From a bacterium (lineage in GTDB: Bacteria > UBP14 > UBA6098 > 4484-93): a stretch of 64,000 nucleotides of DNA. The notes beneath the pieces are model-generated. The model was not told the DNA's origin. It saw only the letters and a program-made list of their open reading frames with translations, and did not search any database. Within the stretch, counting starts at the first letter, position 1; every line of letters begins with the position of its first letter. The position numbers and the translations under genes were made by a program. Shown here one piece after another: positions 1-64,000 of the stretch. The stretch lies in assembly GCA_021158465.1 (NCBI GenBank), contig JAGGUN010000019.1, positions 62,001 through 126,000 of the forward strand. The letters run 5' to 3'.

Positions 1-1
1 G

Positions 2-1399
2 AGGCGTGTTCCGTTGAGGCTGGTGCACGAGATTGGGGAACAATCGGCGGACTTTCCTGGTGTGGTGTATGAGGTTGAGCCGATGCGTTTGTATCCCTAT
101 AATGAGCTTGCCTGCCATATCATCGGGTACACAGGTGAGATAAGTGCTCCGGAACTTAGGGAGACGTATAAGCTGGGGCGTCGGGCAGGCGATATTGTCG
201 GCAAACAGGGGGTGGAGAAGATATACGACGGTAAACTCCGTGGCAGGGATGGGGCAAGCTACCTTGAGGTGCGTGCAAACGGTGAGGTTGTCGGTCCCGC
301 CAGAGATAAACGGGAAATACCTCCTATCGCTGGGGCTGACCTCTTCTTAACAATAGATTTATGGACTCAGGCGATGGCAGAGAGCGTCTTCGCATGGGTT
401 GAGAACGGTGTCCTTATAGCAATGGACCCGACGACAGGGGAGATCCTCGCGTCCGTTAGCAAGCCGAACTTCGACCTGAATATCTTCTCCGGTCCTATTT
501 CACCCAAGACATGGAAGAGATTGAGCGACCGTAAGACACATCCTATGTTCAATCGTGCGATACAGGGAAACTATCCGCCTGCCTCGACTATCAAACTTGT
601 GACAGGTGCAATTGCCCTCCAGGAAAGGATTATCAACAAGCATAGCTTTCAGGAACAGCCCTGTACAGGCAGTATCTGGTATGGGGACAGGGAGTTCTTC
701 TGCTGGCTCCGAAAGGGGCATGGTGCTTTGGATTTCCTCGATGCCATGGCTACCTCCTGCGATGTTTATTTCTATCAACTTGGAATGAAGATAGGTCTTG
801 ACAGCTGGATTGACTATATGAAGCGCTGCCATTTCGGCGAAAAAACGGGGGTTATGCTTGCCCCAGAGGCAGCTGGGTTTGTCCCGACAAGGAACTTCTA
901 CAACGACCGCTTCGGCCCAAGGGGATGGGGGAGGGGAGTAATCCTCAATCTTTGCATCGGACAGGGGGAGATACTTGTAACCCCTCTACAGATGGCAACT
1001 ATAGTTTCGGCATTCGCTAACGGAGGAAAGCTCCTCAAGCCTAAGGTGGTGAAGAGGCTCGTCCCACCCGATGGGGCGACTGTTGAGTTCCCTACGGTTG
1101 TGCGGGATGAGCTCCCGTTTGATAAAGAGGTTATAGAGGATGTGGTTGAAGGGATGGTGAGGGTAGTTAATTCGGATATCGGAACAGGCAAATCTGCGGC
1201 AGTTCCTGGGATAACGGTTGCAGGGAAAACAGGTACTGCCCAGAACCCAACAGGAGAAAACCATGCCTGGTTTATCGGGTTTGCTCCCGTTGACGACCCT
1301 AAAATTGCTATTGTAGTTCTACTTGAACACGGTGGGTCAGGTAGCCTTGCCGCTTGGGTAGCAGGTGAATTTCTGAGGAGATACTTTGGGGCGCTTTGA
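2..1399 (+). CDS. mrdA: Penicillin-binding protein 2 (peptidoglycan D,D-transpeptidase), 5'-truncated
   Basis: The C-terminal 465 residues or so of the class B penicillin-binding protein that cross-links peptidoglycan during cell elongation; the frame is open to the left window edge, so the true start and N-terminal membrane anchor lie outside. The SxxK motif is STIK (near base 584), followed by the second motif SCD in a SCDVYFYQLG context typical of PBP2, and KTGT near base 1227 followed by HAWFIGFAP. The second motif has Asp where many PBPs have Asn, which is common in PBP2. It overlaps rodA by 14 bases, the usual mrdA-mrdB pairing. It acts at the outer face of the inner membrane together with the RodA glycosyltransferase. 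Family assignment is firm; only the missing N-terminus is unknown. Confidence 0.95.
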   Translation, partial: RRVPLRLVHEIGEQSADFPGVVYEVEPMRLYPYNELACHIIGYTGEISAPELRETYKLGRRAGDIVGKQGVEKIYDGKLRGRDGASYLEVRANGEVVGPARDKREIPPIAGADLFLTIDLWTQAMAESVFAWVENGVLIAMDPTTGEILASVSKPNFDLNIFSGPISPKTWKRLSDRKTHPMFNRAIQGNYPPASTIKLVTGAIALQERIINKHSFQEQPCTGSIWYGDREFFCWLRKGHGALDFLDAMATSCDVYFYQLGMKIGLDSWIDYMKRCHFGEKTGVMLAPEAAGFVPTRNFYNDRFGPRGWGRGVILNLCIGQGEILVTPLQMATIVSAFANGGKLLKPKVVKRLVPPDGATVEFPTVVRDELPFDKEVIEDVVEGMVRVVNSDIGTGKSAAVPGITVAGKTGTAQNPTGENHAWFIGFAPVDDPKIAIVVLLEHGGSGSLAAWVAGEFLRRYFGAL

Positions 1400-2591
1400 T
1401 TACATACTTTTCTTATCTGTTCTCATCCTTTGTGCTATAGGGGTTATGCTCGTCTACGGGGCGACATACAACTCAAGGTACCCTTGGGAGAAAAACCTTT
1501 ACAAGAGACAGATAACATACTGCATTGTGGGATTGGCTCTCTTGTTTATCTTCTGGCGCCTGCCGATAAGACTGCACTATGCTCTTGCTTACCTATATTA
1601 CATCGCCGTTCTACTTGTGCTTGTAGGGCTTTTCATCTTCGGTGGTGAAGGGGTAAAAAGATGGATAGACCTCGGTTTCTTTCAGTTTCAGCCATCGGAG
1701 TTTGCCAAACTTGTGATAATATTCGTCATTTCTCGCTACCTTATGGATGCGAGAACGGAAGTTTCTTCTTTCTCCCGGATTGCACTGTTGGGGCTTCTCA
1801 TACTCTTTCCGTTCCTGTTTATCATCAATCAGCCTGACCTTGGCACCGGTGTGGTTTTTATTGTTCTCTTTTACTCGCTTCTATTCTGGTCGGATATGGA
1901 GTTTCCCCTTTTCTTGATACTTTTTTCGCCCATGATAAATCTGGTACTCACTGTTCACTGGGCAAGTTGGGCACTCTTTTTTATCGCTTTCTCCATTTTC
2001 ATCCTTCTCTCGAGGGTGCGGTTTTCGGTTGCGCTCGGTTCGATAATAGGAAACCTTGTTCTCGGTGTTGCTGCGCCGTTCTTCTGGAGCCAGCTCAAGG
2101 ACTACCAGCGGGAGAGAATACTTGTTCTTCTTAACCCGTCACGGGACCCTTTTGGCGTTGGGTATCAGATGTTGCAGAGCAAGATAACCGTTGGCTCAGG
2201 CAGGATGTTTGGTAAGGGCTTTTTAAGTGGCACGCAGACGAACCTTGCGTTCTTACCGGTCAGGCATACAGATTTTATCTTCGCTGTCCTTGGCGAGGAG
2301 TTCGGGTTCCTTGGGGTTCTGCTGGTCTTGGGGCTGTATTTCATTGTCATCTACAGGGCGTTCAGGATAGCTCGTGATGCCAAGGGGTATTTTCCGCGGT
2401 TTGTCGCAGCGGGGCTTGGAACACTCCTTCTCTTTCAGGTTACGGTTAATGTCGGAATGGTCATTGGACTCCTGCCAGTAACTGGTCTCCCGCTTCCTTT
2501 CCTATCCTTTGGTGGCTCATCTATGGCTGTTTTTATGGTATCCACCGGGCTCCTTCTCAACATTCACTCAAATAGGGGAGAATTTGTATGA
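1386..2591 (+). CDS. rodA: Rod shape-determining protein RodA (SEDS peptidoglycan polymerase)
   Basis: A 401-residue polytopic membrane protein of the SEDS family, which polymerises lipid II into glycan strands during elongation. Visible signatures are QPSEFAKL, NQPDLGTG, the GSGRMFGKGFLSGTQ loop, FLPVRHTDFIFAVLGEEFG, and LPLPFLSFGGSS at the C-terminal end. The start is the TTG at 1386, overlapping the end of mrdA by 14 bases; no ATG gives a full first membrane segment. Its partner is PBP2, encoded just upstream. Length is normal for RodA (about 370-420 residues). FtsW is the alternative SEDS member, but the position beside PBP2 makes RodA far more likely. Confidence 0.95.
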   Translation: MGRFDYILFLSVLILCAIGVMLVYGATYNSRYPWEKNLYKRQITYCIVGLALLFIFWRLPIRLHYALAYLYYIAVLLVLVGLFIFGGEGVKRWIDLGFFQFQPSEFAKLVIIFVISRYLMDARTEVSSFSRIALLGLLILFPFLFIINQPDLGTGVVFIVLFYSLLFWSDMEFPLFLILFSPMINLVLTVHWASWALFFIAFSIFILLSRVRFSVALGSIIGNLVLGVAAPFFWSQLKDYQRERILVLLNPSRDPFGVGYQMLQSKITVGSGRMFGKGFLSGTQTNLAFLPVRHTDFIFAVLGEEFGFLGVLLVLGLYFIVIYRAFRIARDAKGYFPRFVAAGLGTLLLFQVTVNVGMVIGLLPVTGLPLPFLSFGGSSMAVFMVSTGLLLNIHSNRGEFV

Positions 2592-3415
2592 AAAATACGC
2601 TTTCTAAAAGGGCATTGTTTGCGGTTATCTATGCGCCGCTTTTTCTTGGCACCGCTTATCTCGGGCATATATTCTTTGCTGTATTTCTTGCAGCTTTGGG
2701 GGCTCTTGCCTTCAGTGAGCTTCTCTCTCTTTCAGGGCTTAGGGTTACAGCTGTTCGGAGGCTGTTCTTTGTTGTATGGTTTTTTCTTGTAGTCTTTTTC
2801 CTCTACAAAAGCGACCTATGGAGTGCATTTCTGGCATTTCTCCTTTTCTCCTTTTTGAATGCTGTTTTTGAGACCGTCTCCGGCGGCGTTGAGCAGACCC
2901 TTGAAAGATTTGCTTACCCCATTGCCGGTGTCATACTCTATGGGTTCTTTTTCTTCTCTGGTTACCTTATAAGGAGCAGGTTTTATTCCTTCGACGACCC
3001 GCTTCTTCCGTTTATCCTGACAGCCTTCCCGATAGTAACCGCCTGGGTAACGGACACATTTGCCTATTTTGGCGGCAGGTGGTTTGGTAAGCGTCCGCTT
3101 GCAGAGGAGCTCTCGCCCAGAAAGACTGTTGCAGGTGGGATATCCGGTATGCTCGGCTCGCTTTTTGTCGGTTTCTTGGCGTATCTCTGTTGCGTGGATA
3201 TGAATGCTGCCTGGACATTTATCCCGCTCGGGCTCATTGGTGGAACAGCTGGACAACTTGGAGACCTCTTCGAGTCGAAGCTCAAGAGAGAGGCTGGAAT
3301 TAAGGATTCGTCACATATATTTCCCGGGCATGGTGGGGCAATGGACAGAATAGATTCGCTCGTATTCGTATTCCCGTTTTTTCTTGCCTGGTATGCGGTC
3401 TTCTTGAAGCTATGA
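2588..3415 (+). CDS. cdsA: Phosphatidate cytidylyltransferase
   Basis: A 275-residue integral membrane enzyme that makes CDP-diacylglycerol from phosphatidic acid and CTP, the branch point for phospholipid head-group synthesis. About eight hydrophobic segments are visible. The C-terminal CdsA signature is present: WVTDTFAYFGGRWFGKRPL, then SPRKTVAGG, then KDSSHIFPGHGGAMDRIDS. It starts at the ATG inside an ATGA overlap with the rodA stop and itself ends in an ATGA overlap with the next gene, so the four genes 1-3756 look like one coupled operon. The assignment rests on the signature and is secure. Confidence 0.95.
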   Translation: MKNTLSKRALFAVIYAPLFLGTAYLGHIFFAVFLAALGALAFSELLSLSGLRVTAVRRLFFVVWFFLVVFFLYKSDLWSAFLAFLLFSFLNAVFETVSGGVEQTLERFAYPIAGVILYGFFFFSGYLIRSRFYSFDDPLLPFILTAFPIVTAWVTDTFAYFGGRWFGKRPLAEELSPRKTVAGGISGMLGSLFVGFLAYLCCVDMNAAWTFIPLGLIGGTAGQLGDLFESKLKREAGIKDSSHIFPGHGGAMDRIDSLVFVFPFFLAWYAVFLKL

Positions 3416-3756
3416 TAAATATAGGCAAAACAGGTGAGGAAATAGCAGCGGAGTATCTCCTCTCGGAAGGGTATGAGATAGTTGAGAGGAATGTCCACCT
3501 CGGACATTTTGAGATAGATCTTGTTGTGAGAAAAGGGAGAACGCTTGTCTTTGTTGAGGTGAAATCCACAGGTGGCAGATATTCCGCTGAGGATAGAGTA
3601 ACAAAGAAAAAAAGGAGGTTTGTAAAGGAGGCAGCAGAGCGATACCTCGCCTCACGCAGGATACCGGATGAGCTGGAGAGTGTCAGGCTCGATATTATAA
3701 TAGTGAGATTCTCAAGGGGAGATTTCGTTCTGATGCATTATGTCGATGCGTTTTAG
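3412..3756 (+). CDS. YraN/UPF0102 family putative endonuclease-like protein
   Basis: A 114-residue soluble protein of the UPF0102 (YraN) family, which has the restriction-endonuclease-like fold of Holliday-junction-resolvase type; its biochemical role is not settled. The opening KTGEEIAAEYL, then ERNVHLGHFEIDLVV and LVFVEVKST, carry the E-x(n)-EID-x(n)-EVK pattern expected of the PD-(D/E)XK-like active site. It overlaps cdsA by ATGA. Its stop codon overlaps by four bases the stop of the broken gene on the other strand. In many genomes yraN sits beside rnhB or lipid genes, so the position is not informative. Confidence 0.9.
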   Translation: MINIGKTGEEIAAEYLLSEGYEIVERNVHLGHFEIDLVVRKGRTLVFVEVKSTGGRYSAEDRVTKKKRRFVKEAAERYLASRRIPDELESVRLDIIIVRFSRGDFVLMHYVDAF

Positions 3757-4112
3757 CTTCCAGGGATAAGGTTCATTCCCGCAACTGCTTCCTGCACATC
3801 ATCAGTCCAGATCTTGTCAGGGTTTCCCCATCCTTCTATATACTTTTTTCTATGTGTATGCACCCTTTGCACGGTCGTGCAGAAGCGTCAGGTCAGAGTA
3901 TCTCGGTATACTTGGGTATATCGGGAACGGTGCCGCCAGCAGCGCATAGGAAAACTTTTCCAAGTTTCTTCTTTTCATCGAGTAGGGTGTCGATAGAGAG
4001 CGTTCTGATGGATGCGGAGATATTATGGTGTATCGCCGTCGGTGGCTCTCAAATACTCCTTTCTCCCAAGAGAATCGAGCTCAAACCCTTTAACATCGGG
4101 CATATCTTTCAT
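3753..4112 (-). pseudogene. Broken small gene (two frameshifts and one in-frame TGA), function unknown
   Basis: A disabled reading frame downstream of, and overlapping by ATGA, the secreted protein ending at 4109. The first segment starts MKDMPDVKGFELDSLG and stops at the TAA near 4025. A second frame then reads HNISASIRTLSIDTLL, KKKLGKVFLCAAGG and VPDIPKYTEIL, meets a TGA at 3895-3893, continues PDASARPCKGCIHIEKS, and hits TAG near 3838. The original frame then resumes as IEGWGNPDKIWTDDV and AVAGMNLIPGS and ends in TAA at 3755-3753. Together these look like one protein of about 119 residues with two compensating shifts and a nonsense codon; a CKGC pair is visible. I do not recognise the family. 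Sequencing error is an alternative for the shifts, less so for all three lesions. Confidence 0.5.
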
Positions 4113-4468
4113 TTCCCTTCCTGTTTGGTTGTATCAGGAGGAAGGGTATCGGTTGAATCCTCTGGAATAGCTTCAATCTCGGCTAATATCGCCTTCCAGA
4201 CCTTCTCCCATTTTTCAGGGTGTTTATCTACCTTCTCCTTAAACGCCTCGAAATCGTCTCTTGTGAAGCCGAAGGAGTCGAATATGCTGTCCTGGACTTC
4301 CACGAGCCTTGCGGAGTCCGAGAGGTACGCTTCCGCCGCGCGAGAAAGCTCCACATACAGCTGAACAAACTCCTCCTGTGTCATCTCCTCCTTCTTCTCT
4401 TCTGACCTTACTCCCACCACAGAGAGTAATATCACAACAGACGCTATTATGAAGCTTGTTCTCCTCAT
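4109..4468 (-). CDS. Secreted or periplasmic small protein, unknown function
   Basis: A 119-residue protein with a clear N-terminal signal peptide (MRRTSFIIASVVILLSVVG, cleavage expected after VRS or so) and a highly charged, mostly helical remainder (EEMTQEEFVQLYVELSRAAEAYL, EDFEAFKEKVDKHPEKWEKVW in outline) that ends in a Pro/Thr-rich tail. The ATG at 4468 follows GGAGG with an eight-base spacer. No conserved enzymatic motif is visible; it may be a small helical-bundle envelope protein. Its stop overlaps the start of a broken gene, so it was probably the first gene of a two-gene operon that has decayed. Divergent from ispG. Confidence 0.7.
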   Translation of the reverse strand: MRRTSFIIASVVILLSVVGVRSEEKKEEMTQEEFVQLYVELSRAAEAYLSDSARLVEVQDSIFDSFGFTRDDFEAFKEKVDKHPEKWEKVWKAILAEIEAIPEDSTDTLPPDTTKQEGK

Positions 4469-4482
4469 AGTTCATTCCTCCG

Positions 4483-4510
4483 TTGATTGTGTGGAAAAAT
4501 TTACTATATT
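4483..4510 (+). promoter_or_regulatory. Candidate sigma-70-type promoter for ispG
   Basis: TTGATT at 4483-4488 and TATATT at 4505-4510 are separated by 16 bases, in the short divergent gap between the secreted protein (minus) and ispG (plus). The predicted transcript would start shortly before the ATG at 4535, which supports that start over the upstream alternative at 4487. Confidence 0.45.
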
Positions 4511-4534
4511 TTGGAGGAAAGTCAAGGGGTTATT

Positions 4535-5602
4535 ATGAAGAGGAGATTAACTCGTCGGGTAATGGTTGGGGATGTTCCGATAGGTGGGGGAGCACCAGTT
4601 GCTGTTCAGTCGATGACCAACACAAGGACATCCGATGTTGAGGCAACGGTTGCCCAGATAAACTCTCTTGCCCTTGCCGGCGCTGAGATTGTGCGTGTGT
4701 CAGTACCGACCATTGAGGATAGCTTCGCTCTTCGTGAGATAATCTCTCGTTCGCCTGTTCCTGTGGTTGCCGATGTTCACTTCTCTCATAGGATCGCTTT
4801 GTCTGCGATAAGGGTAGGTGTTGCGAAGTTAAGGATAAACCCTGGCAATATCACGAAGCCTGTTTATGTAGCGGAGATCGCCGAAGCAGCTGCCAGCAAG
4901 GGGATTCCGATAAGGATAGGGGTGAACGCTGGCTCATTACCGAAGGACCTGCTCGTAAAATATGGCAGACCAACACCGGAGGCGATGCTCGAGGCGGCGG
5001 AAAGGGAACTTGAGCTTTTGGATAAGGTGAATTTCGACAACATAGTTGTTTCTCTGAAATCATCCGATGCATACACCACCATTGAGGCGAACAGGCTGTT
5101 CTCTGCGAAATACGACTATCCGCTGCATCTTGGTGTGACCGAGGCAGGAGTGGACACAGAGGGGATTGTCGAGTCATCAGTTGGCATAGGGACATTGCTT
5201 GCCGAGGGGATAGGTGATACCATTCGTGTCTCGCTTGCAGGCGACCCTGTGCGTGAGCTTCCCGTTGCATATAGGATACTATCTTCACTTGGCTTGCGAG
5301 AGCGTGGTCCGAGGGTTGTTGTCTGTCCCTCCTGTGCGAGGGCAAAAATCGATGTGGAGAGCATCGCGAAGCAGATCTCCGATATGGTAAAGGGGGTCAA
5401 AAAGCCGCTCAGAATTGCTATAATGGGATGTATCGTCAACGGTCCAGGGGAAGCAAAGGATGCAGATATCGGTGTCGCGGGCGGCGAGAAAACATCAGCA
5501 ATCTTCCAAAAAGGGAAGGTGATCCTACAGGTTAGAAATGAGAACCTTCTCTCCGTTCTAAAAAGTGAGATAAAGAAGCTAATTGATGAGGCTGATGCTT
5601 AG
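4535..5602 (+). CDS. ispG: 4-hydroxy-3-methylbut-2-enyl diphosphate synthase (IspG/GcpE)
   Basis: A 355-residue iron-sulfur enzyme of the MEP isoprenoid pathway that converts MEcPP to HMBPP. The TIM-barrel part includes GGGAPVAVQSMTNT, VADVHFSHRIAL and LRINPGNI; the C-terminal cluster domain has the CPSCAR pair and the third cysteine in GCIVNGPGE, followed by DADIGVAGG. The start at 4535 is chosen because AAGGGG lies five bases upstream and MKRRLTRRVMVGDVPIGGG matches the family's beginning; a GTG-type start at 4487 would lie inside the likely promoter. It overlaps the next gene. dxr, also of this pathway, lies at 39014, so the organism uses the MEP route. Confidence 0.96.
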   Translation: MKRRLTRRVMVGDVPIGGGAPVAVQSMTNTRTSDVEATVAQINSLALAGAEIVRVSVPTIEDSFALREIISRSPVPVVADVHFSHRIALSAIRVGVAKLRINPGNITKPVYVAEIAEAAASKGIPIRIGVNAGSLPKDLLVKYGRPTPEAMLEAAERELELLDKVNFDNIVVSLKSSDAYTTIEANRLFSAKYDYPLHLGVTEAGVDTEGIVESSVGIGTLLAEGIGDTIRVSLAGDPVRELPVAYRILSSLGLRERGPRVVVCPSCARAKIDVESIAKQISDMVKGVKKPLRIAIMGCIVNGPGEAKDADIGVAGGEKTSAIFQKGKVILQVRNENLLSVLKSEIKKLIDEADA

Positions 5603-5858
5603 CAGAATCAGGCAGGAGATTAAACTTGTCCGCCTTCTCGTCTCGGATAAGCGCACTCCAACGCTTGCAAGGCTACTTTTGTGGTTGGCTGCCGGGTATT
5701 TACTCTTGCCGTTTGACATCATCCCAGATTTTATTCCCGTTCTCGGACAGATAGACGATATTATTATCATCCCGCTTCTGGTCGGGCTCGCATATAGAAT
5801 TATTCCCGAAGAGCTTGTCCGGGAGCATCTCCGTCAGCTTCAGACGATGAGAAGGTAG
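5586..5858 (+). CDS. DUF1232 (YkvA-like) membrane protein
   Basis: A 90-residue protein with the DUF1232 core: LLLWLAAGYLLLPFDIIPDF, then IPVLGQIDDIIIIPLLVG, two short membrane-associated helices with the hallmark D-x-IPDFIP-x-G-x-x-DD pattern. The family is widespread and its function is not known. The start is probably the ATG at 5586, within the last codons of ispG (17-base overlap); an ATG at 5595 is possible. It is likely co-transcribed with ispG, but nothing ties the two functionally. Confidence 0.85.
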   Translation: MRLMLSRIRQEIKLVRLLVSDKRTPTLARLLLWLAAGYLLLPFDIIPDFIPVLGQIDDIIIIPLLVGLAYRIIPEELVREHLRQLQTMRR

Positions 5859-5943
5859 CTATTGTATATCGAGCTTGCCAAAGTCTGTCAGAAGTTTTAT
5901 CGGACAAACATTGTTCCAGTTGCAGACAGGCATTTCAGGCTTT

Positions 5944-6672
5944 TTATTTTTCGCCTTTTATCTCGAACGGCAGTTTGAGCTCGATTTTCTTTGGCTCCTC
6001 GGTTATCTCGCTTTTTGCGCCGGATTTGCCGAAATCGACGAGCTGGAACCCAGACTCGGGCTTCATCACCTTCACGACCGGGATAAACGGAACCTCAGGT
6101 GAGAGCCAGACATCGACCTCCTCATTCTCACCGTCCTCGTTGACACCTCTTATCTTATAGTGCGTCGTCTCAAGCTTCCTGCCGGCAACGGTCAGTTCCT
6201 CCTTGCCTATCTCCTTTATCTCGCTTTTTGGCTCCTGTTCCTCAGTGTCCGTTTCTTCGGCTTTCGCCTTTATTCCAGCCCTGTCAGGCTTGCTAAACTC
6301 TATTGTGGGCAATTCCAACGCTGGTTCATCTCCGTGTTTCATTATAATGCGTACAGCGGTTGTCTCTTCACGGGGGTCACCGGCGAACAGCATCTTCGTA
6401 ACGGAGTGTTCGCCATCCTTGTCCGTGGTGGCTATCTCAAGCCAGTAGCTATCCTTCTCTTTCCCAACAATGGAGAACTTAATCTTCCCCACACCGTTTT
6501 CATCCTTGGACTCATAGAGCGCCCAACATCCAACGGACAATTCCGATCTTTCAAGTGTCTCCGTTGGTAAGAACCCCAAATACCCTGCCAACGGATTGGC
6601 ACTCTGAGCCTGTGCAATTACTCCCGTAGCAACGGCAGATAAAAGAAATACAACAATGACAAGCTGTCTCAT
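5944..6672 (-). CDS. Exported protein of unknown function
   Basis: A 242-residue protein with a signal peptide (MRQLVIVVFLLSAVATGVIA, cleavage near AQAQS). The mature part reads as a beta-rich domain (WALYESKDENGVGKIKFSIV, SYWLEIATTDKDGEH) interrupted by an acidic low-complexity stretch around residue 135 (KAEETDTEEQEPKSE), followed by AGRKLETTHYKI, VDVWLSPEVPFIPVVKV and FQLVDFGKSGAKSE. The pattern of a decorated beta sheet with a 'DVWLS-x-VP' segment resembles periplasmic lipid- or cofactor-binding proteins of the LolA-like kind, but I cannot assign it. It starts four bases inside the end of nfo and is probably co-transcribed with it. The 85 bases between it and the DUF1232 gene hold nothing I recognise. 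Confidence 0.75.
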   Translation of the reverse strand: MRQLVIVVFLLSAVATGVIAQAQSANPLAGYLGFLPTETLERSELSVGCWALYESKDENGVGKIKFSIVGKEKDSYWLEIATTDKDGEHSVTKMLFAGDPREETTAVRIIMKHGDEPALELPTIEFSKPDRAGIKAKAEETDTEEQEPKSEIKEIGKEELTVAGRKLETTHYKIRGVNEDGENEEVDVWLSPEVPFIPVVKVMKPESGFQLVDFGKSGAKSEITEEPKKIELKLPFEIKGEK

Positions 6673-7562
6673 CTTCCCTCCTTTAGCGTTTGATTTTTTT
6701 CTTGTCCTTCTATGAACGAGCGGAGGAGCCTGAGGTTCTCCCGGTCGAACTTATCCTCCCTATCCTTCGGTGTCTCCAGAATCTTCGGAATGAGACGAAA
6801 CCGCTCATCTGTCATAAGTATCCTGAACGGGGTTTCTCCTATTTCTCCCTTGCCGATATGTTCGTGTCTGTCCTTCCGTGAGCCAAGGGGGGCTTTCGAG
6901 TCGTTCAGATGGATAACCTTCAGCCGGGAGAGCGATATAATCTTATCAAACTCCTCAATTGTCCGCCAGAACGCCTCCTCGGTTCTTATGTCATAACCCG
7001 CAGCAAATATATGACAGGTGTCCATGCAAACAGAGAGCCTGTCCTTGTTTTGTGAGAGTGCAATAATCTGTGCTATCTGCTCGAAACGATAACCGAGGTT
7101 TGTCCCCTGACCTGCTGTTGTTTCTATGGTTATCGATACCGATGTATCTCCGAGGCGCTCGTAAATCTCGTCGATACTCTCTGCTACCCTACGCAAACCA
7201 TCCTCCTCCGTTGTTCCCTTGTATGAGCCAGGGTGGAACACGAGGTAAGGAAGATGAAGCGCTTGACAGTTCCGCATCTCCTCTGTCATATCGGTCACGG
7301 AGCGTTCGTGCAGGGATTGGGCTGGAGTTGCAAGGTTCGGGAGATAAGCAGAGTGAGCCACGAAATGACGGATACCAAACCTCTCCTGAGCAGCAAAGAA
7401 ACGCTCAGCATCCTGTGCCGTTACTATCTTTGTTCTCCAGCTACCTGGAGCCTTGACAAATATCTGGACCGCAACACAGCCAAGATTATGCGCACGCTCC
7501 ACAGCTTTGTGAAAACCACCAGCAATCGATAGATGACTACCGTAAAGATTTATCTTATCCAT
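6669..7562 (-). CDS. nfo: Deoxyribonuclease IV (endonuclease IV, AP endonuclease)
   Basis: A 297-residue zinc-dependent apurinic/apyrimidinic endonuclease of base-excision repair (E. coli Nfo has 285). The metal-ligand motifs are present in order: GSHLSIAGG, HFVAHSAYLPNLA, LVFHPGSYKG, ITIETTAGQGTNLG, VCMDTCHIFAAGYD, VIHLNDSKAPLGSRKDRHEH, IGKGEIG and KILETP. The start MDKINLYGSH at 7562 is chosen because homologues begin just before LxGSHLS; the open frame extends 13 codons further. It is the first gene of a leftward pair. Confidence 0.95.
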   Translation of the reverse strand: MDKINLYGSHLSIAGGFHKAVERAHNLGCVAVQIFVKAPGSWRTKIVTAQDAERFFAAQERFGIRHFVAHSAYLPNLATPAQSLHERSVTDMTEEMRNCQALHLPYLVFHPGSYKGTTEEDGLRRVAESIDEIYERLGDTSVSITIETTAGQGTNLGYRFEQIAQIIALSQNKDRLSVCMDTCHIFAAGYDIRTEEAFWRTIEEFDKIISLSRLKVIHLNDSKAPLGSRKDRHEHIGKGEIGETPFRILMTDERFRLIPKILETPKDREDKFDRENLRLLRSFIEGQEKNQTLKEGR

Positions 7563-7677
7563 ACCGACAATATATCTTAATAAGGTCGCAAAGTAAAGCA
7601 AAAAATACCTTTTTCGCGGATTATCGGTATTATGTTAAGTTAAAACGGCTAAAGTCCATGAAAACGCAAAATTTAGT

Positions 7678-7706
7678 TTGACATAGTAGCGGTTGAAGAG
7701 TATAAT
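7678..7706 (+). promoter_or_regulatory. Consensus sigma-70-type promoter of the MglA/roadblock operon
   Basis: A perfect TTGACA (7678-7683), a 17-base spacer and a perfect TATAAT (7701-7706). It is the best promoter in the window. Transcription would begin near 7713, which rules out the TTG at 7706 as the start of the following gene and points to the ATG at 7739 behind GGAGG (7731-7735). Confidence 0.85.
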
Positions 7707-7738
7707 TGAAATGGTTTGTGAGGGAAATTTGGAGGAAA

Positions 7739-10081
7739 ATGAAGGGAACTTCCAAACAGGTAGTTCTAACGATACTCTTAATCATTTACCTACTGGCGGT
7801 TGCTTTATCAGGGCTTCTCTTTACCCTTCAGGAGACGTTCAATCCCCACCTTGAACTTCCTCTGCAGGTGGTAATTGAGCTGTTCTTCTACGCTGTGACA
7901 CTATACTTTTTCCTTGGCAGGTTTGAAATCATTAAATTCTTCAAGGGGCTTGGAATAATCATCATAACGAGGATAGTTCTATCCCTTGGTGTGGGAGTTG
8001 CTATCTGTGTAGTTGGTGATCTCCGTTACATAGATGCGTTGAGAGAGGCTTTATACGGATATTTTCTCGCGTACCTGTTTCAGATACTTGTCACACCGTT
8101 TCTCTCATATCCAGTATTGGGAATGTTGACGATTCGCTCAGAAGCCAAGCCTCCTGTTGGTGAACCGAAGCCTGAGGTACCGCCTGCGGTTCCTGGGGTG
8201 GAGCCAGATGAGGAGATACTCCAATCAGCTTGGATTCCTTTGGAGGAGGAAAAAGAAGTTGTTGAGGTGAAGGAGGAACAAAAGCCAGGGGAGGTTGAGG
8301 AGGCTGTTGAGGAGACCGTTGAGAAGATAAAGGAGGTTCCTACAGCTCCAGAGATGGTTGAGAAAGAGGAGGAGGTTGCCCTTGAGGAATCCGCATCTAT
8401 CTGGTCAGAGGAGATAACAGAGGCTGTTGAAGCAGCGGAGGCGGAGGAGATAGCCCCTAAGCCGGAAAAGCCGGAAGTGGAAGAGGTACCGGTTAAATCG
8501 GCTCCGAAGTTCATCCGACTGTCTCTCAGACAGATATTCGACCTCAATAAAGACAACCCGGGAATTGAGGTGTTGAAGAAGCTCGTCAAGGGTGGCTTCG
8601 ATTATAACCTTTCTATCCCGTTTGGGCTAATCGCTTCTCAGATTGAAACAGGCGAGATCAAGCTTACAGCGGATGCTATATATGATGTTATCCCAATTGA
8701 GTATGTGAACTTTGTTAGCCCGGAGCAGTCGGCAAACCTCTCCGAAATAGAGCTTCTGCTTCCGCTTGATGCTATTGTTCAGCAGATTCCTCCGCAGTAT
8801 TTTGAGGATGTCATCAAAACGGAGGAGCCTGTTAGGTCCAAGTGGGAAGAGGAGGCAGAAAAAGAGCTTGCCGATACCGTTCTTTTCTCCGAGGAAAAGG
8901 AACTGGCAGAAGGTATAAAGATTGAGAAAAAGGATGAGGGTGGCATCAAGGTGGAGAGGATTCAGGAAGAGGTTGAGGAAGAGGAGGCTGAGAAAAAGGA
9001 ACCCGCCGTAGAGGAGGAAAAAGAACCAGAGCCCGTGCTGGATATGGAAGAGGCACAATTGGATCAGATACCACAGGAAGAGGAGTCAGAGCAGCCATTG
9101 GAACAACCCGAGGAGCAGATTGAACTCGAGTTTAACCTGCCCAGTGTAGAGGGGGCGATAGAGACAGGTGAGGAGGAATATGAACCCTTCCCTAAGGTTG
9201 CTCCATCCGAAGCAGCTGAAGGGGTGGAGTTTTCTCTTGAAGAGCTGGAGGAAGAAAAGCCTCCTTCCGCACCAGTAACAGGGATCGCAAGAAAAGAGAT
9301 ATCTGTTGACTTTTCGAGGGTATTCGAGCAGCTTAAACACTATGGAGGAAAGTTTAAGATAGACTTTCTTACGGCGCAACCTCATCGGCTTTTTGGGGTC
9401 ATCCATACGCCAGAAGTCGAGCCGGCTGAGGTCGCTGGTGTAGTAAATCGAATATTTGAGGGGTTTCTTATCCCCGGATGGGAGAAGAGCATAAACTTCC
9501 TGACGCAGGTATACCAAAACGGAATATCCGTTATCACATTTCCGCTCGCACCGCAGACATCCTCAGCACTTATTTTTATCAACCCGTATGAGCAGAGACC
9601 GGGGATTGTAGAGAAGGATATGGGAAAGATTGGAGAGATAGTTGCAGAGCTTATTGTGGATGAATTGCAGATGACATCGATTGAGGTTTCACAGCCGGAC
9701 ACAGAGGGACTGGTCATCCGTGATTGGGAGGCAGAGAGGCTCCTCGAGCAGACATCAGGGCTCGGGTTCACACTGTCGAAGAGCGTTACATCAGCGGAAC
9801 AGGAGTTGCTTATCCTCGCCGATACGGAGGAAGCAGTGAAGGAAACAGCTTACATAGGGCTTGCTCTCTCACCGCTTTTTGTGAAACTTTCGGAGAGAAT
9901 AAGATTAGGAAACCTTATCTGCGCGATGTTATGGAACAGCCAAGACAATATATTCTATGCTCCTGCCGGAGCTAACCGCCTCTTTATGGCAAGGACACGC
10001 AAGAGGGTTATAAAAAGCGAGTTCCTTTTCAGGCTTGGGAATATAGCAAAACAGCTCGAACAACAGAAAAGCGATGAATAG
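7739..10081 (+). CDS. Large acidic membrane protein of the MglA/roadblock operon
   Basis: A 780-residue protein, not a family I can name. Residues 1-130 hold four membrane segments (VVLTILLIIYLLAVAL first, ILVTPFLSYPVLGML last). Residues about 140-255 are a Glu/Pro/Val-rich acidic linker. Residues 257-380 are folded and contain two related segments, IPFGLIASQIETGEIKL and LPLDAIVQQIPPQYF. A second Glu-rich linker spans about 380-515. The last 260 residues hold two globular parts, beginning ISVDFSRVFEQLKHYGG and GLVIRDWEAERLLEQ, whose alternation of strands and long helices looks like degenerate roadblock folds (inference). The start is ATG 7739 (see promoter). It overlaps the next gene by eight bases. 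It probably anchors or senses for the GTPase module at the inner membrane. Confidence 0.75.
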   Translation: MKGTSKQVVLTILLIIYLLAVALSGLLFTLQETFNPHLELPLQVVIELFFYAVTLYFFLGRFEIIKFFKGLGIIIITRIVLSLGVGVAICVVGDLRYIDALREALYGYFLAYLFQILVTPFLSYPVLGMLTIRSEAKPPVGEPKPEVPPAVPGVEPDEEILQSAWIPLEEEKEVVEVKEEQKPGEVEEAVEETVEKIKEVPTAPEMVEKEEEVALEESASIWSEEITEAVEAAEAEEIAPKPEKPEVEEVPVKSAPKFIRLSLRQIFDLNKDNPGIEVLKKLVKGGFDYNLSIPFGLIASQIETGEIKLTADAIYDVIPIEYVNFVSPEQSANLSEIELLLPLDAIVQQIPPQYFEDVIKTEEPVRSKWEEEAEKELADTVLFSEEKELAEGIKIEKKDEGGIKVERIQEEVEEEEAEKKEPAVEEEKEPEPVLDMEEAQLDQIPQEEESEQPLEQPEEQIELEFNLPSVEGAIETGEEEYEPFPKVAPSEAAEGVEFSLEELEEEKPPSAPVTGIARKEISVDFSRVFEQLKHYGGKFKIDFLTAQPHRLFGVIHTPEVEPAEVAGVVNRIFEGFLIPGWEKSINFLTQVYQNGISVITFPLAPQTSSALIFINPYEQRPGIVEKDMGKIGEIVAELIVDELQMTSIEVSQPDTEGLVIRDWEAERLLEQTSGLGFTLSKSVTSAEQELLILADTEEAVKETAYIGLALSPLFVKLSERIRLGNLICAMLWNSQDNIFYAPAGANRLFMARTRKRVIKSEFLFRLGNIAKQLEQQKSDE

Positions 10082-11015
10082 AAGGCTTATATACCTATAT
10101 CTGACATTCTCGTCTGCATTGCTCTTATTGGTGCTCTACTTTTTTATTCTGCTTTCGGGGCTAAGCAGACGATGGAATATGGGGTTACTTCCGACAGCTA
10201 TTCTTGTGGTCTCGTTCTATGTGTTATACATTTTCCTCGATGAGAAGGAATCCAGTATTCCTAAGATGGTTTTGAAACTTATCCTTATGCTGTTTACCCA
10301 TGCCTCGGTTGCTGTGGCACTGGCTGTCTTGTCGACTGCCCTGCGCCCAAGGCTTGATATATTCATCTCGATGGAATACACCCTCTCTTCCCTCCCACTG
10401 GTGGGTATAGAGATACTATTTATCATAGCCATCTTCTATCTCCAGAAGCGTTCCGTTGTGCCGGAGGAGAAGTCACTTGAACTTGGTATAGAGCCAGAAC
10501 CCTTGAAGGAAGAGCTGTTTGAGGAGATGAATATATCGTTCATAAAACCCAATACAGAAGAGTCTGTTCTTCCTGAAAAGGGGATAGAAGAGGTTACCCA
10601 AGATATAGAAAGCCTTTCAGAGAAGGTAATAAGCAACTATAGTGCTTGCTACTTTCTGCTCTTCACGAGAGACGGTTTCCCGATAGCCTCAAAGGGAAAG
10701 ATAAAACTATCTGCGGAACTTGCTTCTGCCGTTGGTCTGGGGTGTATAAACGATACTCAAGAGCTTTTTCGTGCCGTTTTTGGGAAGGGGAAACCGCTCT
10801 CAAAAGTTCTCTTGCGTGTTGAAGATTACACCGTTGGAATATCCAACGAAGCGGTCTTCCCGTTTATGGTCATCTTCGACTGGAATGTTCGAGCGGATGG
10901 AGTTGAAAATCTTCTCGTGGAGGTAGCGCGCTTTGTTGACCGGTTCTGGAGAGAAAAACAGGAAGAAAGGGAGAAATATGAGTTTAAAGATGAGGGAAGT
11001 CCTCACAGAACTTAA
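10074..11015 (+). CDS. Membrane protein with C-terminal roadblock/LC7-like domain
   Basis: A 313-residue protein: four membrane segments in residues 1-125 (LTFSSALLLLVLYFFILL, LPTAILVVSFYVLYIFL, LILMLFTHASVAVALAVL, LPLVGIEILFIIAIFYL), an acidic linker (residues 130-175), then about 130 residues with the roadblock pattern: IESLSEKVISNYSACYFLLFTR, DGFPIASKGKI, ELASAVGLGCINDTQELF, then LLRVEDYTVGISNE and a final helix. Roadblock proteins bind and regulate MglA-type GTPases. The architecture mirrors the preceding gene, with four helices, a linker and cytosolic C-terminal domains, so the two may form one membrane complex. It begins eight bases before the end of the preceding gene and runs 38 bases into the next. 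Confidence 0.75.
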   Translation: MNRRLIYLYLTFSSALLLLVLYFFILLSGLSRRWNMGLLPTAILVVSFYVLYIFLDEKESSIPKMVLKLILMLFTHASVAVALAVLSTALRPRLDIFISMEYTLSSLPLVGIEILFIIAIFYLQKRSVVPEEKSLELGIEPEPLKEELFEEMNISFIKPNTEESVLPEKGIEEVTQDIESLSEKVISNYSACYFLLFTRDGFPIASKGKIKLSAELASAVGLGCINDTQELFRAVFGKGKPLSKVLLRVEDYTVGISNEAVFPFMVIFDWNVRADGVENLLVEVARFVDRFWREKQEEREKYEFKDEGSPHRT

Positions 11016-11343
11016 TAGAAACAAGGGGGTTTTAGGCTCTCTTATTACGCTCAAGGACGGTATTCCTGTTGAGGCTATCCTTTCGGAGGGTGTAGACCTT
11101 GCGACGCTCTCTGCCGCGGTATCTGAGGTAGGGCAGACTATCTCCAAGTCGGAGAAACTCCTCGGCATCGGTGAACTACAGCAGGCAATTATCGAGACAT
11201 CCACAAGTAGATTGTTCATTGCCAATGTCGGGTTTGGATACCTTGCTGTAATCGCCCAGCTGGATGTGAATGTCGGGATGATAAGACTTCTGGTAACGGA
11301 AGCACAAAAGGATATCCAGAACATACACTTTGAGGAGGAGTGA
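10978..11343 (+). CDS. Roadblock/LC7 domain protein
   Basis: A 121-residue single-domain roadblock/LC7 protein: MREVLTELNRNKGVLGSLIT, KDGIPVEAILSEGVDL, then a helix (LATLSAAVSEVGQTISKSE), LGELQ-like GIGELQQAIIET, RLFIANVG, LAVIAQLDVNVGMIRLLV and a final helix. Such proteins dimerise and bind small GTPases of the Mgl/Arf-like kind. The start ATG 10978 is preceded by a purine-rich GGAAGAAAGGGAG. The mglA ATG follows its TGA directly, so the two are probably made in fixed ratio. It is more divergent from classical MglB than the protein at 11955. Confidence 0.85.
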   Translation: MSLKMREVLTELNRNKGVLGSLITLKDGIPVEAILSEGVDLATLSAAVSEVGQTISKSEKLLGIGELQQAIIETSTSRLFIANVGFGYLAVIAQLDVNVGMIRLLVTEAQKDIQNIHFEEE

Positions 11344-11943
11344 ATGCCTCAGATTAACTTCGCCGAGAAAGAGATTGCCTGCAAGCTGGTCTACTACGGA
11401 CCTGGCTTCTCCGGCAAGACGACAAACCTCCAGTATATCAACCGGAGACTCTCGCCCTCAAGGCGGTCTGAGCTTATATCCATTGCTACCGAAGGGGACA
11501 GAACACTCTTCTTCGACTTCCTCCCTCTGAAGGCGATGGTTATAAACGACTTCACCATCCGGTTCCAAGTGTATACCACTCCCGGACAACAGTATTATAA
11601 CGCCACGAGAAAGCTGGTCCTACGAGGAGTGGATGGTATCGTATTTGTCGCTGATTCCCAGTGGTCGAGGCAGAAAGATAATATCGAGAGCTTTCGGAAT
11701 ATGATGGATAACCTTGAAGAGAATGAATTATCATTGCTCGACATTCCTTATGTTCTTCAGTATAACAAGAGGGACCTTCCCGATATCGCCGGGGTCGAGT
11801 ATATGGACTTCCTGCTCAATAGGCGACCGAGAAGAGTGCCACGGTTTGAGTCTATCGCTACTGAGGGAAAAGGAGTATTCGATACACTTAATGAGATATC
11901 AAGGCTTGTTATTACAAAACTGCTCAAAGAAAGCATCGTATAA
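11344..11943 (+). CDS. mglA: MglA-type small Ras-like GTPase
   Basis: A 199-residue prokaryotic small GTPase. The P-loop is GPGFSGKTTNLQ; the Walker B/G3 region is YTTPGQQYYNATRKLVLRG, with Thr in place of the Asp of eukaryotic DxxG, exactly as in the MglA group; VDGIVFVADSQ follows; the base-specificity motif is NKRDLP and a G5-like region is IATEGKG. In Myxococcus MglA sets cell polarity for motility and is switched off by the roadblock GAP MglB; homologues occur in many non-gliding phyla. The ATG at 11344 lies directly after the upstream TGA with GAGGAGG as ribosome site. It is flanked on both sides by roadblock genes. Confidence 0.93.
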   Translation: MPQINFAEKEIACKLVYYGPGFSGKTTNLQYINRRLSPSRRSELISIATEGDRTLFFDFLPLKAMVINDFTIRFQVYTTPGQQYYNATRKLVLRGVDGIVFVADSQWSRQKDNIESFRNMMDNLEENELSLLDIPYVLQYNKRDLPDIAGVEYMDFLLNRRPRRVPRFESIATEGKGVFDTLNEISRLVITKLLKESIV

Positions 11944-11954
11944 AGGAGGGGGAA

Positions 11955-12437
11955 ATGGATCTCATAATCTACCGTGAGGAGCAGTTCCAGATTGATGAAA
12001 TCCTCAAGAACTTTCTGAAAAACTCCGGGGCTAAGACGGTCCTTCTCATAACCCCATCAGGGTTCACCATAAGCAAACAAGGGAACATACCCGGAGTAAA
12101 CATCGAATCGCTTGCCGTGCTTTCTGCTGGAACATTTGCCTCCACAAGGGAGATAGCGCGGCTTATCGGTGAAGATGAATTTACCGTACTGTTTCACCAA
12201 GGGAAAAGATATAACATTCATTTCTCCCTTGTCGTCAAGGATGTTATATTTGTCGCTATCTTTGAGAATACAACGACTATTGGAATGGTAAGACTGTTCG
12301 CCAGAGAAGCTGCGAGGGCGCTCGAGAAGATCCTTCTCGAAGTCAAGAGAAGGAGGAAAATCCCTATCTCTGAGGGTCCTGTGAAACCCGAGAATATAGA
12401 ACGGGAGATCTTTAAGGAAGAGAAGGAGGATAAATAG
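11955..12437 (+). CDS. MglB-like roadblock/LC7 protein
   Basis: A 160-residue roadblock protein close to MglB, the GTPase-activating partner of MglA: REEQFQIDEILKNFLKNSGA, VLLITPSGFTISKQG, LAVLSAGTFASTREIARLIG, EFTVLFHQGKRYNIHFSLV, VIFVAIFENTTTIGMVRLF, then a long basic/acidic helical tail to residue 160 that is longer than in typical MglB. A strong AAAGGAGGGGG lies three bases before the ATG, so it may be translated more than its neighbours. Last gene of the operon, convergent with purE only four bases away. Confidence 0.9.
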   Translation: MDLIIYREEQFQIDEILKNFLKNSGAKTVLLITPSGFTISKQGNIPGVNIESLAVLSAGTFASTREIARLIGEDEFTVLFHQGKRYNIHFSLVVKDVIFVAIFENTTTIGMVRLFAREAARALEKILLEVKRRRKIPISEGPVKPENIEREIFKEEKEDK

Positions 12438-12441
12438 TCTC

Positions 12442-12900
12442 CTACCCTTTGAGCTCCGATATATAATCTTTCAGCCTCGAGCGAACAGAATCATTGAATA
12501 GCGCAATGATCCTCGCCGCAAGAAGAGCAGAATTTACCGCCCCTGATGCACCAATCGCTACAGTGGCTACAGGAACACCTTTAGGCATCTGGACCATGGA
12601 TAGCAAGGCATCGAAGCCGTTGAGGGGTCCTGCGTTCGCCGGAACTCCTATAACGGGAAGATGAGTTAGGCTGGCGCAGATACCAGGAAGATGAGCGGAA
12701 AGCCCTGCAATCGCTATTATCACCTTGAATGACTCGTCGCGGTTTATTTTCTCTATCGTCCTGCGAAGCTTGTCCGGTTGCCTGTGTGCTGATACAGTGT
12801 AAACCACCGGCTCAAGCCCAAAATAAGAGAGCATCCGACAACAATCATCAATAAGAGGAGTATCGCTTTTGCTACCTGCAAAGACAGCTACTCTTATCAT
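12442..12900 (-). CDS. purE: N5-carboxyaminoimidazole ribonucleotide mutase
   Basis: A 152-residue class I PurE, which moves the carboxylate of N5-CAIR to C4 in purine synthesis. Motifs: AGSKSDTPLI, the active-site VSAHRQPDKL, AIAGLSAHLPG, PVIGVPANAGPLNG, and LLSMVQMPKGVPVATVAIG. It overlaps purD by four bases (ATGA type) and is read after it. Class I PurE works with PurK, which is not in this window. The octamer-forming fold and length are normal. Confidence 0.95.
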   Translation of the reverse strand: MIRVAVFAGSKSDTPLIDDCCRMLSYFGLEPVVYTVSAHRQPDKLRRTIEKINRDESFKVIIAIAGLSAHLPGICASLTHLPVIGVPANAGPLNGFDALLSMVQMPKGVPVATVAIGASGAVNSALLAARIIALFNDSVRSRLKDYISELKG

Positions 12901-14177
12901 ATCCCCCCTTTTATGAACTCCAGTCCAATATCCGTTCTGTACATCATCTTCTCGAAATTTATCATGCTCACTGCCCTATACGCCCTGTTGAAGGCTTCAT
13001 TGTAGTTCTCCCCAACTCCTGTTACACCAAGAACCCTTCCACCATTGGTTATATAAGCCCTGCCCCGCTTGAGTGTTCCAGAGTGGAAGAGATATATACC
13101 TTCCATATCCCCTGCTTCCTTAAGCCCTGTTATTTCAAACCCTTTTTTGTACTTCTTCGGATACCCACCGGATGCGAGTATAACCGTCACCGCCTTTCTC
13201 TCATACCATAGTAACTCCGCTTCATCCAGCCGTTCTTCGATCGTATGGAGAATGACCTCTATTATGTCCGACTTCATAAGCGGTATAAAAGCCTGTGTCT
13301 CAGGGTCGCCGAACCGACAGTTAAACTCTATCACCTTCACCGAACGGTCGGGCTGAACCATAAGCCCAGCATAAAGCACTCCCTTAAACGGTGAACCCTC
13401 CATCCGAAGCCCAAAGATAGCAGGTAGAAGCACGGTGTCTGTGATCTCCTGAAGCAGATTTTCGTCAACACCAGGGTGAGGAGAGACCGACCCCATTCCG
13501 CCGGTGTTTGGTCCCTTATTGTCGTCGTATGCACGTTTATAATCCTGCACAGGCAGAAGCGGCAACACATTCTCACCATCGGTGAAGGCAAGAACAGATG
13601 CTTCCACCCCGTCAAGATACTTTTCAATTACTATCTTTTTGCCCGCACTCCCCCAGAGTCGCTCCACCATTATCTTCTTTATCGCTGCTTCCGCTTCCTC
13701 CTCGTTGTCGGCAATGATTGAACCCTTGCCACCAGCGAGACCATCAGCCTTTATCACAAGCCTTTCTCTCCTGCCACGGACAAAGTCTAAGGCATCCTCG
13801 ACACGGTCAAAAGTAACAAAACTCGCCGTCGGAATACCATATTTCCGCATAAACCTTTTGGCAAACACCTTCGAGCTTTCAATACGCGCCGCTGCCTGCG
13901 ATGGACCAAATATGTTCAGTCGGCGCTTCTCAAAATAGTCCACTATCCCCAGCGATAGCGGCATCTCGGGACCAACTATGGTCAAGTCTATCCCCTTCTT
14001 CTCCACAAACGCCGCCAACTGCCGAATATCATCGGCAGGAATGTTCACACACTTGGCAACATCTTGAATACCACTATTCCCGGGAGCGGCATACAACTCC
14101 TTCACATACTCGCTACGCTTTGCCTTCCAAGCAAGAGCATGCTCCCTGCCACCAGAACCCACAATGAGCAGTTTCAT
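12897..14177 (-). CDS. purD: Phosphoribosylamine-glycine ligase (GAR synthetase)
   Basis: A 426-residue ATP-grasp enzyme that joins glycine to phosphoribosylamine. It begins MKLLIVGSGGREHALAWK, with GPEMPLSLGIVDYF, KVFAKRFMRKYGIPTA, VIKADGLAGGKG and EASVLAFTDGENVLPL following, then GPNTGGMGS and FNCRFGDPETQA. The start is the ATG at 14177, preceded by GGAGGT six bases away; the open frame extends 43 codons upstream into the promoter region and that part has no family similarity. purE follows in the same operon. Confidence 0.95.
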   Translation of the reverse strand: MKLLIVGSGGREHALAWKAKRSEYVKELYAAPGNSGIQDVAKCVNIPADDIRQLAAFVEKKGIDLTIVGPEMPLSLGIVDYFEKRRLNIFGPSQAAARIESSKVFAKRFMRKYGIPTASFVTFDRVEDALDFVRGRRERLVIKADGLAGGKGSIIADNEEEAEAAIKKIMVERLWGSAGKKIVIEKYLDGVEASVLAFTDGENVLPLLPVQDYKRAYDDNKGPNTGGMGSVSPHPGVDENLLQEITDTVLLPAIFGLRMEGSPFKGVLYAGLMVQPDRSVKVIEFNCRFGDPETQAFIPLMKSDIIEVILHTIEERLDEAELLWYERKAVTVILASGGYPKKYKKGFEITGLKEAGDMEGIYLFHSGTLKRGRAYITNGGRVLGVTGVGENYNEAFNRAYRAVSMINFEKMMYRTDIGLEFIKGGI

Positions 14178-14201
14178 AGCCAAACCTCCCTCGGTAGATG
14201 T

Positions 14202-14230
14202 AAATAAACGATGGAGAAAACGGTTGTCAA
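14202..14230 (-). promoter_or_regulatory. Candidate purDE promoter
   Basis: On the minus strand TTGACA (14230-14225) and TTATTT (14207-14202) are 17 bases apart, upstream of the purD ATG at 14177. The 188-base divergent gap also carries the promoter for the transglycosylase gene. I saw no PurR-like palindrome. Confidence 0.5.
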
Positions 14231-14262
14231 ATAGAAAAAATCGCCAAAAGTTAAAAAAATCA

Positions 14263-14293
14263 TTGACAAGTGCGGATAACCAACTTATATAAT
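14263..14293 (+). promoter_or_regulatory. Candidate promoter for the LysM transglycosylase gene
   Basis: TTGACA at 14263-14268 and TATAAT at 14288-14293 with a rather long 19-base spacer; TTATAT at 14285-14290 would give 16. The match of both hexamers makes a real promoter likely. The 5' leader to the GTG at 14366 would be about 65 bases. Confidence 0.55.
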
Positions 14294-14365
14294 GGATAGT
14301 TATCAAGTAGTTCTTAATAAGTTAATCAAATATATACGGTATAATTTGTTTTTTCAAAGCGAATT

Positions 14366-16465
14366 GTGAGTAAAACAGGCAAAACATCAGGGTTCTTGTT
14401 GTTTCTTGCTCTGCTTCTCATCTCTTGTGCTGCATCTAAGGTATCCCTTGTCCCGAGTGATTCCGAGGGAGTGGAGCACCTCCTTGAGCGAGTGGATACC
14501 CTGTATGCTTCCGGGGTAGAGCACAACATAAATCGTGAATGGGGACTTGCTCAGGCAGATTTTGAGGAAGCCTTGAGGCTTATCTCCACGATTGATGTGA
14601 AGCCAGGTACGAAGAGGGAAATACTTGCAAGGATTGACGAGCTTCTCGGGAAGATTTCCTATGATTACCAGTACACGATGCGTTCCCTTGGGGATAGCTC
14701 TTACGAACTGTCTCCGATGGAGTTGGCGCTTGCACTTGAGTCGAGTAGGCTGTCCAGCGAGGAGCGGAAGCGGCTTGAGGGAATATCTAAGAGGATAACG
14801 CCCGATGAGACGGCGGAGTTCGATTTCCCCGTTGTCTGGAACGATAGAGTAAGGGAGAAGCTTGCACTCATTGAGACAGAGCTTAAGGAACCTATGGAGC
14901 GCTGGTTGGGTAGATTTACCCAGTATGAGGATATGATAAAGTCCATCTTCCGAGAAGAAGGACTGCCAGAGGACCTCGCGTATCTTGCTATTGTGGAAAG
15001 TGGGGTCAACCCGAGGGCTTATTCGTATGCCCACGCCTCTGGGATGTGGCAGTTTATGAAAGGGACAGGAAGAAGTTATGGTTTGCATTCTGACTGGTGG
15101 CGCGATGAGAGGCGTGATCCAGAAAGCTCCACGAGAGCCGCAGCCAAGCACCTGAAAAAGCTCTACAATATTTACGGAGATTGGTATCTGGCTCTTGCTG
15201 CTTACAACTGTGGTGAAGGGAACCTTAACAGAGCGATAAAACGCTGTGGGACAAGAGATTTCTGGCAACTCAAGCTCCATCCGCAGACGGAGGACTATCT
15301 TCCGATGTTCATTGCAACCCTTATTGTTGCAAAGAACCCTGCAAGGTACGGGCTATCTCCAAAAGAGTTTCCACCTATGGAGTTCGATACCGTTTATGTG
15401 GAAAACGGTGTGGACTTAAGAGTCGTCGCCGAGTGCGCTGACACAACGCTCGATTTCATTAAGGAGATAAATCCGATGATACTCCGATGGTGCACACCAC
15501 CGGATGTGACAAGATGCCAGCTACGGATCCCCAGAGGGAAGAAAGCCCAGTTTGAGGAAAGATATGCAAAGATTCCACCCGAGCGGAAACACGCCTGGGT
15601 CAGATACAAAATAAGGAGAGGTGATACCCTTTCCGGCATCGCCAAGAAGTTCTCCACGACTGTTGGTGCAATTATGGATGCCAACAAGATGACAAGGCGA
15701 GACACCAGAAGGCTTAGAATCGGCAAGTACATCCTCATCCCCGTTCCACCGGATAAGCTCGCCAGATATGCAAAATACAACAAGGACTCTGGCATGGGGG
15801 GTAGCAATAAAGGTAAATCCATCTACACGGTCAAGAAGAATGACACACTCTCGGGCATCGCTCATAAGCTTGGTGTTTCCGTTTCCTCTCTTATGAGATG
15901 GAATCATCTTGGTGAACGGACACTCATTCATCCCGGCGACAAACTCGTCTATTACTCAGGGAAGACCAGTTCACAGAAGGTCGTATATACGGTCAAGAAA
16001 AATGACACACTGTCCGGCATAGCGGCTCGATTTGGCACAACCGTCGCGGAGATCGAAAGGTGGAATAAGATCGACTCGAAGAAGATAATCCACCCTGGGG
16101 ACAGGCTTGTTCTCTTCAGCAGTGTTGCGAAAGGTGAGGAGCTATCAAGCAAAGGTGAAAAGGTGATATATGTGGTTAAGAAGGGAGACACCCTTTCGGA
16201 GATTGCATATAACTTGGGTGTAAGAGTTTCCGACATTAGGGCTTGGAACGGGAAGCGAGGGAACCTCATCCGTCCTGGTGAGAGACTTGTTGTATACACC
16301 AAAAAACCCCGTACAAAGCACTACACGGTGAGATCTGGGGATACCATCTGGTCTATTGCATCCCGTGAAGGTGCGGATGTAAGGACAATTCTGAGCCAAA
16401 ATAGCATCTCCGACCCAAGGAAGATAAAACCCGGAGATAAGATAATAATAACAACCAATGATTGA
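14366..16465 (+). CDS. mltD: MltD-like membrane-bound lytic transglycosylase with five LysM repeats
   Basis: A 699-residue lipoprotein that cuts peptidoglycan glycan strands. The signal ends in the lipobox LISC. Residues about 185-330 are the SLT domain: [19 protein letters not shown] with the catalytic Glu, [16 protein letters not shown], and [16 protein letters not shown]. Five LysM modules then run to the C-terminus; recognisable starts are [26 protein letters not shown] (twice), [13 protein letters not shown] and [14 protein letters not shown]. coli MltD has two LysM modules, so this version has an enlarged wall-binding tail. The start is a GTG; the upstream ribosome site is weak. It is followed closely by the HU gene. 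Confidence 0.92.
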
Positions 16466-16474
16466 GGAGGAAAG

Positions 16475-16753
16475 ATGACGAAGGCAGACCTTGTTGAACG
16501 CGTTGCAGAGATGACCGGTTTCACCAAGACAGAGACCGCTGTCATCTGTGAGAGCTTCTTGGAGGCGATAAAGAAGGCGTTGATGGAGGGACGCCGAATT
16601 GAGATCCGTCGCTTCGGCACATTCAAGGTCAAGGAACGCAAGAGCCGCATCGCTCGAAACCCAAGAACCGGTGAGACCGTTCGCATACCAACAAGGTATA
16701 TCCCAGTGTTCAAGCCGTCAAAGGAGTTCAAGAATCTGAAGATAGAAAAATGA
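16475..16753 (+). CDS. HU/IHF-family DNA-binding protein
   Basis: A 92-residue histone-like protein that bends DNA as a dimer. It shows MTKADLVERVAEMTGF, the dimer helix region, RRIEIRRFGTFKVKERKSR and the signature arm RNPRTGETVRIP, ending PVFKPSKEFK. A good GAGGAGG ribosome site precedes the ATG. HU and IHF subunits cannot be told apart safely here. Its stop overlaps (ATGA) the start of the 46-residue CXXC gene. Confidence 0.93.
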   Translation: MTKADLVERVAEMTGFTKTETAVICESFLEAIKKALMEGRRIEIRRFGTFKVKERKSRIARNPRTGETVRIPTRYIPVFKPSKEFKNLKIEK

Positions 16754-16890
16754 AGAAAAGACTGCTTCCAGCACTATTTTTTCTGCTTCTATCCGCTCTC
16801 TTTATCCTCATCGGTATAAGGCTCGATGACTTTGGCGAAATAATGTCGAACGGAGCAATACTCTGTCTCTCCTGCATCGGGATAGGATAA
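16750..16890 (+). CDS. CD1871A-like small CXXC membrane protein
   Basis: A 46-residue protein: basic start MKKRLLPALFF, one membrane helix ending LIGIRL, an amphipathic stretch DDFGEIMSNGAI, then LCLSCIGIG at the very C-terminus. This matches the family annotated as CD1871A-like CXXC motif-containing proteins, which are about 45 residues, end in a C-x-x-C-IGIG tail, and are typically found beside a 4Fe-4S membrane protein, as here. It starts in an ATGA overlap with the HU stop and ends four bases before the polyferredoxin. The function is unknown; a role in electron transfer or cluster handling with the next gene is an inference from the constant pairing. Confidence 0.85.
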   Translation: MKKRLLPALFFLLLSALFILIGIRLDDFGEIMSNGAILCLSCIGIG

Positions 16891-16894
16891 CTGT

Positions 16895-17722
16895 ATGGTA
16901 AAGAGGTTCTGGATACAGCTTCTCGGGACGGTTCTTCCCAACTCATACACCAAAGGGCTTCTGACCGGAGCACAGATTTATCAAGGTCCTGCAAAAGGGG
17001 CTTGTATCCCAGTTCTCAACTGCTATAGCTGTCCGCTTGCATATACATCCTGTCCCATCGGGGCACTCCAGCACTTTATGGCAATCAAATCGCCTCCATA
17101 CCTTCTCTTGGGAACATTGTTTCCCATTGGTGTCGCGGTCGGTAGAGCCACCTGCGGATGGATATGCCCGTTCGGGTTCCTCCAGGATCTGCTTTATAAG
17201 ATTAAAACCCCGAAGATTGGATTGCCAGGCTGGACAGGATATCTCAAATATCTATCTTTGGTTTTACTGGTGCTCGTTATACCGTATCTCACGACGGAAC
17301 CTTGGTTCTGCAAGCTATGCCCTCAGGGAATGATAGAGGGCGGTATCCCGCAGGTCCTTTTATTCCCTGAAATCAGGCATCTTGTCGGATGGCTTTATTC
17401 AGTAAAAGGAGTAATACTTGCTACCTTCCTCATATTGTTTATCCTCATCAAGCGACCGTTCTGCCGGATGGTATGCCCGCTTGGAGCAATATTCTCATTC
17501 TTTAACAAGATAAGCCTGCTCCAGATAACGGTCGATCCGGAGGGATGCACAAAATGTGGCATCTGCAGAGCGGTTTGCCCGATGGATATATCGATATATG
17601 AGGACCCATCGAGCCTCGAGTGTATAAGATGTATGGAATGCGTGAGGGTCTGCCCGAATGTGCATATAACAACGCTTCTCTCACCGACAGAAAAATGTAG
17701 TCCACAGGAAGGAGAAGGATGA
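16895..17722 (+). CDS. NapH/YccM-like membrane polyferredoxin (4Fe-4S)
   Basis: A 275-residue membrane protein with several hydrophobic segments and two kinds of cysteine motifs. Near the start are CYSCPLAYTSCPIG and CGWICPFGFLQD; in the middle CKLCPQG and CRMVCPLGAIFSF; near the C-terminus two ferredoxin-like clusters, CTKCGICRAVCP and CIRCMECVRVCP. The CxxxCP elements in membrane loops are the hallmark of NapH/CcoG/YccM-type proteins, which pass electrons across or along the inner membrane. It sits between the CXXC mini-protein and an exported thioredoxin-like protein (ATGA overlap), suggesting delivery of electrons to the periplasm. The physiological donor is not evident. Confidence 0.88.
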   Translation: MVKRFWIQLLGTVLPNSYTKGLLTGAQIYQGPAKGACIPVLNCYSCPLAYTSCPIGALQHFMAIKSPPYLLLGTLFPIGVAVGRATCGWICPFGFLQDLLYKIKTPKIGLPGWTGYLKYLSLVLLVLVIPYLTTEPWFCKLCPQGMIEGGIPQVLLFPEIRHLVGWLYSVKGVILATFLILFILIKRPFCRMVCPLGAIFSFFNKISLLQITVDPEGCTKCGICRAVCPMDISIYEDPSSLECIRCMECVRVCPNVHITTLLSPTEKCSPQEGEG

Positions 17723-19629
17723 AATCTTTCACGATATCTATTCTGTTTCTCCTTTTGCTTTCGACCGTTGCGTCCCCTTTTGACAGAATGGTTCTGGGTG
17801 AGCTTTTCGCAAACCACGGCTGTCCTTACTGTGTCCCTGCCAACCAGTTCCTCGATGAGCTTTACCCTGACATCTCCGACCATACCGCACTCATCCGTTA
17901 TCATGTCTGGTGGCCTGCATCCGATGACCCGTTCTATGAATATAACCCCGAGCAGAACAGGGAAAGAACAACATGCTATGCTGTCTCTGCTGTTCCATCC
18001 TTTGTCATCGATGGTGAGGTAGTTGATGCACCATACGGGCAATGGGACGACTCACTCGATGCCCGCGCAGAGGTTTCTTCTCCTGTTGCAATCGAGATAG
18101 ACACGAGCATCTTCGGTGAAGTAACGATAAGAATAGATACACGAGACCTTACAGAATCGATGGGTGGAAAGCTGTTTGTCGTCATAACGGAGGATTCTAT
18201 TCACCACATTGCTCCAAACGGCGAGACGATGTTCCAGCAGATTATGAGGAAGATGATCCCACCCGATGGTGAGCCGATGACGCTCCATCCAGGCGTGACA
18301 GTCGAAAAAAGTTTTGATATTCCAATTGACCCAGTTTGGAACCTTGAGCAGTGCAACATAGTGGCTTTCTTTCAGGCATTTTCTCGTGAGGTATTGCAGT
18401 CTGCTGTGGTCCGCTTCCCTCATCGCCCAGAATACTTCGTCTCACTTTCTGCCGATTCTGGGAAGAAATCAATAGCATCGCCGCATTCTGTGGTGAGCTT
18501 CCGAATGACGCTCTCTAACACTGGAACGGAAAGCGATATATATTCTTTCTGGCACGACGATACAGGACTTCCCGATGGCTGGAGCGCCCAACTTTCCTGG
18601 GTTAGCGGCCTGTTTGACTCCTCTGATATATACCTCTCATCCATGGAGGCAGTCAGCATATCACTTGATGTCCATGTCGGCGATGGTGGAATAGGGTATG
18701 TGGATGTCAATGCCGCATCGAACACGGTAGTCGATCTCCGGAAGAGCATCCGCTTCATCGTCATATCCGATGTGGACATGCTTCTCGTCGACAACTCAAA
18801 GGACATTGCGGGGGAGGAGCTAATACTATCCGATCTGAACGAACTATTTGGTAATGTCGCTTACTGGAACACATCCTCCGATGGACAGATTACAGGCATA
18901 GACGGTATAGACATAGGCAGTCTTGTCTGGTATTCAGGGAAGGACACATCGACCGCCCTTCTATATGACGACATCGAACAGCTTTCAGATTATCTATCGG
19001 ATGGCGGCGGTTTGCTCGTCGCAGGGAACGGATTTGGCAGAAGCATAGGGAGCAACGCATTCTATATTCTCAGGATGAAGTCGGTGTATCTTGGAAGCTC
19101 GGATAGCTATTCCTCGGTTTCGGGTGTTGGACCACTTGCTGGTTTATCGGCTGACCTGCTGCCCACCAATGTTGAGGTGATCCGTCCACTCAACGATTCT
19201 GCAGTCGTCACTCTCCAGTATGATGATGGGGAGACCTGCGCAGGGATATACTTTAAGGATGGTTATAAACTCGTCTATCTCCCGTTCGACCCAGCAGATA
19301 TACCCAACTCTGATGCAAGGAGGGAGCTGTTTGGCAGGCTCCTTGGAGGGCTACCAGTGGAGGATACAGGTAAACCCAAGATGGTATCGCTCGATGTTTA
19401 CCCGAACCCGTTTAACGGCGAGCTAAACATCCATCTGGATGCCTCAGGATGTTCATCGGTCGAGATTTATAACACGCTCGGAGAGAAAGTAGCCGAACTT
19501 GTGCTAACATCCTATGATGCTCCTGCAACCGTTCGCTGGAAGCCGGATGATCTCCCATCAGGTGTCTACCTTCTCCGTGCCTCGCTGAAGAAATATCCCA
19601 TCTATAGAAAAATTGTGTTGCTAAAATAG
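17719..19629 (+). CDS. Exported thioredoxin/Omp28-like protein with C-terminal sorting tail
   Basis: A 636-residue secreted protein. After a signal peptide (MKSFTISILFLLLLSTVASP) comes a thioredoxin-like domain: MVLGELFANHGCPYCVPANQ with a CPYC redox pair at about residue 35, then AVSAVPSFVIDGE, with the cis-proline region of the fold. The middle is Ig-like, followed by a segment like a gasdermin-unrelated flavodoxin/DUF-type fold (VDMLLVDNSKDIAGEE, GGGLLVAGNGFGRS). The tail begins VYPNPFNGELNIHLDASG and ends SGVYLLRASLKKYPI, a type IX-like sorting domain. Omp28-type proteins of Bacteroidetes share the thioredoxin head. Coupled by ATGA to the polyferredoxin, it may be the acceptor of electrons in this operon (inference). 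Confidence 0.82.
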   Translation: MKSFTISILFLLLLSTVASPFDRMVLGELFANHGCPYCVPANQFLDELYPDISDHTALIRYHVWWPASDDPFYEYNPEQNRERTTCYAVSAVPSFVIDGEVVDAPYGQWDDSLDARAEVSSPVAIEIDTSIFGEVTIRIDTRDLTESMGGKLFVVITEDSIHHIAPNGETMFQQIMRKMIPPDGEPMTLHPGVTVEKSFDIPIDPVWNLEQCNIVAFFQAFSREVLQSAVVRFPHRPEYFVSLSADSGKKSIASPHSVVSFRMTLSNTGTESDIYSFWHDDTGLPDGWSAQLSWVSGLFDSSDIYLSSMEAVSISLDVHVGDGGIGYVDVNAASNTVVDLRKSIRFIVISDVDMLLVDNSKDIAGEELILSDLNELFGNVAYWNTSSDGQITGIDGIDIGSLVWYSGKDTSTALLYDDIEQLSDYLSDGGGLLVAGNGFGRSIGSNAFYILRMKSVYLGSSDSYSSVSGVGPLAGLSADLLPTNVEVIRPLNDSAVVTLQYDDGETCAGIYFKDGYKLVYLPFDPADIPNSDARRELFGRLLGGLPVEDTGKPKMVSLDVYPNPFNGELNIHLDASGCSSVEIYNTLGEKVAELVLTSYDAPATVRWKPDDLPSGVYLLRASLKKYPIYRKIVLLK

Positions 19630-19718
19630 CTTTTTTCGTTAAATTAGGGGAATTTTACCGAGAGAGGTGCGGGAAAATAGCAATTCATTTTAAGTTTTTA
19701 ATATAAGAAGGAGTGTTT

Positions 19719-19814
19719 ATGCCTTGTGGCAGGAAGCGGAAAAGAAGGAAGATAGCTACCCACAAGAGGAAGAAACGTCTTCGAAGGGACAGGCACAAAA
19801 AGAAGAAAAGATAA
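19719..19814 (+). CDS. mS38/COX24 (AURKAIP1)-domain mini-protein, probably ribosomal
   Basis: A 31-residue, extremely basic protein: MPCGRKRKRRKIATHKRKKR followed by LRRDRHKKKKR. This is the C-terminal motif of AURKAIP1/COX24 (mitochondrial ribosomal protein mS38), and nearly identical mini-proteins of about 30 residues are annotated in Bacteroidetes as AURKAIP1/COX24 domain proteins. AGAAGGAG at 19706-19713 lies five bases before the ATG, an ideal ribosome site. It was too short to stand out as an ORF and lies out of frame over the 5' end of the phosphodiesterase gene. A ribosome-associated role is inferred from the family. Confidence 0.85.
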   Translation: MPCGRKRKRRKIATHKRKKRLRRDRHKKKKR

Positions 19815-20302
19815 CAGTTCTTGTCCTCTCGGACACCCACATTGGACAGCAGCTCTCCTGGTTCCCCGATGAGGTTCTGCGATATCTTGATAGGGTAGAC
19901 GCCATCATCCACGCAGGGGATTTCACGAGTGAGAAAGCTTACGACTTCCTTGCGAGGATAAGATTACCGCTCTTTGCTGTCCACGGGAATATGGATGCAC
20001 CGTTCGTTAAAGAGACCCTCCCGGAGAAAAGGATTGTAACACTCGGCGGAGTGAAAATTGCCATCACACACGGCTGGGGTGCTCCCTGGGGAATTGAGAA
20101 AAGGGTGTATTCATTCCTTGAGGTGGAGAGACCGGATATAATGATCTTTGGGCACTCGCACAAACCGCTTAAAAAACGGATAGGGAAAGTTCAGCTTTTC
20201 AACCCGGGCGCAGTCTGTGGCGAGATCTTCTCACGGCATAGGAGCTTCGGATTACTCACCGTCTCGTCCGGAATGGCAAATTTCGATCTTGTTAAGTTCT
20301 GA
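19724..20302 (+). CDS. YfcE/MJ0936-type metallophosphoesterase (start uncertain)
   Basis: A calcineurin-like phosphodiesterase of the YfcE family, about 163 residues excluding the doubtful N-terminus. Metal motifs: LVLSDTHIGQ, IHAGDFTSEKA, FAVHGNMDAPF, ITHGWGAPWG, and FGHSHKPLKK. The start is a puzzle: the conserved part begins ITVLVLSDTH, but no ATG or GTG precedes it in frame. The choices are the TTG at 19724, five bases after the ATG of the mS38-like gene and reading through all of it in another frame to give a Lys/Glu-rich extension, or the ATA at 19811 that overlaps the mini-gene's TAA stop. Substrate unknown; E. coli YfcE cleaves model phosphodiesters. Confidence 0.8.
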   Translation: MWQEAEKKEDSYPQEEETSSKGQAQKEEKITVLVLSDTHIGQQLSWFPDEVLRYLDRVDAIIHAGDFTSEKAYDFLARIRLPLFAVHGNMDAPFVKETLPEKRIVTLGGVKIAITHGWGAPWGIEKRVYSFLEVERPDIMIFGHSHKPLKKRIGKVQLFNPGAVCGEIFSRHRSFGLLTVSSGMANFDLVKF

Positions 20303-20384
20303 TGAGCCGGTTATCTAACCCACTGCCTCAATTATGCGTTAACCACAGATACACAGGGACTCCCTTGAAAAATACACAATCTAT

Positions 20385-20413
20385 TTGATTTTTTCGCTAT
20401 TTTATTGTATATT
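20385..20413 (+). promoter_or_regulatory. Candidate promoter for lapAB operon
   Basis: TTGATT (20385-20390), 17-base spacer, TATATT (20408-20413), in the 142-base gap before lapA. The AT-rich stretch around it has no other obvious signal. Confidence 0.5.
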
Positions 20414-20444
20414 GAAAATTAATATTCAAAAGAGAGGAAAAGAG

Positions 20445-20768
20445 ATGGGAGTAATACGGACAATCCTTGTTATAATCTTTATCTTCGCTGTAATTGCCAT
20501 ATCCATCCTCAATCAGACGGAGATTGTTGGTAAGATTTCGCTTGGCTTCACCGAGCTTGAGAATGTCCCGCTTGTGCTTGTGCTGATTGAAACATTCGTC
20601 ATAGGGTTCCTGTATGCAACGATTGCGTATCTTCTGCAGAGCTTAAACAGCCGTGCAACCATCCGTAGATACCGCAGGAGGATAAAGGAGCTTGAATCCG
20701 AACTCGAAGCAATGAGAAACCTTCCGCTGGAGGATATAGAGATAGAGGAGCAGGGAAATGGTGGTTGA
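20445..20768 (+). CDS. LapA-family membrane protein
   Basis: A 107-residue protein of the LapA (YciS) type. It has two membrane helices, IRTILVIIFIFAVIAISILNQ and VLVLIETFVIGFLYATIAYLL, and a charged coiled C-terminus (RRYRRRIKELESELEAM). LapA works with LapB in control of lipopolysaccharide assembly in E. coli. The start at 20445 is preceded by GAGAGG; the frame extends 20 codons upstream but through the likely promoter. It overlaps the LapB-like gene by 11 bases, the same order as lapA-lapB in E. coli. Confidence 0.83.
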   Translation: MGVIRTILVIIFIFAVIAISILNQTEIVGKISLGFTELENVPLVLVLIETFVIGFLYATIAYLLQSLNSRATIRRYRRRIKELESELEAMRNLPLEDIEIEEQGNGG

Positions 20769-21885
20769 GAGCATCGGTGTATACATATTTATTATAGTTG
20801 TTCTTTTTGCTATTGCCCTGTGGGGTTGGCACAAGTGGAGCGAGACGAAGAAGCGGCGTTCCTCAGAATACTTCTACTCAGGACTTCTAAAACTCATCCG
20901 CGGAGATAGGAGAGGCGCACTGGTTGACCTGAAACACGCAGCACAGGAATCATCGGATAATATCACCTCATATATTCTTATAGGTGATATACTTCGTGAG
21001 GAGAAAAAGCCTGCTAAAGCCCTTCAGGTGCACAAGTCGATAACCATCCGCTCAGATATAAAGGAAAGCGAAAAAGCAGATGCTTACAAGAGCCTTATCC
21101 TTGACCAGATAGCTCTCGGTATGCACAAGGACGCACTCCAAACGGCGAAGAAACTGCTCTCCGTCCGCAAAGACGATTGGGCAGTGAATATCTACCTCGA
21201 GGAATTGGAAGCAAACGAAAACTGGGAGGAGGGAATAAACTTTTTGTCGAAGCTGCCCAAAACCGAAAGGAGGGATAAGCTTCTATCCTTCTACGAGGTG
21301 GAACTCGGGAAAAAGTTCGTCAGTGAGGGGGAGAACCGAAAAGGGAGGATACACTTCAAGGAAGCGATAAAGCTGAACAAGGAATGCTACCCCGCATACA
21401 TTGAAATAGGGGAAGCATATGTGAAAGACGAGCGCATAGATGATGCTATTGCTTGGTGGACAAACTTTTCTGCGCAGTTCCCCGATAAGGCGTACCTCGT
21501 GATAGAGCCGCTCGAGAAGGCGTTCTACGATAGAGGTAAGTTCCAGCAGGTGGTAAACTTCTACGAAACACTCATAAATGAGGGCAAGTCCAGTAGAGAG
21601 ATATTCTTCGCGCTCTCAAACATCTATGTTAAGATGGGAGATTACGCTTCAGCAATATCTACTCTCGAACGGCTTGATGCGAAAAACAGGGAGGATAAGA
21701 TCCAACTTATGTACCTTTACTTCCAGAATCAACAGTTCGACAAAATAGAGGGGCTCATCAAAGAAATCTATGAGGAAACAATTTCTGCAAAGAGGAAATT
21801 CATCTGCAAAAGTTGTGGGTATGAGAGTGAGCGTCCCCTCTGGCGGTGCCCAGGATGCAATGAATGGGATTCATTTAATATTTAG
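20758..21885 (+). CDS. lapB: LapB (YciM)-like TPR protein with C-terminal rubredoxin-type metal site
   Basis: A 375-residue protein: one N-terminal membrane helix (IGVYIFIIVVLFAIALWGW), TPR repeats over residues about 35-340 (for example YPAYIEIGEAYVKDERIDDA), and the diagnostic C-terminal rubredoxin-like knuckles CKSCGYES and CPGCNEWDSF. In E. coli LapB controls LpxC degradation and links lipopolysaccharide synthesis to transport. All domains are present and the length (E. coli 389) fits. It overlaps lapA by 11 bases, and the next gene begins inside its last codons. Confidence 0.92.
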   Translation: MVVESIGVYIFIIVVLFAIALWGWHKWSETKKRRSSEYFYSGLLKLIRGDRRGALVDLKHAAQESSDNITSYILIGDILREEKKPAKALQVHKSITIRSDIKESEKADAYKSLILDQIALGMHKDALQTAKKLLSVRKDDWAVNIYLEELEANENWEEGINFLSKLPKTERRDKLLSFYEVELGKKFVSEGENRKGRIHFKEAIKLNKECYPAYIEIGEAYVKDERIDDAIAWWTNFSAQFPDKAYLVIEPLEKAFYDRGKFQQVVNFYETLINEGKSSREIFFALSNIYVKMGDYASAISTLERLDAKNREDKIQLMYLYFQNQQFDKIEGLIKEIYEETISAKRKFICKSCGYESERPLWRCPGCNEWDSFNI

Positions 21886-22651
21886 CATTATTCTCCTCCT
21901 CTCTTTCGCTTGCTTGGGAGCAGAACCTCCCAAGGTAAACACAGAAGTCGAATACTGGAAGAGGGCATACTCGATTAACGATGACCAGGATGAGAAGGAA
22001 GTTTTGGCTTGTAAGATAGGTAAGTACTATTATTCCAGGGGATTATATAAATCTGCTATAAAATATCTTGATAAAACTACTGAATCCACCTGCTTTCTCC
22101 TGAAGATAAAGACTCTCGTTGTTCTTGGTAGGTTGGATGAGGCGTTTGACCTTGTGGAGAAACTTAAGCCCGATTGGCTAAAATCTATCATCATAGGGGA
22201 TATCTGCTTCAAAAAGGGAAAATATCAAGACGCCTATACATTCTATCGGCTTGTTCCGGAGGATGCTGTGTATAAGCCGTTTGTCCTCCTAAAAGAGGCG
22301 GAATGTCTTTCTCTTTTGGGCGAGACCGATGAAGCCCAGCAGATCTACTCTAATCTCGTCGGCGATTTTGAAGGAACATTTGTAGCCGAGGTTGCAAAGA
22401 GGCGGCTGAAGGAAGAGTACAGGGAGCATTACTACATTCAGCTGGGAGCGTTCTCAACAGAGGAGGCTGCCATCTCCTTCAAGGAGAAGCTTGAGAAGAA
22501 GAAGGGGATAAAACTTGACATCGTCAGCAAGACCGAAGGTGAAAGAACGCTCTATTGCGTGAGATACGGTGATTTCCCATCTCGTGCAGGGGCAGAGAAT
22601 AAGGCAAAAGAGATCTTTCAGGATACGATCTTCCTTATAGGTTGGGAGTAA
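21860..22651 (+). CDS. Exported TPR protein with C-terminal SPOR domain
   Basis: A 263-residue protein with a hydrophobic export signal (MNGIHLIFSIILLLSFACLG), a central TPR-like helical region (LACKIGKYYYSRGLYKSAIKYL, ECLSLLGETDEAQQIYSNL) and a C-terminal SPOR domain of about 65 residues (HYYIQLGAFSTEEAAISF, LDIVSKTEGERTLYCVRYGDF). SPOR domains bind denuded glycan at division sites, so it probably acts in the periplasm on septal wall. The start at 21860 lies within the 3' end of lapB (26-base overlap). A Cys sits near the end of the signal but the lipobox is poor. The TAATG junction couples it to mutS. Confidence 0.82.
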   Translation: MNGIHLIFSIILLLSFACLGAEPPKVNTEVEYWKRAYSINDDQDEKEVLACKIGKYYYSRGLYKSAIKYLDKTTESTCFLLKIKTLVVLGRLDEAFDLVEKLKPDWLKSIIIGDICFKKGKYQDAYTFYRLVPEDAVYKPFVLLKEAECLSLLGETDEAQQIYSNLVGDFEGTFVAEVAKRRLKEEYREHYYIQLGAFSTEEAAISFKEKLEKKKGIKLDIVSKTEGERTLYCVRYGDFPSRAGAENKAKEIFQDTIFLIGWE

Positions 22652-25257
22652 TGGCGCGGCGGGAAAAGCTTACATTAATGAAGCAGTACAACTCTATCAA
22701 AGCCAAGTATCCGAACAGTTTGTTGTTGTTTCGTATGGGAGACTTCTACGAGACCTTTGGAGATGACGCAAAGATTGCATCCGAGGTTCTGGGTATTACT
22801 CTGACCTCTCGTGACCACGGTGAGGGGTCTCGTACACCGCTTGCTGGGATTCCCTACCATTCGCTTGACAGGTATCTCAAGAAGCTTCTCGATGCTGGTA
22901 TCCGTGTTGCGATATGTGAGCAGCTGGAGGACCCAAAGCTTGCCAGGGGGCTTGTCAAGAGGGATGTAGTGGAAATTATAACCCCTGGAACGATAACCAT
23001 ATCCGAGGCTCTCGATGAAGGCAGAAAGAATTTTCTCCTTGCCCTGTTCCCTGTGGAGGAGAAGTTTGCACTATCCTACATCGATGTTCTCTGCGGCGAT
23101 TTCTATACGAAGACTATCCCGCCATCTCGCCTCTCATCTGAGCTTATGATAATCTCGCCCGCTGAGGTACTCGTCCCTGGGAAGATCGACGGCGGGGTCC
23201 TGAAGGTGGTAAAAAGCTATGTGAAGAACATTACTTATGTTGACGACTGGAAATTTGACTATCGGTTTGCTGCAGATACATTAAAAGAGTTCTACCATGT
23301 GAATAGTCTTGACGGTTTCTCCCAGATACCTGATGAGGAGATCGTAGCAAGTGGGGTTATAATCGACTATCTGAGAGGGCTTAAGAAGGTCGGGTTTAGG
23401 CACATCTCCTTTCCGAGGGGTGGGAAGAGGTCGGACTATCTTGAGCTTGGTGAGTCAACCGTCAGAAACCTTGAGCTTATTCGTTCCTTCACTGGTCACA
23501 AGGAAGAAGGTAGCCTCCTTGGAAGCATAGATGAAACCGTTACCCCGATGGGCAAAAGGTTACTTCGGGAGTGGCTTCTTCGTCCGCTATGCGACCGTGA
23601 GAAGATAGAGGAAAGACTGTCTGCTGTTGATGAGGCTATCCAGCATCTGGATCTCACCGAGACAATAAGGGAATACCTGTCTGGTATCGGTGACATCGAG
23701 CGTCTTTCCGGCAAGATAGGCGCGAGGAAAGCAGGTCCCAGGGATATCGCAGTTCTACGCGAGGCGCTTCGCCTCGTGCCGAAGATTAGGAAAACCCTTG
23801 AACTATTTTATTCGAAGAAACTTGTTGAAATAAGGGAAAATATCGAGGACTTCTCACCGCTCCTGAATGCAATCGAGAGGACTATCCTCCCTGACCCGCC
23901 TGCACGGATAACAGAGGGTGGTGTAATAAGGGATGGTGTGTCGTCGGAGCTGGACGAGCTCCGTTCGATAAGGGATGATGCCCAGGGTTGGTTGAAGAAT
24001 CTTGAGGCATCCCTTCGGCAAAGGACTGGTATCAGCAAGCTCCGTGTTGGCTACAATAAGGTCTTCGGCTACTATATTGAGGTAACAAAAAGCTTCCTCG
24101 ACCGCGTTCCCGATGATTTCATCCGCAAGCAGACGCTCGTCCAAGCTGAGAGGTTTATAACACCAGAGCTCAAACAGTTTGAGGAGAAGATCCTCTCATC
24201 ATCAGAGAGGATTGTTGAGATTGAGAAGGGTATCTTCGAGGAGCTGCTCCACTTTGTTGAGGGATGGGCGTTCAAATTGCGTAATCTGGCTCAACTCTTC
24301 TCACAACTTGATCTCCTTCTCGGGTTCGCCACTCTTGCAGTGAAGAAGCGCTACTGTCGCCCTGTCATCCGCGAGGACGACCGCATTATCATAAAGGAGG
24401 GTCGTCACCCGGTAATTGAGGATTTCATTGGAGCCTCAGCATACACCCCAAACGATACATTCCTCTCAAATGATAGAGACCAGATCCTCGTTGTCACTGG
24501 ACCAAATATGTCGGGTAAGTCAACATACCTACGGCAGACCGGACTCATCGTGATAATGGCTCATATGGGCTGCTTTGTCCCGGCAACATCGGCGGAAATA
24601 TGCCTTGTCGATAAGCTCTTTACCCGTGTCGGTGCATACGACAACATAGCCCGGGGGCAGTCTACATTTCTGGTGGAGATGGTAGAGGTAGCAAATATTC
24701 TAAACAATGCAACATCACGCTCGCTCGTTTTACTGGACGAGATAGGTCGAGGGACATCAACATTTGATGGATTATCGATTGCCTGGGCTGTGGCAGAATG
24801 TCTCCATAATCACAAGACCGTTCGACCAAAGACAATCCTTGCTACACACTATCATGAACTGACCGAACTTGCAACCTACCTTCCAAGGGTAAAGAACCTG
24901 CAGGTGATAGTCAAGCGGGTAGGAGAGAATATCCATTTCACACACAAGATAATGGAAGGTGGCTGCGATGACAGCTACGGAATAGAGGTGGCAAGGTTGG
25001 CAGGGCTACCAGAAGAAACAATCGGACGGGCAAGGGAGATACTCGAAGCCCTTGAAACAGGCAAGTCACCGATAAGCTCAAAAGCAATATTTAAGAAGAG
25101 TAAAAAAGAGAAGTACGGAGGGTATCAGATAAGCCTGTTTGAGCCAGAGTATCATCCACTTATCCAAGCACTGAGGGAACTGGACATCGATAACATCACC
25201 CCTATCCAGGCACTGGAAATACTCTCCCACTGGAAGGAAAAATGGAAAAGGTTCTGA
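22651..25257 (+). CDS. mutS: DNA mismatch repair protein MutS
   Basis: An 868-residue MutS, the mismatch-recognition ATPase. The mismatch-binding motif is FRMGDFYETFGDDA (Phe-x-Glu), followed by TPLAGIPYHSLDRYL; the lever and clamp regions follow; the ATPase has GPNMSGKST near residue 618 (P-loop), FLVEMVEVANIL, LVLLDEIGRGTSTFDG and ATHYHELTEL, and a C-terminal helix-turn-helix (GLPEETIGRAREIL). All domains of full-length MutS are present, so it is MutS1 and not MutS2. The ATG at 22651 overlaps the preceding TAA by one base. Its 3' end overlaps the next gene by 16 bases. Confidence 0.96.
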   Translation: MARREKLTLMKQYNSIKAKYPNSLLLFRMGDFYETFGDDAKIASEVLGITLTSRDHGEGSRTPLAGIPYHSLDRYLKKLLDAGIRVAICEQLEDPKLARGLVKRDVVEIITPGTITISEALDEGRKNFLLALFPVEEKFALSYIDVLCGDFYTKTIPPSRLSSELMIISPAEVLVPGKIDGGVLKVVKSYVKNITYVDDWKFDYRFAADTLKEFYHVNSLDGFSQIPDEEIVASGVIIDYLRGLKKVGFRHISFPRGGKRSDYLELGESTVRNLELIRSFTGHKEEGSLLGSIDETVTPMGKRLLREWLLRPLCDREKIEERLSAVDEAIQHLDLTETIREYLSGIGDIERLSGKIGARKAGPRDIAVLREALRLVPKIRKTLELFYSKKLVEIRENIEDFSPLLNAIERTILPDPPARITEGGVIRDGVSSELDELRSIRDDAQGWLKNLEASLRQRTGISKLRVGYNKVFGYYIEVTKSFLDRVPDDFIRKQTLVQAERFITPELKQFEEKILSSSERIVEIEKGIFEELLHFVEGWAFKLRNLAQLFSQLDLLLGFATLAVKKRYCRPVIREDDRIIIKEGRHPVIEDFIGASAYTPNDTFLSNDRDQILVVTGPNMSGKSTYLRQTGLIVIMAHMGCFVPATSAEICLVDKLFTRVGAYDNIARGQSTFLVEMVEVANILNNATSRSLVLLDEIGRGTSTFDGLSIAWAVAECLHNHKTVRPKTILATHYHELTELATYLPRVKNLQVIVKRVGENIHFTHKIMEGGCDDSYGIEVARLAGLPEETIGRAREILEALETGKSPISSKAIFKKSKKEKYGGYQISLFEPEYHPLIQALRELDIDNITPIQALEILSHWKEKWKRF

Positions 25258-28190
25258 TTAAAATTTTAATCACCACTCTTCTGCCTTCCGCTGCTTTCTG
25301 CCAGTTCGGGAGAAATAAGCTCCAGATAGGGAATCCTGACTGGTATGAGTGGGATACCGAGCATTTTGAGCTGTACTATCATGCTGGCTACGATTCCCTC
25401 GCCTCTATTGGGAAGGGGTATCTGGACATAGGATACGAGCATCTGACAAGCTCCCTCGGAAGGTCGCCTGACTATCCTCTCCCTGTAATTATGTATCCGT
25501 CTCCGAATGAGTTTCTTGAGAACAATGTCTCGCTTGAGATCCTGCCGGAGGCAACAGGCGGATTTACTGAGGCTTTCAAAAACCGAATAGTTGTTCCGTT
25601 CAACGGAAGCTATCGTGAATTCTCCCATGTCCTTCGGCATGAACTGGTTCACGCATTCCAGTTCTACTTACTCTTTGGTGGGAATATATCATCCATTGTA
25701 TCTGCCAGCAGGTTTGTTACCCCTCCGCTCTGGTTCATTGAGGGGATGGCGGAGTATCTTTCTCTCGATTGGGATTTCGAGTCTGATATGTATATTCGTG
25801 ATGCAGTAGTTCACGATCATCTCTTGCCTCCAGGTGAGATAGAAGGTTTCCTCGTATACAAGCAGGGGCAGTCAATGGTCAAGTATATCGCCGAGCGGTA
25901 CGGTGTGAGAAAGCTTGGTGAGATACTCTCCAAGATGAAGCTTTCACCTTCCGTTGATGATGCGTTTGAGGACGCGATCGGCAGGGACCAAGAAAAGCTA
26001 TATGAGGAGTGGAGGAGAGAGATAAAGGAGTATATATGGAGAGAGTTGCCTGGTAGGGAGTTTGCAGATGATTTTGCCACACGGATAACTGACCACAGGA
26101 GGGAGGGCTCTCATTTCAATGTTCGTCCGGTCTTTTCTCCCGATGGGAACTATATCGCTTACTTCTCCGATGAGAGCAACTATTCCGACCTTATGCTCGT
26201 CTCCGTTTTGAGCAAGGAGAGGCGTCATCTTGTCAAGGGGGAGCGGAGCGGGGATTTCGAGGGGTTTCACTCGTTCTCGAGCGCTCCTGCATTCTCGCCT
26301 GATGGCAGGAGGGTTGCCTATGTTACAAGGCGTAAAACGAGGGATTATATCGCCATTTTTGATATAGAGAGGAAAAAGGTAGTAGAAGAGATCTGCCCGA
26401 GACTGAACGCACTTTTTTCTCCAAGCTTCTTCCCCGATGGTGAACGGCTCGTCTTTTCCGGATTGTCAGGGATGAAGCTTGACCTATATATCTACCATTT
26501 TGAGAGCGGAAGATTTTCCCGTATAACTGATGACATCTATCCTGACAATGAGCCATCTGTCTCTCCTGATGGGAGATTTGTTGCGTTCGCATCGGCTCGA
26601 CCGCTCGATACAGATGATACAACATCGCTTGATAGGCTTGAGAAGAATATATTCATTTACGATGTTGAAGGGGATTCGATATTTCCTGTAACCCATGACG
26701 GTTTCTCAAGCTCCAGTCCGTCTTGGGGACCGAACGGTAGGCTTGTCTATTCATCCTATCGAAACGGGATATCCAATCTATACCTGTATGATATGGCTGA
26801 GGGGGTTTCTTACCCATTGACCGATGTGGTGACTGGAGCTTTCTTCCCATGTTTCAATCCTGACGGAAGCTCCATAGCGTTCTCTACCTTTCAGGATAAC
26901 GGCTGGGATATATTCATCCTCGAAAATCTCTCGCCAAAGGAGAAGATAGCGGATACACCGTTCAGGGAAGGAGAGCCCGTTTTCAAGCTGCCGGTAGCGA
27001 GGGAAGAGGAAAAGGATACATCCGAGACAGGGGGGATAACCGAAGAGTTTTCAAAATTTGTCTTTGCAAAGGAGCCGAGGAGAGAGAAAAAAGAGACGAG
27101 GAAGCTCGGGAAGAAGCGCTACACGCCAAGCTTCTCCGCTGACTATGCCACTGCTTCACTTTTCTACGACACATTCTACGGTATCCAGGGGCAAACAGTC
27201 CTACTTTTCAGCGATATGCTCGGCAACCATAGGATCTTCCTCGCTACAGACCTCTTCAACACAACAGACAACGCCAACTTTTATCTATCATACACTTATC
27301 TCAAGCGTAGAACAGACATCGGGGGAACTATATTTCACACGAAGAATTATTTTATAGACAATAATGGAAGATTCTTTTCTGACAGGGTGTACGGCACCGA
27401 GCTCTATGTTGCTTATCCCTTTTCGCAGTTTGTGCGGGCTGAGATGAGCATAGCAGGGCTTTTGTTGAACCGTTGTTTCTATGAACCCCCGTTCGACGAC
27501 AAAAACATCTCCTTCGTTGGAGCAGAGGTCGCATGGGTAAAAGATAACTCCCTTTGGGGAGACACAGGACCTATCAACGGGACAAGGGTAAGGTTCAAGT
27601 TGGAGGGGTTGCCACCCCTCTCTTCTGATTCATACAATTACATAGAGGTTCAAGGAGATGCGAGAAGATACTTCAGGATCTTACACAAATACACATTTGC
27701 TATGAGGTTGACAGGGGGCGTGGTAACAGGTAAAAATCCGAAGCGTTATTACCTTGGTGGAGCGTCCCAGTGGCTCAACTACCGGGTTGCTACCGATGAT
27801 ATCTACTCGGTCAGAGACATGTATCTATCAAGTTACATCTATCCTCTGAGAGGATACAGATTGTTTGACCTTTTCGGGACAAGGTATGCACTCTTTAACT
27901 TTGAGTTCCGCTATCCGTTCATTGAGAAGGTCTCCTTTGGTTTTCCACCGATTGAGATGCGGAACATAAACGGAGCGGTCTTCGTCGATGTAGGTTCTGC
28001 CTGGGATAATGACTATAGCTTTAGACCTGTTATGAACTCAAGGCTTAAGGATATAAAAGCTGGTGTTGGTATCGGCGTTCGGGTGAATCTTGGGATGCTG
28101 CTTTTCACCTGGGATACAGCGTGGAGCACCAATCTTGTTGACATATCAGCACATCCTGTATATTATTTTACCTTAGGAGCTGAATACTAA
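25242..28190 (+). CDS. Exported fusion: MA-type metallopeptidase, TolB-like propeller and Omp85-like barrel
   Basis: A 982-residue protein. A signal peptide (LIKILITTLLPSAAFCQ) leads into a gluzincin-like peptidase domain with LRHELVHAFQ at about residue 131 (HELVH zinc site) and WFIEGMAEYLSLDW at about 163 (third ligand). Residues 290-590 are WD40/TolB-like propeller blades: FSPDGNYIAYFSDE, FSPDGRRVAYVTR, FFPDGERLVFSG, VSPDGRFVAFASA, FNPDGSSIAFSTF. The last 350 residues resemble an Omp85/BamA-type beta-barrel: YPLRGYRLFDLFGTRYALFN, FEFRYPFIEKV, VFVDVGSAWDN, ending YYFTLGAEY with a C-terminal aromatic. It probably resides in the outer membrane with the peptidase in the periplasm. It starts 16 bases inside mutS. 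Confidence 0.85.
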   Translation: MEKVLIKILITTLLPSAAFCQFGRNKLQIGNPDWYEWDTEHFELYYHAGYDSLASIGKGYLDIGYEHLTSSLGRSPDYPLPVIMYPSPNEFLENNVSLEILPEATGGFTEAFKNRIVVPFNGSYREFSHVLRHELVHAFQFYLLFGGNISSIVSASRFVTPPLWFIEGMAEYLSLDWDFESDMYIRDAVVHDHLLPPGEIEGFLVYKQGQSMVKYIAERYGVRKLGEILSKMKLSPSVDDAFEDAIGRDQEKLYEEWRREIKEYIWRELPGREFADDFATRITDHRREGSHFNVRPVFSPDGNYIAYFSDESNYSDLMLVSVLSKERRHLVKGERSGDFEGFHSFSSAPAFSPDGRRVAYVTRRKTRDYIAIFDIERKKVVEEICPRLNALFSPSFFPDGERLVFSGLSGMKLDLYIYHFESGRFSRITDDIYPDNEPSVSPDGRFVAFASARPLDTDDTTSLDRLEKNIFIYDVEGDSIFPVTHDGFSSSSPSWGPNGRLVYSSYRNGISNLYLYDMAEGVSYPLTDVVTGAFFPCFNPDGSSIAFSTFQDNGWDIFILENLSPKEKIADTPFREGEPVFKLPVAREEEKDTSETGGITEEFSKFVFAKEPRREKKETRKLGKKRYTPSFSADYATASLFYDTFYGIQGQTVLLFSDMLGNHRIFLATDLFNTTDNANFYLSYTYLKRRTDIGGTIFHTKNYFIDNNGRFFSDRVYGTELYVAYPFSQFVRAEMSIAGLLLNRCFYEPPFDDKNISFVGAEVAWVKDNSLWGDTGPINGTRVRFKLEGLPPLSSDSYNYIEVQGDARRYFRILHKYTFAMRLTGGVVTGKNPKRYYLGGASQWLNYRVATDDIYSVRDMYLSSYIYPLRGYRLFDLFGTRYALFNFEFRYPFIEKVSFGFPPIEMRNINGAVFVDVGSAWDNDYSFRPVMNSRLKDIKAGVGIGVRVNLGMLLFTWDTAWSTNLVDISAHPVYYFTLGAEY

Positions 28191-28205
28191 TTGAGGGAGA
28201 GATGA

Positions 28206-29594
28206 ATGGTCAGAATACTCGTAGTGGACGATGAGGAGAGTATGTGTAAGTTTATGCGGATAATGCTCTCCAAGAGCGGTTATGAGGTAGCTACTGCCTT
28301 ATCTGCGAAGGAGGCGCTTGCTCTCCTTGATAAGTCCAGTTTTGATATAGCGATACTGGACATTAAGATGCCTGAGATGTCCGGGGTTGAGCTCTTGCGA
28401 GAGATCCGGAAGAAAAATCAGACGATCAGTGTGATAATGATGACGGCTTATGCCTCACTTGAGACAGCGATCGAGGCTCTGCGGGAGGGTGCGAGCGACT
28501 ATATCACCAAGCCGTTCCAGATAAGCGAGATAAGACATTCCATCAAGAGGATCTTGGAGGAGAGGGAACTTCGTGAGGAGAATGTATTGCTAAGAGAACA
28601 GGTGAGTGAGGGCGCATCCATCGACGAGTTTGTCGGGAGTTCCCCAAAGATTCTGGAGATGAAAGAGCTTATCAAGACGATAGCACCGACCGATAGCACT
28701 GTTCTCATCCTTGGGGAATCAGGCACAGGTAAGGAACTTGTGGCGAGGGCGATCCACCGCCTGAGTGGAAGGGCGGATGCTCCTTTTATCTCCGTTAACT
28801 GTGGTGCCTTGCCGGAGCAATTGCTAGAGAGCGAGCTGTTCGGACATAAGAAAGGGAGCTTCACAGGCGCTGTCAGGGACAAAGAAGGGCTTATGAAGGC
28901 GGCTGACCGCGGGACATTATTCTTGGATGAAATAGGAGACACATCTATGGCTATCCAGGTAAAGCTTCTGCGAGCAATCGAGGAGAAAGAGATAATACCG
29001 ATCGGCTCGACCTCATCTGTGAAGGTGGATGTGAGGATTATAGCAGCAACAAATTCCAACCTCGAGGATATGGTTAGAAAAGGGGCGTTCCGGGCAGACC
29101 TATACTATCGATTAAATGTTTTCCCAATATCCATTCCTCCGCTCCGGGAACGGAGGGAGGATATTATACCGATAGCGGATCACTTCTTGAAAAAACTTGT
29201 CAACAGGATGAATGACAAAAGAGAGGTGCATTTCTCGGAAACAGCGAAGAAGCTTCTCAAGAAAGCTTACTGGGCTGGAAATGTCCGCGAGTTGGAGAAT
29301 GTTATCGAGAGGGCATACTTTCTGAGCAAGGATGGGGTGATAACCGAAAGGGAGCTTCCTGAGCACATAAGAAAAGGGGAACAACCGATCGCCCAGAGGC
29401 GGAAACAAAGCCTTGTCGGTGGTATCCTTCCTCTTGAAGAGATAGAAAAGGCTTACATCTTTTACACATTGAACCGGGTTGGTTGGAAAAAGACGGAGGC
29501 GGCGCGAGCGCTCGGTATTGACCCGTCAACACTCTATCGAAAGATTGAAAAATATAAACTTACACCCCAGAAGACCTATGAGGAAAATCCTTGA
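28206..29594 (+). CDS. NtrC-family sigma-54-dependent response regulator
   Basis: A 462-residue regulator: receiver domain (VVDDEES, phospho-acceptor Asp52 in ILDIKMP, MMTAY, KPF), AAA+ domain with GESGTGKE at residue 171, ELFGHKKGSFTGA near 218, GTLFLDEIGD, RIIAATN, FRADLYYRLNV and GNVRELENVIERA, then a Fis-type helix-turn-helix (KKTEAARALGIDPSTLYRKI). The sigma-54 contact loop is GSFTGA instead of GAFTGA, a known natural variant. Its cognate kinase is not adjacent. It follows the propeller gene by 15 bases with a GAGGGAGA ribosome site. A candidate sigma-54 promoter with a repeated upstream site exists at 62471-62599 in this same window. Confidence 0.94.
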   Translation: MVRILVVDDEESMCKFMRIMLSKSGYEVATALSAKEALALLDKSSFDIAILDIKMPEMSGVELLREIRKKNQTISVIMMTAYASLETAIEALREGASDYITKPFQISEIRHSIKRILEERELREENVLLREQVSEGASIDEFVGSSPKILEMKELIKTIAPTDSTVLILGESGTGKELVARAIHRLSGRADAPFISVNCGALPEQLLESELFGHKKGSFTGAVRDKEGLMKAADRGTLFLDEIGDTSMAIQVKLLRAIEEKEIIPIGSTSSVKVDVRIIAATNSNLEDMVRKGAFRADLYYRLNVFPISIPPLRERREDIIPIADHFLKKLVNRMNDKREVHFSETAKKLLKKAYWAGNVRELENVIERAYFLSKDGVITERELPEHIRKGEQPIAQRRKQSLVGGILPLEEIEKAYIFYTLNRVGWKKTEAARALGIDPSTLYRKIEKYKLTPQKTYEENP

Positions 29595-29618
29595 CTTTCA
29601 CGTTCCATTTCCTAAAAT
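29591..29618 (+). promoter_or_regulatory. Candidate promoter for the large Ig-like secreted protein
   Basis: TTGACT (29591-29596), 16 bases, TAAAAT (29613-29618). The predicted start of transcription near 29625 lies after the ATG at 29622, which supports the ATG at 29652 as the translation start. Confidence 0.5.
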
Positions 29619-29651
29619 AAAATGTGCTATAAAAAGGGGAGTTCAAAAGAT

Positions 29652-32600
29652 ATGAGACGATTTTTTATCTCTTTGTTCATTACATCGCTTCTTGTTGTAG
29701 CCGCTGATGCTGACTATGGCACGAGGAAATCTATCTATGGACGCTGGAGTGGTGATGGAAAACTAACCTATTCCCGCCATGGTATCCGTGTCTGCGTCGA
29801 CAACGAAGATGGTCGCTTTACCGAGGGTTTAACAACGGGGGAGCGCCTTCTGTTCGGTTTCCCTGGTGAGGGGTCCACATCACATACAAACTTCCGTGTT
29901 GATGGAAGGTTATACTCAAACTACAACTGGATTACGGGAGCTACCTATGTTACCTGTTCGGCTATTCCACACATTGTAGACACATCCGTCGTCTGTGCCT
30001 GGGATATAACAGGCGTGAGGGTTGAGCAGGTTTTGACCCCTGTTGAGATTGTACCTGGACTTGGGACCCTCCTCATCGAGTATTACTGCACGCCAACGGA
30101 TGGCGGATCTCATACGGTCGGGATACTACTCGAGCTGGATACGATGATAGACGACAACGACGCAGCGCCCCTTTCAACCGCCTTTGGATATGCAGAGGCT
30201 CCTGGTTCCTCCGGACGTGAGCAAGATTTCCGAGCGCCCTATATGCCGAACTACTGGCAGGCTTTCGAGGTCGGCCCTGACCAACCGCCGGAATACCTCG
30301 TCGGGCAGGGGATACTCTATGGTTGGGGAGCGACTATGCCTGATCGGTTCTGTGTCGGTTCCTGGCCTGTCTATGTCGATGTTGCGTGGGACTACACCGC
30401 AGACACGCTCCACAACACTTACTGGGACAGTGCTGTTCTCCTATGGTGGTATCCCGTGACAATCTCCCCTGGCGATACATTCCGGGTAGGGACATATTAC
30501 GGCCTTGGCGATCCAACCGTCTCTATCGGGGAGTTAACCCTCTCGTGGGACCTACCGGGTGCTCTCACCTTCGAGGACTGCAACTACTCGCCGAACCCGA
30601 TTGAACTCACCGTCAATGTGCAAAATATAGGTGATACGACCGTCTTCAATACCCACTGCGTACTCCATCTTCCGGATATGATGAGCGTTGCAGGCGATGA
30701 CACGATCAGACTTACCACCCCTTCAACACTCGATACCAATGAAACAGGGACGGTTTCATGGACAATAGATGTCGAGCCATATCCTAATGATACCGTGGTC
30801 TGCGTGAGTGTAGTAGCCCATGCTGACACTGCTGACTCGAATCTCATCTTTCGGTGTATTGAGCTCCCAGCTTGGAACCTGAATCCACCAACGGCTTCGA
30901 TTATAACTCCGCTCCCAGATTCGATAACCTCCTGTGCCGACTATACAATCGAGATACTCGTTACCGATGAGAATTATATTGACGCACCCACCATCGAGAT
31001 GACCGTCGACGGGATTGCGTATACCTGGGGTGCGCCCGAACTCGCGTACGACCCTACAACACACAGAATATCGTTTACCCCTTCTACCGGGCATTACTAT
31101 TCCGATGCTTCGACGGTCGATGTTTGCCTCGAGCATTGCGAAGATGTCTATTGTAACGATATAGTCGAGCCTCTATGCTGGAGCTTCGTCGTAGACCTCT
31201 CCGGTCCTTATGTTGATTGGTTTTCACCAGCCGAGGGAATTGTGACAACAGATGTCCAGATGGATATCGGGTTCCATCTGACGGATGATGTATCGGGTGT
31301 CGATTTTGGTTCCGTAGTCTTTGCTATCAACGATTTGATGCTCTCTGTATATTCTGATGGGGTATATCTTCTTGGTGATACCGTAATCTTTGTTCCTGAA
31401 AGCGTCGGGGTTGATTTCTCCAGTGTCGAGACGGTTTGGGTCCAGGTAATCAGGGCTGAGGATATGCCTTCTTACTGTGACCCGAATCCGCTTCAGGAGG
31501 CACCTTTCAGCTGGTACTTCCTCGTCGCTGACGATGACACCACCGGACCGTTCTTCGACAACTTTGCTCCAACGCTCTGGCCCGCCGATAGCGAATTTTA
31601 TATCGCCTGCGACATCTGGGATACAAGCGGCGTCTACGATGACAATACAGGTCTCGATGGACAGGGTGTTGTCCTTATATGGGATACTGACGGGGAGTTA
31701 GATTTGGACTATGCTGGCGAGATCCAGATGGATTCCATCCCTGGAGCAGGGAGTTTCGGTAGCCGTTTCCAGACAATAACTCCTGTTCCCCCGCAGGCTG
31801 AGGGAACAGATTTTGTCTATCGGGTTAGGGCGTTCGACAACGACTCCGACCTCGGGGCGGAGGATAGGCATATGAACTGGAGCGACGACAGAAGGGTCCT
31901 TATTTACAATGTGGTCGGACCTGAGTATCATCTCCTCGTTCCATACGACAGCGCGTACACCAGTTGCCCACGACAGGAGATAGAGATCTGGCTCTTCGAC
32001 GAGAACGGGGTAGATACATCGACCATCTCCTTGACCTTAAACGGGGTCTCATATAGCATCACCTCTGACGAGCTTTCATACTATCCGGAGGAAAGCCTGC
32101 TCGTGTTTGTGCCGTCTTTCAATCTACCTTATGGAGAGAATGTGGTCATACTTGAACCAGTCGCCGATACCATAGGAAACTTCTCCGCAGGGGATACCTG
32201 GTCGTTCTTCGTAGACACTCGCCCTCCTACCGTAAGCGATAATCTTCCAGCACAGGGAGCGGTTGTTGATGCACTTCATCCTATTATCTCCTTCTCCATT
32301 GCAGATGAGCTTTCAGGACTTGTTGATTCATCGGTTGTTGTAACAATAAAAGGGAGGAATCTCTCCATCGGCGATTATGGCGTCTCGTTCGACGAGGTAA
32401 GCGGCACGGTCGTTATAAACACTCAGGAGGCTGGGCTCTCCTTCCAGGATGGTGAACTTGTTGCTGTCGATGTTTTCGCATACGACGCTGTTGATCCTAT
32501 CTTCTGTCCACCCAATGAACTCCACACCGGATGGTCATTCCAGATGAACCTTATACCCTGCAAGGAATCTCCGAACCCGATAACCCCAAACAACGACGGT

Positions 32601-32846
32601 GTCAACGACTATGCGAGATTCGAGTTTCCTAATATGAGGCAGAAGCTACCATCAACGAAGATATACATATATAATATCCGCGGGAGGCTTGTAAGAACCA
32701 TCGAGATGTCGGATGTAGTAGGTGATAACTGGCTTTGGGACGGGAGAGATGAGAACGACCAACCTTGTCGTCAGGGGTTGTATTTATATGTAATAGAGGT
32801 AGATGGAGAAAAAGTCTGCAACGGAACTATAAGCATTGCAAGATAA
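29652..32846 (+). CDS. Large secreted Ig-like protein with gliding-type C-terminal domain
   Basis: A 1064-residue protein with a signal peptide (MRRFFISLFITSLLVVAADA). The first 300 residues are a unique beta-rich domain; then come Ig-like/CARDB-type modules, with two alternating kinds visible twice each: a 'DSxxTSCxxxxIEI' type (SITSCADYTIEILVTDEN and AYTSCPRQEIEIWLFDEN) and a 'GPxVDxxSPxxG' type (PYVDWFSPAEG and PPTVSDNLPAQG). The end reads PNPITPNNDGVNDYARFEF, IYNIRGRLVRTIE and QGLYLYVIEVDGEKV, the gliding motility-associated/FlgD-like C-terminal domain used for type IX-like export. Probably a cell-surface protein partnered with the PorV/OmpA protein downstream, 41 bases away. Confidence 0.8.
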   Translation: MRRFFISLFITSLLVVAADADYGTRKSIYGRWSGDGKLTYSRHGIRVCVDNEDGRFTEGLTTGERLLFGFPGEGSTSHTNFRVDGRLYSNYNWITGATYVTCSAIPHIVDTSVVCAWDITGVRVEQVLTPVEIVPGLGTLLIEYYCTPTDGGSHTVGILLELDTMIDDNDAAPLSTAFGYAEAPGSSGREQDFRAPYMPNYWQAFEVGPDQPPEYLVGQGILYGWGATMPDRFCVGSWPVYVDVAWDYTADTLHNTYWDSAVLLWWYPVTISPGDTFRVGTYYGLGDPTVSIGELTLSWDLPGALTFEDCNYSPNPIELTVNVQNIGDTTVFNTHCVLHLPDMMSVAGDDTIRLTTPSTLDTNETGTVSWTIDVEPYPNDTVVCVSVVAHADTADSNLIFRCIELPAWNLNPPTASIITPLPDSITSCADYTIEILVTDENYIDAPTIEMTVDGIAYTWGAPELAYDPTTHRISFTPSTGHYYSDASTVDVCLEHCEDVYCNDIVEPLCWSFVVDLSGPYVDWFSPAEGIVTTDVQMDIGFHLTDDVSGVDFGSVVFAINDLMLSVYSDGVYLLGDTVIFVPESVGVDFSSVETVWVQVIRAEDMPSYCDPNPLQEAPFSWYFLVADDDTTGPFFDNFAPTLWPADSEFYIACDIWDTSGVYDDNTGLDGQGVVLIWDTDGELDLDYAGEIQMDSIPGAGSFGSRFQTITPVPPQAEGTDFVYRVRAFDNDSDLGAEDRHMNWSDDRRVLIYNVVGPEYHLLVPYDSAYTSCPRQEIEIWLFDENGVDTSTISLTLNGVSYSITSDELSYYPEESLLVFVPSFNLPYGENVVILEPVADTIGNFSAGDTWSFFVDTRPPTVSDNLPAQGAVVDALHPIISFSIADELSGLVDSSVVVTIKGRNLSIGDYGVSFDEVSGTVVINTQEAGLSFQDGELVAVDVFAYDAVDPIFCPPNELHTGWSFQMNLIPCKESPNPITPNNDGVNDYARFEFPNMRQKLPSTKIYIYNIRGRLVRTIEMSDVVGDNWLWDGRDENDQPCRQGLYLYVIEVDGEKVCNGTISIAR

Positions 32847-32887
32847 TTGACTGAAACATAAGGAGTTAATTAGAAGGAGATAAACCG

Positions 32888-35797
32888 ATGAAAAACTGGC
32901 GAGTAGGTCTGATCTTATTCACCACTTTACTCGTTTCAGCATCGTTTCCCTTTGCCCAGATTGATATAGGTGCAAGGCCTGATGGGATGGGTGGTGCCTT
33001 TACAGCTGTCTCTAACGATGCAAACGCCCCTCGATGGAATCCAGCAGGGATTGAGCTATTCAAGGAGCGTGCATTGACTGTGAGCTTCACGAAGAAATAC
33101 TGGGGGATCGACGGTGATAACCTTATGAAAGGGTATGCCGCCTACATTCATCACCTCGGTAAGAGGGGGAAGTATGGTTCTTTTGCTCTCTCCTGGGCGG
33201 AGTTCTTTTCGAAAACTTACTCTGAGATGGAGCTTTCGCTCTCATACTCTAAGATGCTTTTTGGCTCCCGGCTTGGGAAGAATCTATCCTTTGGTGTGAG
33301 CGGTAAGATGCTAAGATACGGTTTCAATTCGTCTAACTTTGTTGATTTTGATCCTTCCGACCCTGTCTTCTCTGCCAGCTATTCAAGACTCAGCTTCACT
33401 GCCGATGTTGGTCTTCTCTGGAGGGCATCCAGTTGGCTGAGTGTTGGGGCAGTTGCCAAGAACATTACTGAGCCAGAGATGGCTATCTCTGGAGCGACAG
33501 ATGGGACAGGTAAGGTACCGATGGAGGTTCGGGGAGGAGTGGCTTTCTGGTTGCCCAAGGGTATAACCTCTACCTTCGATGTCGAGTATGTGAATGAGAA
33601 GATAGGCAGCTCCAAACAGGTACTTTTCCACTTTGGTGCGGAGAAGAGCTTTGGCAAGGTGTTTGGGCTTCGTGCAGGATACAACAGAAAGGAGGCTTGT
33701 CTCGGAGCATCCTACAACCTCATCCGCGATAAGTTTAACATCCTATTCGACTATGGTTTTCTTTATCCGGTTGCCACTGAACTGTCCGACCTGTATGTTA
33801 CCACCCACAAATTCGGGATAACGGCGTACTTCGCGCCGCCGCCTATTCCTCTGGAGGAGTTAGAGCTTGTCGATGGGAAGGTGGAAATATACCCGAGGAA
33901 TGCAGTTCTTGGGCAGGAAGTGACTATCCGCTTTTCTGTTCTGAACCGTGGTGAGAAGGATGAACATAAGGTAAAGTTATCGATTTACTATCGGGACAAA
34001 TCGGGCAACTGGGTTATGGCTTTGCCCGTCCAGAGGTTTGACATATCCGTTGGTGAAAGGAAGGAGTTGGTGTTCAATTGGACCCCGCCTGAGAAGGGGG
34101 CTTACGAGATTTACTGCGCCGTGGATGACGACGGTTCACGGCTTCCTGATATCCACGGCAAGATTGAGGAGGTAGATGAGGACAACAATATAGGTGTTGG
34201 ACAGCTCGATGTCTTTTCCAAGCCGAAGGGTTCAGTTATTCCGAAGGACAGGTATCTTAAGGTATCCAAGGTCTCTATATACCAAGAGGAGGAGCCGATT
34301 ATACCAGTCGTTTTCTTCGAAGAGGGGAAAACAGAGCTTGACCCAAGGTTCGACAGAATGCTCTCGACGGTTGCCGAACGTATGAAGGAGAACCCAGATG
34401 TAGTGCTCAATGTCAGAGGGTTCTACTCAAAGGGCTCAGATAAAGTGGATGACCAGAATGCTCTTGCCGATAGAAGAGCAGAGGTGGTTAAGAATAGGTT
34501 GCTTTCTCTTGGAGTACCAGCGAGCCAGATAATGGTGGTAAAAGCAGGCTACGACAAGGGAACTTCACGGTCTGGAACCCCGGAGGAGCAGTTGAACCCT
34601 ACGAGCAGAAAACTCCAGGAGGAAGAGAACCGCCGTGCTGAACTGGAAGCAAGATTGGTAGAAGATAAAGATTTTAAGATTAGTTTGAAACTACCATCTG
34701 TTTCCATCTCGCCAGAGGCAAGGAACAAGATAGACGCTGGTATTGAGGACATTCAGTCCATACTCGAGCGGAACTCTGAGGTAATCATTCTTGTGGAGGG
34801 GTATTCACCGCCAGATGCCGGCAAGGAGGCGCTTGATATTTCATTCAGGAAAGCTGCGGCGGTTGCTGACTATATAAAGGGGAAACTTCCTGGCAAACTC
34901 TCTGAAAGGGTTTACATACATTCCGATGTAGCAGATGATGCCGTAGGGGATGAGGTTGCAATATTTCCCAACGGTGAGGGTGTGATTTTCCGCCCGAGAG
35001 AGGGAGAACGGGTTATCGAGGATTATGCTGTCGAGGGGAGCGAGGAAAACTATGTTAAGATAGAAGCTTCAGTTGACGCTGGTGTTGACAGCTTCACCGT
35101 GATGGTTATAGATGAGGACGGGAATCGTGTTAGGCTTCTTGCGGCGGGCAAGGGTCAGATTCCGCAGGGTCTTTCCTGGGACTGGCGTGACGACGCTGGA
35201 CAGATGCTCGACTTCGACAAGAAATACTACATTAAGATGGACATCCGTGATAAGCTCGGTGAGATGTTTGTCAGCACATCAGACACGATGGCAATCGAGG
35301 TGACGAAGAGTGAGAAGAGAGTGGAAACGCTTGTCATTGTGGAGTTTATCTTTAATGAGTATGTCCCACAGTCGAAGTTTCTCGAGAGTCGCGTGGAGTA
35401 TGTGGCAAGGCGGTTTATCCGGCGGGCAGAGAGGAAGTATACTAATCTTGAGGCTCTCATCTCCGGGCACACGGACATAATCGGTGCAGAATATGCTAAT
35501 CGCCAGCTCTCCCGCCAGCGCGCCGAGCGTGAACTCGACAATCTGCGAAGATATATGATCTACCTGCTCGGGCTCAATACACAGGGTGAACTTGATCGTT
35601 GGCTTGCCGACCATAACATTAAACTGAGAGCAAAGGGGTTCTGGGAGAAGAACCCTTACACCATCACCAGATGGGTTGATGGGAAGATTGAGCATGTTCT
35701 TCTCGGAAACAATGAACTCCCGGAGGGAAGAACAATCAACCGCCGAGTCCTGCTCGAGCTTAGGGCTGAAAAAATATCAGAGGAACAGGTCCAGTGA
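32888..35797 (+). CDS. PorV-like outer-membrane barrel with CARDB and multiple OmpA-like domains
   Basis: A 969-residue protein. Signal peptide (ending SFPFAQ), then a PorV/UPF0164-like barrel of about 310 residues (GARPDGMGGAFTAVSND, WNPAGIELF, SVGAVAKNITEPEMA). Residues 330-450 are CARDB-like (RNAVLGQEVTIRFSVLNRG). Then an OmpA-like domain (VVFFEEGKTELDPRFDRML, LADRRAEVVKNRL), a second, weaker one (NSEVIILVEGYSPP, SFRKAAAVADYI), a FlgD-like Ig domain (GQIPQGLSWDWRDDAGQML), and a third OmpA-like domain (ALISGHTDIIGAEYANRQLSRQRAE). Likely an outer-membrane anchor or transporter accessory that also grips peptidoglycan. A strong AGAAGGAG ribosome site precedes the ATG. Paired with the large secreted protein upstream. 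Confidence 0.82.
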   Translation: MKNWRVGLILFTTLLVSASFPFAQIDIGARPDGMGGAFTAVSNDANAPRWNPAGIELFKERALTVSFTKKYWGIDGDNLMKGYAAYIHHLGKRGKYGSFALSWAEFFSKTYSEMELSLSYSKMLFGSRLGKNLSFGVSGKMLRYGFNSSNFVDFDPSDPVFSASYSRLSFTADVGLLWRASSWLSVGAVAKNITEPEMAISGATDGTGKVPMEVRGGVAFWLPKGITSTFDVEYVNEKIGSSKQVLFHFGAEKSFGKVFGLRAGYNRKEACLGASYNLIRDKFNILFDYGFLYPVATELSDLYVTTHKFGITAYFAPPPIPLEELELVDGKVEIYPRNAVLGQEVTIRFSVLNRGEKDEHKVKLSIYYRDKSGNWVMALPVQRFDISVGERKELVFNWTPPEKGAYEIYCAVDDDGSRLPDIHGKIEEVDEDNNIGVGQLDVFSKPKGSVIPKDRYLKVSKVSIYQEEEPIIPVVFFEEGKTELDPRFDRMLSTVAERMKENPDVVLNVRGFYSKGSDKVDDQNALADRRAEVVKNRLLSLGVPASQIMVVKAGYDKGTSRSGTPEEQLNPTSRKLQEEENRRAELEARLVEDKDFKISLKLPSVSISPEARNKIDAGIEDIQSILERNSEVIILVEGYSPPDAGKEALDISFRKAAAVADYIKGKLPGKLSERVYIHSDVADDAVGDEVAIFPNGEGVIFRPREGERVIEDYAVEGSEENYVKIEASVDAGVDSFTVMVIDEDGNRVRLLAAGKGQIPQGLSWDWRDDAGQMLDFDKKYYIKMDIRDKLGEMFVSTSDTMAIEVTKSEKRVETLVIVEFIFNEYVPQSKFLESRVEYVARRFIRRAERKYTNLEALISGHTDIIGAEYANRQLSRQRAERELDNLRRYMIYLLGLNTQGELDRWLADHNIKLRAKGFWEKNPYTITRWVDGKIEHVLLGNNELPEGRTINRRVLLELRAEKISEEQVQ

Positions 35798-35838
35798 AGG
35801 CTTTTATTGGTAGGGGAAGGTCTTATCCCTCCTTCGGT

Positions 35839-36696
35839 CTAATCTCCGGAAAGTTCCTCTAATTTTTTATAGAGGGATTCCAGTTCATCGGTTTCGTCAG
35901 GTTCCTGCTCAGCTTCTTCAGCCTCACCTTCAGGAGCAGCTTCCTCTTGAACCTCTTTTCGAGGAACTTCGGCTACCGTCTCGACAGAAGCCTCTTCCTC
36001 CTTAAAAGGCGGTTCGCCAGCAGCTTTTGCTATTTTCCTTATGTCGAAGTGTAGGAGAAGAAGCGTGAGCCACATCAGGAGGAAAAGCAAAACGATGAGT
36101 ATCATTTGGAGTCTCCCATCGGTAGGCATTATAAGATAGTTTTTTAGCGGAGCTTCCCTCTCCACAGTATCCACCGTGCTAACGAAAACCGTCTCCTTCA
36201 CGATGACCGTTTCTGGAATGCTCACGGATGTATCTATTATGGCAGTTGTTTCTTCTGGAGGAGTCCATTCAACCCAGTCACCATTCTCCGACCTGACGAG
36301 GAGTTGAGCTGAGAAATGATGTGTTCGGGTCTTCGTAGCAACAAAGGCTACCCACATATCCTTGCTCGAATGTGGTGGAATCTCCGGAAGGTCAAAATAA
36401 ACCCTTCTGTTGGCAGGGTCCTTTGTTGCGTATTCTCTCGGGTTCAACCCTGACCTCCCTTTCCATCTTGGAGACCTAAGCAGTCGAACCCCTGCTGGGT
36501 ATCTAACCTCCACGCGCGGGCTCTCGATAGTGAACTCTGTCTCGTTGATGAGTGTAAAGTCATACCAGCGAACATTCCCGCGAGCGATGTAGAGAGAATA
36601 CTCATCGGGGTTGATATAGCAACCATCATACCCATAAGCTATGAACGGCAAAAGCAAAAGGGGAATGAACAGCAGAAATCTATAAGCCTTCTTCAT
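35839..36696 (-). CDS. Single-pass membrane protein with external Ig-like and acidic cytosolic domain
   Basis: A 285-residue protein: signal peptide (MKKAYRFLLFIPLLLLPFIAYG), an external domain of about 150 residues with the Ig-like pattern YDFTLINETEFTIESPRVEV, YPAGVRLLRSPRW and IPPHSSKDMWVAFVATKTR, one membrane helix (LQMILIVLLFLLMWLTLLLL), and a Glu-rich cytosolic tail ending ETDELESLYKKLEELSGD, likely coiled coil. Family not recognised. It is the third gene of a leftward operon and overlaps the second by 17 bases. The layout closely repeats that of its neighbour, suggesting the two pair in the membrane. Confidence 0.7.
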   Translation of the reverse strand: MKKAYRFLLFIPLLLLPFIAYGYDGCYINPDEYSLYIARGNVRWYDFTLINETEFTIESPRVEVRYPAGVRLLRSPRWKGRSGLNPREYATKDPANRRVYFDLPEIPPHSSKDMWVAFVATKTRTHHFSAQLLVRSENGDWVEWTPPEETTAIIDTSVSIPETVIVKETVFVSTVDTVEREAPLKNYLIMPTDGRLQMILIVLLFLLMWLTLLLLHFDIRKIAKAAGEPPFKEEEASVETVAEVPRKEVQEEAAPEGEAEEAEQEPDETDELESLYKKLEELSGD

Positions 36697-37420
36697 CTTT
36701 TGCGGAGCGCTCTATCTCCAGTGATACAAGTTTTTTCTGCACTTCTATTAAGATGTCTGTTCTCTTCTTCAATTCCTGCCAACGACGGCGGCTCCTCGCA
36801 TCTGAAACGAGCAGAAGCAAGAGCAGAAGAACCCAGAGGAGTATCATTACCAAGCTGATTATACCTCCCAACCGAGGGGAAGATTTTGTGGTGGCTCCAG
36901 ACATCTCCTCTGAAATGCTTGACGAACTATCGGAACTCAGGAAATGAACGGTCTGTCCCTCTCGTGTGTTCTCATAAAGGAGGGAGTCTCCGCTCTGCCA
37001 GCGGATCGTGTAATCGAATTTCAATTTTCCGTATTTGGTGGCACAGAAAAATGCGTAGAACCTCTCCTCTGAGTTGGCTATCGGATAGGGGAACTGGAAC
37101 CTGACGAGACGATTATTGTAGTCGATAAAGTGTCCATCCCAGGGGAAACGGGTAACCTTTCTCTCGTGGAACTTGGCAAGAAGTGGCTCTGTTCCCTCCG
37201 GATAGTGTAACTCGGCAGTAACATTCGACATCCTGTATGCTGTTCGGTTCTTGAAGCGCACCTCGACCATAAATGTGTCTCCTGCGATGTGCTCGTTATC
37301 GAGACCATACTCCTCTACCCTTATCTCCCAGGGACGAGCGACATCACAGAAGGAAACAGCCGGCTTGCATATAAGCAAACCGACTGTCAGAACCAGCAGA
37401 TATTTACCCTTACTGAACAC
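36680..37420 (-). CDS. Single-pass membrane protein with external Ig-like domain
   Basis: A 246-residue protein with signal peptide (YLLVLTVGLLICKPAVSF), an external Ig-like domain (DTFMVEVRFKNRTAYRM, VTAELHYPEGTEPLL, FQFPYPIANSEERFYAFF), a Ser-rich spacer, a membrane helix (IISLVMILLWVLLLLLLL) and a basic/charged coiled-coil tail (RWQELKKRTDILIEVQKKL). Same domain order as the next gene but without the acidic tail. No known family. It overlaps the end of the first operon gene by 11 bases. A basic tail here and an acidic tail in the partner could interact (inference). Confidence 0.7.
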   Translation of the reverse strand: MFSKGKYLLVLTVGLLICKPAVSFCDVARPWEIRVEEYGLDNEHIAGDTFMVEVRFKNRTAYRMSNVTAELHYPEGTEPLLAKFHERKVTRFPWDGHFIDYNNRLVRFQFPYPIANSEERFYAFFCATKYGKLKFDYTIRWQSGDSLLYENTREGQTVHFLSSDSSSSISEEMSGATTKSSPRLGGIISLVMILLWVLLLLLLLVSDARSRRRWQELKKRTDILIEVQKKLVSLEIERSAKDEEGL

Positions 37421-38915
37421 GAACCTTTATCTGTTTTGCTATCACCGGCTCACGGCAGGAATCTGTGTTGTTGTCCGTTATAGTGTGATAATTAATCCAG
37501 TCTCCATGGTCAGCCTGAACCCAGGCATCGCTTCCGGCGTCCAGGTAGGCAAGGATAAGCCATGTCCCGCCACCAGGAGACTCACCGAATATCTCGTATA
37601 TCCTGCCACCGGTGTTCACAAGATGGACCGGTCTACTCGGATCCGGGGAATTTTGAATATCCCAGGTCACCTGAAGCCCGCCCATATTCTCATCCGGCTG
37701 ATACTCTATCGTTGTGGATTCATCGTTTATATCCCAATAGGTCTTACTCCCTCCTATCTGATGGCTGTAAGCAACTGCAGCCTCGACGGAGCGCTCCTTT
37801 GCATGATAGTAATAGAAGTGCGGGTCCGGGTTGTATGGATAGAACACAAGATAAGCATTATAGCTCAGTGCTGCCTCTGGCTTGGCACCGTTCACTGTTG
37901 GCGTGAGAACCCCATGCTTATAAACAACTCTCTGTCTGTATGGTGTGTGGGTATATTTGGCTACCAATCGGTTGGTGTAGTGCTTAAGTGCTCCGGCAGT
38001 GTCGGTGGTTCCCCAGTCGACCCAGTAGGCATCAGGCCAGTCAGACCCCTGCTGTAAAGGGTCAACCCTGAAGCGAAGCGTAAACGGTATGTCAGGATAG
38101 AGTATAGGGAGGACACCATCCGGGTTCTGATAGTAGTCTGTTTTATCTTCTACTGTGATCTTGTAGTTGATGAATTGGTCTTCCGATGTATGGAATACAT
38201 ACGGGTCAGGGCTTGTCTCTACTACATTTACCTCCAGCTTCCAGTGGTTGCAGAGCGGTTTATACTTTCCAATCCAGTTAACGGCATACTCTACCTCGGG
38301 GGTAACGACATTTTCCCCAGTAACGACGGAGACCAGCACTTTCGAGACACCCGGCTCAAACGACCTTATGATTATCCATGACTGGTTTGAAGCGATGTCA
38401 ATCTTGTCCACCGGTTCACCGGAAGTAGCCTTGAGCCCCTTGACCACCTGCGGCAGGGGAGGGTATACCGGGGTCACTCCCAGCTGGGTTACAACCTGGT
38501 CGGCAGAAGAGCGAATCTGATTGTCGGGGACGCCTGCCGCCTTTACGATCGATACCTCGACACCGGGTTTGCCGCCGTAATACTCTCTGGCAGTCTCCAT
38601 AAACGACCAGCGAACGCCGGTAACCCCCTTGACAACATCCGTGTTCACCGTAGCAACAAGAAGCATCTTCTCACCGTAGGGAAATGCAGCAATGTTGGCT
38701 ACAGAGCCGCCCGGTGGAACCGTTTTATTGTCGTGGTTGTGGTTAATATAAAGGTGCTGAAGCTTCCCGGCCGCCACTGCCTTCTGATAGGGATATTCAT
38801 ACCCGCTAACCACAATTAGCGGAGCCTTCGAAGGTGAAGTAGCTTCTCCGGCAAACAGCCCAACGACAAACAGCAAAGGCACAGCAAAAAGAACAAACCT
38901 TCCTGTCCCTCTCAT
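37410..38915 (-). CDS. Exported protein of unknown function, first gene of a three-gene operon
   Basis: A 501-residue protein with a signal peptide (GRFVLFAVPLLFVVGLFAG). The mature protein is beta-rich, with aromatic residues and no visible catalytic motif: LIVVSGYEYPYQKAVAAGK, an early segment HLYINHNHDNKTVPPGG, a middle with Ig-like repeats, and YNAYLVFYPYNPDPHFYYY. No sorting tail is visible. I do not recognise it. Because it is followed without gap by two single-pass proteins with Ig-like outer domains, all three may form an envelope complex. Start ATG 38915 is preceded by GGAGGG and a well-formed promoter. Confidence 0.7.
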   Translation of the reverse strand: MRGTGRFVLFAVPLLFVVGLFAGEATSPSKAPLIVVSGYEYPYQKAVAAGKLQHLYINHNHDNKTVPPGGSVANIAAFPYGEKMLLVATVNTDVVKGVTGVRWSFMETAREYYGGKPGVEVSIVKAAGVPDNQIRSSADQVVTQLGVTPVYPPLPQVVKGLKATSGEPVDKIDIASNQSWIIIRSFEPGVSKVLVSVVTGENVVTPEVEYAVNWIGKYKPLCNHWKLEVNVVETSPDPYVFHTSEDQFINYKITVEDKTDYYQNPDGVLPILYPDIPFTLRFRVDPLQQGSDWPDAYWVDWGTTDTAGALKHYTNRLVAKYTHTPYRQRVVYKHGVLTPTVNGAKPEAALSYNAYLVFYPYNPDPHFYYYHAKERSVEAAVAYSHQIGGSKTYWDINDESTTIEYQPDENMGGLQVTWDIQNSPDPSRPVHLVNTGGRIYEIFGESPGGGTWLILAYLDAGSDAWVQADHGDWINYHTITDNNTDSCREPVIAKQIKVRVQ

Positions 38916-38961
38916 CTCTCCCTCCTTTGTAAAAGGTTACAATTCTCTTCTCTCTGTGTTC

Positions 38962-38990
38962 AAAATATCAATCGAATTTTAGCTTGTCAA
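38962..38990 (-). promoter_or_regulatory. Candidate promoter for the unknown three-gene membrane operon
   Basis: On the minus strand TTGACA (38990-38985), a 17-base spacer and TATTTT (38967-38962), 47 bases before the ATG at 38915. It lies in the 98-base gap after dxr. Confidence 0.6.
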
Positions 38991-39013
38991 GCAAAAAATC
39001 TGTTTTCTTGTGT

Positions 39014-40150
39014 TCAGAAATCTGAAAGTATCGCCTCTTTTACCTCTCTGTCCACATTGAGGATGTCCTCAAGGGATGGGTTATCCTTCGATTTGTGCTC
39101 ACCAAGAGCCTTCTCGATTATCCTGAAGATATCCGAAAAGCGGATCCTCCCATCGAGGAAAAGGGAAACCGCCGCTTCGTTTGCAGCATTGAGACAGGCA
39201 GGATATGTTCCGCCCTTCTTCAGTGACATATATGCAAAATCGAGTGATGGGAATCGTCCTCTATCTGGTGGGTAGAATGTCAGGTGTCCCAGCTCATCGA
39301 GGTTTAGTTTTTTGATTGGGGATGGGAATCTTGCCGGGTATGTGATGGCATACTGGATGGCGAGTCGCATATCTGGCAGAGACATCTGGGCTATCTGTGA
39401 ATGGTCGATGAACTCGACAATTGAATGGACTATCGACTGTGGATGTATGAGCACCTCTATCTGCTCCGGTGGAACATCGAAGAGATAGTGTGCCTCGATA
39501 ATCTCGAGCCCCTTGTTCATCATCGTTGCCGAATCCACCGAGATTTTTCTCCCCATAGACCAGGTCGGATGAGAGATAGCCTCATCGACCGTTACACTGC
39601 CGAAATCCACATCCTTATTCCAGAGAGGTCCTCCAGATGCCGTCAGGATGAGCCGAGCCACCTCCTTCTGCTTTCCTGCAAATAGCCCTTGAAAGATGGC
39701 AGAATGCTCCGAGTCAATAGGCAGAAGTTCTCCACCTTGCTTTGCTGCCTCTTTGAAAAGGGGACCAGCTGCCACCAGCGATTCCTTGTTCGCCAGACAC
39801 AACCTCTTCCCCATTTTGAGCGTAGTAAGCCCTGGCAGGAGACCTGCTGTTCCGGTGATTGCGTTAATAACTGTATCGCAATCTGTTTCCTCAAGCATAC
39901 GCAGGACTCCGTCGTTACCACAGAATACCCGCGGGAATATGGACCTAAAATCCTCACAGGCGGAGGCGTCTACGATGGCGACGAGGTCGGGCGAAAACTC
40001 TTCTACCTGCTCCATCAGAAGCTCGGTATTTCTGTTTACGGCAAGCCCGACCACACGAACAGGATACCCCTTATGATTGAGAAATCTAACAACATCTAAG
40101 CTCTGGCGTCCGATAGAGCCTGTGCTACCCAGGAGCAATACCTTTCTCAT
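39014..40150 (-). CDS. dxr: 1-deoxy-D-xylulose 5-phosphate reductoisomerase
   Basis: A 378-residue enzyme of the MEP pathway that makes MEP from DXP with NADPH. The Rossmann motif LLGSTGSIGRQSLDVV opens the protein; NKESLVAAG, LLPIDSEHSAIFQ, LTASGGPLW, ISHPTWSMGRKISVDSATMMNKGLE in outline, and IHPQSIVHSIVEF follow, all expected in Dxr. The start MRKVLLLGS at 40150 is chosen from the family; the open frame extends 18 codons further with no similarity. IspG is at 4535, 34 kb away. Confidence 0.96.
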   Translation of the reverse strand: MRKVLLLGSTGSIGRQSLDVVRFLNHKGYPVRVVGLAVNRNTELLMEQVEEFSPDLVAIVDASACEDFRSIFPRVFCGNDGVLRMLEETDCDTVINAITGTAGLLPGLTTLKMGKRLCLANKESLVAAGPLFKEAAKQGGELLPIDSEHSAIFQGLFAGKQKEVARLILTASGGPLWNKDVDFGSVTVDEAISHPTWSMGRKISVDSATMMNKGLEIIEAHYLFDVPPEQIEVLIHPQSIVHSIVEFIDHSQIAQMSLPDMRLAIQYAITYPARFPSPIKKLNLDELGHLTFYPPDRGRFPSLDFAYMSLKKGGTYPACLNAANEAAVSLFLDGRIRFSDIFRIIEKALGEHKSKDNPSLEDILNVDREVKEAILSDF

Positions 40151-40242
40151 CTTAAGCAAATTTAAGGTAATCCTGATGGAAATCAACATAAAAAAATCGC
40201 ACAAGCAGTCGATAACCCAGATTAGAAGCAGAGGAGGAAGGT

Positions 40243-41067
40243 ATGCAACGCGACGAAGATTTTGTCCACAAGCTGGTCTGGCTCCCGGAAGGTCACAGGA
40301 GATTGTGGGATCTCCTTGAAACCCTGAACGATAAGAATCTTCTTAAAATAAGCCTTGATAACTTCTTTCCTAAAGGAAACTTCTACCGAGCAAGGTTTCT
40401 TGAGTTTCTGAGGTTTCGTGGGAAGAATGTAGATAACATCATATTAAATGGTAACTTGTATAACATCGCATCAAAGAATGAGTTAAGGAATGCGGTTTAT
40501 TTCCTTTTATTGACTGACATTCTCTTTGATAAGCCGTTACCTCTCAACAAGCCGGAGTTTATCCGTCATTCCCTTAAGGTTGCTCTTCTCTGTGAGATGC
40601 TCATAGAGCTTACAGGAGATGTAGGATACTCGGATTCAGAGAGTTTTGCAGCTGGGCTTTCCCATGATATCGGTGTAATTCTGCTTGCGGGGAATTTTCC
40701 TGAGCGCTACAAAAGGGCGTTTGGGCACTCGATTATGCTACAGATACCTATGTATGTATCGGAGAGGGAAATATTCGGCTTTGACCATGGCGTGGTCGGT
40801 GGGTGGTTCCTGCAAAACAGGGAACTCCCTCGCTGGATTGTTGACGCTGCAAGGTTTCATCACGATCCTGAGAAATCACCAAAATCAACCAGAAAGCTTG
40901 TCTCTTTGGTTGCCTACGCCAATGAACTTGCCAAGCGCGGAATATATAGCCTCGTCGAAACGAGAGAACACAAGTCCTATCTTCCCACCTCCGTAGAGCA
41001 GGAGCTTATTTCGCGGTCGGAGACGCTTCTCTGTCGGTTCGATCAGGGTATGAGGAAGGTCTCCTGA
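40243..41067 (+). CDS. HDOD domain protein
   Basis: A 274-residue HDOD-type protein, a signalling relative of HD phosphohydrolases. It shows FIRHSLKVALLCEMLIELTG, FAAGLSHDIGVILLAGNFP (an HD pair is present), YVSEREIFGFDHGVVGGWFL and IVDAARFHHDPEKS. The N-terminal 100 residues carry the helical 'FLEFLRFRGKN' part typical of HDOD. Single-domain HDOD proteins are linked to signal transduction and motility, but no partner is nearby. A GAGGAGGAAGG ribosome site precedes the ATG. It converges with the M1 peptidase gene three bases away. Confidence 0.82.
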   Translation: MQRDEDFVHKLVWLPEGHRRLWDLLETLNDKNLLKISLDNFFPKGNFYRARFLEFLRFRGKNVDNIILNGNLYNIASKNELRNAVYFLLLTDILFDKPLPLNKPEFIRHSLKVALLCEMLIELTGDVGYSDSESFAAGLSHDIGVILLAGNFPERYKRAFGHSIMLQIPMYVSEREIFGFDHGVVGGWFLQNRELPRWIVDAARFHHDPEKSPKSTRKLVSLVAYANELAKRGIYSLVETREHKSYLPTSVEQELISRSETLLCRFDQGMRKVS

Positions 41068-41070
41068 TTG

Positions 41071-42972
41071 TTACCTCATTACAACAAACCTTGAGAATAC
41101 TTTTCTATTTCCTTCTTTTGCGACAGCAAGATATACTCCAGATGGATACCGCGAAACATCCAATGCTGTTTTATATACTACATCTGGTATTGTTTCCATT
41201 ATCTTGCCAAGCTCGTTGTATATCAGCACATTCACCGGGCTTCTTGCGTTGACCTCGATATTTACAGTTGGGTTTGCCGGATTTGGGAAGACAGAGATGG
41301 ACAGTTCAGGAATAGATGTTTGTGGCTCTTCCACACCAGGCTCCACAAAGCGGTAAGCCTTGATAATCTCCTTGTTTGGGTCGAGGGTCACCGACATCAT
41401 CCTGTCAGAGAAGATATACTCGAGATGAGTGGTTCGCTCAGTAATAAACTCTCTATGTATCTCGCTGGAGGTCGTCGATGATATCCTTATATCGAGGTAT
41501 GTCTGGAAGATAGGTCCATGCTCCTGAATCTGTGTGATGTCCACATACACCGTGTCGCTCGACTGGTAAGCAGAATACTGGAAAAACGGATACCCCACAT
41601 CAAACACCCATTCGTCAAAGAACCAGCTCATATCCTCACCTGTGACATCGTTAACAAGCTCGATAAGGTCATATGTTGTAACGGTGGAGTATTTATTCTC
41701 TTCATAGTATCTGTGCAGGAGCTCAAAGAAGAGGGAATCTCCTATGGTGTAGCGTAACATATGGATAATCATTGCTCCCTTGTAATAGACCGTATAGCCG
41801 AGGTAGACATCGGGGTCGTAGACAGGGAATATCCCTTCTTCATCCTCGAAGGCTATGTAATCGTTTACCAGCCTTCGTCGCATCTCGCGGGCGTAGATCT
41901 CGCCCCTATTGAACTGATGGTATAATAGCTCGGAGTAGACTGCCATTCCCTCGTTGAGCCAGAAATCTCGCCAGTCAGCTATTCCAACAGCGTTCCCCCA
42001 CCACTGGTGCGAGAACTCGTGAACAAACACCGATTGGTAATGTCCCATGCCAGTTATGAGGGAATCGGAGAGAAAAACTATATCCTGATGCTCCATTCCG
42101 CCTATCCAAGTGGGCAAAGCCACGAGCACCTGTCCAAACTTGTCAAACGGATACTCTCCAAAATCGGCGATAAAAAGCGATTCCACATATTCGACAACAC
42201 TCAAGTCATCATAGACCAACTCGACCATCGATGGAGGAAAATGGTACGAGAATATATTCCCTGTCTCCGATGTGTCCACGATCGTCTCAAAATTACCACT
42301 GGCAAAGCATATATTGTATGTGCATATAGGATAATTCTCCTCCCATCTGTATCTTGTTGCCCCCGGGAGATACTCGACTTCTGTAAGAACGCCGTTGCTT
42401 ACAAGGATCTCATCTTCTGGGACTATCACCTCGACGGTAGATCTTGCCTTATCCTTGGGGTGGTCAACACACGGAAAGAGGTAGCGTGCGTTGGATGGCC
42501 ACGATAGAGTGAATGTTGAAAGGTCTCCAAACCTGCCAGCCTGACGGTAGAAATAAGCCCTCGTTGGTGTAGCAGAGTAGAAGATGTCATAGACAAGGGT
42601 ATCACCGGCGGCATAATACCTATCCAAAGCAAATCTAATTGAAGCAGAGTCCTGCGTGAAGCTCACCTCGGAGTCGACCTCGGCATCGTGGAACAGAACC
42701 GAATCTATCGTGAGACTGCAGGCGTCGAAGACAACACTCTCCACAAGGTAGGCTGTCATAACAATGGTAATCTTTGCTTCCCCAATAATTGAGCCGGGGA
42801 GGGACACAATGTCAAACTTGAGGTCATACTCCACAACATCGTATTCTTCCAACGGGTTTGCAGCGGACGGTGCCGGTAGATAGACATCCGTCTTCTCAAT
42901 TGGCGCCCAAGGGTTGCCCCAAACAGCTCCTGCAATCGATAACAAGAATAAAACCGCCATCAATCCTTTCAT
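41071..42972 (-). CDS. Secreted M1-family aminopeptidase with C-terminal sorting tail
   Basis: A 633-residue zinc metallopeptidase. Signal peptide (MKGLMAVLFLLSIAGAVWG), an N-terminal beta saddle domain, then GGMEHQDIVF in place of the GAMEN exopeptidase motif and the zinc site VHEFSHQWWGNAV with the distal Glu in WLNEGMAVYSE. The C-terminus is a sorting domain: FPNPANPTVNIEVNARSP, NVLIYNELGKIMETI, SGVYLAVAKEG. The start at 42972 has AGGAGG eight bases upstream; that site overlaps the stop of the preceding gene. Probably degrades peptides at the cell surface together with the M28-like protein encoded before it. Confidence 0.92.
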   Translation of the reverse strand: MKGLMAVLFLLSIAGAVWGNPWAPIEKTDVYLPAPSAANPLEEYDVVEYDLKFDIVSLPGSIIGEAKITIVMTAYLVESVVFDACSLTIDSVLFHDAEVDSEVSFTQDSASIRFALDRYYAAGDTLVYDIFYSATPTRAYFYRQAGRFGDLSTFTLSWPSNARYLFPCVDHPKDKARSTVEVIVPEDEILVSNGVLTEVEYLPGATRYRWEENYPICTYNICFASGNFETIVDTSETGNIFSYHFPPSMVELVYDDLSVVEYVESLFIADFGEYPFDKFGQVLVALPTWIGGMEHQDIVFLSDSLITGMGHYQSVFVHEFSHQWWGNAVGIADWRDFWLNEGMAVYSELLYHQFNRGEIYAREMRRRLVNDYIAFEDEEGIFPVYDPDVYLGYTVYYKGAMIIHMLRYTIGDSLFFELLHRYYEENKYSTVTTYDLIELVNDVTGEDMSWFFDEWVFDVGYPFFQYSAYQSSDTVYVDITQIQEHGPIFQTYLDIRISSTTSSEIHREFITERTTHLEYIFSDRMMSVTLDPNKEIIKAYRFVEPGVEEPQTSIPELSISVFPNPANPTVNIEVNARSPVNVLIYNELGKIMETIPDVVYKTALDVSRYPSGVYLAVAKEGNRKVFSRFVVMR

Positions 42973-42977
42973 ACTCA

Positions 42978-43901
42978 CTACCTCCTTTTAATCTCGTCAT
43001 ATTTCTCATAGATTATTTTCAGGATGACCTGCCCCACCTTCTCGAGGCTCTCAGGTGAACATTTGTCCGGTGTGTCCTGCGATGTATGCCACCAAGGGTA
43101 ATCGAAGTCGATTATGTCCACCGTCTTTATCCCCGCCTCGTTCAGTGGAAGATGGTCATCGATGATGTATTCGTCCATCTTCTTATTCTCAAATTCCTCT
43201 ATCCCGAGCTCCTCAGCTGTCTTCCAGATAAGGTCCACCACATCCGATGCATACTTGAGTGAATACCTTTCCTTCTTTATAGAAAGGTCCTTATCGCCTA
43301 CCATATCAAGCAAGATACCGAACCTTGCTCTGTATCCGCCGAGATTCCGAGCGAAGTAGCGCGAGCCAAGAAGGTAATTGTCGTAGTCACCCTCGTAACC
43401 ATAGTCCTCAGCATCAAACAGGACAATGTCAACCCCAATAGGAGGAGGTTTTTTGTGCATAATCTCTGCCAAACGCATAAGTATTGCAACGCCGGAGGCA
43501 CCATCGTTTGCTCCGGGAGTCGGTGTATCGACATTCGCCGAGTCAGGGTCGTTCTCTGACCTGGGACGGGTATCCCAGTGGGCGCAGAGAAGTATCCTAT
43601 CCTTATCCTCCGGACGAAATGAAATGATAAAGTTCGTGCTTGGAAAGAACTGTCCATTATACCCCAGAAAAGAGAACCTCTGCAACTTTACATTCTTGCA
43701 ATACTTCTGGAAAAACCCTCTAAAGAAATCTACTGCCTTTTCGTGTCCCTCGCTTCCTGGTTCCCTTGTCCCGAGCTCAACCTGGGCAGTAAGGTATTCA
43801 TACGCTATATCCCCACCAAAGCTTGGAGCTTCTTTCTTTGCTTTTTTGCTGCACCCTGAAACAAGAAACACCGCTGATACAAAAATCAGCAGTCTCCTCA
43901 T
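42978..43901 (-). CDS. M28-family lipoprotein, glutaminyl-peptide cyclotransferase-like
   Basis: A 307-residue lipoprotein (lipobox VSGC). Zinc-peptidase M28 motifs are complete and match the glutaminyl-cyclase branch: LCAHWDTRPRSENDP, TPGANDGASGVAILM, FDAEDYGYEG, DMVGDKDL, YIIDDHLPLNEAGI and WWHTSQDTPDKC. Enzymes of this branch either remove N-terminal residues or convert N-terminal Gln to pyroglutamate; the sequence fits both. Start ATG 43901 follows AGGTGGG. It is co-transcribed with the M1 aminopeptidase, six bases apart. Pyroglutamate formation is common on type IX-exported proteins of Bacteroidetes, which would fit the sorting-tail proteins here (inference). Confidence 0.88.
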   Translation of the reverse strand: MRRLLIFVSAVFLVSGCSKKAKKEAPSFGGDIAYEYLTAQVELGTREPGSEGHEKAVDFFRGFFQKYCKNVKLQRFSFLGYNGQFFPSTNFIISFRPEDKDRILLCAHWDTRPRSENDPDSANVDTPTPGANDGASGVAILMRLAEIMHKKPPPIGVDIVLFDAEDYGYEGDYDNYLLGSRYFARNLGGYRARFGILLDMVGDKDLSIKKERYSLKYASDVVDLIWKTAEELGIEEFENKKMDEYIIDDHLPLNEAGIKTVDIIDFDYPWWHTSQDTPDKCSPESLEKVGQVILKIIYEKYDEIKRR

Positions 43902-43926
43902 TCTTTGACCCACCTGGGAATTAATG

Positions 43927-43954
43927 TTGAAATATCTTGAAATTTCAATATATT
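43927..43954 (+). promoter_or_regulatory. Candidate promoter with palindrome, divergent gap
   Basis: TTGAAA (43927-43932), 16 bases, TATATT (43949-43954), ahead of the glycosyltransferase. The spacer contains a perfect 12-base palindrome TTGAAATTTCAA (43937-43948), which could be an operator or simply AT-rich chance. Confidence 0.4.
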
Positions 43955-43991
43955 AAATTGTTTTGATTTCGCAATACCAAAAAGAGCTTTT

Positions 43992-45110
43992 ATGGGGAAA
44001 TCTGTTTGCATATTGACATCAACACACCCAGCAACGGATGTGCGGGTTTTCTACCGGGAGGCGAGAACCTTAGCGAAACGGGGTTTCCAGGTCAGTGTAT
44101 TCGCCGATTGGGATAGGGAGGAGAACAGAGATGGAGTGAGAATTTATCCTGTCAGGAAGCCGAAGAACCGTTTTGTCCGAATACTTTTGCTGTATCGCTT
44201 CCTTATAAAGGGGCTTTCTTACCCTGCTGATATCTATCATTTTCACGAACTGGAGCTTGTTCCGTTTATGATAATCCTGAGGATGCTCTCCAGGAAGCCT
44301 GTCATCTTCGACATTCACGAGGATTTTGAGGTGCAGTATAGAAAGGCTCGCTGGCTTGTTGGGCGACCGATGAGGTCCTTTCTTGTATCGACATCGAGAC
44401 TGCTTCTCTTCATCTCCCGCGTATTTGATGGAACAGTTCTCGCTTTCGACTACCGAAAGAGATACCTCTTCGACGAGAAACCGCTCTGTGTACTTAGGAA
44501 CTATCCAATAAAGGATATGTTCTCCCGCTTTCCGGCCTCTGAGGATGAAAAAGGCGATTATGTTCTTTATACGGGTAGCATCTCACGGCGCAGGGGGATA
44601 GAGGAGATGATAGAAGCGGTTCGCATAGCGAGCAAGGAGGTAGATGTAAAACTTCTCCTCCTTGGCAAGCCGATTGAAGCAGGAATACTTCCGCTTCTCG
44701 AAGCGAATAGAGATATTGTGGACTACAGAGGCTTCTTTGATTGGAAGAAAGCAGTGGAAATCTATCGTATAGCAAAAGCTGGATTGTACATCGTCCATCC
44801 GACTCCTGGACTCTCCGGGAACCTCCCGAATAAGGTATTCGAGTATATGGCTATGGGCATACCTATAATTGCATCTGGAGAAGAGAGCTGGAGACGGTAC
44901 ATAGAGGAGACAGATTCAGGTTTCATCATTGATGGCTTTGAACCGACTTGCTACGCGGAAAAAATTGTGTATCTTCTTAAGAACAAGGACGAAGCGAAAC
45001 GGCTCGGCGCAAACGGGAGATATGCGTTTGAGACACGTTTCAACTGGGAGGTAGAATCGAAGAAGCTGCTGTCGCTCTACCACAGGATACTCAAAGGAGA
45101 AGGTGTATGA
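43992..45110 (+). CDS. GT4-family glycosyltransferase
   Basis: A 372-residue GT-B fold enzyme. The N-half has LTSTHPATDVRVFYREARTL and IYHFHELELVPF; the nucleotide-sugar binding C-half has VLYTGSISRRRGIEEMIEAV, LLLLGKPIEAG and LPNKVFEYMAMGIPIIAS with the GT4-type Glu region. Sugar donor and acceptor cannot be told; role in surface polysaccharide or lipid glycosylation is likely. Its stop overlaps (ATGA) the following DUF4159 gene, which is surprising company and may reflect only shared transcription. Confidence 0.9.
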   Translation: MGKSVCILTSTHPATDVRVFYREARTLAKRGFQVSVFADWDREENRDGVRIYPVRKPKNRFVRILLLYRFLIKGLSYPADIYHFHELELVPFMIILRMLSRKPVIFDIHEDFEVQYRKARWLVGRPMRSFLVSTSRLLLFISRVFDGTVLAFDYRKRYLFDEKPLCVLRNYPIKDMFSRFPASEDEKGDYVLYTGSISRRRGIEEMIEAVRIASKEVDVKLLLLGKPIEAGILPLLEANRDIVDYRGFFDWKKAVEIYRIAKAGLYIVHPTPGLSGNLPNKVFEYMAMGIPIIASGEESWRRYIEETDSGFIIDGFEPTCYAEKIVYLLKNKDEAKRLGANGRYAFETRFNWEVESKKLLSLYHRILKGEGV

Positions 45111-45781
45111 CCAGAAGGTTTATAGTTGGTCTTCTTTTGCTTCTGATCTCTGTTGGAAGCGTCTTCTCAGAGGAAGAAGCAGGTCAGAATAGGGTGACAA
45201 TTGCCCGCTTGAAGTACAGTGGCGGAGGAGACTGGTACTATGGTCCAACACAGCTTCCCAACCTAATTGATTTCATTCGTGAGAATAGCAACATCCCGGC
45301 GTACTATAACGGGAAATATGTTGAGCTCACCGACGACGACCTGTTTAACTATCCGATCCTATATATGACGGGACACGGTAGGATAAAGCTGAGTGACAAG
45401 GAGATAGAGCGCCTCCGGGAGTATCTCGAAGACGGAGGGTTCTTGCTTGCCAACGATGACTATGGACTTGACAAATCCTTCAGGGAAATGGTAAAAAGGC
45501 TGTTCCCGAATAAGGAACTGGTTGAGCTACCGTTCTCCCATGAGATATACCATTGCTTCTATGATTTTCCGAACGGTCTCCCAAAGATACACGAACATGA
45601 CGGCAATCCCCCACAGGGATTTGGTGTTTTTTGTGGCGGAAGGCTTGTTATCTTCTACGACCACGAATCGGACATCGGCGACGGCTGGGAGGACCCGAAT
45701 GTCTACAACGACCCGGAAGAGAAGCGTGAGGCAGCGTTGAAGATGGGGTTGAACATAGTATTTTACGCTCTAACACATTGA
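45107..45781 (+). CDS. Exported DUF4159 protein
   Basis: A 224-residue protein: signal peptide (MTRRFIVGLLLLLISVGSVFS), then the DUF4159 pattern IARLKYSGGGDWYYGPTQLP, LFNYPILYMTGHGRI, LREYLEDGGFLLANDDYG, LPFSHEIYHCFYDF and FCGGRLVIFYDHESDIGDGW. The fold is of the class I glutamine amidotransferase-like kind in known relatives, but no catalytic activity has been established. DUF4159 and DUF4175 genes are commonly neighbours, often near MoxR/Bat-type genes. Overlaps the next gene by one base (TGATG). Confidence 0.88.
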   Translation: MTRRFIVGLLLLLISVGSVFSEEEAGQNRVTIARLKYSGGGDWYYGPTQLPNLIDFIRENSNIPAYYNGKYVELTDDDLFNYPILYMTGHGRIKLSDKEIERLREYLEDGGFLLANDDYGLDKSFREMVKRLFPNKELVELPFSHEIYHCFYDFPNGLPKIHEHDGNPPQGFGVFCGGRLVIFYDHESDIGDGWEDPNVYNDPEEKREAALKMGLNIVFYALTH

Positions 45782-48700
45782 TGCAAATGAAAATAACAGA
45801 AATACTTAAAGCGGGTCAAGAGAAAATTGCTATAGCAAATGCTATTTTCGGCACATCCCTGTTTTTAACCACTGTTACCTCTGGCTTCGTTCTCTTCATT
45901 ATACTTAACTCCATTGTCTTCTTCTCAAAAACTGCAACATCTATATATTTCTTTCTGTGGATTGCGCTTTCCGCTGTCTCATTTCTCTTTTTCGTCGTTC
46001 TACCGCTTATCCGCAGGGTATCATTTCGGGAGGTTGCTATCCGCTTCGAGAGAGCCTTTCCGCATCTTAAGAACCGGCTCATCTCTGCTTGGGACCTTGT
46101 CTCGATGGACACAGAGTCGCTTGGATACTCGCAGGGGCTCATCGACCGTGTTGTCGAGGAAGCGGAGGCTCAGCTCCAATCCCTCGATCCAAGAAAACTT
46201 GTCTCCCTCCAGAGAATAGGGCAAGGTTTTATGCGGTTCTTTCTTTCGGTGCTCGTTATTCTCCTGGTATTTTTCGTATCGCCTCTCTCGTTTCATAACG
46301 GGGTTTTAAGGCTATTCCACCCGTTCGAAAGCGTCACAAAACCGCTCGCAACAACAGCCGTTGTCTCCCCAGGTGATACCACCGTCACCAAGTTCTCGAA
46401 TCTGACGATACAGGTTAAGACATCCGGCAAGCTCCCGCGGAGGGTATCACTCTTCCGCAAGGTCGAAAGCGGGAAGCTCATCGAGTTCCTATTTCGGCAA
46501 ACAGACGAAGGAAGGTTCCAGTATAGGTTCGAGCATATAAATACCCCGTTCACATATTTTGTCAGGGCGAACGACTATATATCCCCAGTCTATACTGTGA
46601 ATGTGGTGGACAAACCGAGGGTGATAGACATAAAGCTCACGCTTCAACCTCCCGGATACACCGGCTTCCCGAGGGAGACCATCGACGAGAACGATGGAAA
46701 TATAGATTGTATAAAGGGGACCTATGTTCGATTGGAGATACTGACCAGTAAGAATATCACGGATGGATGGCTCGTATTCGACAAGGGGGACAGCTTGTCT
46801 ATGGCGGTATCAGGACGCACCGCTGATGCTTCCTTCAGGGTTATGAGTTCAGGTAGCTACTTCATCCATGTAGTAGATGAGGATGGAAACCACAACGAGG
46901 AACCGATCGTCTATTACATTCATGCCAGCACAGACGAACCCCCTCTTGTCTCGATAGAAAGACCAGGTGTTGATGTCGACATAACAGAGGATATGCTCCT
47001 TCCTATCACCATCCGTGGCACTGACGACTTCGGCTTTTCATCGTTCTACCTTTTCTGGAGTGTGAAAGGAGACACAGGCTATCAAAAGCTCCCGTTCAAC
47101 CTGTTCGGTGAGAAGGAAGTGATGTTCGACTATGTCTGGAAACTTACCCCGCTCGGACTTCTGCCAAACGATGTCGCTACCTACTGGGTCACCGCATATG
47201 ACAACGACAATGTCTCTGGTCCGAAGATGGCAGAGAGCAAGCATTTCTCTGTTAGGTTCCCGTCGCTTGAAGAGATAGCTGAAAATCTGGTAAAGGAGCA
47301 GGAGGAAATAGGAAAAACCGTTCAGGATGTCTCGAGCTCGGAAGAGGATATGATAGAAAAAATGAAGAACCTCACCAAGGAACTCCAGCAGGTGCAGGAG
47401 AAGACACCATGGGAGAAAAAGGAGGAGTTGCAAGATATTCTGAAGAAACAAGAAAAGGCAATCGAGAAGCTCGAAGAGGTGTCCCAAAAGATATCAGAGG
47501 TATCAGAGAAGATAGAGAAGAACAGGCTTGCAACCTTATCCATCCTTGAGAAGATGGCGGAGATCCGGCAGATACTCGAGGATATAGCAACCCCCGAGAT
47601 GCGTGAGGCGATGCAGAAACTTCAGCAAGCTCTCGAGAGCATGTCTCCTGAGATGCTTCGTGATGCTATGAAAAGGTTTCAGATCTCGCAGGAGGAGATG
47701 CTCCGGAAACTTGACAGAACACTCTCACTGTTGAAAAGGATACAGATAGAGCAACGCTTAAAAAACCTGACAGAGCTTGCATCTCGTCTTGCCGAACAGC
47801 AGAAGAAGATAAACGATGAGCTGGCAAACTCGTCATTATCTGCCCTCGAGCGCCAGAGACTAAAACGGGAGGAAGAAAAGCTTAAGCAGGAGTTTGAAAG
47901 GGTAAAGGGTGAGGTGGAAAACCTCGCCGATATGATGAGTGAATTCCCTGATATGCCTTCGGAGGAACTGGACAAGCTTTCAAAGGAGCTCGATGCTGAG
48001 AACCTCTCTTGGCAGATGCAGGAGATGGCAAACCAGATTCCAGAATCTCCCAAGGGGGCTCGCAAGAGGGGAGCCGGTATACAGAAGGCTCTGGAGAAGC
48101 TTGCAGAGAAGCTGAAGGGAATACAGGATATGATGCAAAGTATGATGCTTGCCGCTCTGGACGCAGATATGAGGGAAGCAATCCTCTCACTGTTCTTACT
48201 CTCCAACAAGCAAGAGCAGGTATACACACAGCTTGCTGTTTTACCTCGGCAGGATGAAAAACTCCAGCAACTCGCCAGGGAAGAGGGAAAGATAGGAGAG
48301 ATGCTGAAGCGCGTCACAGATGAGATTATGGAAATATCAGGGAAGACGGTATTCCTTACGAGCGGGGTCGCAAAAAGCCTTGGACTCGCCATCGAACGGG
48401 TGGAATCAGCCGCAAGGGAAACCGCTATGAACCGCAACCCGCGTGATGGTGCTAAAAACTCAGTGGAGGCACTTGCCTATATAAATCAGGCGATCGAGCT
48501 CTTAATGCGTTCGAGGGAAAAAATGGCGAACTCATCATCGGCGACAGGTGCCGAGCAGTTCTTCCAACAGATGCAGAGCCTGTGCAACAGACAGCAGGGA
48601 TTGAACCAGAATATGATGATGCTATTCGGACCAAACGGTGCTCAGGGGCAACTCACTATGGAACAGCAGGCAGCTTTGCAAAGATTGGCTGCCGAGCAAC

Positions 48701-49101
48701 GGGCAATAAAGGAGGCACTTGAAGAGCTGGAAAAAGAATACGGAGAGCGCGAAAATCTTTTGGGCGATCTCAGCGAGATTGCAAAGGAAATGCAGGAAGT
48801 TATTGAGAGGATGAAGAGTAAGAATGTTGACCAGCAGCTAATCGAGAAGCAGGAGCATATACTATCCCGAATGCTCGACGCGCAGCGCTCCATCCACAAG
48901 AAGGACTATACAGAAAAGAGAGAAGCTCGCACAGGTAAAGATATTGTCAGAAAAAGCCCCCCAGAAGTCAGCCTAACCGAGCAGGAAAATTGGATAAGAA
49001 CCGAAATGATGAAAGCCCTAAGTTCCAAATATCCAAGAGAATACGAAGAGATTATAAAAGCTTACTTTAAAGCATTACTGGAATCGCGAGGAAAAGAATG
49101 A
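45781..49101 (+). CDS. DUF4175-like membrane protein with long coiled coil
   Basis: An 1106-residue protein. Two membrane segments near the start (TTVTSGFVLFIILNSIVFF and IYFFLWIALSAVSFLFFVV) and a third at about residue 155 (FMRFFLSVLVILLVFFV) precede a beta-rich extracytoplasmic region (RVIDIKLTLQPPGYTGFPRE, PLVSIERPGVDVDIT) and then about 550 residues of heptad-rich, Glu/Lys/Gln/Met-rich coiled coil (from EEIAENLVKEQEEIGKT to the end). This is the DUF4175 layout. Its function is unknown; it may be a long periplasmic strut. It is coupled to DUF4159 upstream and to a TPR protein downstream (ATGA). Confidence 0.85.
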   Translation: MQMKITEILKAGQEKIAIANAIFGTSLFLTTVTSGFVLFIILNSIVFFSKTATSIYFFLWIALSAVSFLFFVVLPLIRRVSFREVAIRFERAFPHLKNRLISAWDLVSMDTESLGYSQGLIDRVVEEAEAQLQSLDPRKLVSLQRIGQGFMRFFLSVLVILLVFFVSPLSFHNGVLRLFHPFESVTKPLATTAVVSPGDTTVTKFSNLTIQVKTSGKLPRRVSLFRKVESGKLIEFLFRQTDEGRFQYRFEHINTPFTYFVRANDYISPVYTVNVVDKPRVIDIKLTLQPPGYTGFPRETIDENDGNIDCIKGTYVRLEILTSKNITDGWLVFDKGDSLSMAVSGRTADASFRVMSSGSYFIHVVDEDGNHNEEPIVYYIHASTDEPPLVSIERPGVDVDITEDMLLPITIRGTDDFGFSSFYLFWSVKGDTGYQKLPFNLFGEKEVMFDYVWKLTPLGLLPNDVATYWVTAYDNDNVSGPKMAESKHFSVRFPSLEEIAENLVKEQEEIGKTVQDVSSSEEDMIEKMKNLTKELQQVQEKTPWEKKEELQDILKKQEKAIEKLEEVSQKISEVSEKIEKNRLATLSILEKMAEIRQILEDIATPEMREAMQKLQQALESMSPEMLRDAMKRFQISQEEMLRKLDRTLSLLKRIQIEQRLKNLTELASRLAEQQKKINDELANSSLSALERQRLKREEEKLKQEFERVKGEVENLADMMSEFPDMPSEELDKLSKELDAENLSWQMQEMANQIPESPKGARKRGAGIQKALEKLAEKLKGIQDMMQSMMLAALDADMREAILSLFLLSNKQEQVYTQLAVLPRQDEKLQQLAREEGKIGEMLKRVTDEIMEISGKTVFLTSGVAKSLGLAIERVESAARETAMNRNPRDGAKNSVEALAYINQAIELLMRSREKMANSSSATGAEQFFQQMQSLCNRQQGLNQNMMMLFGPNGAQGQLTMEQQAALQRLAAEQRAIKEALEELEKEYGERENLLGDLSEIAKEMQEVIERMKSKNVDQQLIEKQEHILSRMLDAQRSIHKKDYTEKREARTGKDIVRKSPPEVSLTEQENWIRTEMMKALSSKYPREYEEIIKAYFKALLESRGKE

Positions 49102-50828
49102 AAAAGATAATCTTTGCAGTTATCTTCCTCTCTTTCTCCTCTGCTTTCGCCGGCAGTTATGAGCACAATCTGGAGCTGGCAAGGCGCCTGCTCGCAATAA
49201 AGAAGTATGAAAAGGCAGAGGAGGTTCTGGATGGACTCCTACATGAGCGGCCAGACGACCCTGCTCTCGTTCCCATTATGAAGGAAGTATATACTAACCT
49301 CAAGCAGTACGATAAGTTAATAGGGGTTCTTCGCAAACAGCTTGATGCAAGTCCAAATAGCACATTGCTAAACATAGAACTTGGCGATGCTTACCTTGCC
49401 ACGGGGAGGCTCGATTCGGCGAAGGCGTCCTTTTGGAGGGCGATAAAGCTTACCCCGGAAGACGATATGATATACCGAACGGTGTATCAAAAGTTCTCCA
49501 CCCGTGGCTATGTGGACGAGGCGATAGAGATTATCGAGAGGGCGAGGAAGCGATCTCCTGACCCATCCGGTTTTTTGATTGACCTGGCGAACTGCTATGA
49601 GATAAAGGGAGATTACGATAAGGCGGTTGAACTGTATATCGATTATCTTTCCGAGCATCCCGACCAGGTTCGTGTTGTGGAGTCTCATCTGAATCTGCTT
49701 GGCCGCACTCGTGCAGATGTTGAAAAACTGGAGAAGGCTATAGCATCCGCTTTGAGGAGGAGGAAGAGCCTGTTTTTGTATAGTTTCCTTGTGAATGTTC
49801 TCGAGCGTGAGGCAAAGTATAGAGAGGCTTTTCAATGGGCAGTTAAGCTTTGGCGGGAAAAGGGCGGAAATGAACCGAGGATGTTGAGTATCGGCAGACT
49901 TGCTTACAATTCTGGCGATTATGAGACGGCTCTGGAGGTGTTCAGCTTTCTAAAGGAGAATGTCCCGCTGAACGCCTTGGGTTTTGAACCGCAGCTTTAC
50001 TCTGCCCGCTCTCTTGCGGCTATTGGCAGGCTCGATGAGGCAAAAAGGGAGTATAATTCCCTTATGGAGAAGGGGGACAATGAAATCAAAGCGAAGGTTA
50101 GGTGCGACCTTGGGACGCTTGCCCTAAAACAGGGGAACCCTGGCGAGGCGCTGGAGGATTTTCAGCAGGCAACAGAGCTAACCAAGACTCCGGAGATCGT
50201 GGTCACATCAGCTGTTGGTTATGCTCATGCTCTTATGATGACAGGCAAGCTGAAACAGGCAAAAGAGTTTCTCGCTAAGTATCTTGAGCGCTATCCAAAC
50301 TCTGACCGTATCGTGTACGAATACGGGCGACTGTTGTTCGTGGTGGGTGATTATGATAGCTGTACCGCTATATTCAAGGATTTCTTCACCAGATTCCCGA
50401 CAAGCCTGTATGAAAACGATGCGATCCGGCTAAGGCTCATCGTAGCTGACTATAATGAAGACAAGGAGACCCTCAAAAAACTCTCCGCTACCGAGCTAAG
50501 CGAGCTCGCAGGGGACTACCGCTCTGCTCTTTCTGTTCTCTGTGAGATCAAGAACCCTGATGAGCAAATCCTGTTTATGAAGGCAGAACTCTTTTATTCT
50601 CTCGGCGATCTCCCTGAGGCTCTTGATACATACAGAAAGATAATTCAGGACTATCCGGAAGGGTTCTATGCACCGCTTGCGTGTGAGCGGATGGGGGATA
50701 TCTATCTCAAGACGGGCGAGCTCCCTCTTGCAAGAGCAAGTTACGAGAAGCTTTTGACCGACTATCCAGATGCGCTCAACTCCCAGAGTGTCAGGGAGAA
50801 AATAGACAAGCTCGAAGGAAAGATTTGA
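49098..50828 (+). CDS. Exported TPR-repeat protein
   Basis: A 576-residue protein with a signal peptide (MKKIIFAVIFLSFSSAFAG) and about a dozen TPR units along its length (for example ARRLLAIKKYEKAEEVLDGL, LGDAYLATGRLDSAKASFW, CYEIKGDYDKAVELYIDYL, MGDIYLKTGELPLARASYE). No enzyme domain. In DUF4159/DUF4175 operons such proteins are probably scaffolds in the periplasm, similar in concept to BatE/YfgC-like TPR partners (inference). Its last codons overlap the prmC start. Confidence 0.85.
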   Translation: MKKIIFAVIFLSFSSAFAGSYEHNLELARRLLAIKKYEKAEEVLDGLLHERPDDPALVPIMKEVYTNLKQYDKLIGVLRKQLDASPNSTLLNIELGDAYLATGRLDSAKASFWRAIKLTPEDDMIYRTVYQKFSTRGYVDEAIEIIERARKRSPDPSGFLIDLANCYEIKGDYDKAVELYIDYLSEHPDQVRVVESHLNLLGRTRADVEKLEKAIASALRRRKSLFLYSFLVNVLEREAKYREAFQWAVKLWREKGGNEPRMLSIGRLAYNSGDYETALEVFSFLKENVPLNALGFEPQLYSARSLAAIGRLDEAKREYNSLMEKGDNEIKAKVRCDLGTLALKQGNPGEALEDFQQATELTKTPEIVVTSAVGYAHALMMTGKLKQAKEFLAKYLERYPNSDRIVYEYGRLLFVVGDYDSCTAIFKDFFTRFPTSLYENDAIRLRLIVADYNEDKETLKKLSATELSELAGDYRSALSVLCEIKNPDEQILFMKAELFYSLGDLPEALDTYRKIIQDYPEGFYAPLACERMGDIYLKTGELPLARASYEKLLTDYPDALNSQSVREKIDKLEGKI

Positions 50829-51661
50829 GGATAGCAGAAGCCCTCTCCGCAGCAACAGAGAAACTCTCATCCGTAGACAGCCCGAGGCTCTCAGCAGAGA
50901 TACTGCTTTCTTATGTACTCTCCTGCCCGAGGTACAAGCTTATAACCGAGCGAGACAAGGAGCTTTCACCTGAAGATGCAAAGAGATTCTTTCGGTTGGT
51001 GGAGAAAAGGGGCAACCATTTCCCGTTACAATATCTGACCGGAAAGACGGAGTTCTACGGGATTGAGCTCAGAATTAGAGAAGGGGTTTTTATCCCCAGA
51101 GCGGAGACCGAGCTTCTCGTGGAGGAGTTGATTAAGATACTAAACAAGGGAGATATCTTTCTCGACATAGGCACAGGTGCAGGTTGTATCCCGGTGGCTG
51201 TTCTTAGGAATAAACCTGCTGCTTTCTGCTTTGCAACAGACATAAACCCAACAGCGCTTCAGGTTGCCCGGGAGAATATCCGGATGTATGGACTGGAAGG
51301 AAGATGCCAACTTTTTGAGGCTGACATCTTTCCACCGGTGGATAAAAGGTTCGACATTATCGTTTCAAATCCACCCTACATAAAGAGATCCTTGATTCCC
51401 TCTCTCCAGGAGGAGGTCAGGTATGAGCCTCTCTCAGCCATCGATGGCGGAGAGACAGGACTCGATGTATATCGGAGGATACTCTCTGGTGCACCTATGT
51501 ATCTTAGGGAAGAAGGTTATCTCCTCCTCGAGACAGACCCATCGGTTATGACTGGGTTACTGGAGCTTGCTGAAAGCTCGTTCAAGCCCTTGGGCATAAA
51601 AAGGGATATTCAAGGTCTGGAACGTGTAATCCTCCTCGAGTGCAAGGGCACTGGTGTCTGA
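50825..51661 (+). CDS. prmC: Release-factor glutamine methyltransferase
   Basis: A 278-residue SAM-dependent enzyme that methylates the Gln of the GGQ motif of RF1/RF2. The N-terminal helical domain includes SPRLSAEILLSYVL and PLQYLTGKTEFYGIEL; the SAM domain has FIPRAETELLVEEL, LDIGTGAGCIPVAV, ATDINPTALQVARENI and the catalytic NPPYI, then EPLSAIDGGETGLDVYRRI. The start is a TTG at 50825, with AAGGA seven bases upstream, overlapping the TPR gene by four bases. prfA, its usual neighbour, is absent here. Confidence 0.94.
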   Translation: MRIAEALSAATEKLSSVDSPRLSAEILLSYVLSCPRYKLITERDKELSPEDAKRFFRLVEKRGNHFPLQYLTGKTEFYGIELRIREGVFIPRAETELLVEELIKILNKGDIFLDIGTGAGCIPVAVLRNKPAAFCFATDINPTALQVARENIRMYGLEGRCQLFEADIFPPVDKRFDIIVSNPPYIKRSLIPSLQEEVRYEPLSAIDGGETGLDVYRRILSGAPMYLREEGYLLLETDPSVMTGLLELAESSFKPLGIKRDIQGLERVILLECKGTGV

Positions 51662-51856
51662 TTATGTTCCTCTCCTTCCACGCGTGCTTCCCCATCTGAA
51701 CTTGTTCAGCTTTCTGTGTTCCCTTGCTATCTGTTTTGCCTTCAATCTGTCCCTGGCAACCTTCTTCAGCTGTTCCTCTCTTTTCTTCTCAAGAAAGTCA
51801 AGCTCCTCCTTGATTTTCTTCTTTTTCTCTTCATCTGTTGGCTGTTCATCCGCCAT
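51662..51856 (-). CDS. Small highly charged protein, unknown function
   Basis: A 64-residue soluble protein: acidic start MADEQPTDEEKKKKIKEELD, a long basic helix (EKKREEQLKKVARDRLKAKQ) and an Arg/Gly tail (FRWGSTRGRRGT). The ATG is preceded by a very strong AAAGGAGG site, so it is probably well expressed. The shape, a helix with an RG-rich end, suggests binding to nucleic acid or the ribosome; this is inference from composition only. Its stop directly abuts the prmC stop. Confidence 0.6.
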   Translation of the reverse strand: MADEQPTDEEKKKKIKEELDFLEKKREEQLKKVARDRLKAKQIAREHRKLNKFRWGSTRGRRGT

Positions 51857-51967
51857 ACTCTTACCTCCTTTTGCTCTTATCTTACCGACAAAGTGGTGTC
51901 CGATCTTTCGGCAAGGGTCCGCAGTATCGGCAGGTTGGTGTCATCCTCTCTTTTGTTCAACCGCTCC

Positions 51968-53206
51968 TCACTTTATAAATGTTACCTTCTCAGAAGCGGT
52001 TCTGTTTCCCAATGTTGCCTTGACAATATATACCCCCGATGGAACTGACTTCGCTGGTCTCCAAACAGCTTCTGTCCTGTTCAAACTCCACTGAACCTCC
52101 TGCAATTCTATCCTCTCGCCTTTTATGTTGAATATTTCAACATGGATTTCCCCGCGGGTTTGGTGGGGAGTATCGACCGAGATATAGCAGGCGGAGTTGA
52201 ACGGGTTTGGGTACATCGAAATCGAGATTTGATCAGGGTGCAAGACCGCCGTCTCCTCCACCGGTGAGTGTCCCTCGATCGGGAGCCAGGCTACTACCCA
52301 TTCACTCGTTACCTCAAGATCGTCCAGTAGGACCCACTCGTCTGGCTCACTCTCATACAGATTTGGTATATAGAAGAAACCGTTGCTTCCGTAGAAAAAC
52401 TCCGCTGTTCCAAACCATGGTGTATCGTTACAGGCATCTCCTGTCATCATATACCAGAAGGGTCTGCGGTGCGATGAGCCAAACTCTGTTACATCCGAGA
52501 CATCTGCCCTTGCCTGAATATCTTCCATAGTACCAAGCGAACCCGTGAACATTGTTGCTTGCAGGTATATAAATATCTCCGCCTCACCTCTGTCTCCATA
52601 GTAGAGTGAATCTCCTGTTATCTCGTTACAGATGCCGATGTAGAATGTGGTGAATGTTGAATCACGGAGCCATAGCGTGTCCTGCCTCATCGACTTGAAT
52701 TCGTATACTGTACCTCTTCCACCCTCAGCTTTCCTCCTCAGATGATGAATTTCCCCATCTGGATAGAATACAGGAGCGGTATTGGCATAGTTTGGTGGGA
52801 TGCTGCCGTATCCTGGTATCCCGGGGCGATACTCTCCGACCGTCCCGGGAACGATTGTGCAGTGATGCTCTCTGGCGAGGATTGATATCGTATCGAGAAT
52901 CGCCGCTATTCTCTCCCCGTATTCCCCAACAGGAACCCAGGATACATCTCCCATAGCGCCGAAAAACTCGACATAGGTGGTGAAACTGTACCCTGCGTTG
53001 ACCATAAGTCCAAACTCTGGGGCTATTACCATATCGCAGTCCGGATGTTCCATAAGAACTGCTTTTATCCGCTCAAATATACCGTCCATTGCTGGGTAAC
53101 TCCCCATCCACCGAACGGATGCAATCTTCACACTACCAGGAAGGTTGACTGAATGGAGAGAGATAATGGCGAGCGACAGAACAGTTTCTATGATCTTATG
53201 CGTCAT
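51968..53206 (-). CDS. Exported nitrilase-superfamily protein with C-terminal sorting tail
   Basis: A 412-residue protein joining a carbon-nitrogen hydrolase domain to a sorting tail. A short hydrophobic N-terminus (IIETVLSLAIISLHSVN) could be a signal. The nitrilase triad is visible: Glu64 in VIAPEFGLM, Lys159 in HHLRRKAEGG and Cys193 in FYIGICNEITG. From about residue 325 comes SMYPNPFNSACYISVDTP, VEIFNIKGERIELQ and SGVYIVKATLGNR, the type IX-like tail. Nitrilase-family enzymes are normally cytosolic, so an exported form is unusual; the substrate is unknown. It starts 11 bases inside the upstream GH3 gene. The 111 bases downstream hold nothing recognised. Confidence 0.82.
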   Translation of the reverse strand: MTHKIIETVLSLAIISLHSVNLPGSVKIASVRWMGSYPAMDGIFERIKAVLMEHPDCDMVIAPEFGLMVNAGYSFTTYVEFFGAMGDVSWVPVGEYGERIAAILDTISILAREHHCTIVPGTVGEYRPGIPGYGSIPPNYANTAPVFYPDGEIHHLRRKAEGGRGTVYEFKSMRQDTLWLRDSTFTTFYIGICNEITGDSLYYGDRGEAEIFIYLQATMFTGSLGTMEDIQARADVSDVTEFGSSHRRPFWYMMTGDACNDTPWFGTAEFFYGSNGFFYIPNLYESEPDEWVLLDDLEVTSEWVVAWLPIEGHSPVEETAVLHPDQISISMYPNPFNSACYISVDTPHQTRGEIHVEIFNIKGERIELQEVQWSLNRTEAVWRPAKSVPSGVYIVKATLGNRTASEKVTFIK

Positions 53207-54146
53207 TCCCTTTCTGCCTCAACCAGATGCTCAAAAGTTTATCCCTACCTTCTTCGATTCTCTCCTTTGGACACCCTTTTGAAAGGAACTTTTCATAAGT
53301 AATGTTTTGCATCTCGAAATCCGAGCATATAAGGACGATGTTATGCCCTGCAACGACAGCAGACATTGCCGCCTCTGGCATATCGTCACGAACTGCGCCC
53401 ATCATCAAATCATCGGTGAGTATCATCCCGGTATAATGCAACTCCTTACGCAGAAAGTCGATTATCCTGTATGAAAAGGTTACAGGAGAGCTATCCCATT
53501 CAGGGACGAGGAGATGTGAAGTCATAATGAACTCAACCCCAGATGAGATCGCCTCTCGAAAGGGTGGAATATTTTTGTCCAAAAACTCACTCAAAGGTAG
53601 GTTTATCTTTCCGAGGGTTTTGTGCGGGTCGAACTCTGCATCCCCCAACCCAGGGAAATGCTTGGCACAGGCAAGGATTCCAGATTTCTTCATACCCGAT
53701 ATCGCTTCCCTGACCGAACGGGTTACCACATCTGTTTTGCCGGAAAAAGACCTCTTGTATAAAATATTGTCCACAGTAACCACATCACAGACAGGAGCGA
53801 GGTTGACATCGATACCAAGTTTCACAAGCTCGGCAGATGAGCGAAAGTATGCGTCCTGTATCTCGACACCTTTCTCTTGCATCTCCCTGTTCGACGGATG
53901 TGTGTAGATCCCCTCCTTAATGCGGTTCTTCTCGCCACCTTCCTGGTCGATATAAACCAGAAAGGGCGGAGGAAGCTCCCTTCTTAGGAGGGCTATCAAT
54001 TCCTTTAGGTCCTTTGTGTCCCTGAAATTATGAGGGAAAATTATCACTCCTCCGAGACCAATTCTCCTTCCAAAGCGGGTAAAATCATCGAGGGAGACGG
54101 TTCTATCGATTCCAAAGATGAAAAGATGCCCAAGCTTACCGCTCAC
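53196..54146 (-). CDS. nagZ: Glycoside hydrolase family 3, NagZ-like beta-N-acetylhexosaminidase
   Basis: A protein of about 316 residues of the GH3 N-domain type: LGGVIIFPHNF, PPFLVYIDQEGGEKNRI, NLAPVCDVV, the signature AKHFPGLGDAEFDPHKTLG, FIMTSHLLVPEWD and LTDDLMMGAV with the nucleophile-region Asp. NagZ enzymes remove GlcNAc from muropeptides. The start is difficult: the frame is open to 54425 but that part is the antisense of nnr. The GTG at 54146, before SGKLGHLFIFGID, is the only plausible start, and a promoter sits only seven bases upstream of it. The Asp-x-His loop reads DPH where NagZ usually has DSH. Confidence 0.88.
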   Translation of the reverse strand: MSGKLGHLFIFGIDRTVSLDDFTRFGRRIGLGGVIIFPHNFRDTKDLKELIALLRRELPPPFLVYIDQEGGEKNRIKEGIYTHPSNREMQEKGVEIQDAYFRSSAELVKLGIDVNLAPVCDVVTVDNILYKRSFSGKTDVVTRSVREAISGMKKSGILACAKHFPGLGDAEFDPHKTLGKINLPLSEFLDKNIPPFREAISSGVEFIMTSHLLVPEWDSSPVTFSYRIIDFLRKELHYTGMILTDDLMMGAVRDDMPEAAMSAVVAGHNIVLICSDFEMQNITYEKFLSKGCPKERIEEGRDKLLSIWLRQKGNDA

Positions 54147-54153
54147 AACATTT

Positions 54154-54182
54154 ATAATATCAATTTCCGCTTTTTGTGTCAA
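54154..54182 (-). promoter_or_regulatory. Promoter for the GH3 gene, leaderless geometry
   Basis: On the minus strand TTGACA (54182-54177), 17-base spacer, TATTAT (54159-54154). Transcription should begin about seven bases later, at the GTG start codon (54146) itself or one base before it. The match to consensus is good. Confidence 0.6.
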
Positions 54183-54190
54183 GTTATAAC

Positions 54191-54218
54191 TTGAAAAATA
54201 GATAATTCTTCTTATTTT
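54191..54218 (+). promoter_or_regulatory. Candidate promoter for nnr
   Basis: TTGAAA (54191-54196), 16 bases, TATTTT (54213-54218), followed by AGGAGGGAGAG before the ATG at 54247. It is divergent from the GH3 promoter, with the two -35 boxes nine bases apart. Confidence 0.5.
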
Positions 54219-54246
54219 AGGGTTTCCAGCATTAGGAGGGAGAGAT

Positions 54247-55794
54247 ATGGAGATAGTAACCAATAGCATAATGAGAGCACTCGATAGAAAAGCAATAGAT
54301 GAAATAGGTATCCCTGGTGAGCAGTTGATGGAAGAAGCAGGTAAGGGTGTTGCCGATGTAGCAGATATGTTTCTCAAAGAGATAGGTGGTAAGAAGGTCG
54401 CCATCTTCTGCGGAAAAGGGAACAACGGTGGAGATGGGTTCGTTGCAGCGAGGCATCTTGGAGGGAAGGGGTATTCCGTTGATGTCTTCCTGGTTGCCAG
54501 GATGGACGAACTTAAAGGGGATGCAAGGCTGAACCTTGAAAGGGCAGTAAAGCTTGGAATACCGGTCCATGAGATAGATACCCCCCCTGTTAAGCTGGAT
54601 TTTGAGATGATAATAGACGCTATGTTCGGTACGGGGTTTAAGGGTAAGGTAAAAAACCCTTACCGGAATATAATCGACAAGATAAACAATGCAAATATAC
54701 CCGTTGTTTCTGTGGATATACCATCGGGTATCGACGGCGACACAGGGCAGGACGGAGGGACAAGCGTTTACGCCGATGCCACTGTGACATTTGCCTATCC
54801 CAAGCTGGGGCATATCTTCTACCCGGGAAGAGAAAGGACTGGCGAGCTTTATACTGTTGATATTGGAATCCCGCCAGAGCTTATTGAGGAGACCTCGCCC
54901 CGCTTCTTCGTCGACGAACCAGAGGAGGTAGCATGTCTTTTGCCTCGACGCTTCCCTGATATGCACAAGGGGGATGCGGGGAAGGTGCTTATTGTTGCTG
55001 GCTCAAAAGGTATGACGGGAGCGGCACATCTCTCTGCTATATCCTGTCTTCGTTCAGGTGCGGGGCTTGCTTATCTTGCTGTGCCGGAAGGGCTTGCTCC
55101 TGTGCTTGAAATGAAGGCGACGGAGGCTGTTAAGGTGTATCTGCCGAATATCAAAAATAAATTCACTATCTCGCTCCGCTCCCTCGGCGTGATATATGAA
55201 TATCTCTCCTCTGTTGATGCCCTCATCATCGGACCTGGTCTCGGCAGGCACCATGAGACACGGGAGGTTGTGCTTCGCGTCGCGGAAAGGACAACAATAC
55301 CAACATTATTCGATGCCGATGCACTATTTGCGCTGGCAAAAGAGAGAGGAATCTGGGAGAAGATCAAAGCTCCATACATTATAACCCCTCATTCGGGTGA
55401 GTTTGCACGGATCATTGATGTTCCAGTTGAGAAGGTATCTGCCAATCGACTAAGATCTGCACTCGAGTATAAAGATATGTTCGCTGGTGGTGTTCTACTT
55501 CTCAAGGGTAATCCAACAATAATCGCTCAAGGGGACAAGGTTTATCTCAATCCAACCGGCAACGATGGTATGGCTACTGCCGGAAGCGGAGATGTTCTAT
55601 CGGGGCTTATTGGGGGATTTCTTGCTCAAGGGTGTTCACCACTTGATTCTGCCCGACTTGGGGCCTACATTCACGGGCTGGCAGGTGATATCGCCGCTGA
55701 GCGGTTAACCGCCCGCGCGATGATTGCAGGAGATATTGTGCTCGCCATATCGGATGCCTTCGCCAAGATTGAAGAGCTGGCATCAGAGGGATAA
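54247..55794 (+). CDS. nnr: Bifunctional NAD(P)HX epimerase/dehydratase
   Basis: A 515-residue metabolite-repair enzyme for hydrated NADH/NADPH. The N-half (YjeF_N epimerase, residues 1-215) has RALDRKAIDEIGIPGEQLME, CGKGNNGGDGFVAARHL and VVSVDIPSGIDGDTG. The C-half (ribokinase-like dehydratase) has HKGDAGKVLIVAGSKGMTGA, IIGPGLGRHHETREVV, ITPHSGEFARI, LLKGNPTIIA and GNDGMATAGSGDVLSG. Both domains are complete, as in E. coli Nnr. Good ribosome site AGGAGGG before the ATG. Confidence 0.95.
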   Translation: MEIVTNSIMRALDRKAIDEIGIPGEQLMEEAGKGVADVADMFLKEIGGKKVAIFCGKGNNGGDGFVAARHLGGKGYSVDVFLVARMDELKGDARLNLERAVKLGIPVHEIDTPPVKLDFEMIIDAMFGTGFKGKVKNPYRNIIDKINNANIPVVSVDIPSGIDGDTGQDGGTSVYADATVTFAYPKLGHIFYPGRERTGELYTVDIGIPPELIEETSPRFFVDEPEEVACLLPRRFPDMHKGDAGKVLIVAGSKGMTGAAHLSAISCLRSGAGLAYLAVPEGLAPVLEMKATEAVKVYLPNIKNKFTISLRSLGVIYEYLSSVDALIIGPGLGRHHETREVVLRVAERTTIPTLFDADALFALAKERGIWEKIKAPYIITPHSGEFARIIDVPVEKVSANRLRSALEYKDMFAGGVLLLKGNPTIIAQGDKVYLNPTGNDGMATAGSGDVLSGLIGGFLAQGCSPLDSARLGAYIHGLAGDIAAERLTARAMIAGDIVLAISDAFAKIEELASEG

Positions 55795-55924
55795 GCAAGT
55801 GATATAGCAGAGTTACTGCATTCACAAAGGTTTGAAGGCTTATGAACTTGCTCATCTTGCTCAATCTTCAGCTGGTTATATTACTGATAGTGAATAGGCA
55901 AAAACTCGACATTTCCTTTTTCGG

Positions 55925-55952
55925 TTGCTAATCGACTATTTTTGAATATATA
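55925..55952 (+). promoter_or_regulatory. Candidate promoter for tRNA-Arg
   Basis: TTGCTA (55925-55930), 16-base spacer, TATATA (55947-55952), ending ten bases before the tRNA 5' end. Confidence 0.4.
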
Positions 55953-55962
55953 TAAACTATGT

Positions 55963-56035
55963 GCGGCAGTGGCTCAATGGATAGAGCGGCAGATTCCGGA
56001 TCTGCAGGTTGGAGGTTCAAGTCCTCTCTGCCGCA
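55963..56035 (+). tRNA. tRNA-Arg (anticodon CCG)
   Basis: All four arms fold: acceptor GCGGCAG (55963-55969) pairs fully with CTGCCGC (56028-56034); D stem GCTC/GAGC; anticodon stem GCAGA/TCTGC around loop TTCCGGA, giving anticodon CCG for CGG arginine codons; T arm with TTCAAGT loop; discriminator A. CCA is not encoded. The end of the gene lies within the open frame of the following subtilase, on the same strand. Confidence 0.95.
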
Positions 56036-58637
56036 CATCCTTCCCCTTGTTGTTCTCCTTTTCTCTTGCTTTACGGTCTATGCCGGCAAACCTGAACCGG
56101 GCAAGATCGGTGTCATAGCGTACATCCTACCAAGACCGGACTATGACTCGCTTCAGGGGCAAACCCCATCCCGGATAATATCGCATCTTAAGCAACTTGC
56201 TTCATCCTCGCAGGCGCAGGTCATCAGCTTCCTCCAGCAAAGAAGTGAAGAGGTTGACACCTTTATCTCCTTATGGACGATAAATGCAATATACATTATG
56301 ACCACACAGGATGTCGTCAGTGCGCTTGCCGAGAGAGAAGATATAGAGAAGATTGTGCCCGACCGTGAGCGGAGGCTTGGTGAGCCTATCTTGTCTGATG
56401 CGAAGGATGCCTGGGACAATATCGGTGCAATCCGGGCTGACGAGGTTCACTCGGAGCTCGGCATCGATGGCACGGGTGTTATAATCGGCAGTATGGATTC
56501 TGGCGTCGACGGCTTTCATCCGGATCTTGAGGGGAATTTTCTTGGTAATGTCGAGCCTGGAAGGGTTGCTTGGTTTGACCCGACAGATGAGTACCCGCTC
56601 TATCCACAGGACGGACACGGACACGGGACGCATACGATGGGGACGGTCTGTGGACAGGGTGGAACAGGTGTTGCTCCAGGCGCACTCTGGATGGCGGTGA
56701 AGATATTCAGGGACAACTCGACATCGAGGGACTTTATCATACATTCTGGCTTCCAGTTCATCGCTGACCCGGATGACAACGCCTATACGGATGATTTCCC
56801 GAGGCTTGTTAATAACTCTTGGGGCGAGCTCTTCTGCCGTGAAGGGATGCTATACTACGATGATGTCAGATTGTGGCGGCTCCTGGGTATAATACCCGTT
56901 TTTGCCATTGGGAATGATGGACCGGAGGCATCCTCGACAACTCCTCCAGGGAACTACCCGAATGTCATATCAACAGGAGCAACGGACGCTTCGAACAACA
57001 TCGCATATTTCTCAAGCCGTGGACCTGCGCCTTCAGGCTCCCCATGGTTCGGAGCAACAAAACCGGACTTCTCAGCGCCGGGTGTTGGCATTCTATCAAC
57101 TGAGGCTGGGACAGGTGGCTACACTCTGATGAGCGGAACGAGCATGGCATCCCCGCATATAGCGGGCACCATCGCACTTATGCTTTCTGCCAACCCGACA
57201 CTCGATTACGATGATGTCTACCGTATCCTGTCGGAAACCTCAGTGGACATAGCCGATCCAGGAATGGATAATATCTCTGGCTATGGTCTGGTCGATGCGT
57301 ACCGGGCGGTTCAACTTGCTATAGAAATGCGAGCACCGAGAATATACCATACTCCAATCACTGACAGAGAATCCGCCAATGTGACATTTGTGGCAACAGT
57401 TGTTTCACCAACATCGCCTCTGGATACATCGTCGGTTGCGCTTATTCTGACATTTAGCGGGATACCAGACACCATCCCGTTCATACCCTCAGGTGATTCG
57501 TTTTTCTGTGAGGTTTCGTTTCCTGGCGAGGGGGATGTCCAGTATTTTATACAGGCAGCAGACTCATTGGGTAGATTGGGTTGCCTCCCAAAATCTGCTC
57601 CTGATTCTGTCTTTTCGTTTCACATTGGAAGAGACTCAATCCCTCCTATCATAGAGTTCACGCCTATAGACTCCGTGCTATCCTATCTCATGTTTCCGCA
57701 GGACATCTCGGTTGAGGTAAGCGACAACGGGGAGATAGATAGTGTCTGGATTGAGCTGACAGATGAAGCGGGAACGAGAAGTATCCCTCTCGAGTACGAC
57801 CCACTGTGGGGGGTATATTCTGGAGAGATTGATTTAGAGCCGATTGGTGAGTTTTTCTACAGGATTGTAGCTATGGACAGAGCCTCAAATCTGTCCAGCT
57901 ATCCACCAGATTGGGACAGTCTCCGCGTTGAGGTAGTTGACGATGGCACAATTGATCTTCTGTGGAGCACAGTAACGGAGATACCCGATTTTATTCCACC
58001 GTATTATGATCAGGAGACATGGAGCGTATTGGAGGTTCCCTGGCACTGTCGGGTCGAGTCAGTAAAAACGAGGGTTCATCTTACTTATCCGAGGATGAGG
58101 AATATTGTGGCTGTACTCTACTCACCATCCGGCACAGAGGTATATCTCCACAACAGGGCATCACTTACCGACAGTGTGAACATCTGGTATCCGGACGACA
58201 GGAGCGAGGATGGTCCGGGCTCTCTTTCAGATTTTACTTACGAGGATGCAGCGGGTGTATGGTATCTATATGTCGCAGATAGAAACGAGATGTATCATGG
58301 CTACTATGGGACGCTTTTTGAGTGGGAGCTTATGCTGTTCTGCTCATCTATTGCAGAGGTGGAAGAAAAAAGTGCTCTGCCTGGGAGGTTTAAGCTTTCC
58401 GCCTATCCGAACCCGTTCAATTCGACAACCAAAATTTTATACAGCATACCTGAAACCGAGAAGAAGGCGGTTATTGAAATTTACAACATATTGGGAGAAA
58501 AGGTAGATAGCTTCTGCGCTGAACCAGGGCTGCACACCATCCTCTGGGATACAAAGAAACTTCCATCGGGAGTCTACCTCTGCCTGCTGAAGGGGAAGAC
58601 TACCTCCGCATCTTTGAAGCTCTCACTTTTGAGGTGA
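55977..58637 (+). CDS. Secreted subtilisin-like protease with P domain and sorting tail (5' end overlaps tRNA)
   Basis: A subtilase of about 860 residues after any processing. Catalytic Asp in IIGSMDSGVDGFHPD, His in GHGHGTHTMG, Ser in LMSGTSMASPHIAG. A pro-region precedes it. The C-terminus has a proprotein-convertase-like P domain (WSVLEVPWHCRVESVKTRVH, FTYEDAAGVWYLYVAD) and a type IX-like tail (SAYPNPFNSTTKILYSI, IYNILGEKV, SGVYLCLLKG). The hydrophobic signal ILPLVVLLFSCFTVYAG is encoded directly after the tRNA, but no ATG, GTG or TTG lies between. In-frame ATGs are inside (55977) or just before (55959) the tRNA. I give 55977 as start with low confidence; ATC at 56037 is the other thought. 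Its 3' end overlaps a convergent gene by 38 bases. Confidence 0.8.
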   Translation: MDRAADSGSAGWRFKSSLPHILPLVVLLFSCFTVYAGKPEPGKIGVIAYILPRPDYDSLQGQTPSRIISHLKQLASSSQAQVISFLQQRSEEVDTFISLWTINAIYIMTTQDVVSALAEREDIEKIVPDRERRLGEPILSDAKDAWDNIGAIRADEVHSELGIDGTGVIIGSMDSGVDGFHPDLEGNFLGNVEPGRVAWFDPTDEYPLYPQDGHGHGTHTMGTVCGQGGTGVAPGALWMAVKIFRDNSTSRDFIIHSGFQFIADPDDNAYTDDFPRLVNNSWGELFCREGMLYYDDVRLWRLLGIIPVFAIGNDGPEASSTTPPGNYPNVISTGATDASNNIAYFSSRGPAPSGSPWFGATKPDFSAPGVGILSTEAGTGGYTLMSGTSMASPHIAGTIALMLSANPTLDYDDVYRILSETSVDIADPGMDNISGYGLVDAYRAVQLAIEMRAPRIYHTPITDRESANVTFVATVVSPTSPLDTSSVALILTFSGIPDTIPFIPSGDSFFCEVSFPGEGDVQYFIQAADSLGRLGCLPKSAPDSVFSFHIGRDSIPPIIEFTPIDSVLSYLMFPQDISVEVSDNGEIDSVWIELTDEAGTRSIPLEYDPLWGVYSGEIDLEPIGEFFYRIVAMDRASNLSSYPPDWDSLRVEVVDDGTIDLLWSTVTEIPDFIPPYYDQETWSVLEVPWHCRVESVKTRVHLTYPRMRNIVAVLYSPSGTEVYLHNRASLTDSVNIWYPDDRSEDGPGSLSDFTYEDAAGVWYLYVADRNEMYHGYYGTLFEWELMLFCSSIAEVEEKSALPGRFKLSAYPNPFNSTTKILYSIPETEKKAVIEIYNILGEKVDSFCAEPGLHTILWDTKKLPSGVYLCLLKGKTTSASLKLSLLR

Positions 58638-58902
58638 CCTTCCTTGTTGTATGTTTCGTTTTCCTTGATGGAACACCCTTCTTTCTTGTTCTGCTCTTCT
58701 TTTCTATGCGGTCGTTTATACCGTTCCTGTCTTTATCGATGAAGTAGTCGAATAACCTGATAGAGGAGCTGGGTTTCTTCTTTTCGACCTTCTCTTGCTC
58801 CACTTCCGTTGTATCCCTGTCGCCTTTTTGCTCGCCCGCCGATGCAGAAGCAAATAATAGCACAAGTGTACTCACCACGATCGGTATCAGATACCTTCTC
58901 AT
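58600..58902 (-). CDS. Small exported basic protein with Ca-binding-like loop
   Basis: A 100-residue protein with a signal peptide (MRRYLIPIVVSTLVLLFASA), a charged linker, one acidic loop DKDRNGINDRIE of the EF-hand/thrombospondin-type calcium-binding pattern (residues 57-68), and a Lys/Arg/Thr-rich tail (KKSRTRKKGVPSRKTKHTTRK). Family not recognised. Last gene of a leftward lipoprotein operon, one base after the previous stop. It converges with and overlaps the subtilase 3' end. Confidence 0.65.
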   Translation of the reverse strand: MRRYLIPIVVSTLVLLFASASAGEQKGDRDTTEVEQEKVEKKKPSSSIRLFDYFIDKDRNGINDRIEKKSRTRKKGVPSRKTKHTTRKVTSKVRASKMRR

Positions 58903-58903
58903 C

Positions 58904-59809
58904 TTATCTCCCTCTCCTTATCAGTTTCACACGGGTTGAACTTCCCCGAGCAGCTGTTGCTCTGAAGGAACCTTTGCTTGAGTATCCTATCGACGACCTC
59001 TTGGTGATAGGACCCTTTGAAGGGTTCTTGCTTTTGATCTTGGTGGATTTGACCTCTTTATCATCCTTCCTCAGAAAAAACAAATTCTGTCTTCCCTTTT
59101 CAGGAATTTTTTTCTCCTTGGAACGCTCCGTCAGGGATTTCTTATTTCTCTCCAAGCCGATTGGTGAGTTTTTTCTCCTTCTCAGTGTTGTCGAGTTATC
59201 CTTTTTATGTTTCTTCCTTGTGCTGTTTTCCGTGGAGGTTTTCTCTATTATCTTCGCTACGCTTCCTGTACTTTTGCTCTTTGGCAGTATCTTTCTACCA
59301 CCGACGGCACTGGCGACCTGCGTTACAGAGGAAGCAACCCTGCTTCCTGTATATCTTTTGACTTCGGCACTTCTATATTTCGCTGGTAAAAGCGATGTCG
59401 ATTCCCCCGGTTCCCTGAACAGCCCTCTTCTCCTCGTTATCCGGTATCCCGAGGTGGTGTAGCTGCCTCGATATCTGACCGGAGGTGGTTCATAGTAATA
59501 AGGGTAATAAGGATAATAATAGGGTGGGGAAGGGGGAGGCAGGTACCAGAGGAGAACTACCGGATGCCAGAAGCATCGGCAGTGCCAGCAGTAGGTGTCC
59601 AACCACCAATGGTCACAGCAAAGATGCCAACAACAGCAATCATCCCACCACCAGTCACAGCAGCAACAACAGCAGTCGTCAACAACAATGTCCGGTGGAT
59701 CGGCAATGACCACACGGGAATGTGTTCTAAGCACTGTTTGGCAGCCGGAAAGTATGAGGGCAAAAACTACTACTGCACCGACCGCCATTATACCTTTATA
59801 ATATCTCAT
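58904..59809 (-). CDS. Cys/Trp-rich lipoprotein with basic tail
   Basis: A 301-residue lipoprotein (lipobox LSGC at residue 23) of unknown family. Residues about 43-85 contain an extraordinary run: DDCCCCCCDWWWDDCCC, then WHLCCDHWWLDTYCWH and CRCFWHP, in all 14 Cys and 8 Trp with interspersed Asp and His. A Pro/Tyr-rich segment follows (PPPSPPYYYPYYPYYYEPPP), and the remaining 190 residues are a Ser/Lys/Arg-rich, disordered, strongly basic tail. Metal binding or disulfide cross-linking is plausible but unproved. AAGGAGGG precedes the ATG; the start overlaps the previous gene by 14 bases. Confidence 0.75.
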   Translation of the reverse strand: MRYYKGIMAVGAVVVFALILSGCQTVLRTHSRVVIADPPDIVVDDCCCCCCDWWWDDCCCWHLCCDHWWLDTYCWHCRCFWHPVVLLWYLPPPSPPYYYPYYPYYYEPPPVRYRGSYTTSGYRITRRRGLFREPGESTSLLPAKYRSAEVKRYTGSRVASSVTQVASAVGGRKILPKSKSTGSVAKIIEKTSTENSTRKKHKKDNSTTLRRRKNSPIGLERNKKSLTERSKEKKIPEKGRQNLFFLRKDDKEVKSTKIKSKNPSKGPITKRSSIGYSSKGSFRATAARGSSTRVKLIRRGR

Positions 59810-60608
59810 TTTTGCCCTCCTTGTTATAAAGCTTTATCCTTTTATTTGTCCTTTCCCTCAGCTCCGGGTTGCCGGTGTCCGTCTGATAAGCCCACTCGAA
59901 CTGAACATAATCCGGGGTAACTTCTATTATCCATATCTTGGCAAAATGGTTGTCGCAGGTCCAGATAACATATCCCCAGCCAGGGTGTATCTCAACCGTT
60001 GCCCCAGGTATATACCCATCTTCCGGTGCGTAGTCTATATCCTCGAACGAATATATCTGCCCGTAAACGAGAATATCCGTCATAGAGTTTGCACCGGAGA
60101 GCCAGTACATACCGTCGTAGTTGAAATATATATCAGCAGAGGGGTAATCCCACGGGACGAGCGAATACTCGGAGAAATCATACCCCGAATCATCCGGATA
60201 ACGGTCCGCATCCCAGAGGATCGCAAAACCTTCGGGTCTCGGCGTGTCGAACACGAGGTCATCCGAGAGCTCCGATTCCACCCCAGACCACGAGACAGAA
60301 GAGACTGCATAATAGTATGTCTTACCGTTTTCGGCAGAGAAATCAATAAAGTAGCTCGACAAGGTCTCACCGATAAGATAGTAATATCCCGTCTCACTGT
60401 ACCCGCGATAAACCCGGTAGCTCCAGGCTCCACAGGGGGTCCAGTAAAGATAGACCCGGTTGTCACCCGTCACCGAGTGCACATTCGTTGGAACAGGGGG
60501 AGGATAATCTCTACGAGCATGATAACAATAATCATCATAAACAACCACATCACACCCGAAGAATGCAAGGAGCGAGAGAAGAACATCTATGATGACTACC
60601 CTCTTCAT
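59796..60608 (-). CDS. Lipoprotein with fibronectin type III-like domain
   Basis: A 270-residue lipoprotein: short signal ending in FFGC (lipobox-like, LLAFFGC), then a fibronectin type III domain (PPPVPTNVHSVTGDNRVYLY, YRVYRGYSETGYYYLIGE, KTYYYAVSSVSWSGVES) and a second beta domain rich in Tyr/Trp/Asp (FAILWDADRYPDDSGYDF, VEIHPGWGYVIWTCD). No catalytic motif. First gene of the three-gene lipoprotein operon. The high aromatic content fits a surface or adhesive role (inference). Confidence 0.72.
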   Translation of the reverse strand: MKRVVIIDVLLSLLAFFGCDVVVYDDYCYHARRDYPPPVPTNVHSVTGDNRVYLYWTPCGAWSYRVYRGYSETGYYYLIGETLSSYFIDFSAENGKTYYYAVSSVSWSGVESELSDDLVFDTPRPEGFAILWDADRYPDDSGYDFSEYSLVPWDYPSADIYFNYDGMYWLSGANSMTDILVYGQIYSFEDIDYAPEDGYIPGATVEIHPGWGYVIWTCDNHFAKIWIIEVTPDYVQFEWAYQTDTGNPELRERTNKRIKLYNKEGKNEIL

Positions 60609-60712
60609 TTTTCATCCCCTCTACAAACTTTGAAGCAAATAATATGCCATATAAGGCAACTCTTTACGTTTCAATCGGTTACGCGAGAAAACGAGGGAAA
60701 ATATTCCACGAA

Positions 60713-60733
60713 ATTGCACATTTCTCGTGCAAT
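60713..60733. promoter_or_regulatory. Inverted repeat in the que/lipoprotein divergent gap
   Basis: ATTGCAC, seven-base spacer ATTTCTC, GTGCAAT: a perfect seven-base inverted repeat about 28 bases upstream of the queD -35 box. A related direct repeat, CGGTTACGCGAGAA (60676-60689) and CGGTTGCGCAAGAA (60758-60771), brackets it; the second copy overlaps the queD -35 box. Possible operator for one or both divergent units. Confidence 0.35.
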
Positions 60734-60760
60734 GAGAGCAGCAATTTTGTGCAAAACCGG

Positions 60761-60789
60761 TTGCGCAAGAAGATAATTCGGATTATATT
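60761..60789 (+). promoter_or_regulatory. Candidate promoter for the queDEC operon
   Basis: TTGCGC (60761-60766), 17-base spacer, TATATT (60784-60789). The leader to the queD start would be about 30 bases, too short for a preQ1 riboswitch of the known classes plus ribosome site. Confidence 0.45.
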
Positions 60790-60812
60790 TAAAACGGCAG
60801 GATGTAAAAATT

Positions 60813-60822
60813 AAGGAGGGGG
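60813..60822 (+). promoter_or_regulatory. Ribosome binding site that fixes the AUU start of queD
   Basis: AAGGAGGGGG, a near-perfect anti-16S match with AGGAGG ending at 60819, five bases before the ATT at 60825. No ATG, GTG or TTG occurs in frame between the upstream TAA (60774) and the ATG at 60963, which is deep inside the conserved domain. Confidence 0.8.
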
Positions 60823-60824
60823 AA

Positions 60825-61190
60825 ATTTATCTTTTAACGGCAAAAGGTGGTTTCTCTGCTGCACATTGGGTAAGAGGGTACCCGGGGAAATGCTCTCACC
60901 TACACGGACATAACTGGCAGGTTCAGCTAACCGTTAGGGTAGATGAGCTGGATTCACTCGGTATGGGGATCGACTTCTCCGAGCTAAAGGGCATCCTGAA
61001 GGAGATAACCGACCTTTTAGACCACACCTGCTTGAACGAGCTTCCGTTTTTTTCGGAGACGAACCCGACAGCCGAGAACATCGCAAGGTTTCTATTCTAC
61101 GAGGCAAAAAAGAGGCTCCCAAATGGTGTTAAACCCTATGAGCTGAAGCTCTGCGAGAGCGATAACAGCTGGATAACATACAGGGAGTAA
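60825..61190 (+). CDS. queD: 6-carboxy-5,6,7,8-tetrahydropterin synthase, AUU start
   Basis: A 121-residue QueD, first committed step to the 7-deazaguanine of queuosine. Beginning at the ATT codon the protein reads (M)YLLTAKGGFSAAHWVRG, then YPGKCSHLHGHNWQVQL with the zinc-binding His residues and catalytic Cys, GMGIDFSELKGIL, LDHTCLNELPFF, NPTAENIARFLF and CESDNSWITY. The family starts one residue before 'FLLT/YLLT', so the ATT aligns precisely with the normal initiator. The gene is followed by queE with a one-base overlap. An ATG start at 60963 would remove the metal site, so it is rejected. Confidence 0.92.
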   Translation: MYLLTAKGGFSAAHWVRGYPGKCSHLHGHNWQVQLTVRVDELDSLGMGIDFSELKGILKEITDLLDHTCLNELPFFSETNPTAENIARFLFYEAKKRLPNGVKPYELKLCESDNSWITYRE

Positions 61191-61828
61191 TGCTCATAAG
61201 CGAGATTTACAAGAGTATAAACGGTGAGGGAAGGTTCGCAGGCTTTCCAACCTCGATTGTGAGAGTAGCAGGTTGCAATCTTAGATGTTCCTGGTGCGAT
61301 ACAACCTATGCCTTAACAGGTGGAGAAAGGGTTTCTCTCGATGAAATAATGAGCAAGATACGGGAGTTCAACACCCGTCGTGTTCTCATAACCGGTGGTG
61401 AGCCTCTTCTACAAGAGGAAACCTATGAACTTGCAATGAGGCTACTTAAGGCAGGCTACCACACGCTTGTTGAGACAAACGGCTCGCTTCCGATAAACAC
61501 ACTCACCGAGGGGATTTTCCGGTGCGTCGATATAAAGACACCGTCATCGGGCGAGTCTGGAAAGAATCTGCTCGAGAATATAGAGTACCTCCTCCGTACC
61601 GACGATGTGAAGTTTGTTATAGCAGATAAGCACGATTTTGACTGGAGCCTCGATTTTACAAGAAGTTTCGACCTTACATCGAGGTGTGATGTACTCTTTT
61701 CTCCTGTCTGGGGCAAGCTCTCTCCTGATGTACTTGCCAGATGGATACTTGACTCCGGTATGGACATAAGGTTAAACCTCCAACTCCACAAACTCATCTG
61801 GAAGGACAGGGAGGAGGGGATAAGGTGA
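61190..61828 (+). CDS. queE: 7-carboxy-7-deazaguanine synthase (radical SAM)
   Basis: A 212-residue radical SAM enzyme that makes CDG from the QueD product. MLISEIYKSINGEG opens it; the cluster motif is VAGCNLRCSWCDT (Cys-x3-Cys-x2-Cys); VLITGGEPLLQ is the SAM-binding GGE; VETNGSLP and VKFVIADKHD follow. The protein is at the short end for the family but all motifs are there. ATG at 61190 overlaps the queD TAA; its own TGA overlaps the queC GTG. Confidence 0.95.
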   Translation: MLISEIYKSINGEGRFAGFPTSIVRVAGCNLRCSWCDTTYALTGGERVSLDEIMSKIREFNTRRVLITGGEPLLQEETYELAMRLLKAGYHTLVETNGSLPINTLTEGIFRCVDIKTPSSGESGKNLLENIEYLLRTDDVKFVIADKHDFDWSLDFTRSFDLTSRCDVLFSPVWGKLSPDVLARWILDSGMDIRLNLQLHKLIWKDREEGIR

Positions 61829-62472
61829 AGGCTATTATTCTTCTTTCTGGTGGGCTGGACAGCACAACGACGCTTGCTGTCGCAATTGACAGAGGATTCG
61901 AGATACTGCCGCTGCACTTAAACTATCGACACCGAGCGGAAAAGAAGGAGCTTGAGGCTTTCGATGCAATCCTCAACCACTACGGCATAGAAAGAAGGCT
62001 CGTCGTGGAGCTACCTTTCTTTTCCCGGTTTGAAAAGAGGGGGCTTGTCAACCCGGAGCTTGACCTGTCGGCTGAAAGCTATAACGATTCTCGCCTCTCA
62101 TACCTCCCGTTCCGGAACGGTGTGATGCTCGCCATAGCTACAGCTGTTGCCGAGGAGGAAGAAGCGGAGGCAATATTTACAGGTGTTATGGAGGAGGATT
62201 CGTCCGGCTACCCCGACTGCCGTGAGAAGTTTATTCAAGACTTCCAGAAAGCGATAAGCTCAGGAACAAAAAAGGGAAACATAACGGTTATAACCCCTAT
62301 CATTCACATGAAGAAGAGCGAGGTGGTGCTTCTGGGTAAAAGACTTGGTGTCCCGTTTCATCTTACCTGGTCCTGCTATGAGGGTGGTGAAAGCCCCTGT
62401 GGAAGGTGTGCAAGCTGTCTTCTGAGAAGGTCTGCATTTGAAGAGGCTGGCGTGAATGACCCGCTCATTTAA
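61825..62472 (+). CDS. queC: 7-cyano-7-deazaguanine synthase
   Basis: A 215-residue ATP-dependent amidase/nitrile-forming enzyme that makes preQ0. PP-loop LLSGGLDSTTTLAVA, PLHLNYRHRAEKKE, LPFRNGVMLAIATA, then the zinc-knuckle cysteines in WSCYEGGESPCGRCASCLLR. The start is a GTG (61825) with GAGGAGGGG upstream. With queD and queE it completes preQ0 from GTP apart from GTP cyclohydrolase (folE), which is not in the window; QueF, Tgt and QueA are elsewhere. Confidence 0.95.
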   Translation: MKAIILLSGGLDSTTTLAVAIDRGFEILPLHLNYRHRAEKKELEAFDAILNHYGIERRLVVELPFFSRFEKRGLVNPELDLSAESYNDSRLSYLPFRNGVMLAIATAVAEEEEAEAIFTGVMEEDSSGYPDCREKFIQDFQKAISSGTKKGNITVITPIIHMKKSEVVLLGKRLGVPFHLTWSCYEGGESPCGRCASCLLRRSAFEEAGVNDPLI

Positions 62473-62510
62473 TTTTGCCGTTTTGACAAAAATTTTGCCA
62501 TTTTGACAAA
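62471..62510. repeat. Two tandem 20-base repeats with palindromic TTTTGACAAAA core
   Basis: Two copies, 62471-62490 and 62491-62510, differ at one base (TTTTGCCG against TTTTGCCA). Each holds the perfect inverted repeat TTTTG-A-CAAAA, at 62481-62491 and 62501-62511, exactly 20 bases apart (about two helical turns). They lie about 100-130 bases upstream of the expected start from the sigma-54-like promoter, the usual place for an activator site. Confidence 0.7.
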
Positions 62511-62582
62511 AACCTTCGCACTGCAAAACTGTCAAATCCTGACAACCCTTTATAGCAAAGGGGTTACACTGGGTCTGGTTTT

Positions 62583-62599
62583 TTGGCATAAAATATGCT
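62583..62599 (+). promoter_or_regulatory. Candidate sigma-54 (-24/-12) promoter
   Basis: TTGGCATAAAATATGCT: GG at 62585-62586 and GC at 62597-62598 with exactly ten bases between, the sigma-54 spacing, and good flanking bases (TTGGCA, TGCT). Transcription would start near 62610, only four bases before the ATG at 62614. Confidence 0.55.
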
Positions 62600-62613
62600 T
62601 TTACCTTCTTGCG

Positions 62614-62988
62614 ATGCAGAAGAAGATACTTGTTGTCGACGATGACGCTTTGACACTCGAGACCATAGGCGAGTTCCTCTCATCCAAGGGGTATAAGCTA
62701 TTTCTGGCAAGAACAGGTTCAAAGGCGGTGCAGATTGCGAGGAAGGAAAAGCTTGATGCGACGATACTCGATGTTAATCTCCCGGATATGGACGGGTTTG
62801 CTGTATTAGAAGAGATAAGAAGGTTGAGTGCTAATCTCCCGGCGATTATGATGTCGGCAAAGAACGAGAGTGAGTGTCGGGCTCGCTCGCTTGAGCTGGG
62901 AGCTAACTTTTTCCTACCAAAACCTGTAAAGCTTTCGCTCCTTGAATGGGAGCTGAGAGAAATATTCCAAGAGGGGGTGAACAGATGA
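62614..62988 (+). CDS. Receiver-only response regulator
   Basis: A 124-residue CheY-like protein: ILVVDDDALTLETIGEFL, phospho-acceptor Asp in ATILDVNLPDMDGF, the Ser/Thr position in IMMSAKNESE and Lys in FFLPKPVKLSLLEW. No output domain. Start ATG 62614; the frame is open further upstream but through the promoter region. It overlaps htrA by ATGA. No kinase is nearby. It may act by protein interaction or phosphorelay. Confidence 0.9.
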   Translation: MQKKILVVDDDALTLETIGEFLSSKGYKLFLARTGSKAVQIARKEKLDATILDVNLPDMDGFAVLEEIRRLSANLPAIMMSAKNESECRARSLELGANFFLPKPVKLSLLEWELREIFQEGVNR

Positions 62989-64000
62989 GAAAGGCGTATC
63001 TATACATAGTTCCACTTATTGCTGGGGCGCTGCTTGGGCTCCTCGTGTCCGCACAGCTTAACATCACGAACAGATCCGACGCAGGGGAGAAGGTTGATGT
63101 CAAGGAGGTAGCTTCCAACAACTCTGGCGATGTCCTTGATATTGTCCCAACAGGGAGGGTGTTAAACGAGATAGCAAAGGGGGTAAAACCATCCGTTGTT
63201 TCCATCACCTCGGAGAGGATATACAGGCTCAGGACAACACCGTTCCCGTTTGAGGATGACTTCTTCCGTTTTTTCTTCAACTACCCTCCGACATTCGAGC
63301 GGGAGTTCAAGGAGTTCGGACTTGGCTCAGGTGTTATTGTAACCGAGGACGGATACATTCTGACAAACAACCATGTGGTCAGGGGTGCTGACAAGCTAAC
63401 AGTGCGAGCTGGTGATAAGAAGTATAAGGCTGAGGTTGTTGGAATGGACGAGAAGACGGATATAGCAGTTGTGAAGATAGATCCAGGTGGCGAGAAGCTT
63501 CACCCAGCGAAGATAGGTGATTCGGATAAGCTCGTTGTCGGTGAGTGGGTTGTTGCCATCGGAAACCCGTTCAGGCTGGAGCAGACAGTGACTGCTGGCA
63601 TTGTCAGTGCGACGGGACGCTCCAATATCGGGCTCACAGAATACGAGAACTTCATCCAGACTGACTGCGCAATAAACCCAGGAAATTCTGGCGGAGCACT
63701 TGTGAATCTGAAGGGGGAGCTTGTGGGGATAAACACAGCTATCATCTCGCGCTCGGGTGGTTCCGAAGGTATCGGGCTTGCCATACCTATCAACATCGCC
63801 AAATCGGTTATGCAGTCCATCATCACAAAAGGGTATGTATCACGTGGCTGGCTCGGTGTGTACATTCAGGACATAAATGAGAACCTGAAAAAGGCGTTCG
63901 GGCTCGACACAGATAAGGGCGTTCTCGTGTCAAGCGTTGTAGAGGGTTCCCCTGCAGAGGAGGCGGGAATAAAGCCCGGCGATGTCATCCTTAAAATAGA
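62985..64000 (+). CDS. HtrA/DegP-family serine protease with PDZ domain, 3'-truncated
   Basis: The first 338 residues or so of an envelope quality-control protease. The N-terminal anchor or signal is YLYIVPLIAGALLGLLVSA. Catalytic triad: His in ILTNNHVVRGAD, Asp in DEKTDIAVVKI, Ser in NPGNSGGALVN; GSGVIVTEDGY and LAIPINIAKSVM also fit. A PDZ domain begins at about residue 285 (SRGWLGVYIQDINENL, GSPAEEAGIKPGDVI) and runs off the window end, so a second PDZ cannot be judged. DegP, DegQ and DegS types are not separable here. Coupled by ATGA to the receiver gene. Confidence 0.93.
   Translation, partial: MRKAYLYIVPLIAGALLGLLVSAQLNITNRSDAGEKVDVKEVASNNSGDVLDIVPTGRVLNEIAKGVKPSVVSITSERIYRLRTTPFPFEDDFFRFFFNYPPTFEREFKEFGLGSGVIVTEDGYILTNNHVVRGADKLTVRAGDKKYKAEVVGMDEKTDIAVVKIDPGGEKLHPAKIGDSDKLVVGEWVVAIGNPFRLEQTVTAGIVSATGRSNIGLTEYENFIQTDCAINPGNSGGALVNLKGELVGINTAIISRSGGSEGIGLAIPINIAKSVMQSIITKGYVSRGWLGVYIQDINENLKKAFGLDTDKGVLVSSVVEGSPAEEAGIKPGDVILKI

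Follow-up and report, generated by a model that had tools for sequence, protein, structure and literature searches.

How a small GTPase without a membrane anchor reaches the membrane is the question raised by this locus. MglA itself is not known to carry a membrane anchor, and for most of its carriers we know of no route to a membrane site. A roadblock fused to membrane helices and encoded with MglA, often together with pilus genes, would provide a testable answer to how this GTPase is recruited. Contig C41 of a genome of 2.04 Mb (54 contigs, 97.6% complete) carries a gene set of this kind, within the 64-kb stretch of DNA analysed here, referred to as the window. Its features are as follows:

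7678..7706, + strand: sigma-70 consensus promoter, TTGACA-N17-TATAAT, a 12/12 match
7739..10081, + strand: scaffold protein (780 aa), from its translation and class homologues
8498..8818, + strand: domain A of the scaffold (about residues 254-360, roughly 105 residues, with I-x-L-P-L-x-x-I motifs), from conservation and an HMM
9290..10078, + strand: C-terminal region of the scaffold (residues 518-780), from a low-confidence AlphaFold model
10074..11015, + strand: membrane roadblock protein (313 aa), with four predicted TM helices and a roadblock on the cytosolic side, from translation, AlphaFold model and aligned counterparts
10596..10961, + strand: roadblock domain of the 10074 protein (residues 175-296), from AlphaFold, Foldseek and VIA-align
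10978..11343, + strand: soluble roadblock protein (121 aa) of the upstream type, Pfam Robl_LC7 5.5e-8
11344..11943, + strand: MglA-type small GTPase (199 aa), Pfam Ras 7.3e-7
11955..12437, + strand: MglB-type roadblock protein (160 aa), Pfam Robl_LC7 1.2e-8

The five genes each begin with ATG and follow one another at spacings of -8, -38, 0 and +11 bp, in the order and at the coordinates given by a preliminary description of this DNA. The strong promoter claimed there is the sole exact consensus match in the 64-kb window, with 0 expected from shuffling. Two further claims hold: the GTPase sits between two soluble roadblock proteins, as Pfam and PDB matches confirm, and two membrane proteins, each with four hydrophobic N-terminal helices, lie upstream of it. 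Genes of nfo type and purE/purD type flank the operon. Between two members of the genus, across the parts held by both genomes, dN/dS is 0.03 to 0.13 for all five genes, including 0.11 for the scaffold (C-terminal 425 codons) and 0.13 for the 10074 gene; therefore, purifying selection maintains the entire set.

By sequence, MglA and MglB are orthodox members of their families. A PDB search matches the GTPase to Thermus MglA at E 1.9e-65, and the retained GxxxxGKT, PGQ and NKRD motifs agree with its placement in the MglA family, for which PGQ and NKxD served as criteria. The 11955 protein matches Myxococcus MglB at E 2e-22 and exceeds the curated Robl_LC7 cut-off (35.0 bits against 23), with a match to the NCBIfam equivalog of Thermus-type MglB that falls below that model's cut-off. 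Across the whole genome, the operon holds the only detected mglA and both Robl_LC7 proteins detected by Pfam.

The most distinctive component is the 10074 protein. AlphaFold places the helices of its membrane domain at residues 3-126 with low confidence and models residues 178-303 as alpha-beta-beta-alpha-beta-beta-beta-alpha, with pLDDT mostly 78-90 (about 85). Foldseek returns p14/MP1 and Ragulator roadblocks, an Asgard roadblock and MglB as top matches at E 1e-6, and VIA-align gives Z 14-16 to Ragulator, MglB and the Asgard roadblock across about 115-120 residues. The order of elements and these matches to solved roadblocks place the domain in the roadblock fold. The alignment behind the model consists of positional counterparts only, of which the one at an Armatimonadota locus (L007) alone passes the Pfam roadblock cut-off (Robl_LC7, 2.9e-5), with the counterpart in genome G024 just short of it (1.6e-4); the window protein has no roadblock match by Pfam, unlike its L007 counterpart. 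A tblastn search of phages with this protein as query gave no match. Because the model is confident, the Foldseek and VIA-align matches agree and Pfam recognizes the L007 counterpart, a membrane-tethered roadblock beside MglA, as predicted for the 10074 protein, is the best-supported new point of this work.

The scaffold encoded at 7739 combines four TM helices, a long acidic linker, domain A, a second acidic linker and a two-part alpha/beta C-terminus; the linkers and the conserved domain A were absent from the preliminary description. That description had assigned roadblock-like ends to both membrane proteins. The AlphaFold model and fold searches confirm this for the 10074 protein (residues 175-296), and a roadblock is not established for residues 515-780 of the scaffold. 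Pfam detects no roadblock in the scaffold, at full length or in its C-terminus, even at E 10, and profile comparison of the two C-terminal halves with roadblock profiles reaches no significance. AlphaFold models residues 518-780 with the order alpha-beta-beta-alpha-beta-beta-beta-alpha seen twice, at pLDDT 45.6. This model is not fully independent because its alignment rows, positional orthologues from Armatimonadota loci L006 and L007, were selected and trimmed until MAFFT matched a hand alignment. Foldseek and VIA searches with it yield weak, unrelated rows and no roadblock. The last repeat of the Armatimonadota scaffold counterparts matches a roadblock profile at E 3e-4, a suggestive value only, and, given this match and the twofold element order, two roadblock folds in residues 518-780 are possible. 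Of the two tethered roadblocks proposed, the one in the 10074 protein beside MglA is thus shown, and the one in the scaffold is not established. A match in genome G058 to scaffold residues 611-695, in a PRC-barrel/MgtE_N/CBS protein, was judged to be chance.

Domain A has no relative in Pfam or the PDB and appears to be an undescribed domain common to MglA-linked scaffolds in several phyla. An HMM built in this analysis detects it at 29 of the screened loci, mostly in Verrucomicrobiota, in the protein encoded ahead of MglA, several of these loci being training members of the HMM. Some Verrucomicrobiota domain-A proteins have a genuine roadblock at their C-terminal end (locus L008: Pfam Robl_LC7 5.2e-9).

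Comparison with relatives shows that the gene set recurs. In AUK196 (L004/G008), the closest named classmate, scaffold, TM-roadblock protein, roadblock protein, MglA and MglB stand in the same order; genus-mate G001 keeps the five-gene order, with its scaffold cut by a contig end. All five genes occur in Armatimonadota L006/G062, with a TPR-roadblock gene in front, and the same five occur in Armatimonadota L007/G063, where a contig end again cuts the scaffold. A variant set in Sumerlaeota L064, G024 and G316 consists of a TPR gene, a 4-TM-roadblock gene, a roadblock gene, an extended MglA and MglB; in G024, Pfam detects a roadblock in the TPR gene product. Within the class of the window genome, 13 of the 17 genomes have a detected MglA, and each of these 13 carries one or both membrane genes: the 7739-type scaffold in 12, and the membrane roadblock gene in G015. 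Genomes G005 and G014 have neither MglA nor the membrane genes. The co-occurrence with mglA in relatives, put forward as a check in the preliminary description, is therefore largely borne out. Two class genomes, G006 (98% complete) and G002, have the scaffold with no MglA detected, and family f4 of the class keeps MglA, MglB and a scaffold that stops at domain A, with no recognized membrane roadblock gene; G006 and f4 thus indicate that parts of the module are separable.

The membrane roadblock gene itself is conserved but rare and patchy, since its profile, searched against 386 sampled genomes, finds it in 6 of the 17 genomes of the class and outside the class, as a protein with TM helices, only in G024 and G316. 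The phylum that includes G062 has three clear carriers among 201 sampled genomes. Matches in G368, G084 and G355 were set aside as roadblock proteins without TM helices (with TPR in G084) and hence not of the membrane type.

What the module controls is suggested by its neighbours in other phyla. In G062, the genes that come after it on its own strand encode PilN, secretin, a PilB-type ATPase, PilT and PilC, and secretin genes follow the module in G063 and G577. Pilus genes adjoin the module at all three Armatimonadota loci as well as in G024, where PilB (over the cut-off) and PilT come directly after it, and in G316, where PilB, a PilT-like ATPase gene, PilC and a PilS-like kinase follow. Seven screened Verrucomicrobiota neighbourhoods place a PilB-type gene upstream of scaffold–MglA–MglB operons; of three such genes tested with NCBIfam, two exceed the PilB cut-off and are also over or near the GspE cut-off. 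In the window genome, no pilus genes stand beside the module, nor do any adjoin the AUK196 operon, and pilB and pilT-type genes sit on other contigs. Contig C24 of the window genome (G000:C24) carries pilus machinery, namely PilB at 739.6 bits against a cut-off of 675.65, with PilT, PilC and PilS-type genes. PilB-family ATPases are common, with 3-13 T2SSE matches per genome, and a link seen in one genome alone therefore counts for little. Rough arithmetic puts the chance of a PilB-family gene within about 10 kb of the locus at a few per cent per genome, and recurrence in independent lineages is meaningful for that reason. The preliminary suggestion that the module localizes envelope or secretion machines can thus be sharpened to type IV pili, since the modules of relatives sit in pilus clusters.

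We consider it moderately probable that the module forms a platform of several roadblocks, anchored in the membrane, which controls type IV pili by recruiting and switching MglA, a role made probable by the presence of the same gene set within type IV pilus clusters in other phyla. The 10074 protein would sit in the inner membrane with a flexible arm in the cytosol, and the 7739 scaffold probably does likewise through its own four helices and flexible arm. The tethered roadblock, the soluble roadblock (10978) and MglB (11955) could then assemble into a heteromeric platform that binds MglA. MglB may act as a GAP, as in Myxococcus and Thermus, and another part of the platform, or the membrane proteins, would draw MglA to one set position on the membrane; the same recruiting part perhaps promotes the GTP state of MglA in a GEF-like role. 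Held there, MglA-GTP would permit the type IV pilus machine to assemble. A comparable case is Myxococcus, where MglA and the TPR protein SgmX stimulate pilus formation (PMC7519303, PMC7668184).

An unlikely alternative keeps the membrane-bound MglA polarity or envelope switch and assigns it to cell-envelope growth, gliding or protein secretion, not pili. It draws on the lack of pilus genes adjoining the window operon, on wall genes at other positions of the window (PBP and RodA/FtsW at 14-2591, a LysM-SLT transglycosylase at 14366-16465) and on Por_Secre_tail proteins, which suggest a type IX-like secretion system. These wall genes, however, lie outside the operon, none is seen beside the module in relatives, and the functional neighbour that recurs across phyla is pilus machinery.

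Less probable again is a sensory role, in which the TM part would sense a signal in the membrane or periplasm and alter roadblock contacts, so that MglA reports the signal and pili are only one of several outputs. Four TM helices joined to a cytosolic regulator domain are a usual receptor layout, a Methylomirabilota locus (L005) begins with a response-regulator-roadblock fusion, and genes for DUF4388, which we take to be PATAN, lie close to the module at L064 and L220. Actinobacterial conservons, which the module would resemble in such signalling, also combine a membrane kinase, a roadblock and a GTPase (PMC4316618, PMC13343842). Against this role, the membrane proteins show no recognizable sensory or kinase domain and only short loops between helices, and the second protein has a single TM helix in place of four in the classmates AUK196 (L004), L153 and L154, which suits an anchor better. 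It is very improbable that an ordinary MglA-MglB pair merely stands next to unrelated membrane proteins, for although MglA and MglB taken alone resemble known pairs, the genes overlap, the membrane protein has a roadblock fold and gene order is conserved across several phyla.

The favoured reading, a membrane platform for pilus control, can be set against known systems. Among the openly licensed papers searched, we found no account of MglA together with roadblock proteins tethered to the membrane or, in line with the preliminary description, of the full gene set. The consulted part of a 2014 survey of MglA neighbourhoods names PATAN genes and conservons and holds no mention of a TM-roadblock protein (PMC4316618).

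The Myxococcus xanthus MglA/MglB system (with MglC, RomR/RomX, RomY and SgmX) shares the MglA and MglB families and the use of more than one roadblock protein; MglB together with a second protein forms a composite GAP (PMC9481161). The likeness extends to the type IV pilus link in relatives of the module and to TPR proteins near it in G024, G316, G062 and L064. Unlike the known MglB and MglC, which are soluble, at least one roadblock of the window operon is fused to membrane helices; the operon also adds a domain-A scaffold and contains no RomR-type gene.

Conservons (CvnA-D) are likewise small operons with an MglA-type GTPase, an MglB-type roadblock and a membrane protein. Their membrane component is histidine-kinase-like with HAMP, not a roadblock, and they also have CvnC (PMC13343842). 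In contrast, the window operon has several roadblocks and domain A, and Pfam finds no kinase domain of the CvnA type in either membrane protein. The window operon has domain A, roadblock, MglA and MglB in common with the Verrucomicrobiota PilB–[domain A + roadblock]–MglA–MglB loci, several of which include a pilB-type gene in the same gene run. These loci differ in joining domain A and roadblock in one protein without four N-terminal helices, and no separate membrane roadblock is seen there.

Ragulator (LAMTOR; PMC5680233) is the closest analogue in layout, without any claim that the complexes are homologous. Both arrangements would combine several different roadblock domains with a membrane anchor that recruits a small GTPase, and Ragulator subunits are among the top structural matches of the 10074 domain. 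In Ragulator, p18 holds the roadblock subunits, which themselves lack membrane helices, whereas no p18-like protein is seen here, and Rag carries a C-terminal roadblock domain that MglA does not have. A tentative and on balance doubtful extension of the favoured reading is a heteromeric, membrane-embedded Ragulator-like platform, patchy in several phyla, in which up to five roadblocks (two contributed by the scaffold, one by the 4-TM protein and two soluble) and domain A would recruit and activate MglA on the membrane and so position type IV pili. With its roadblock fused to membrane helices and encoded beside MglA, the module is a putative bacterial counterpart of Ragulator and Rag as they are arranged on lysosomes.

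In three f3 classmates of the window organism (L113, L111 and L120, two of which share one genus), no roadblock genes lie in front of the domain-A scaffold gene. Their place is taken by a gene whose product, a protein of about 180 residues, is putatively NYN/LabA-like, judged by eye:
L113 7846-8391, ~180-aa protein
L111 2351-2896, ~180-aa protein
L120 5689-6228, ~180-aa protein
No MglA was detected in genomes G006 (scaffold locus L120) and G002 (L119), both of which encode a scaffold-type gene. There the scaffold may have an MglA-independent role, or MglA may be absent from the assembly.

In two genomes, the gene immediately before the f4 scaffold-MglA-MglB set encodes a protein of about 1,500 residues, and the L109 copy of this protein has no Pfam match:
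L109 9502-14001, ~1,500-aa protein
L112 8463-13001, ~1,500-aa protein

Outside the class, MglA carries a C-terminal extension of about 160-180 residues in L158 (G024), L064 (Sumerlaeota) and L214 (G316). At the Methylomirabilota locus (L005 3495-9775), the scaffold comes after a receiver-roadblock fusion, and downstream of MglB lies another group of roadblock genes in convergent orientation. An Armatimonadota pilus cluster ends with a Sigma-70 and GGDEF domain fusion (L218 352-1779).

Two proteins have a Por_Secre_tail C-terminal sorting domain, and one of them also carries Omp28:
window 17719-19629, Por_Secre_tail protein
L222 14243-16558, Por_Secre_tail protein
These proteins suggest a type IX-like secretion system in the window genome.
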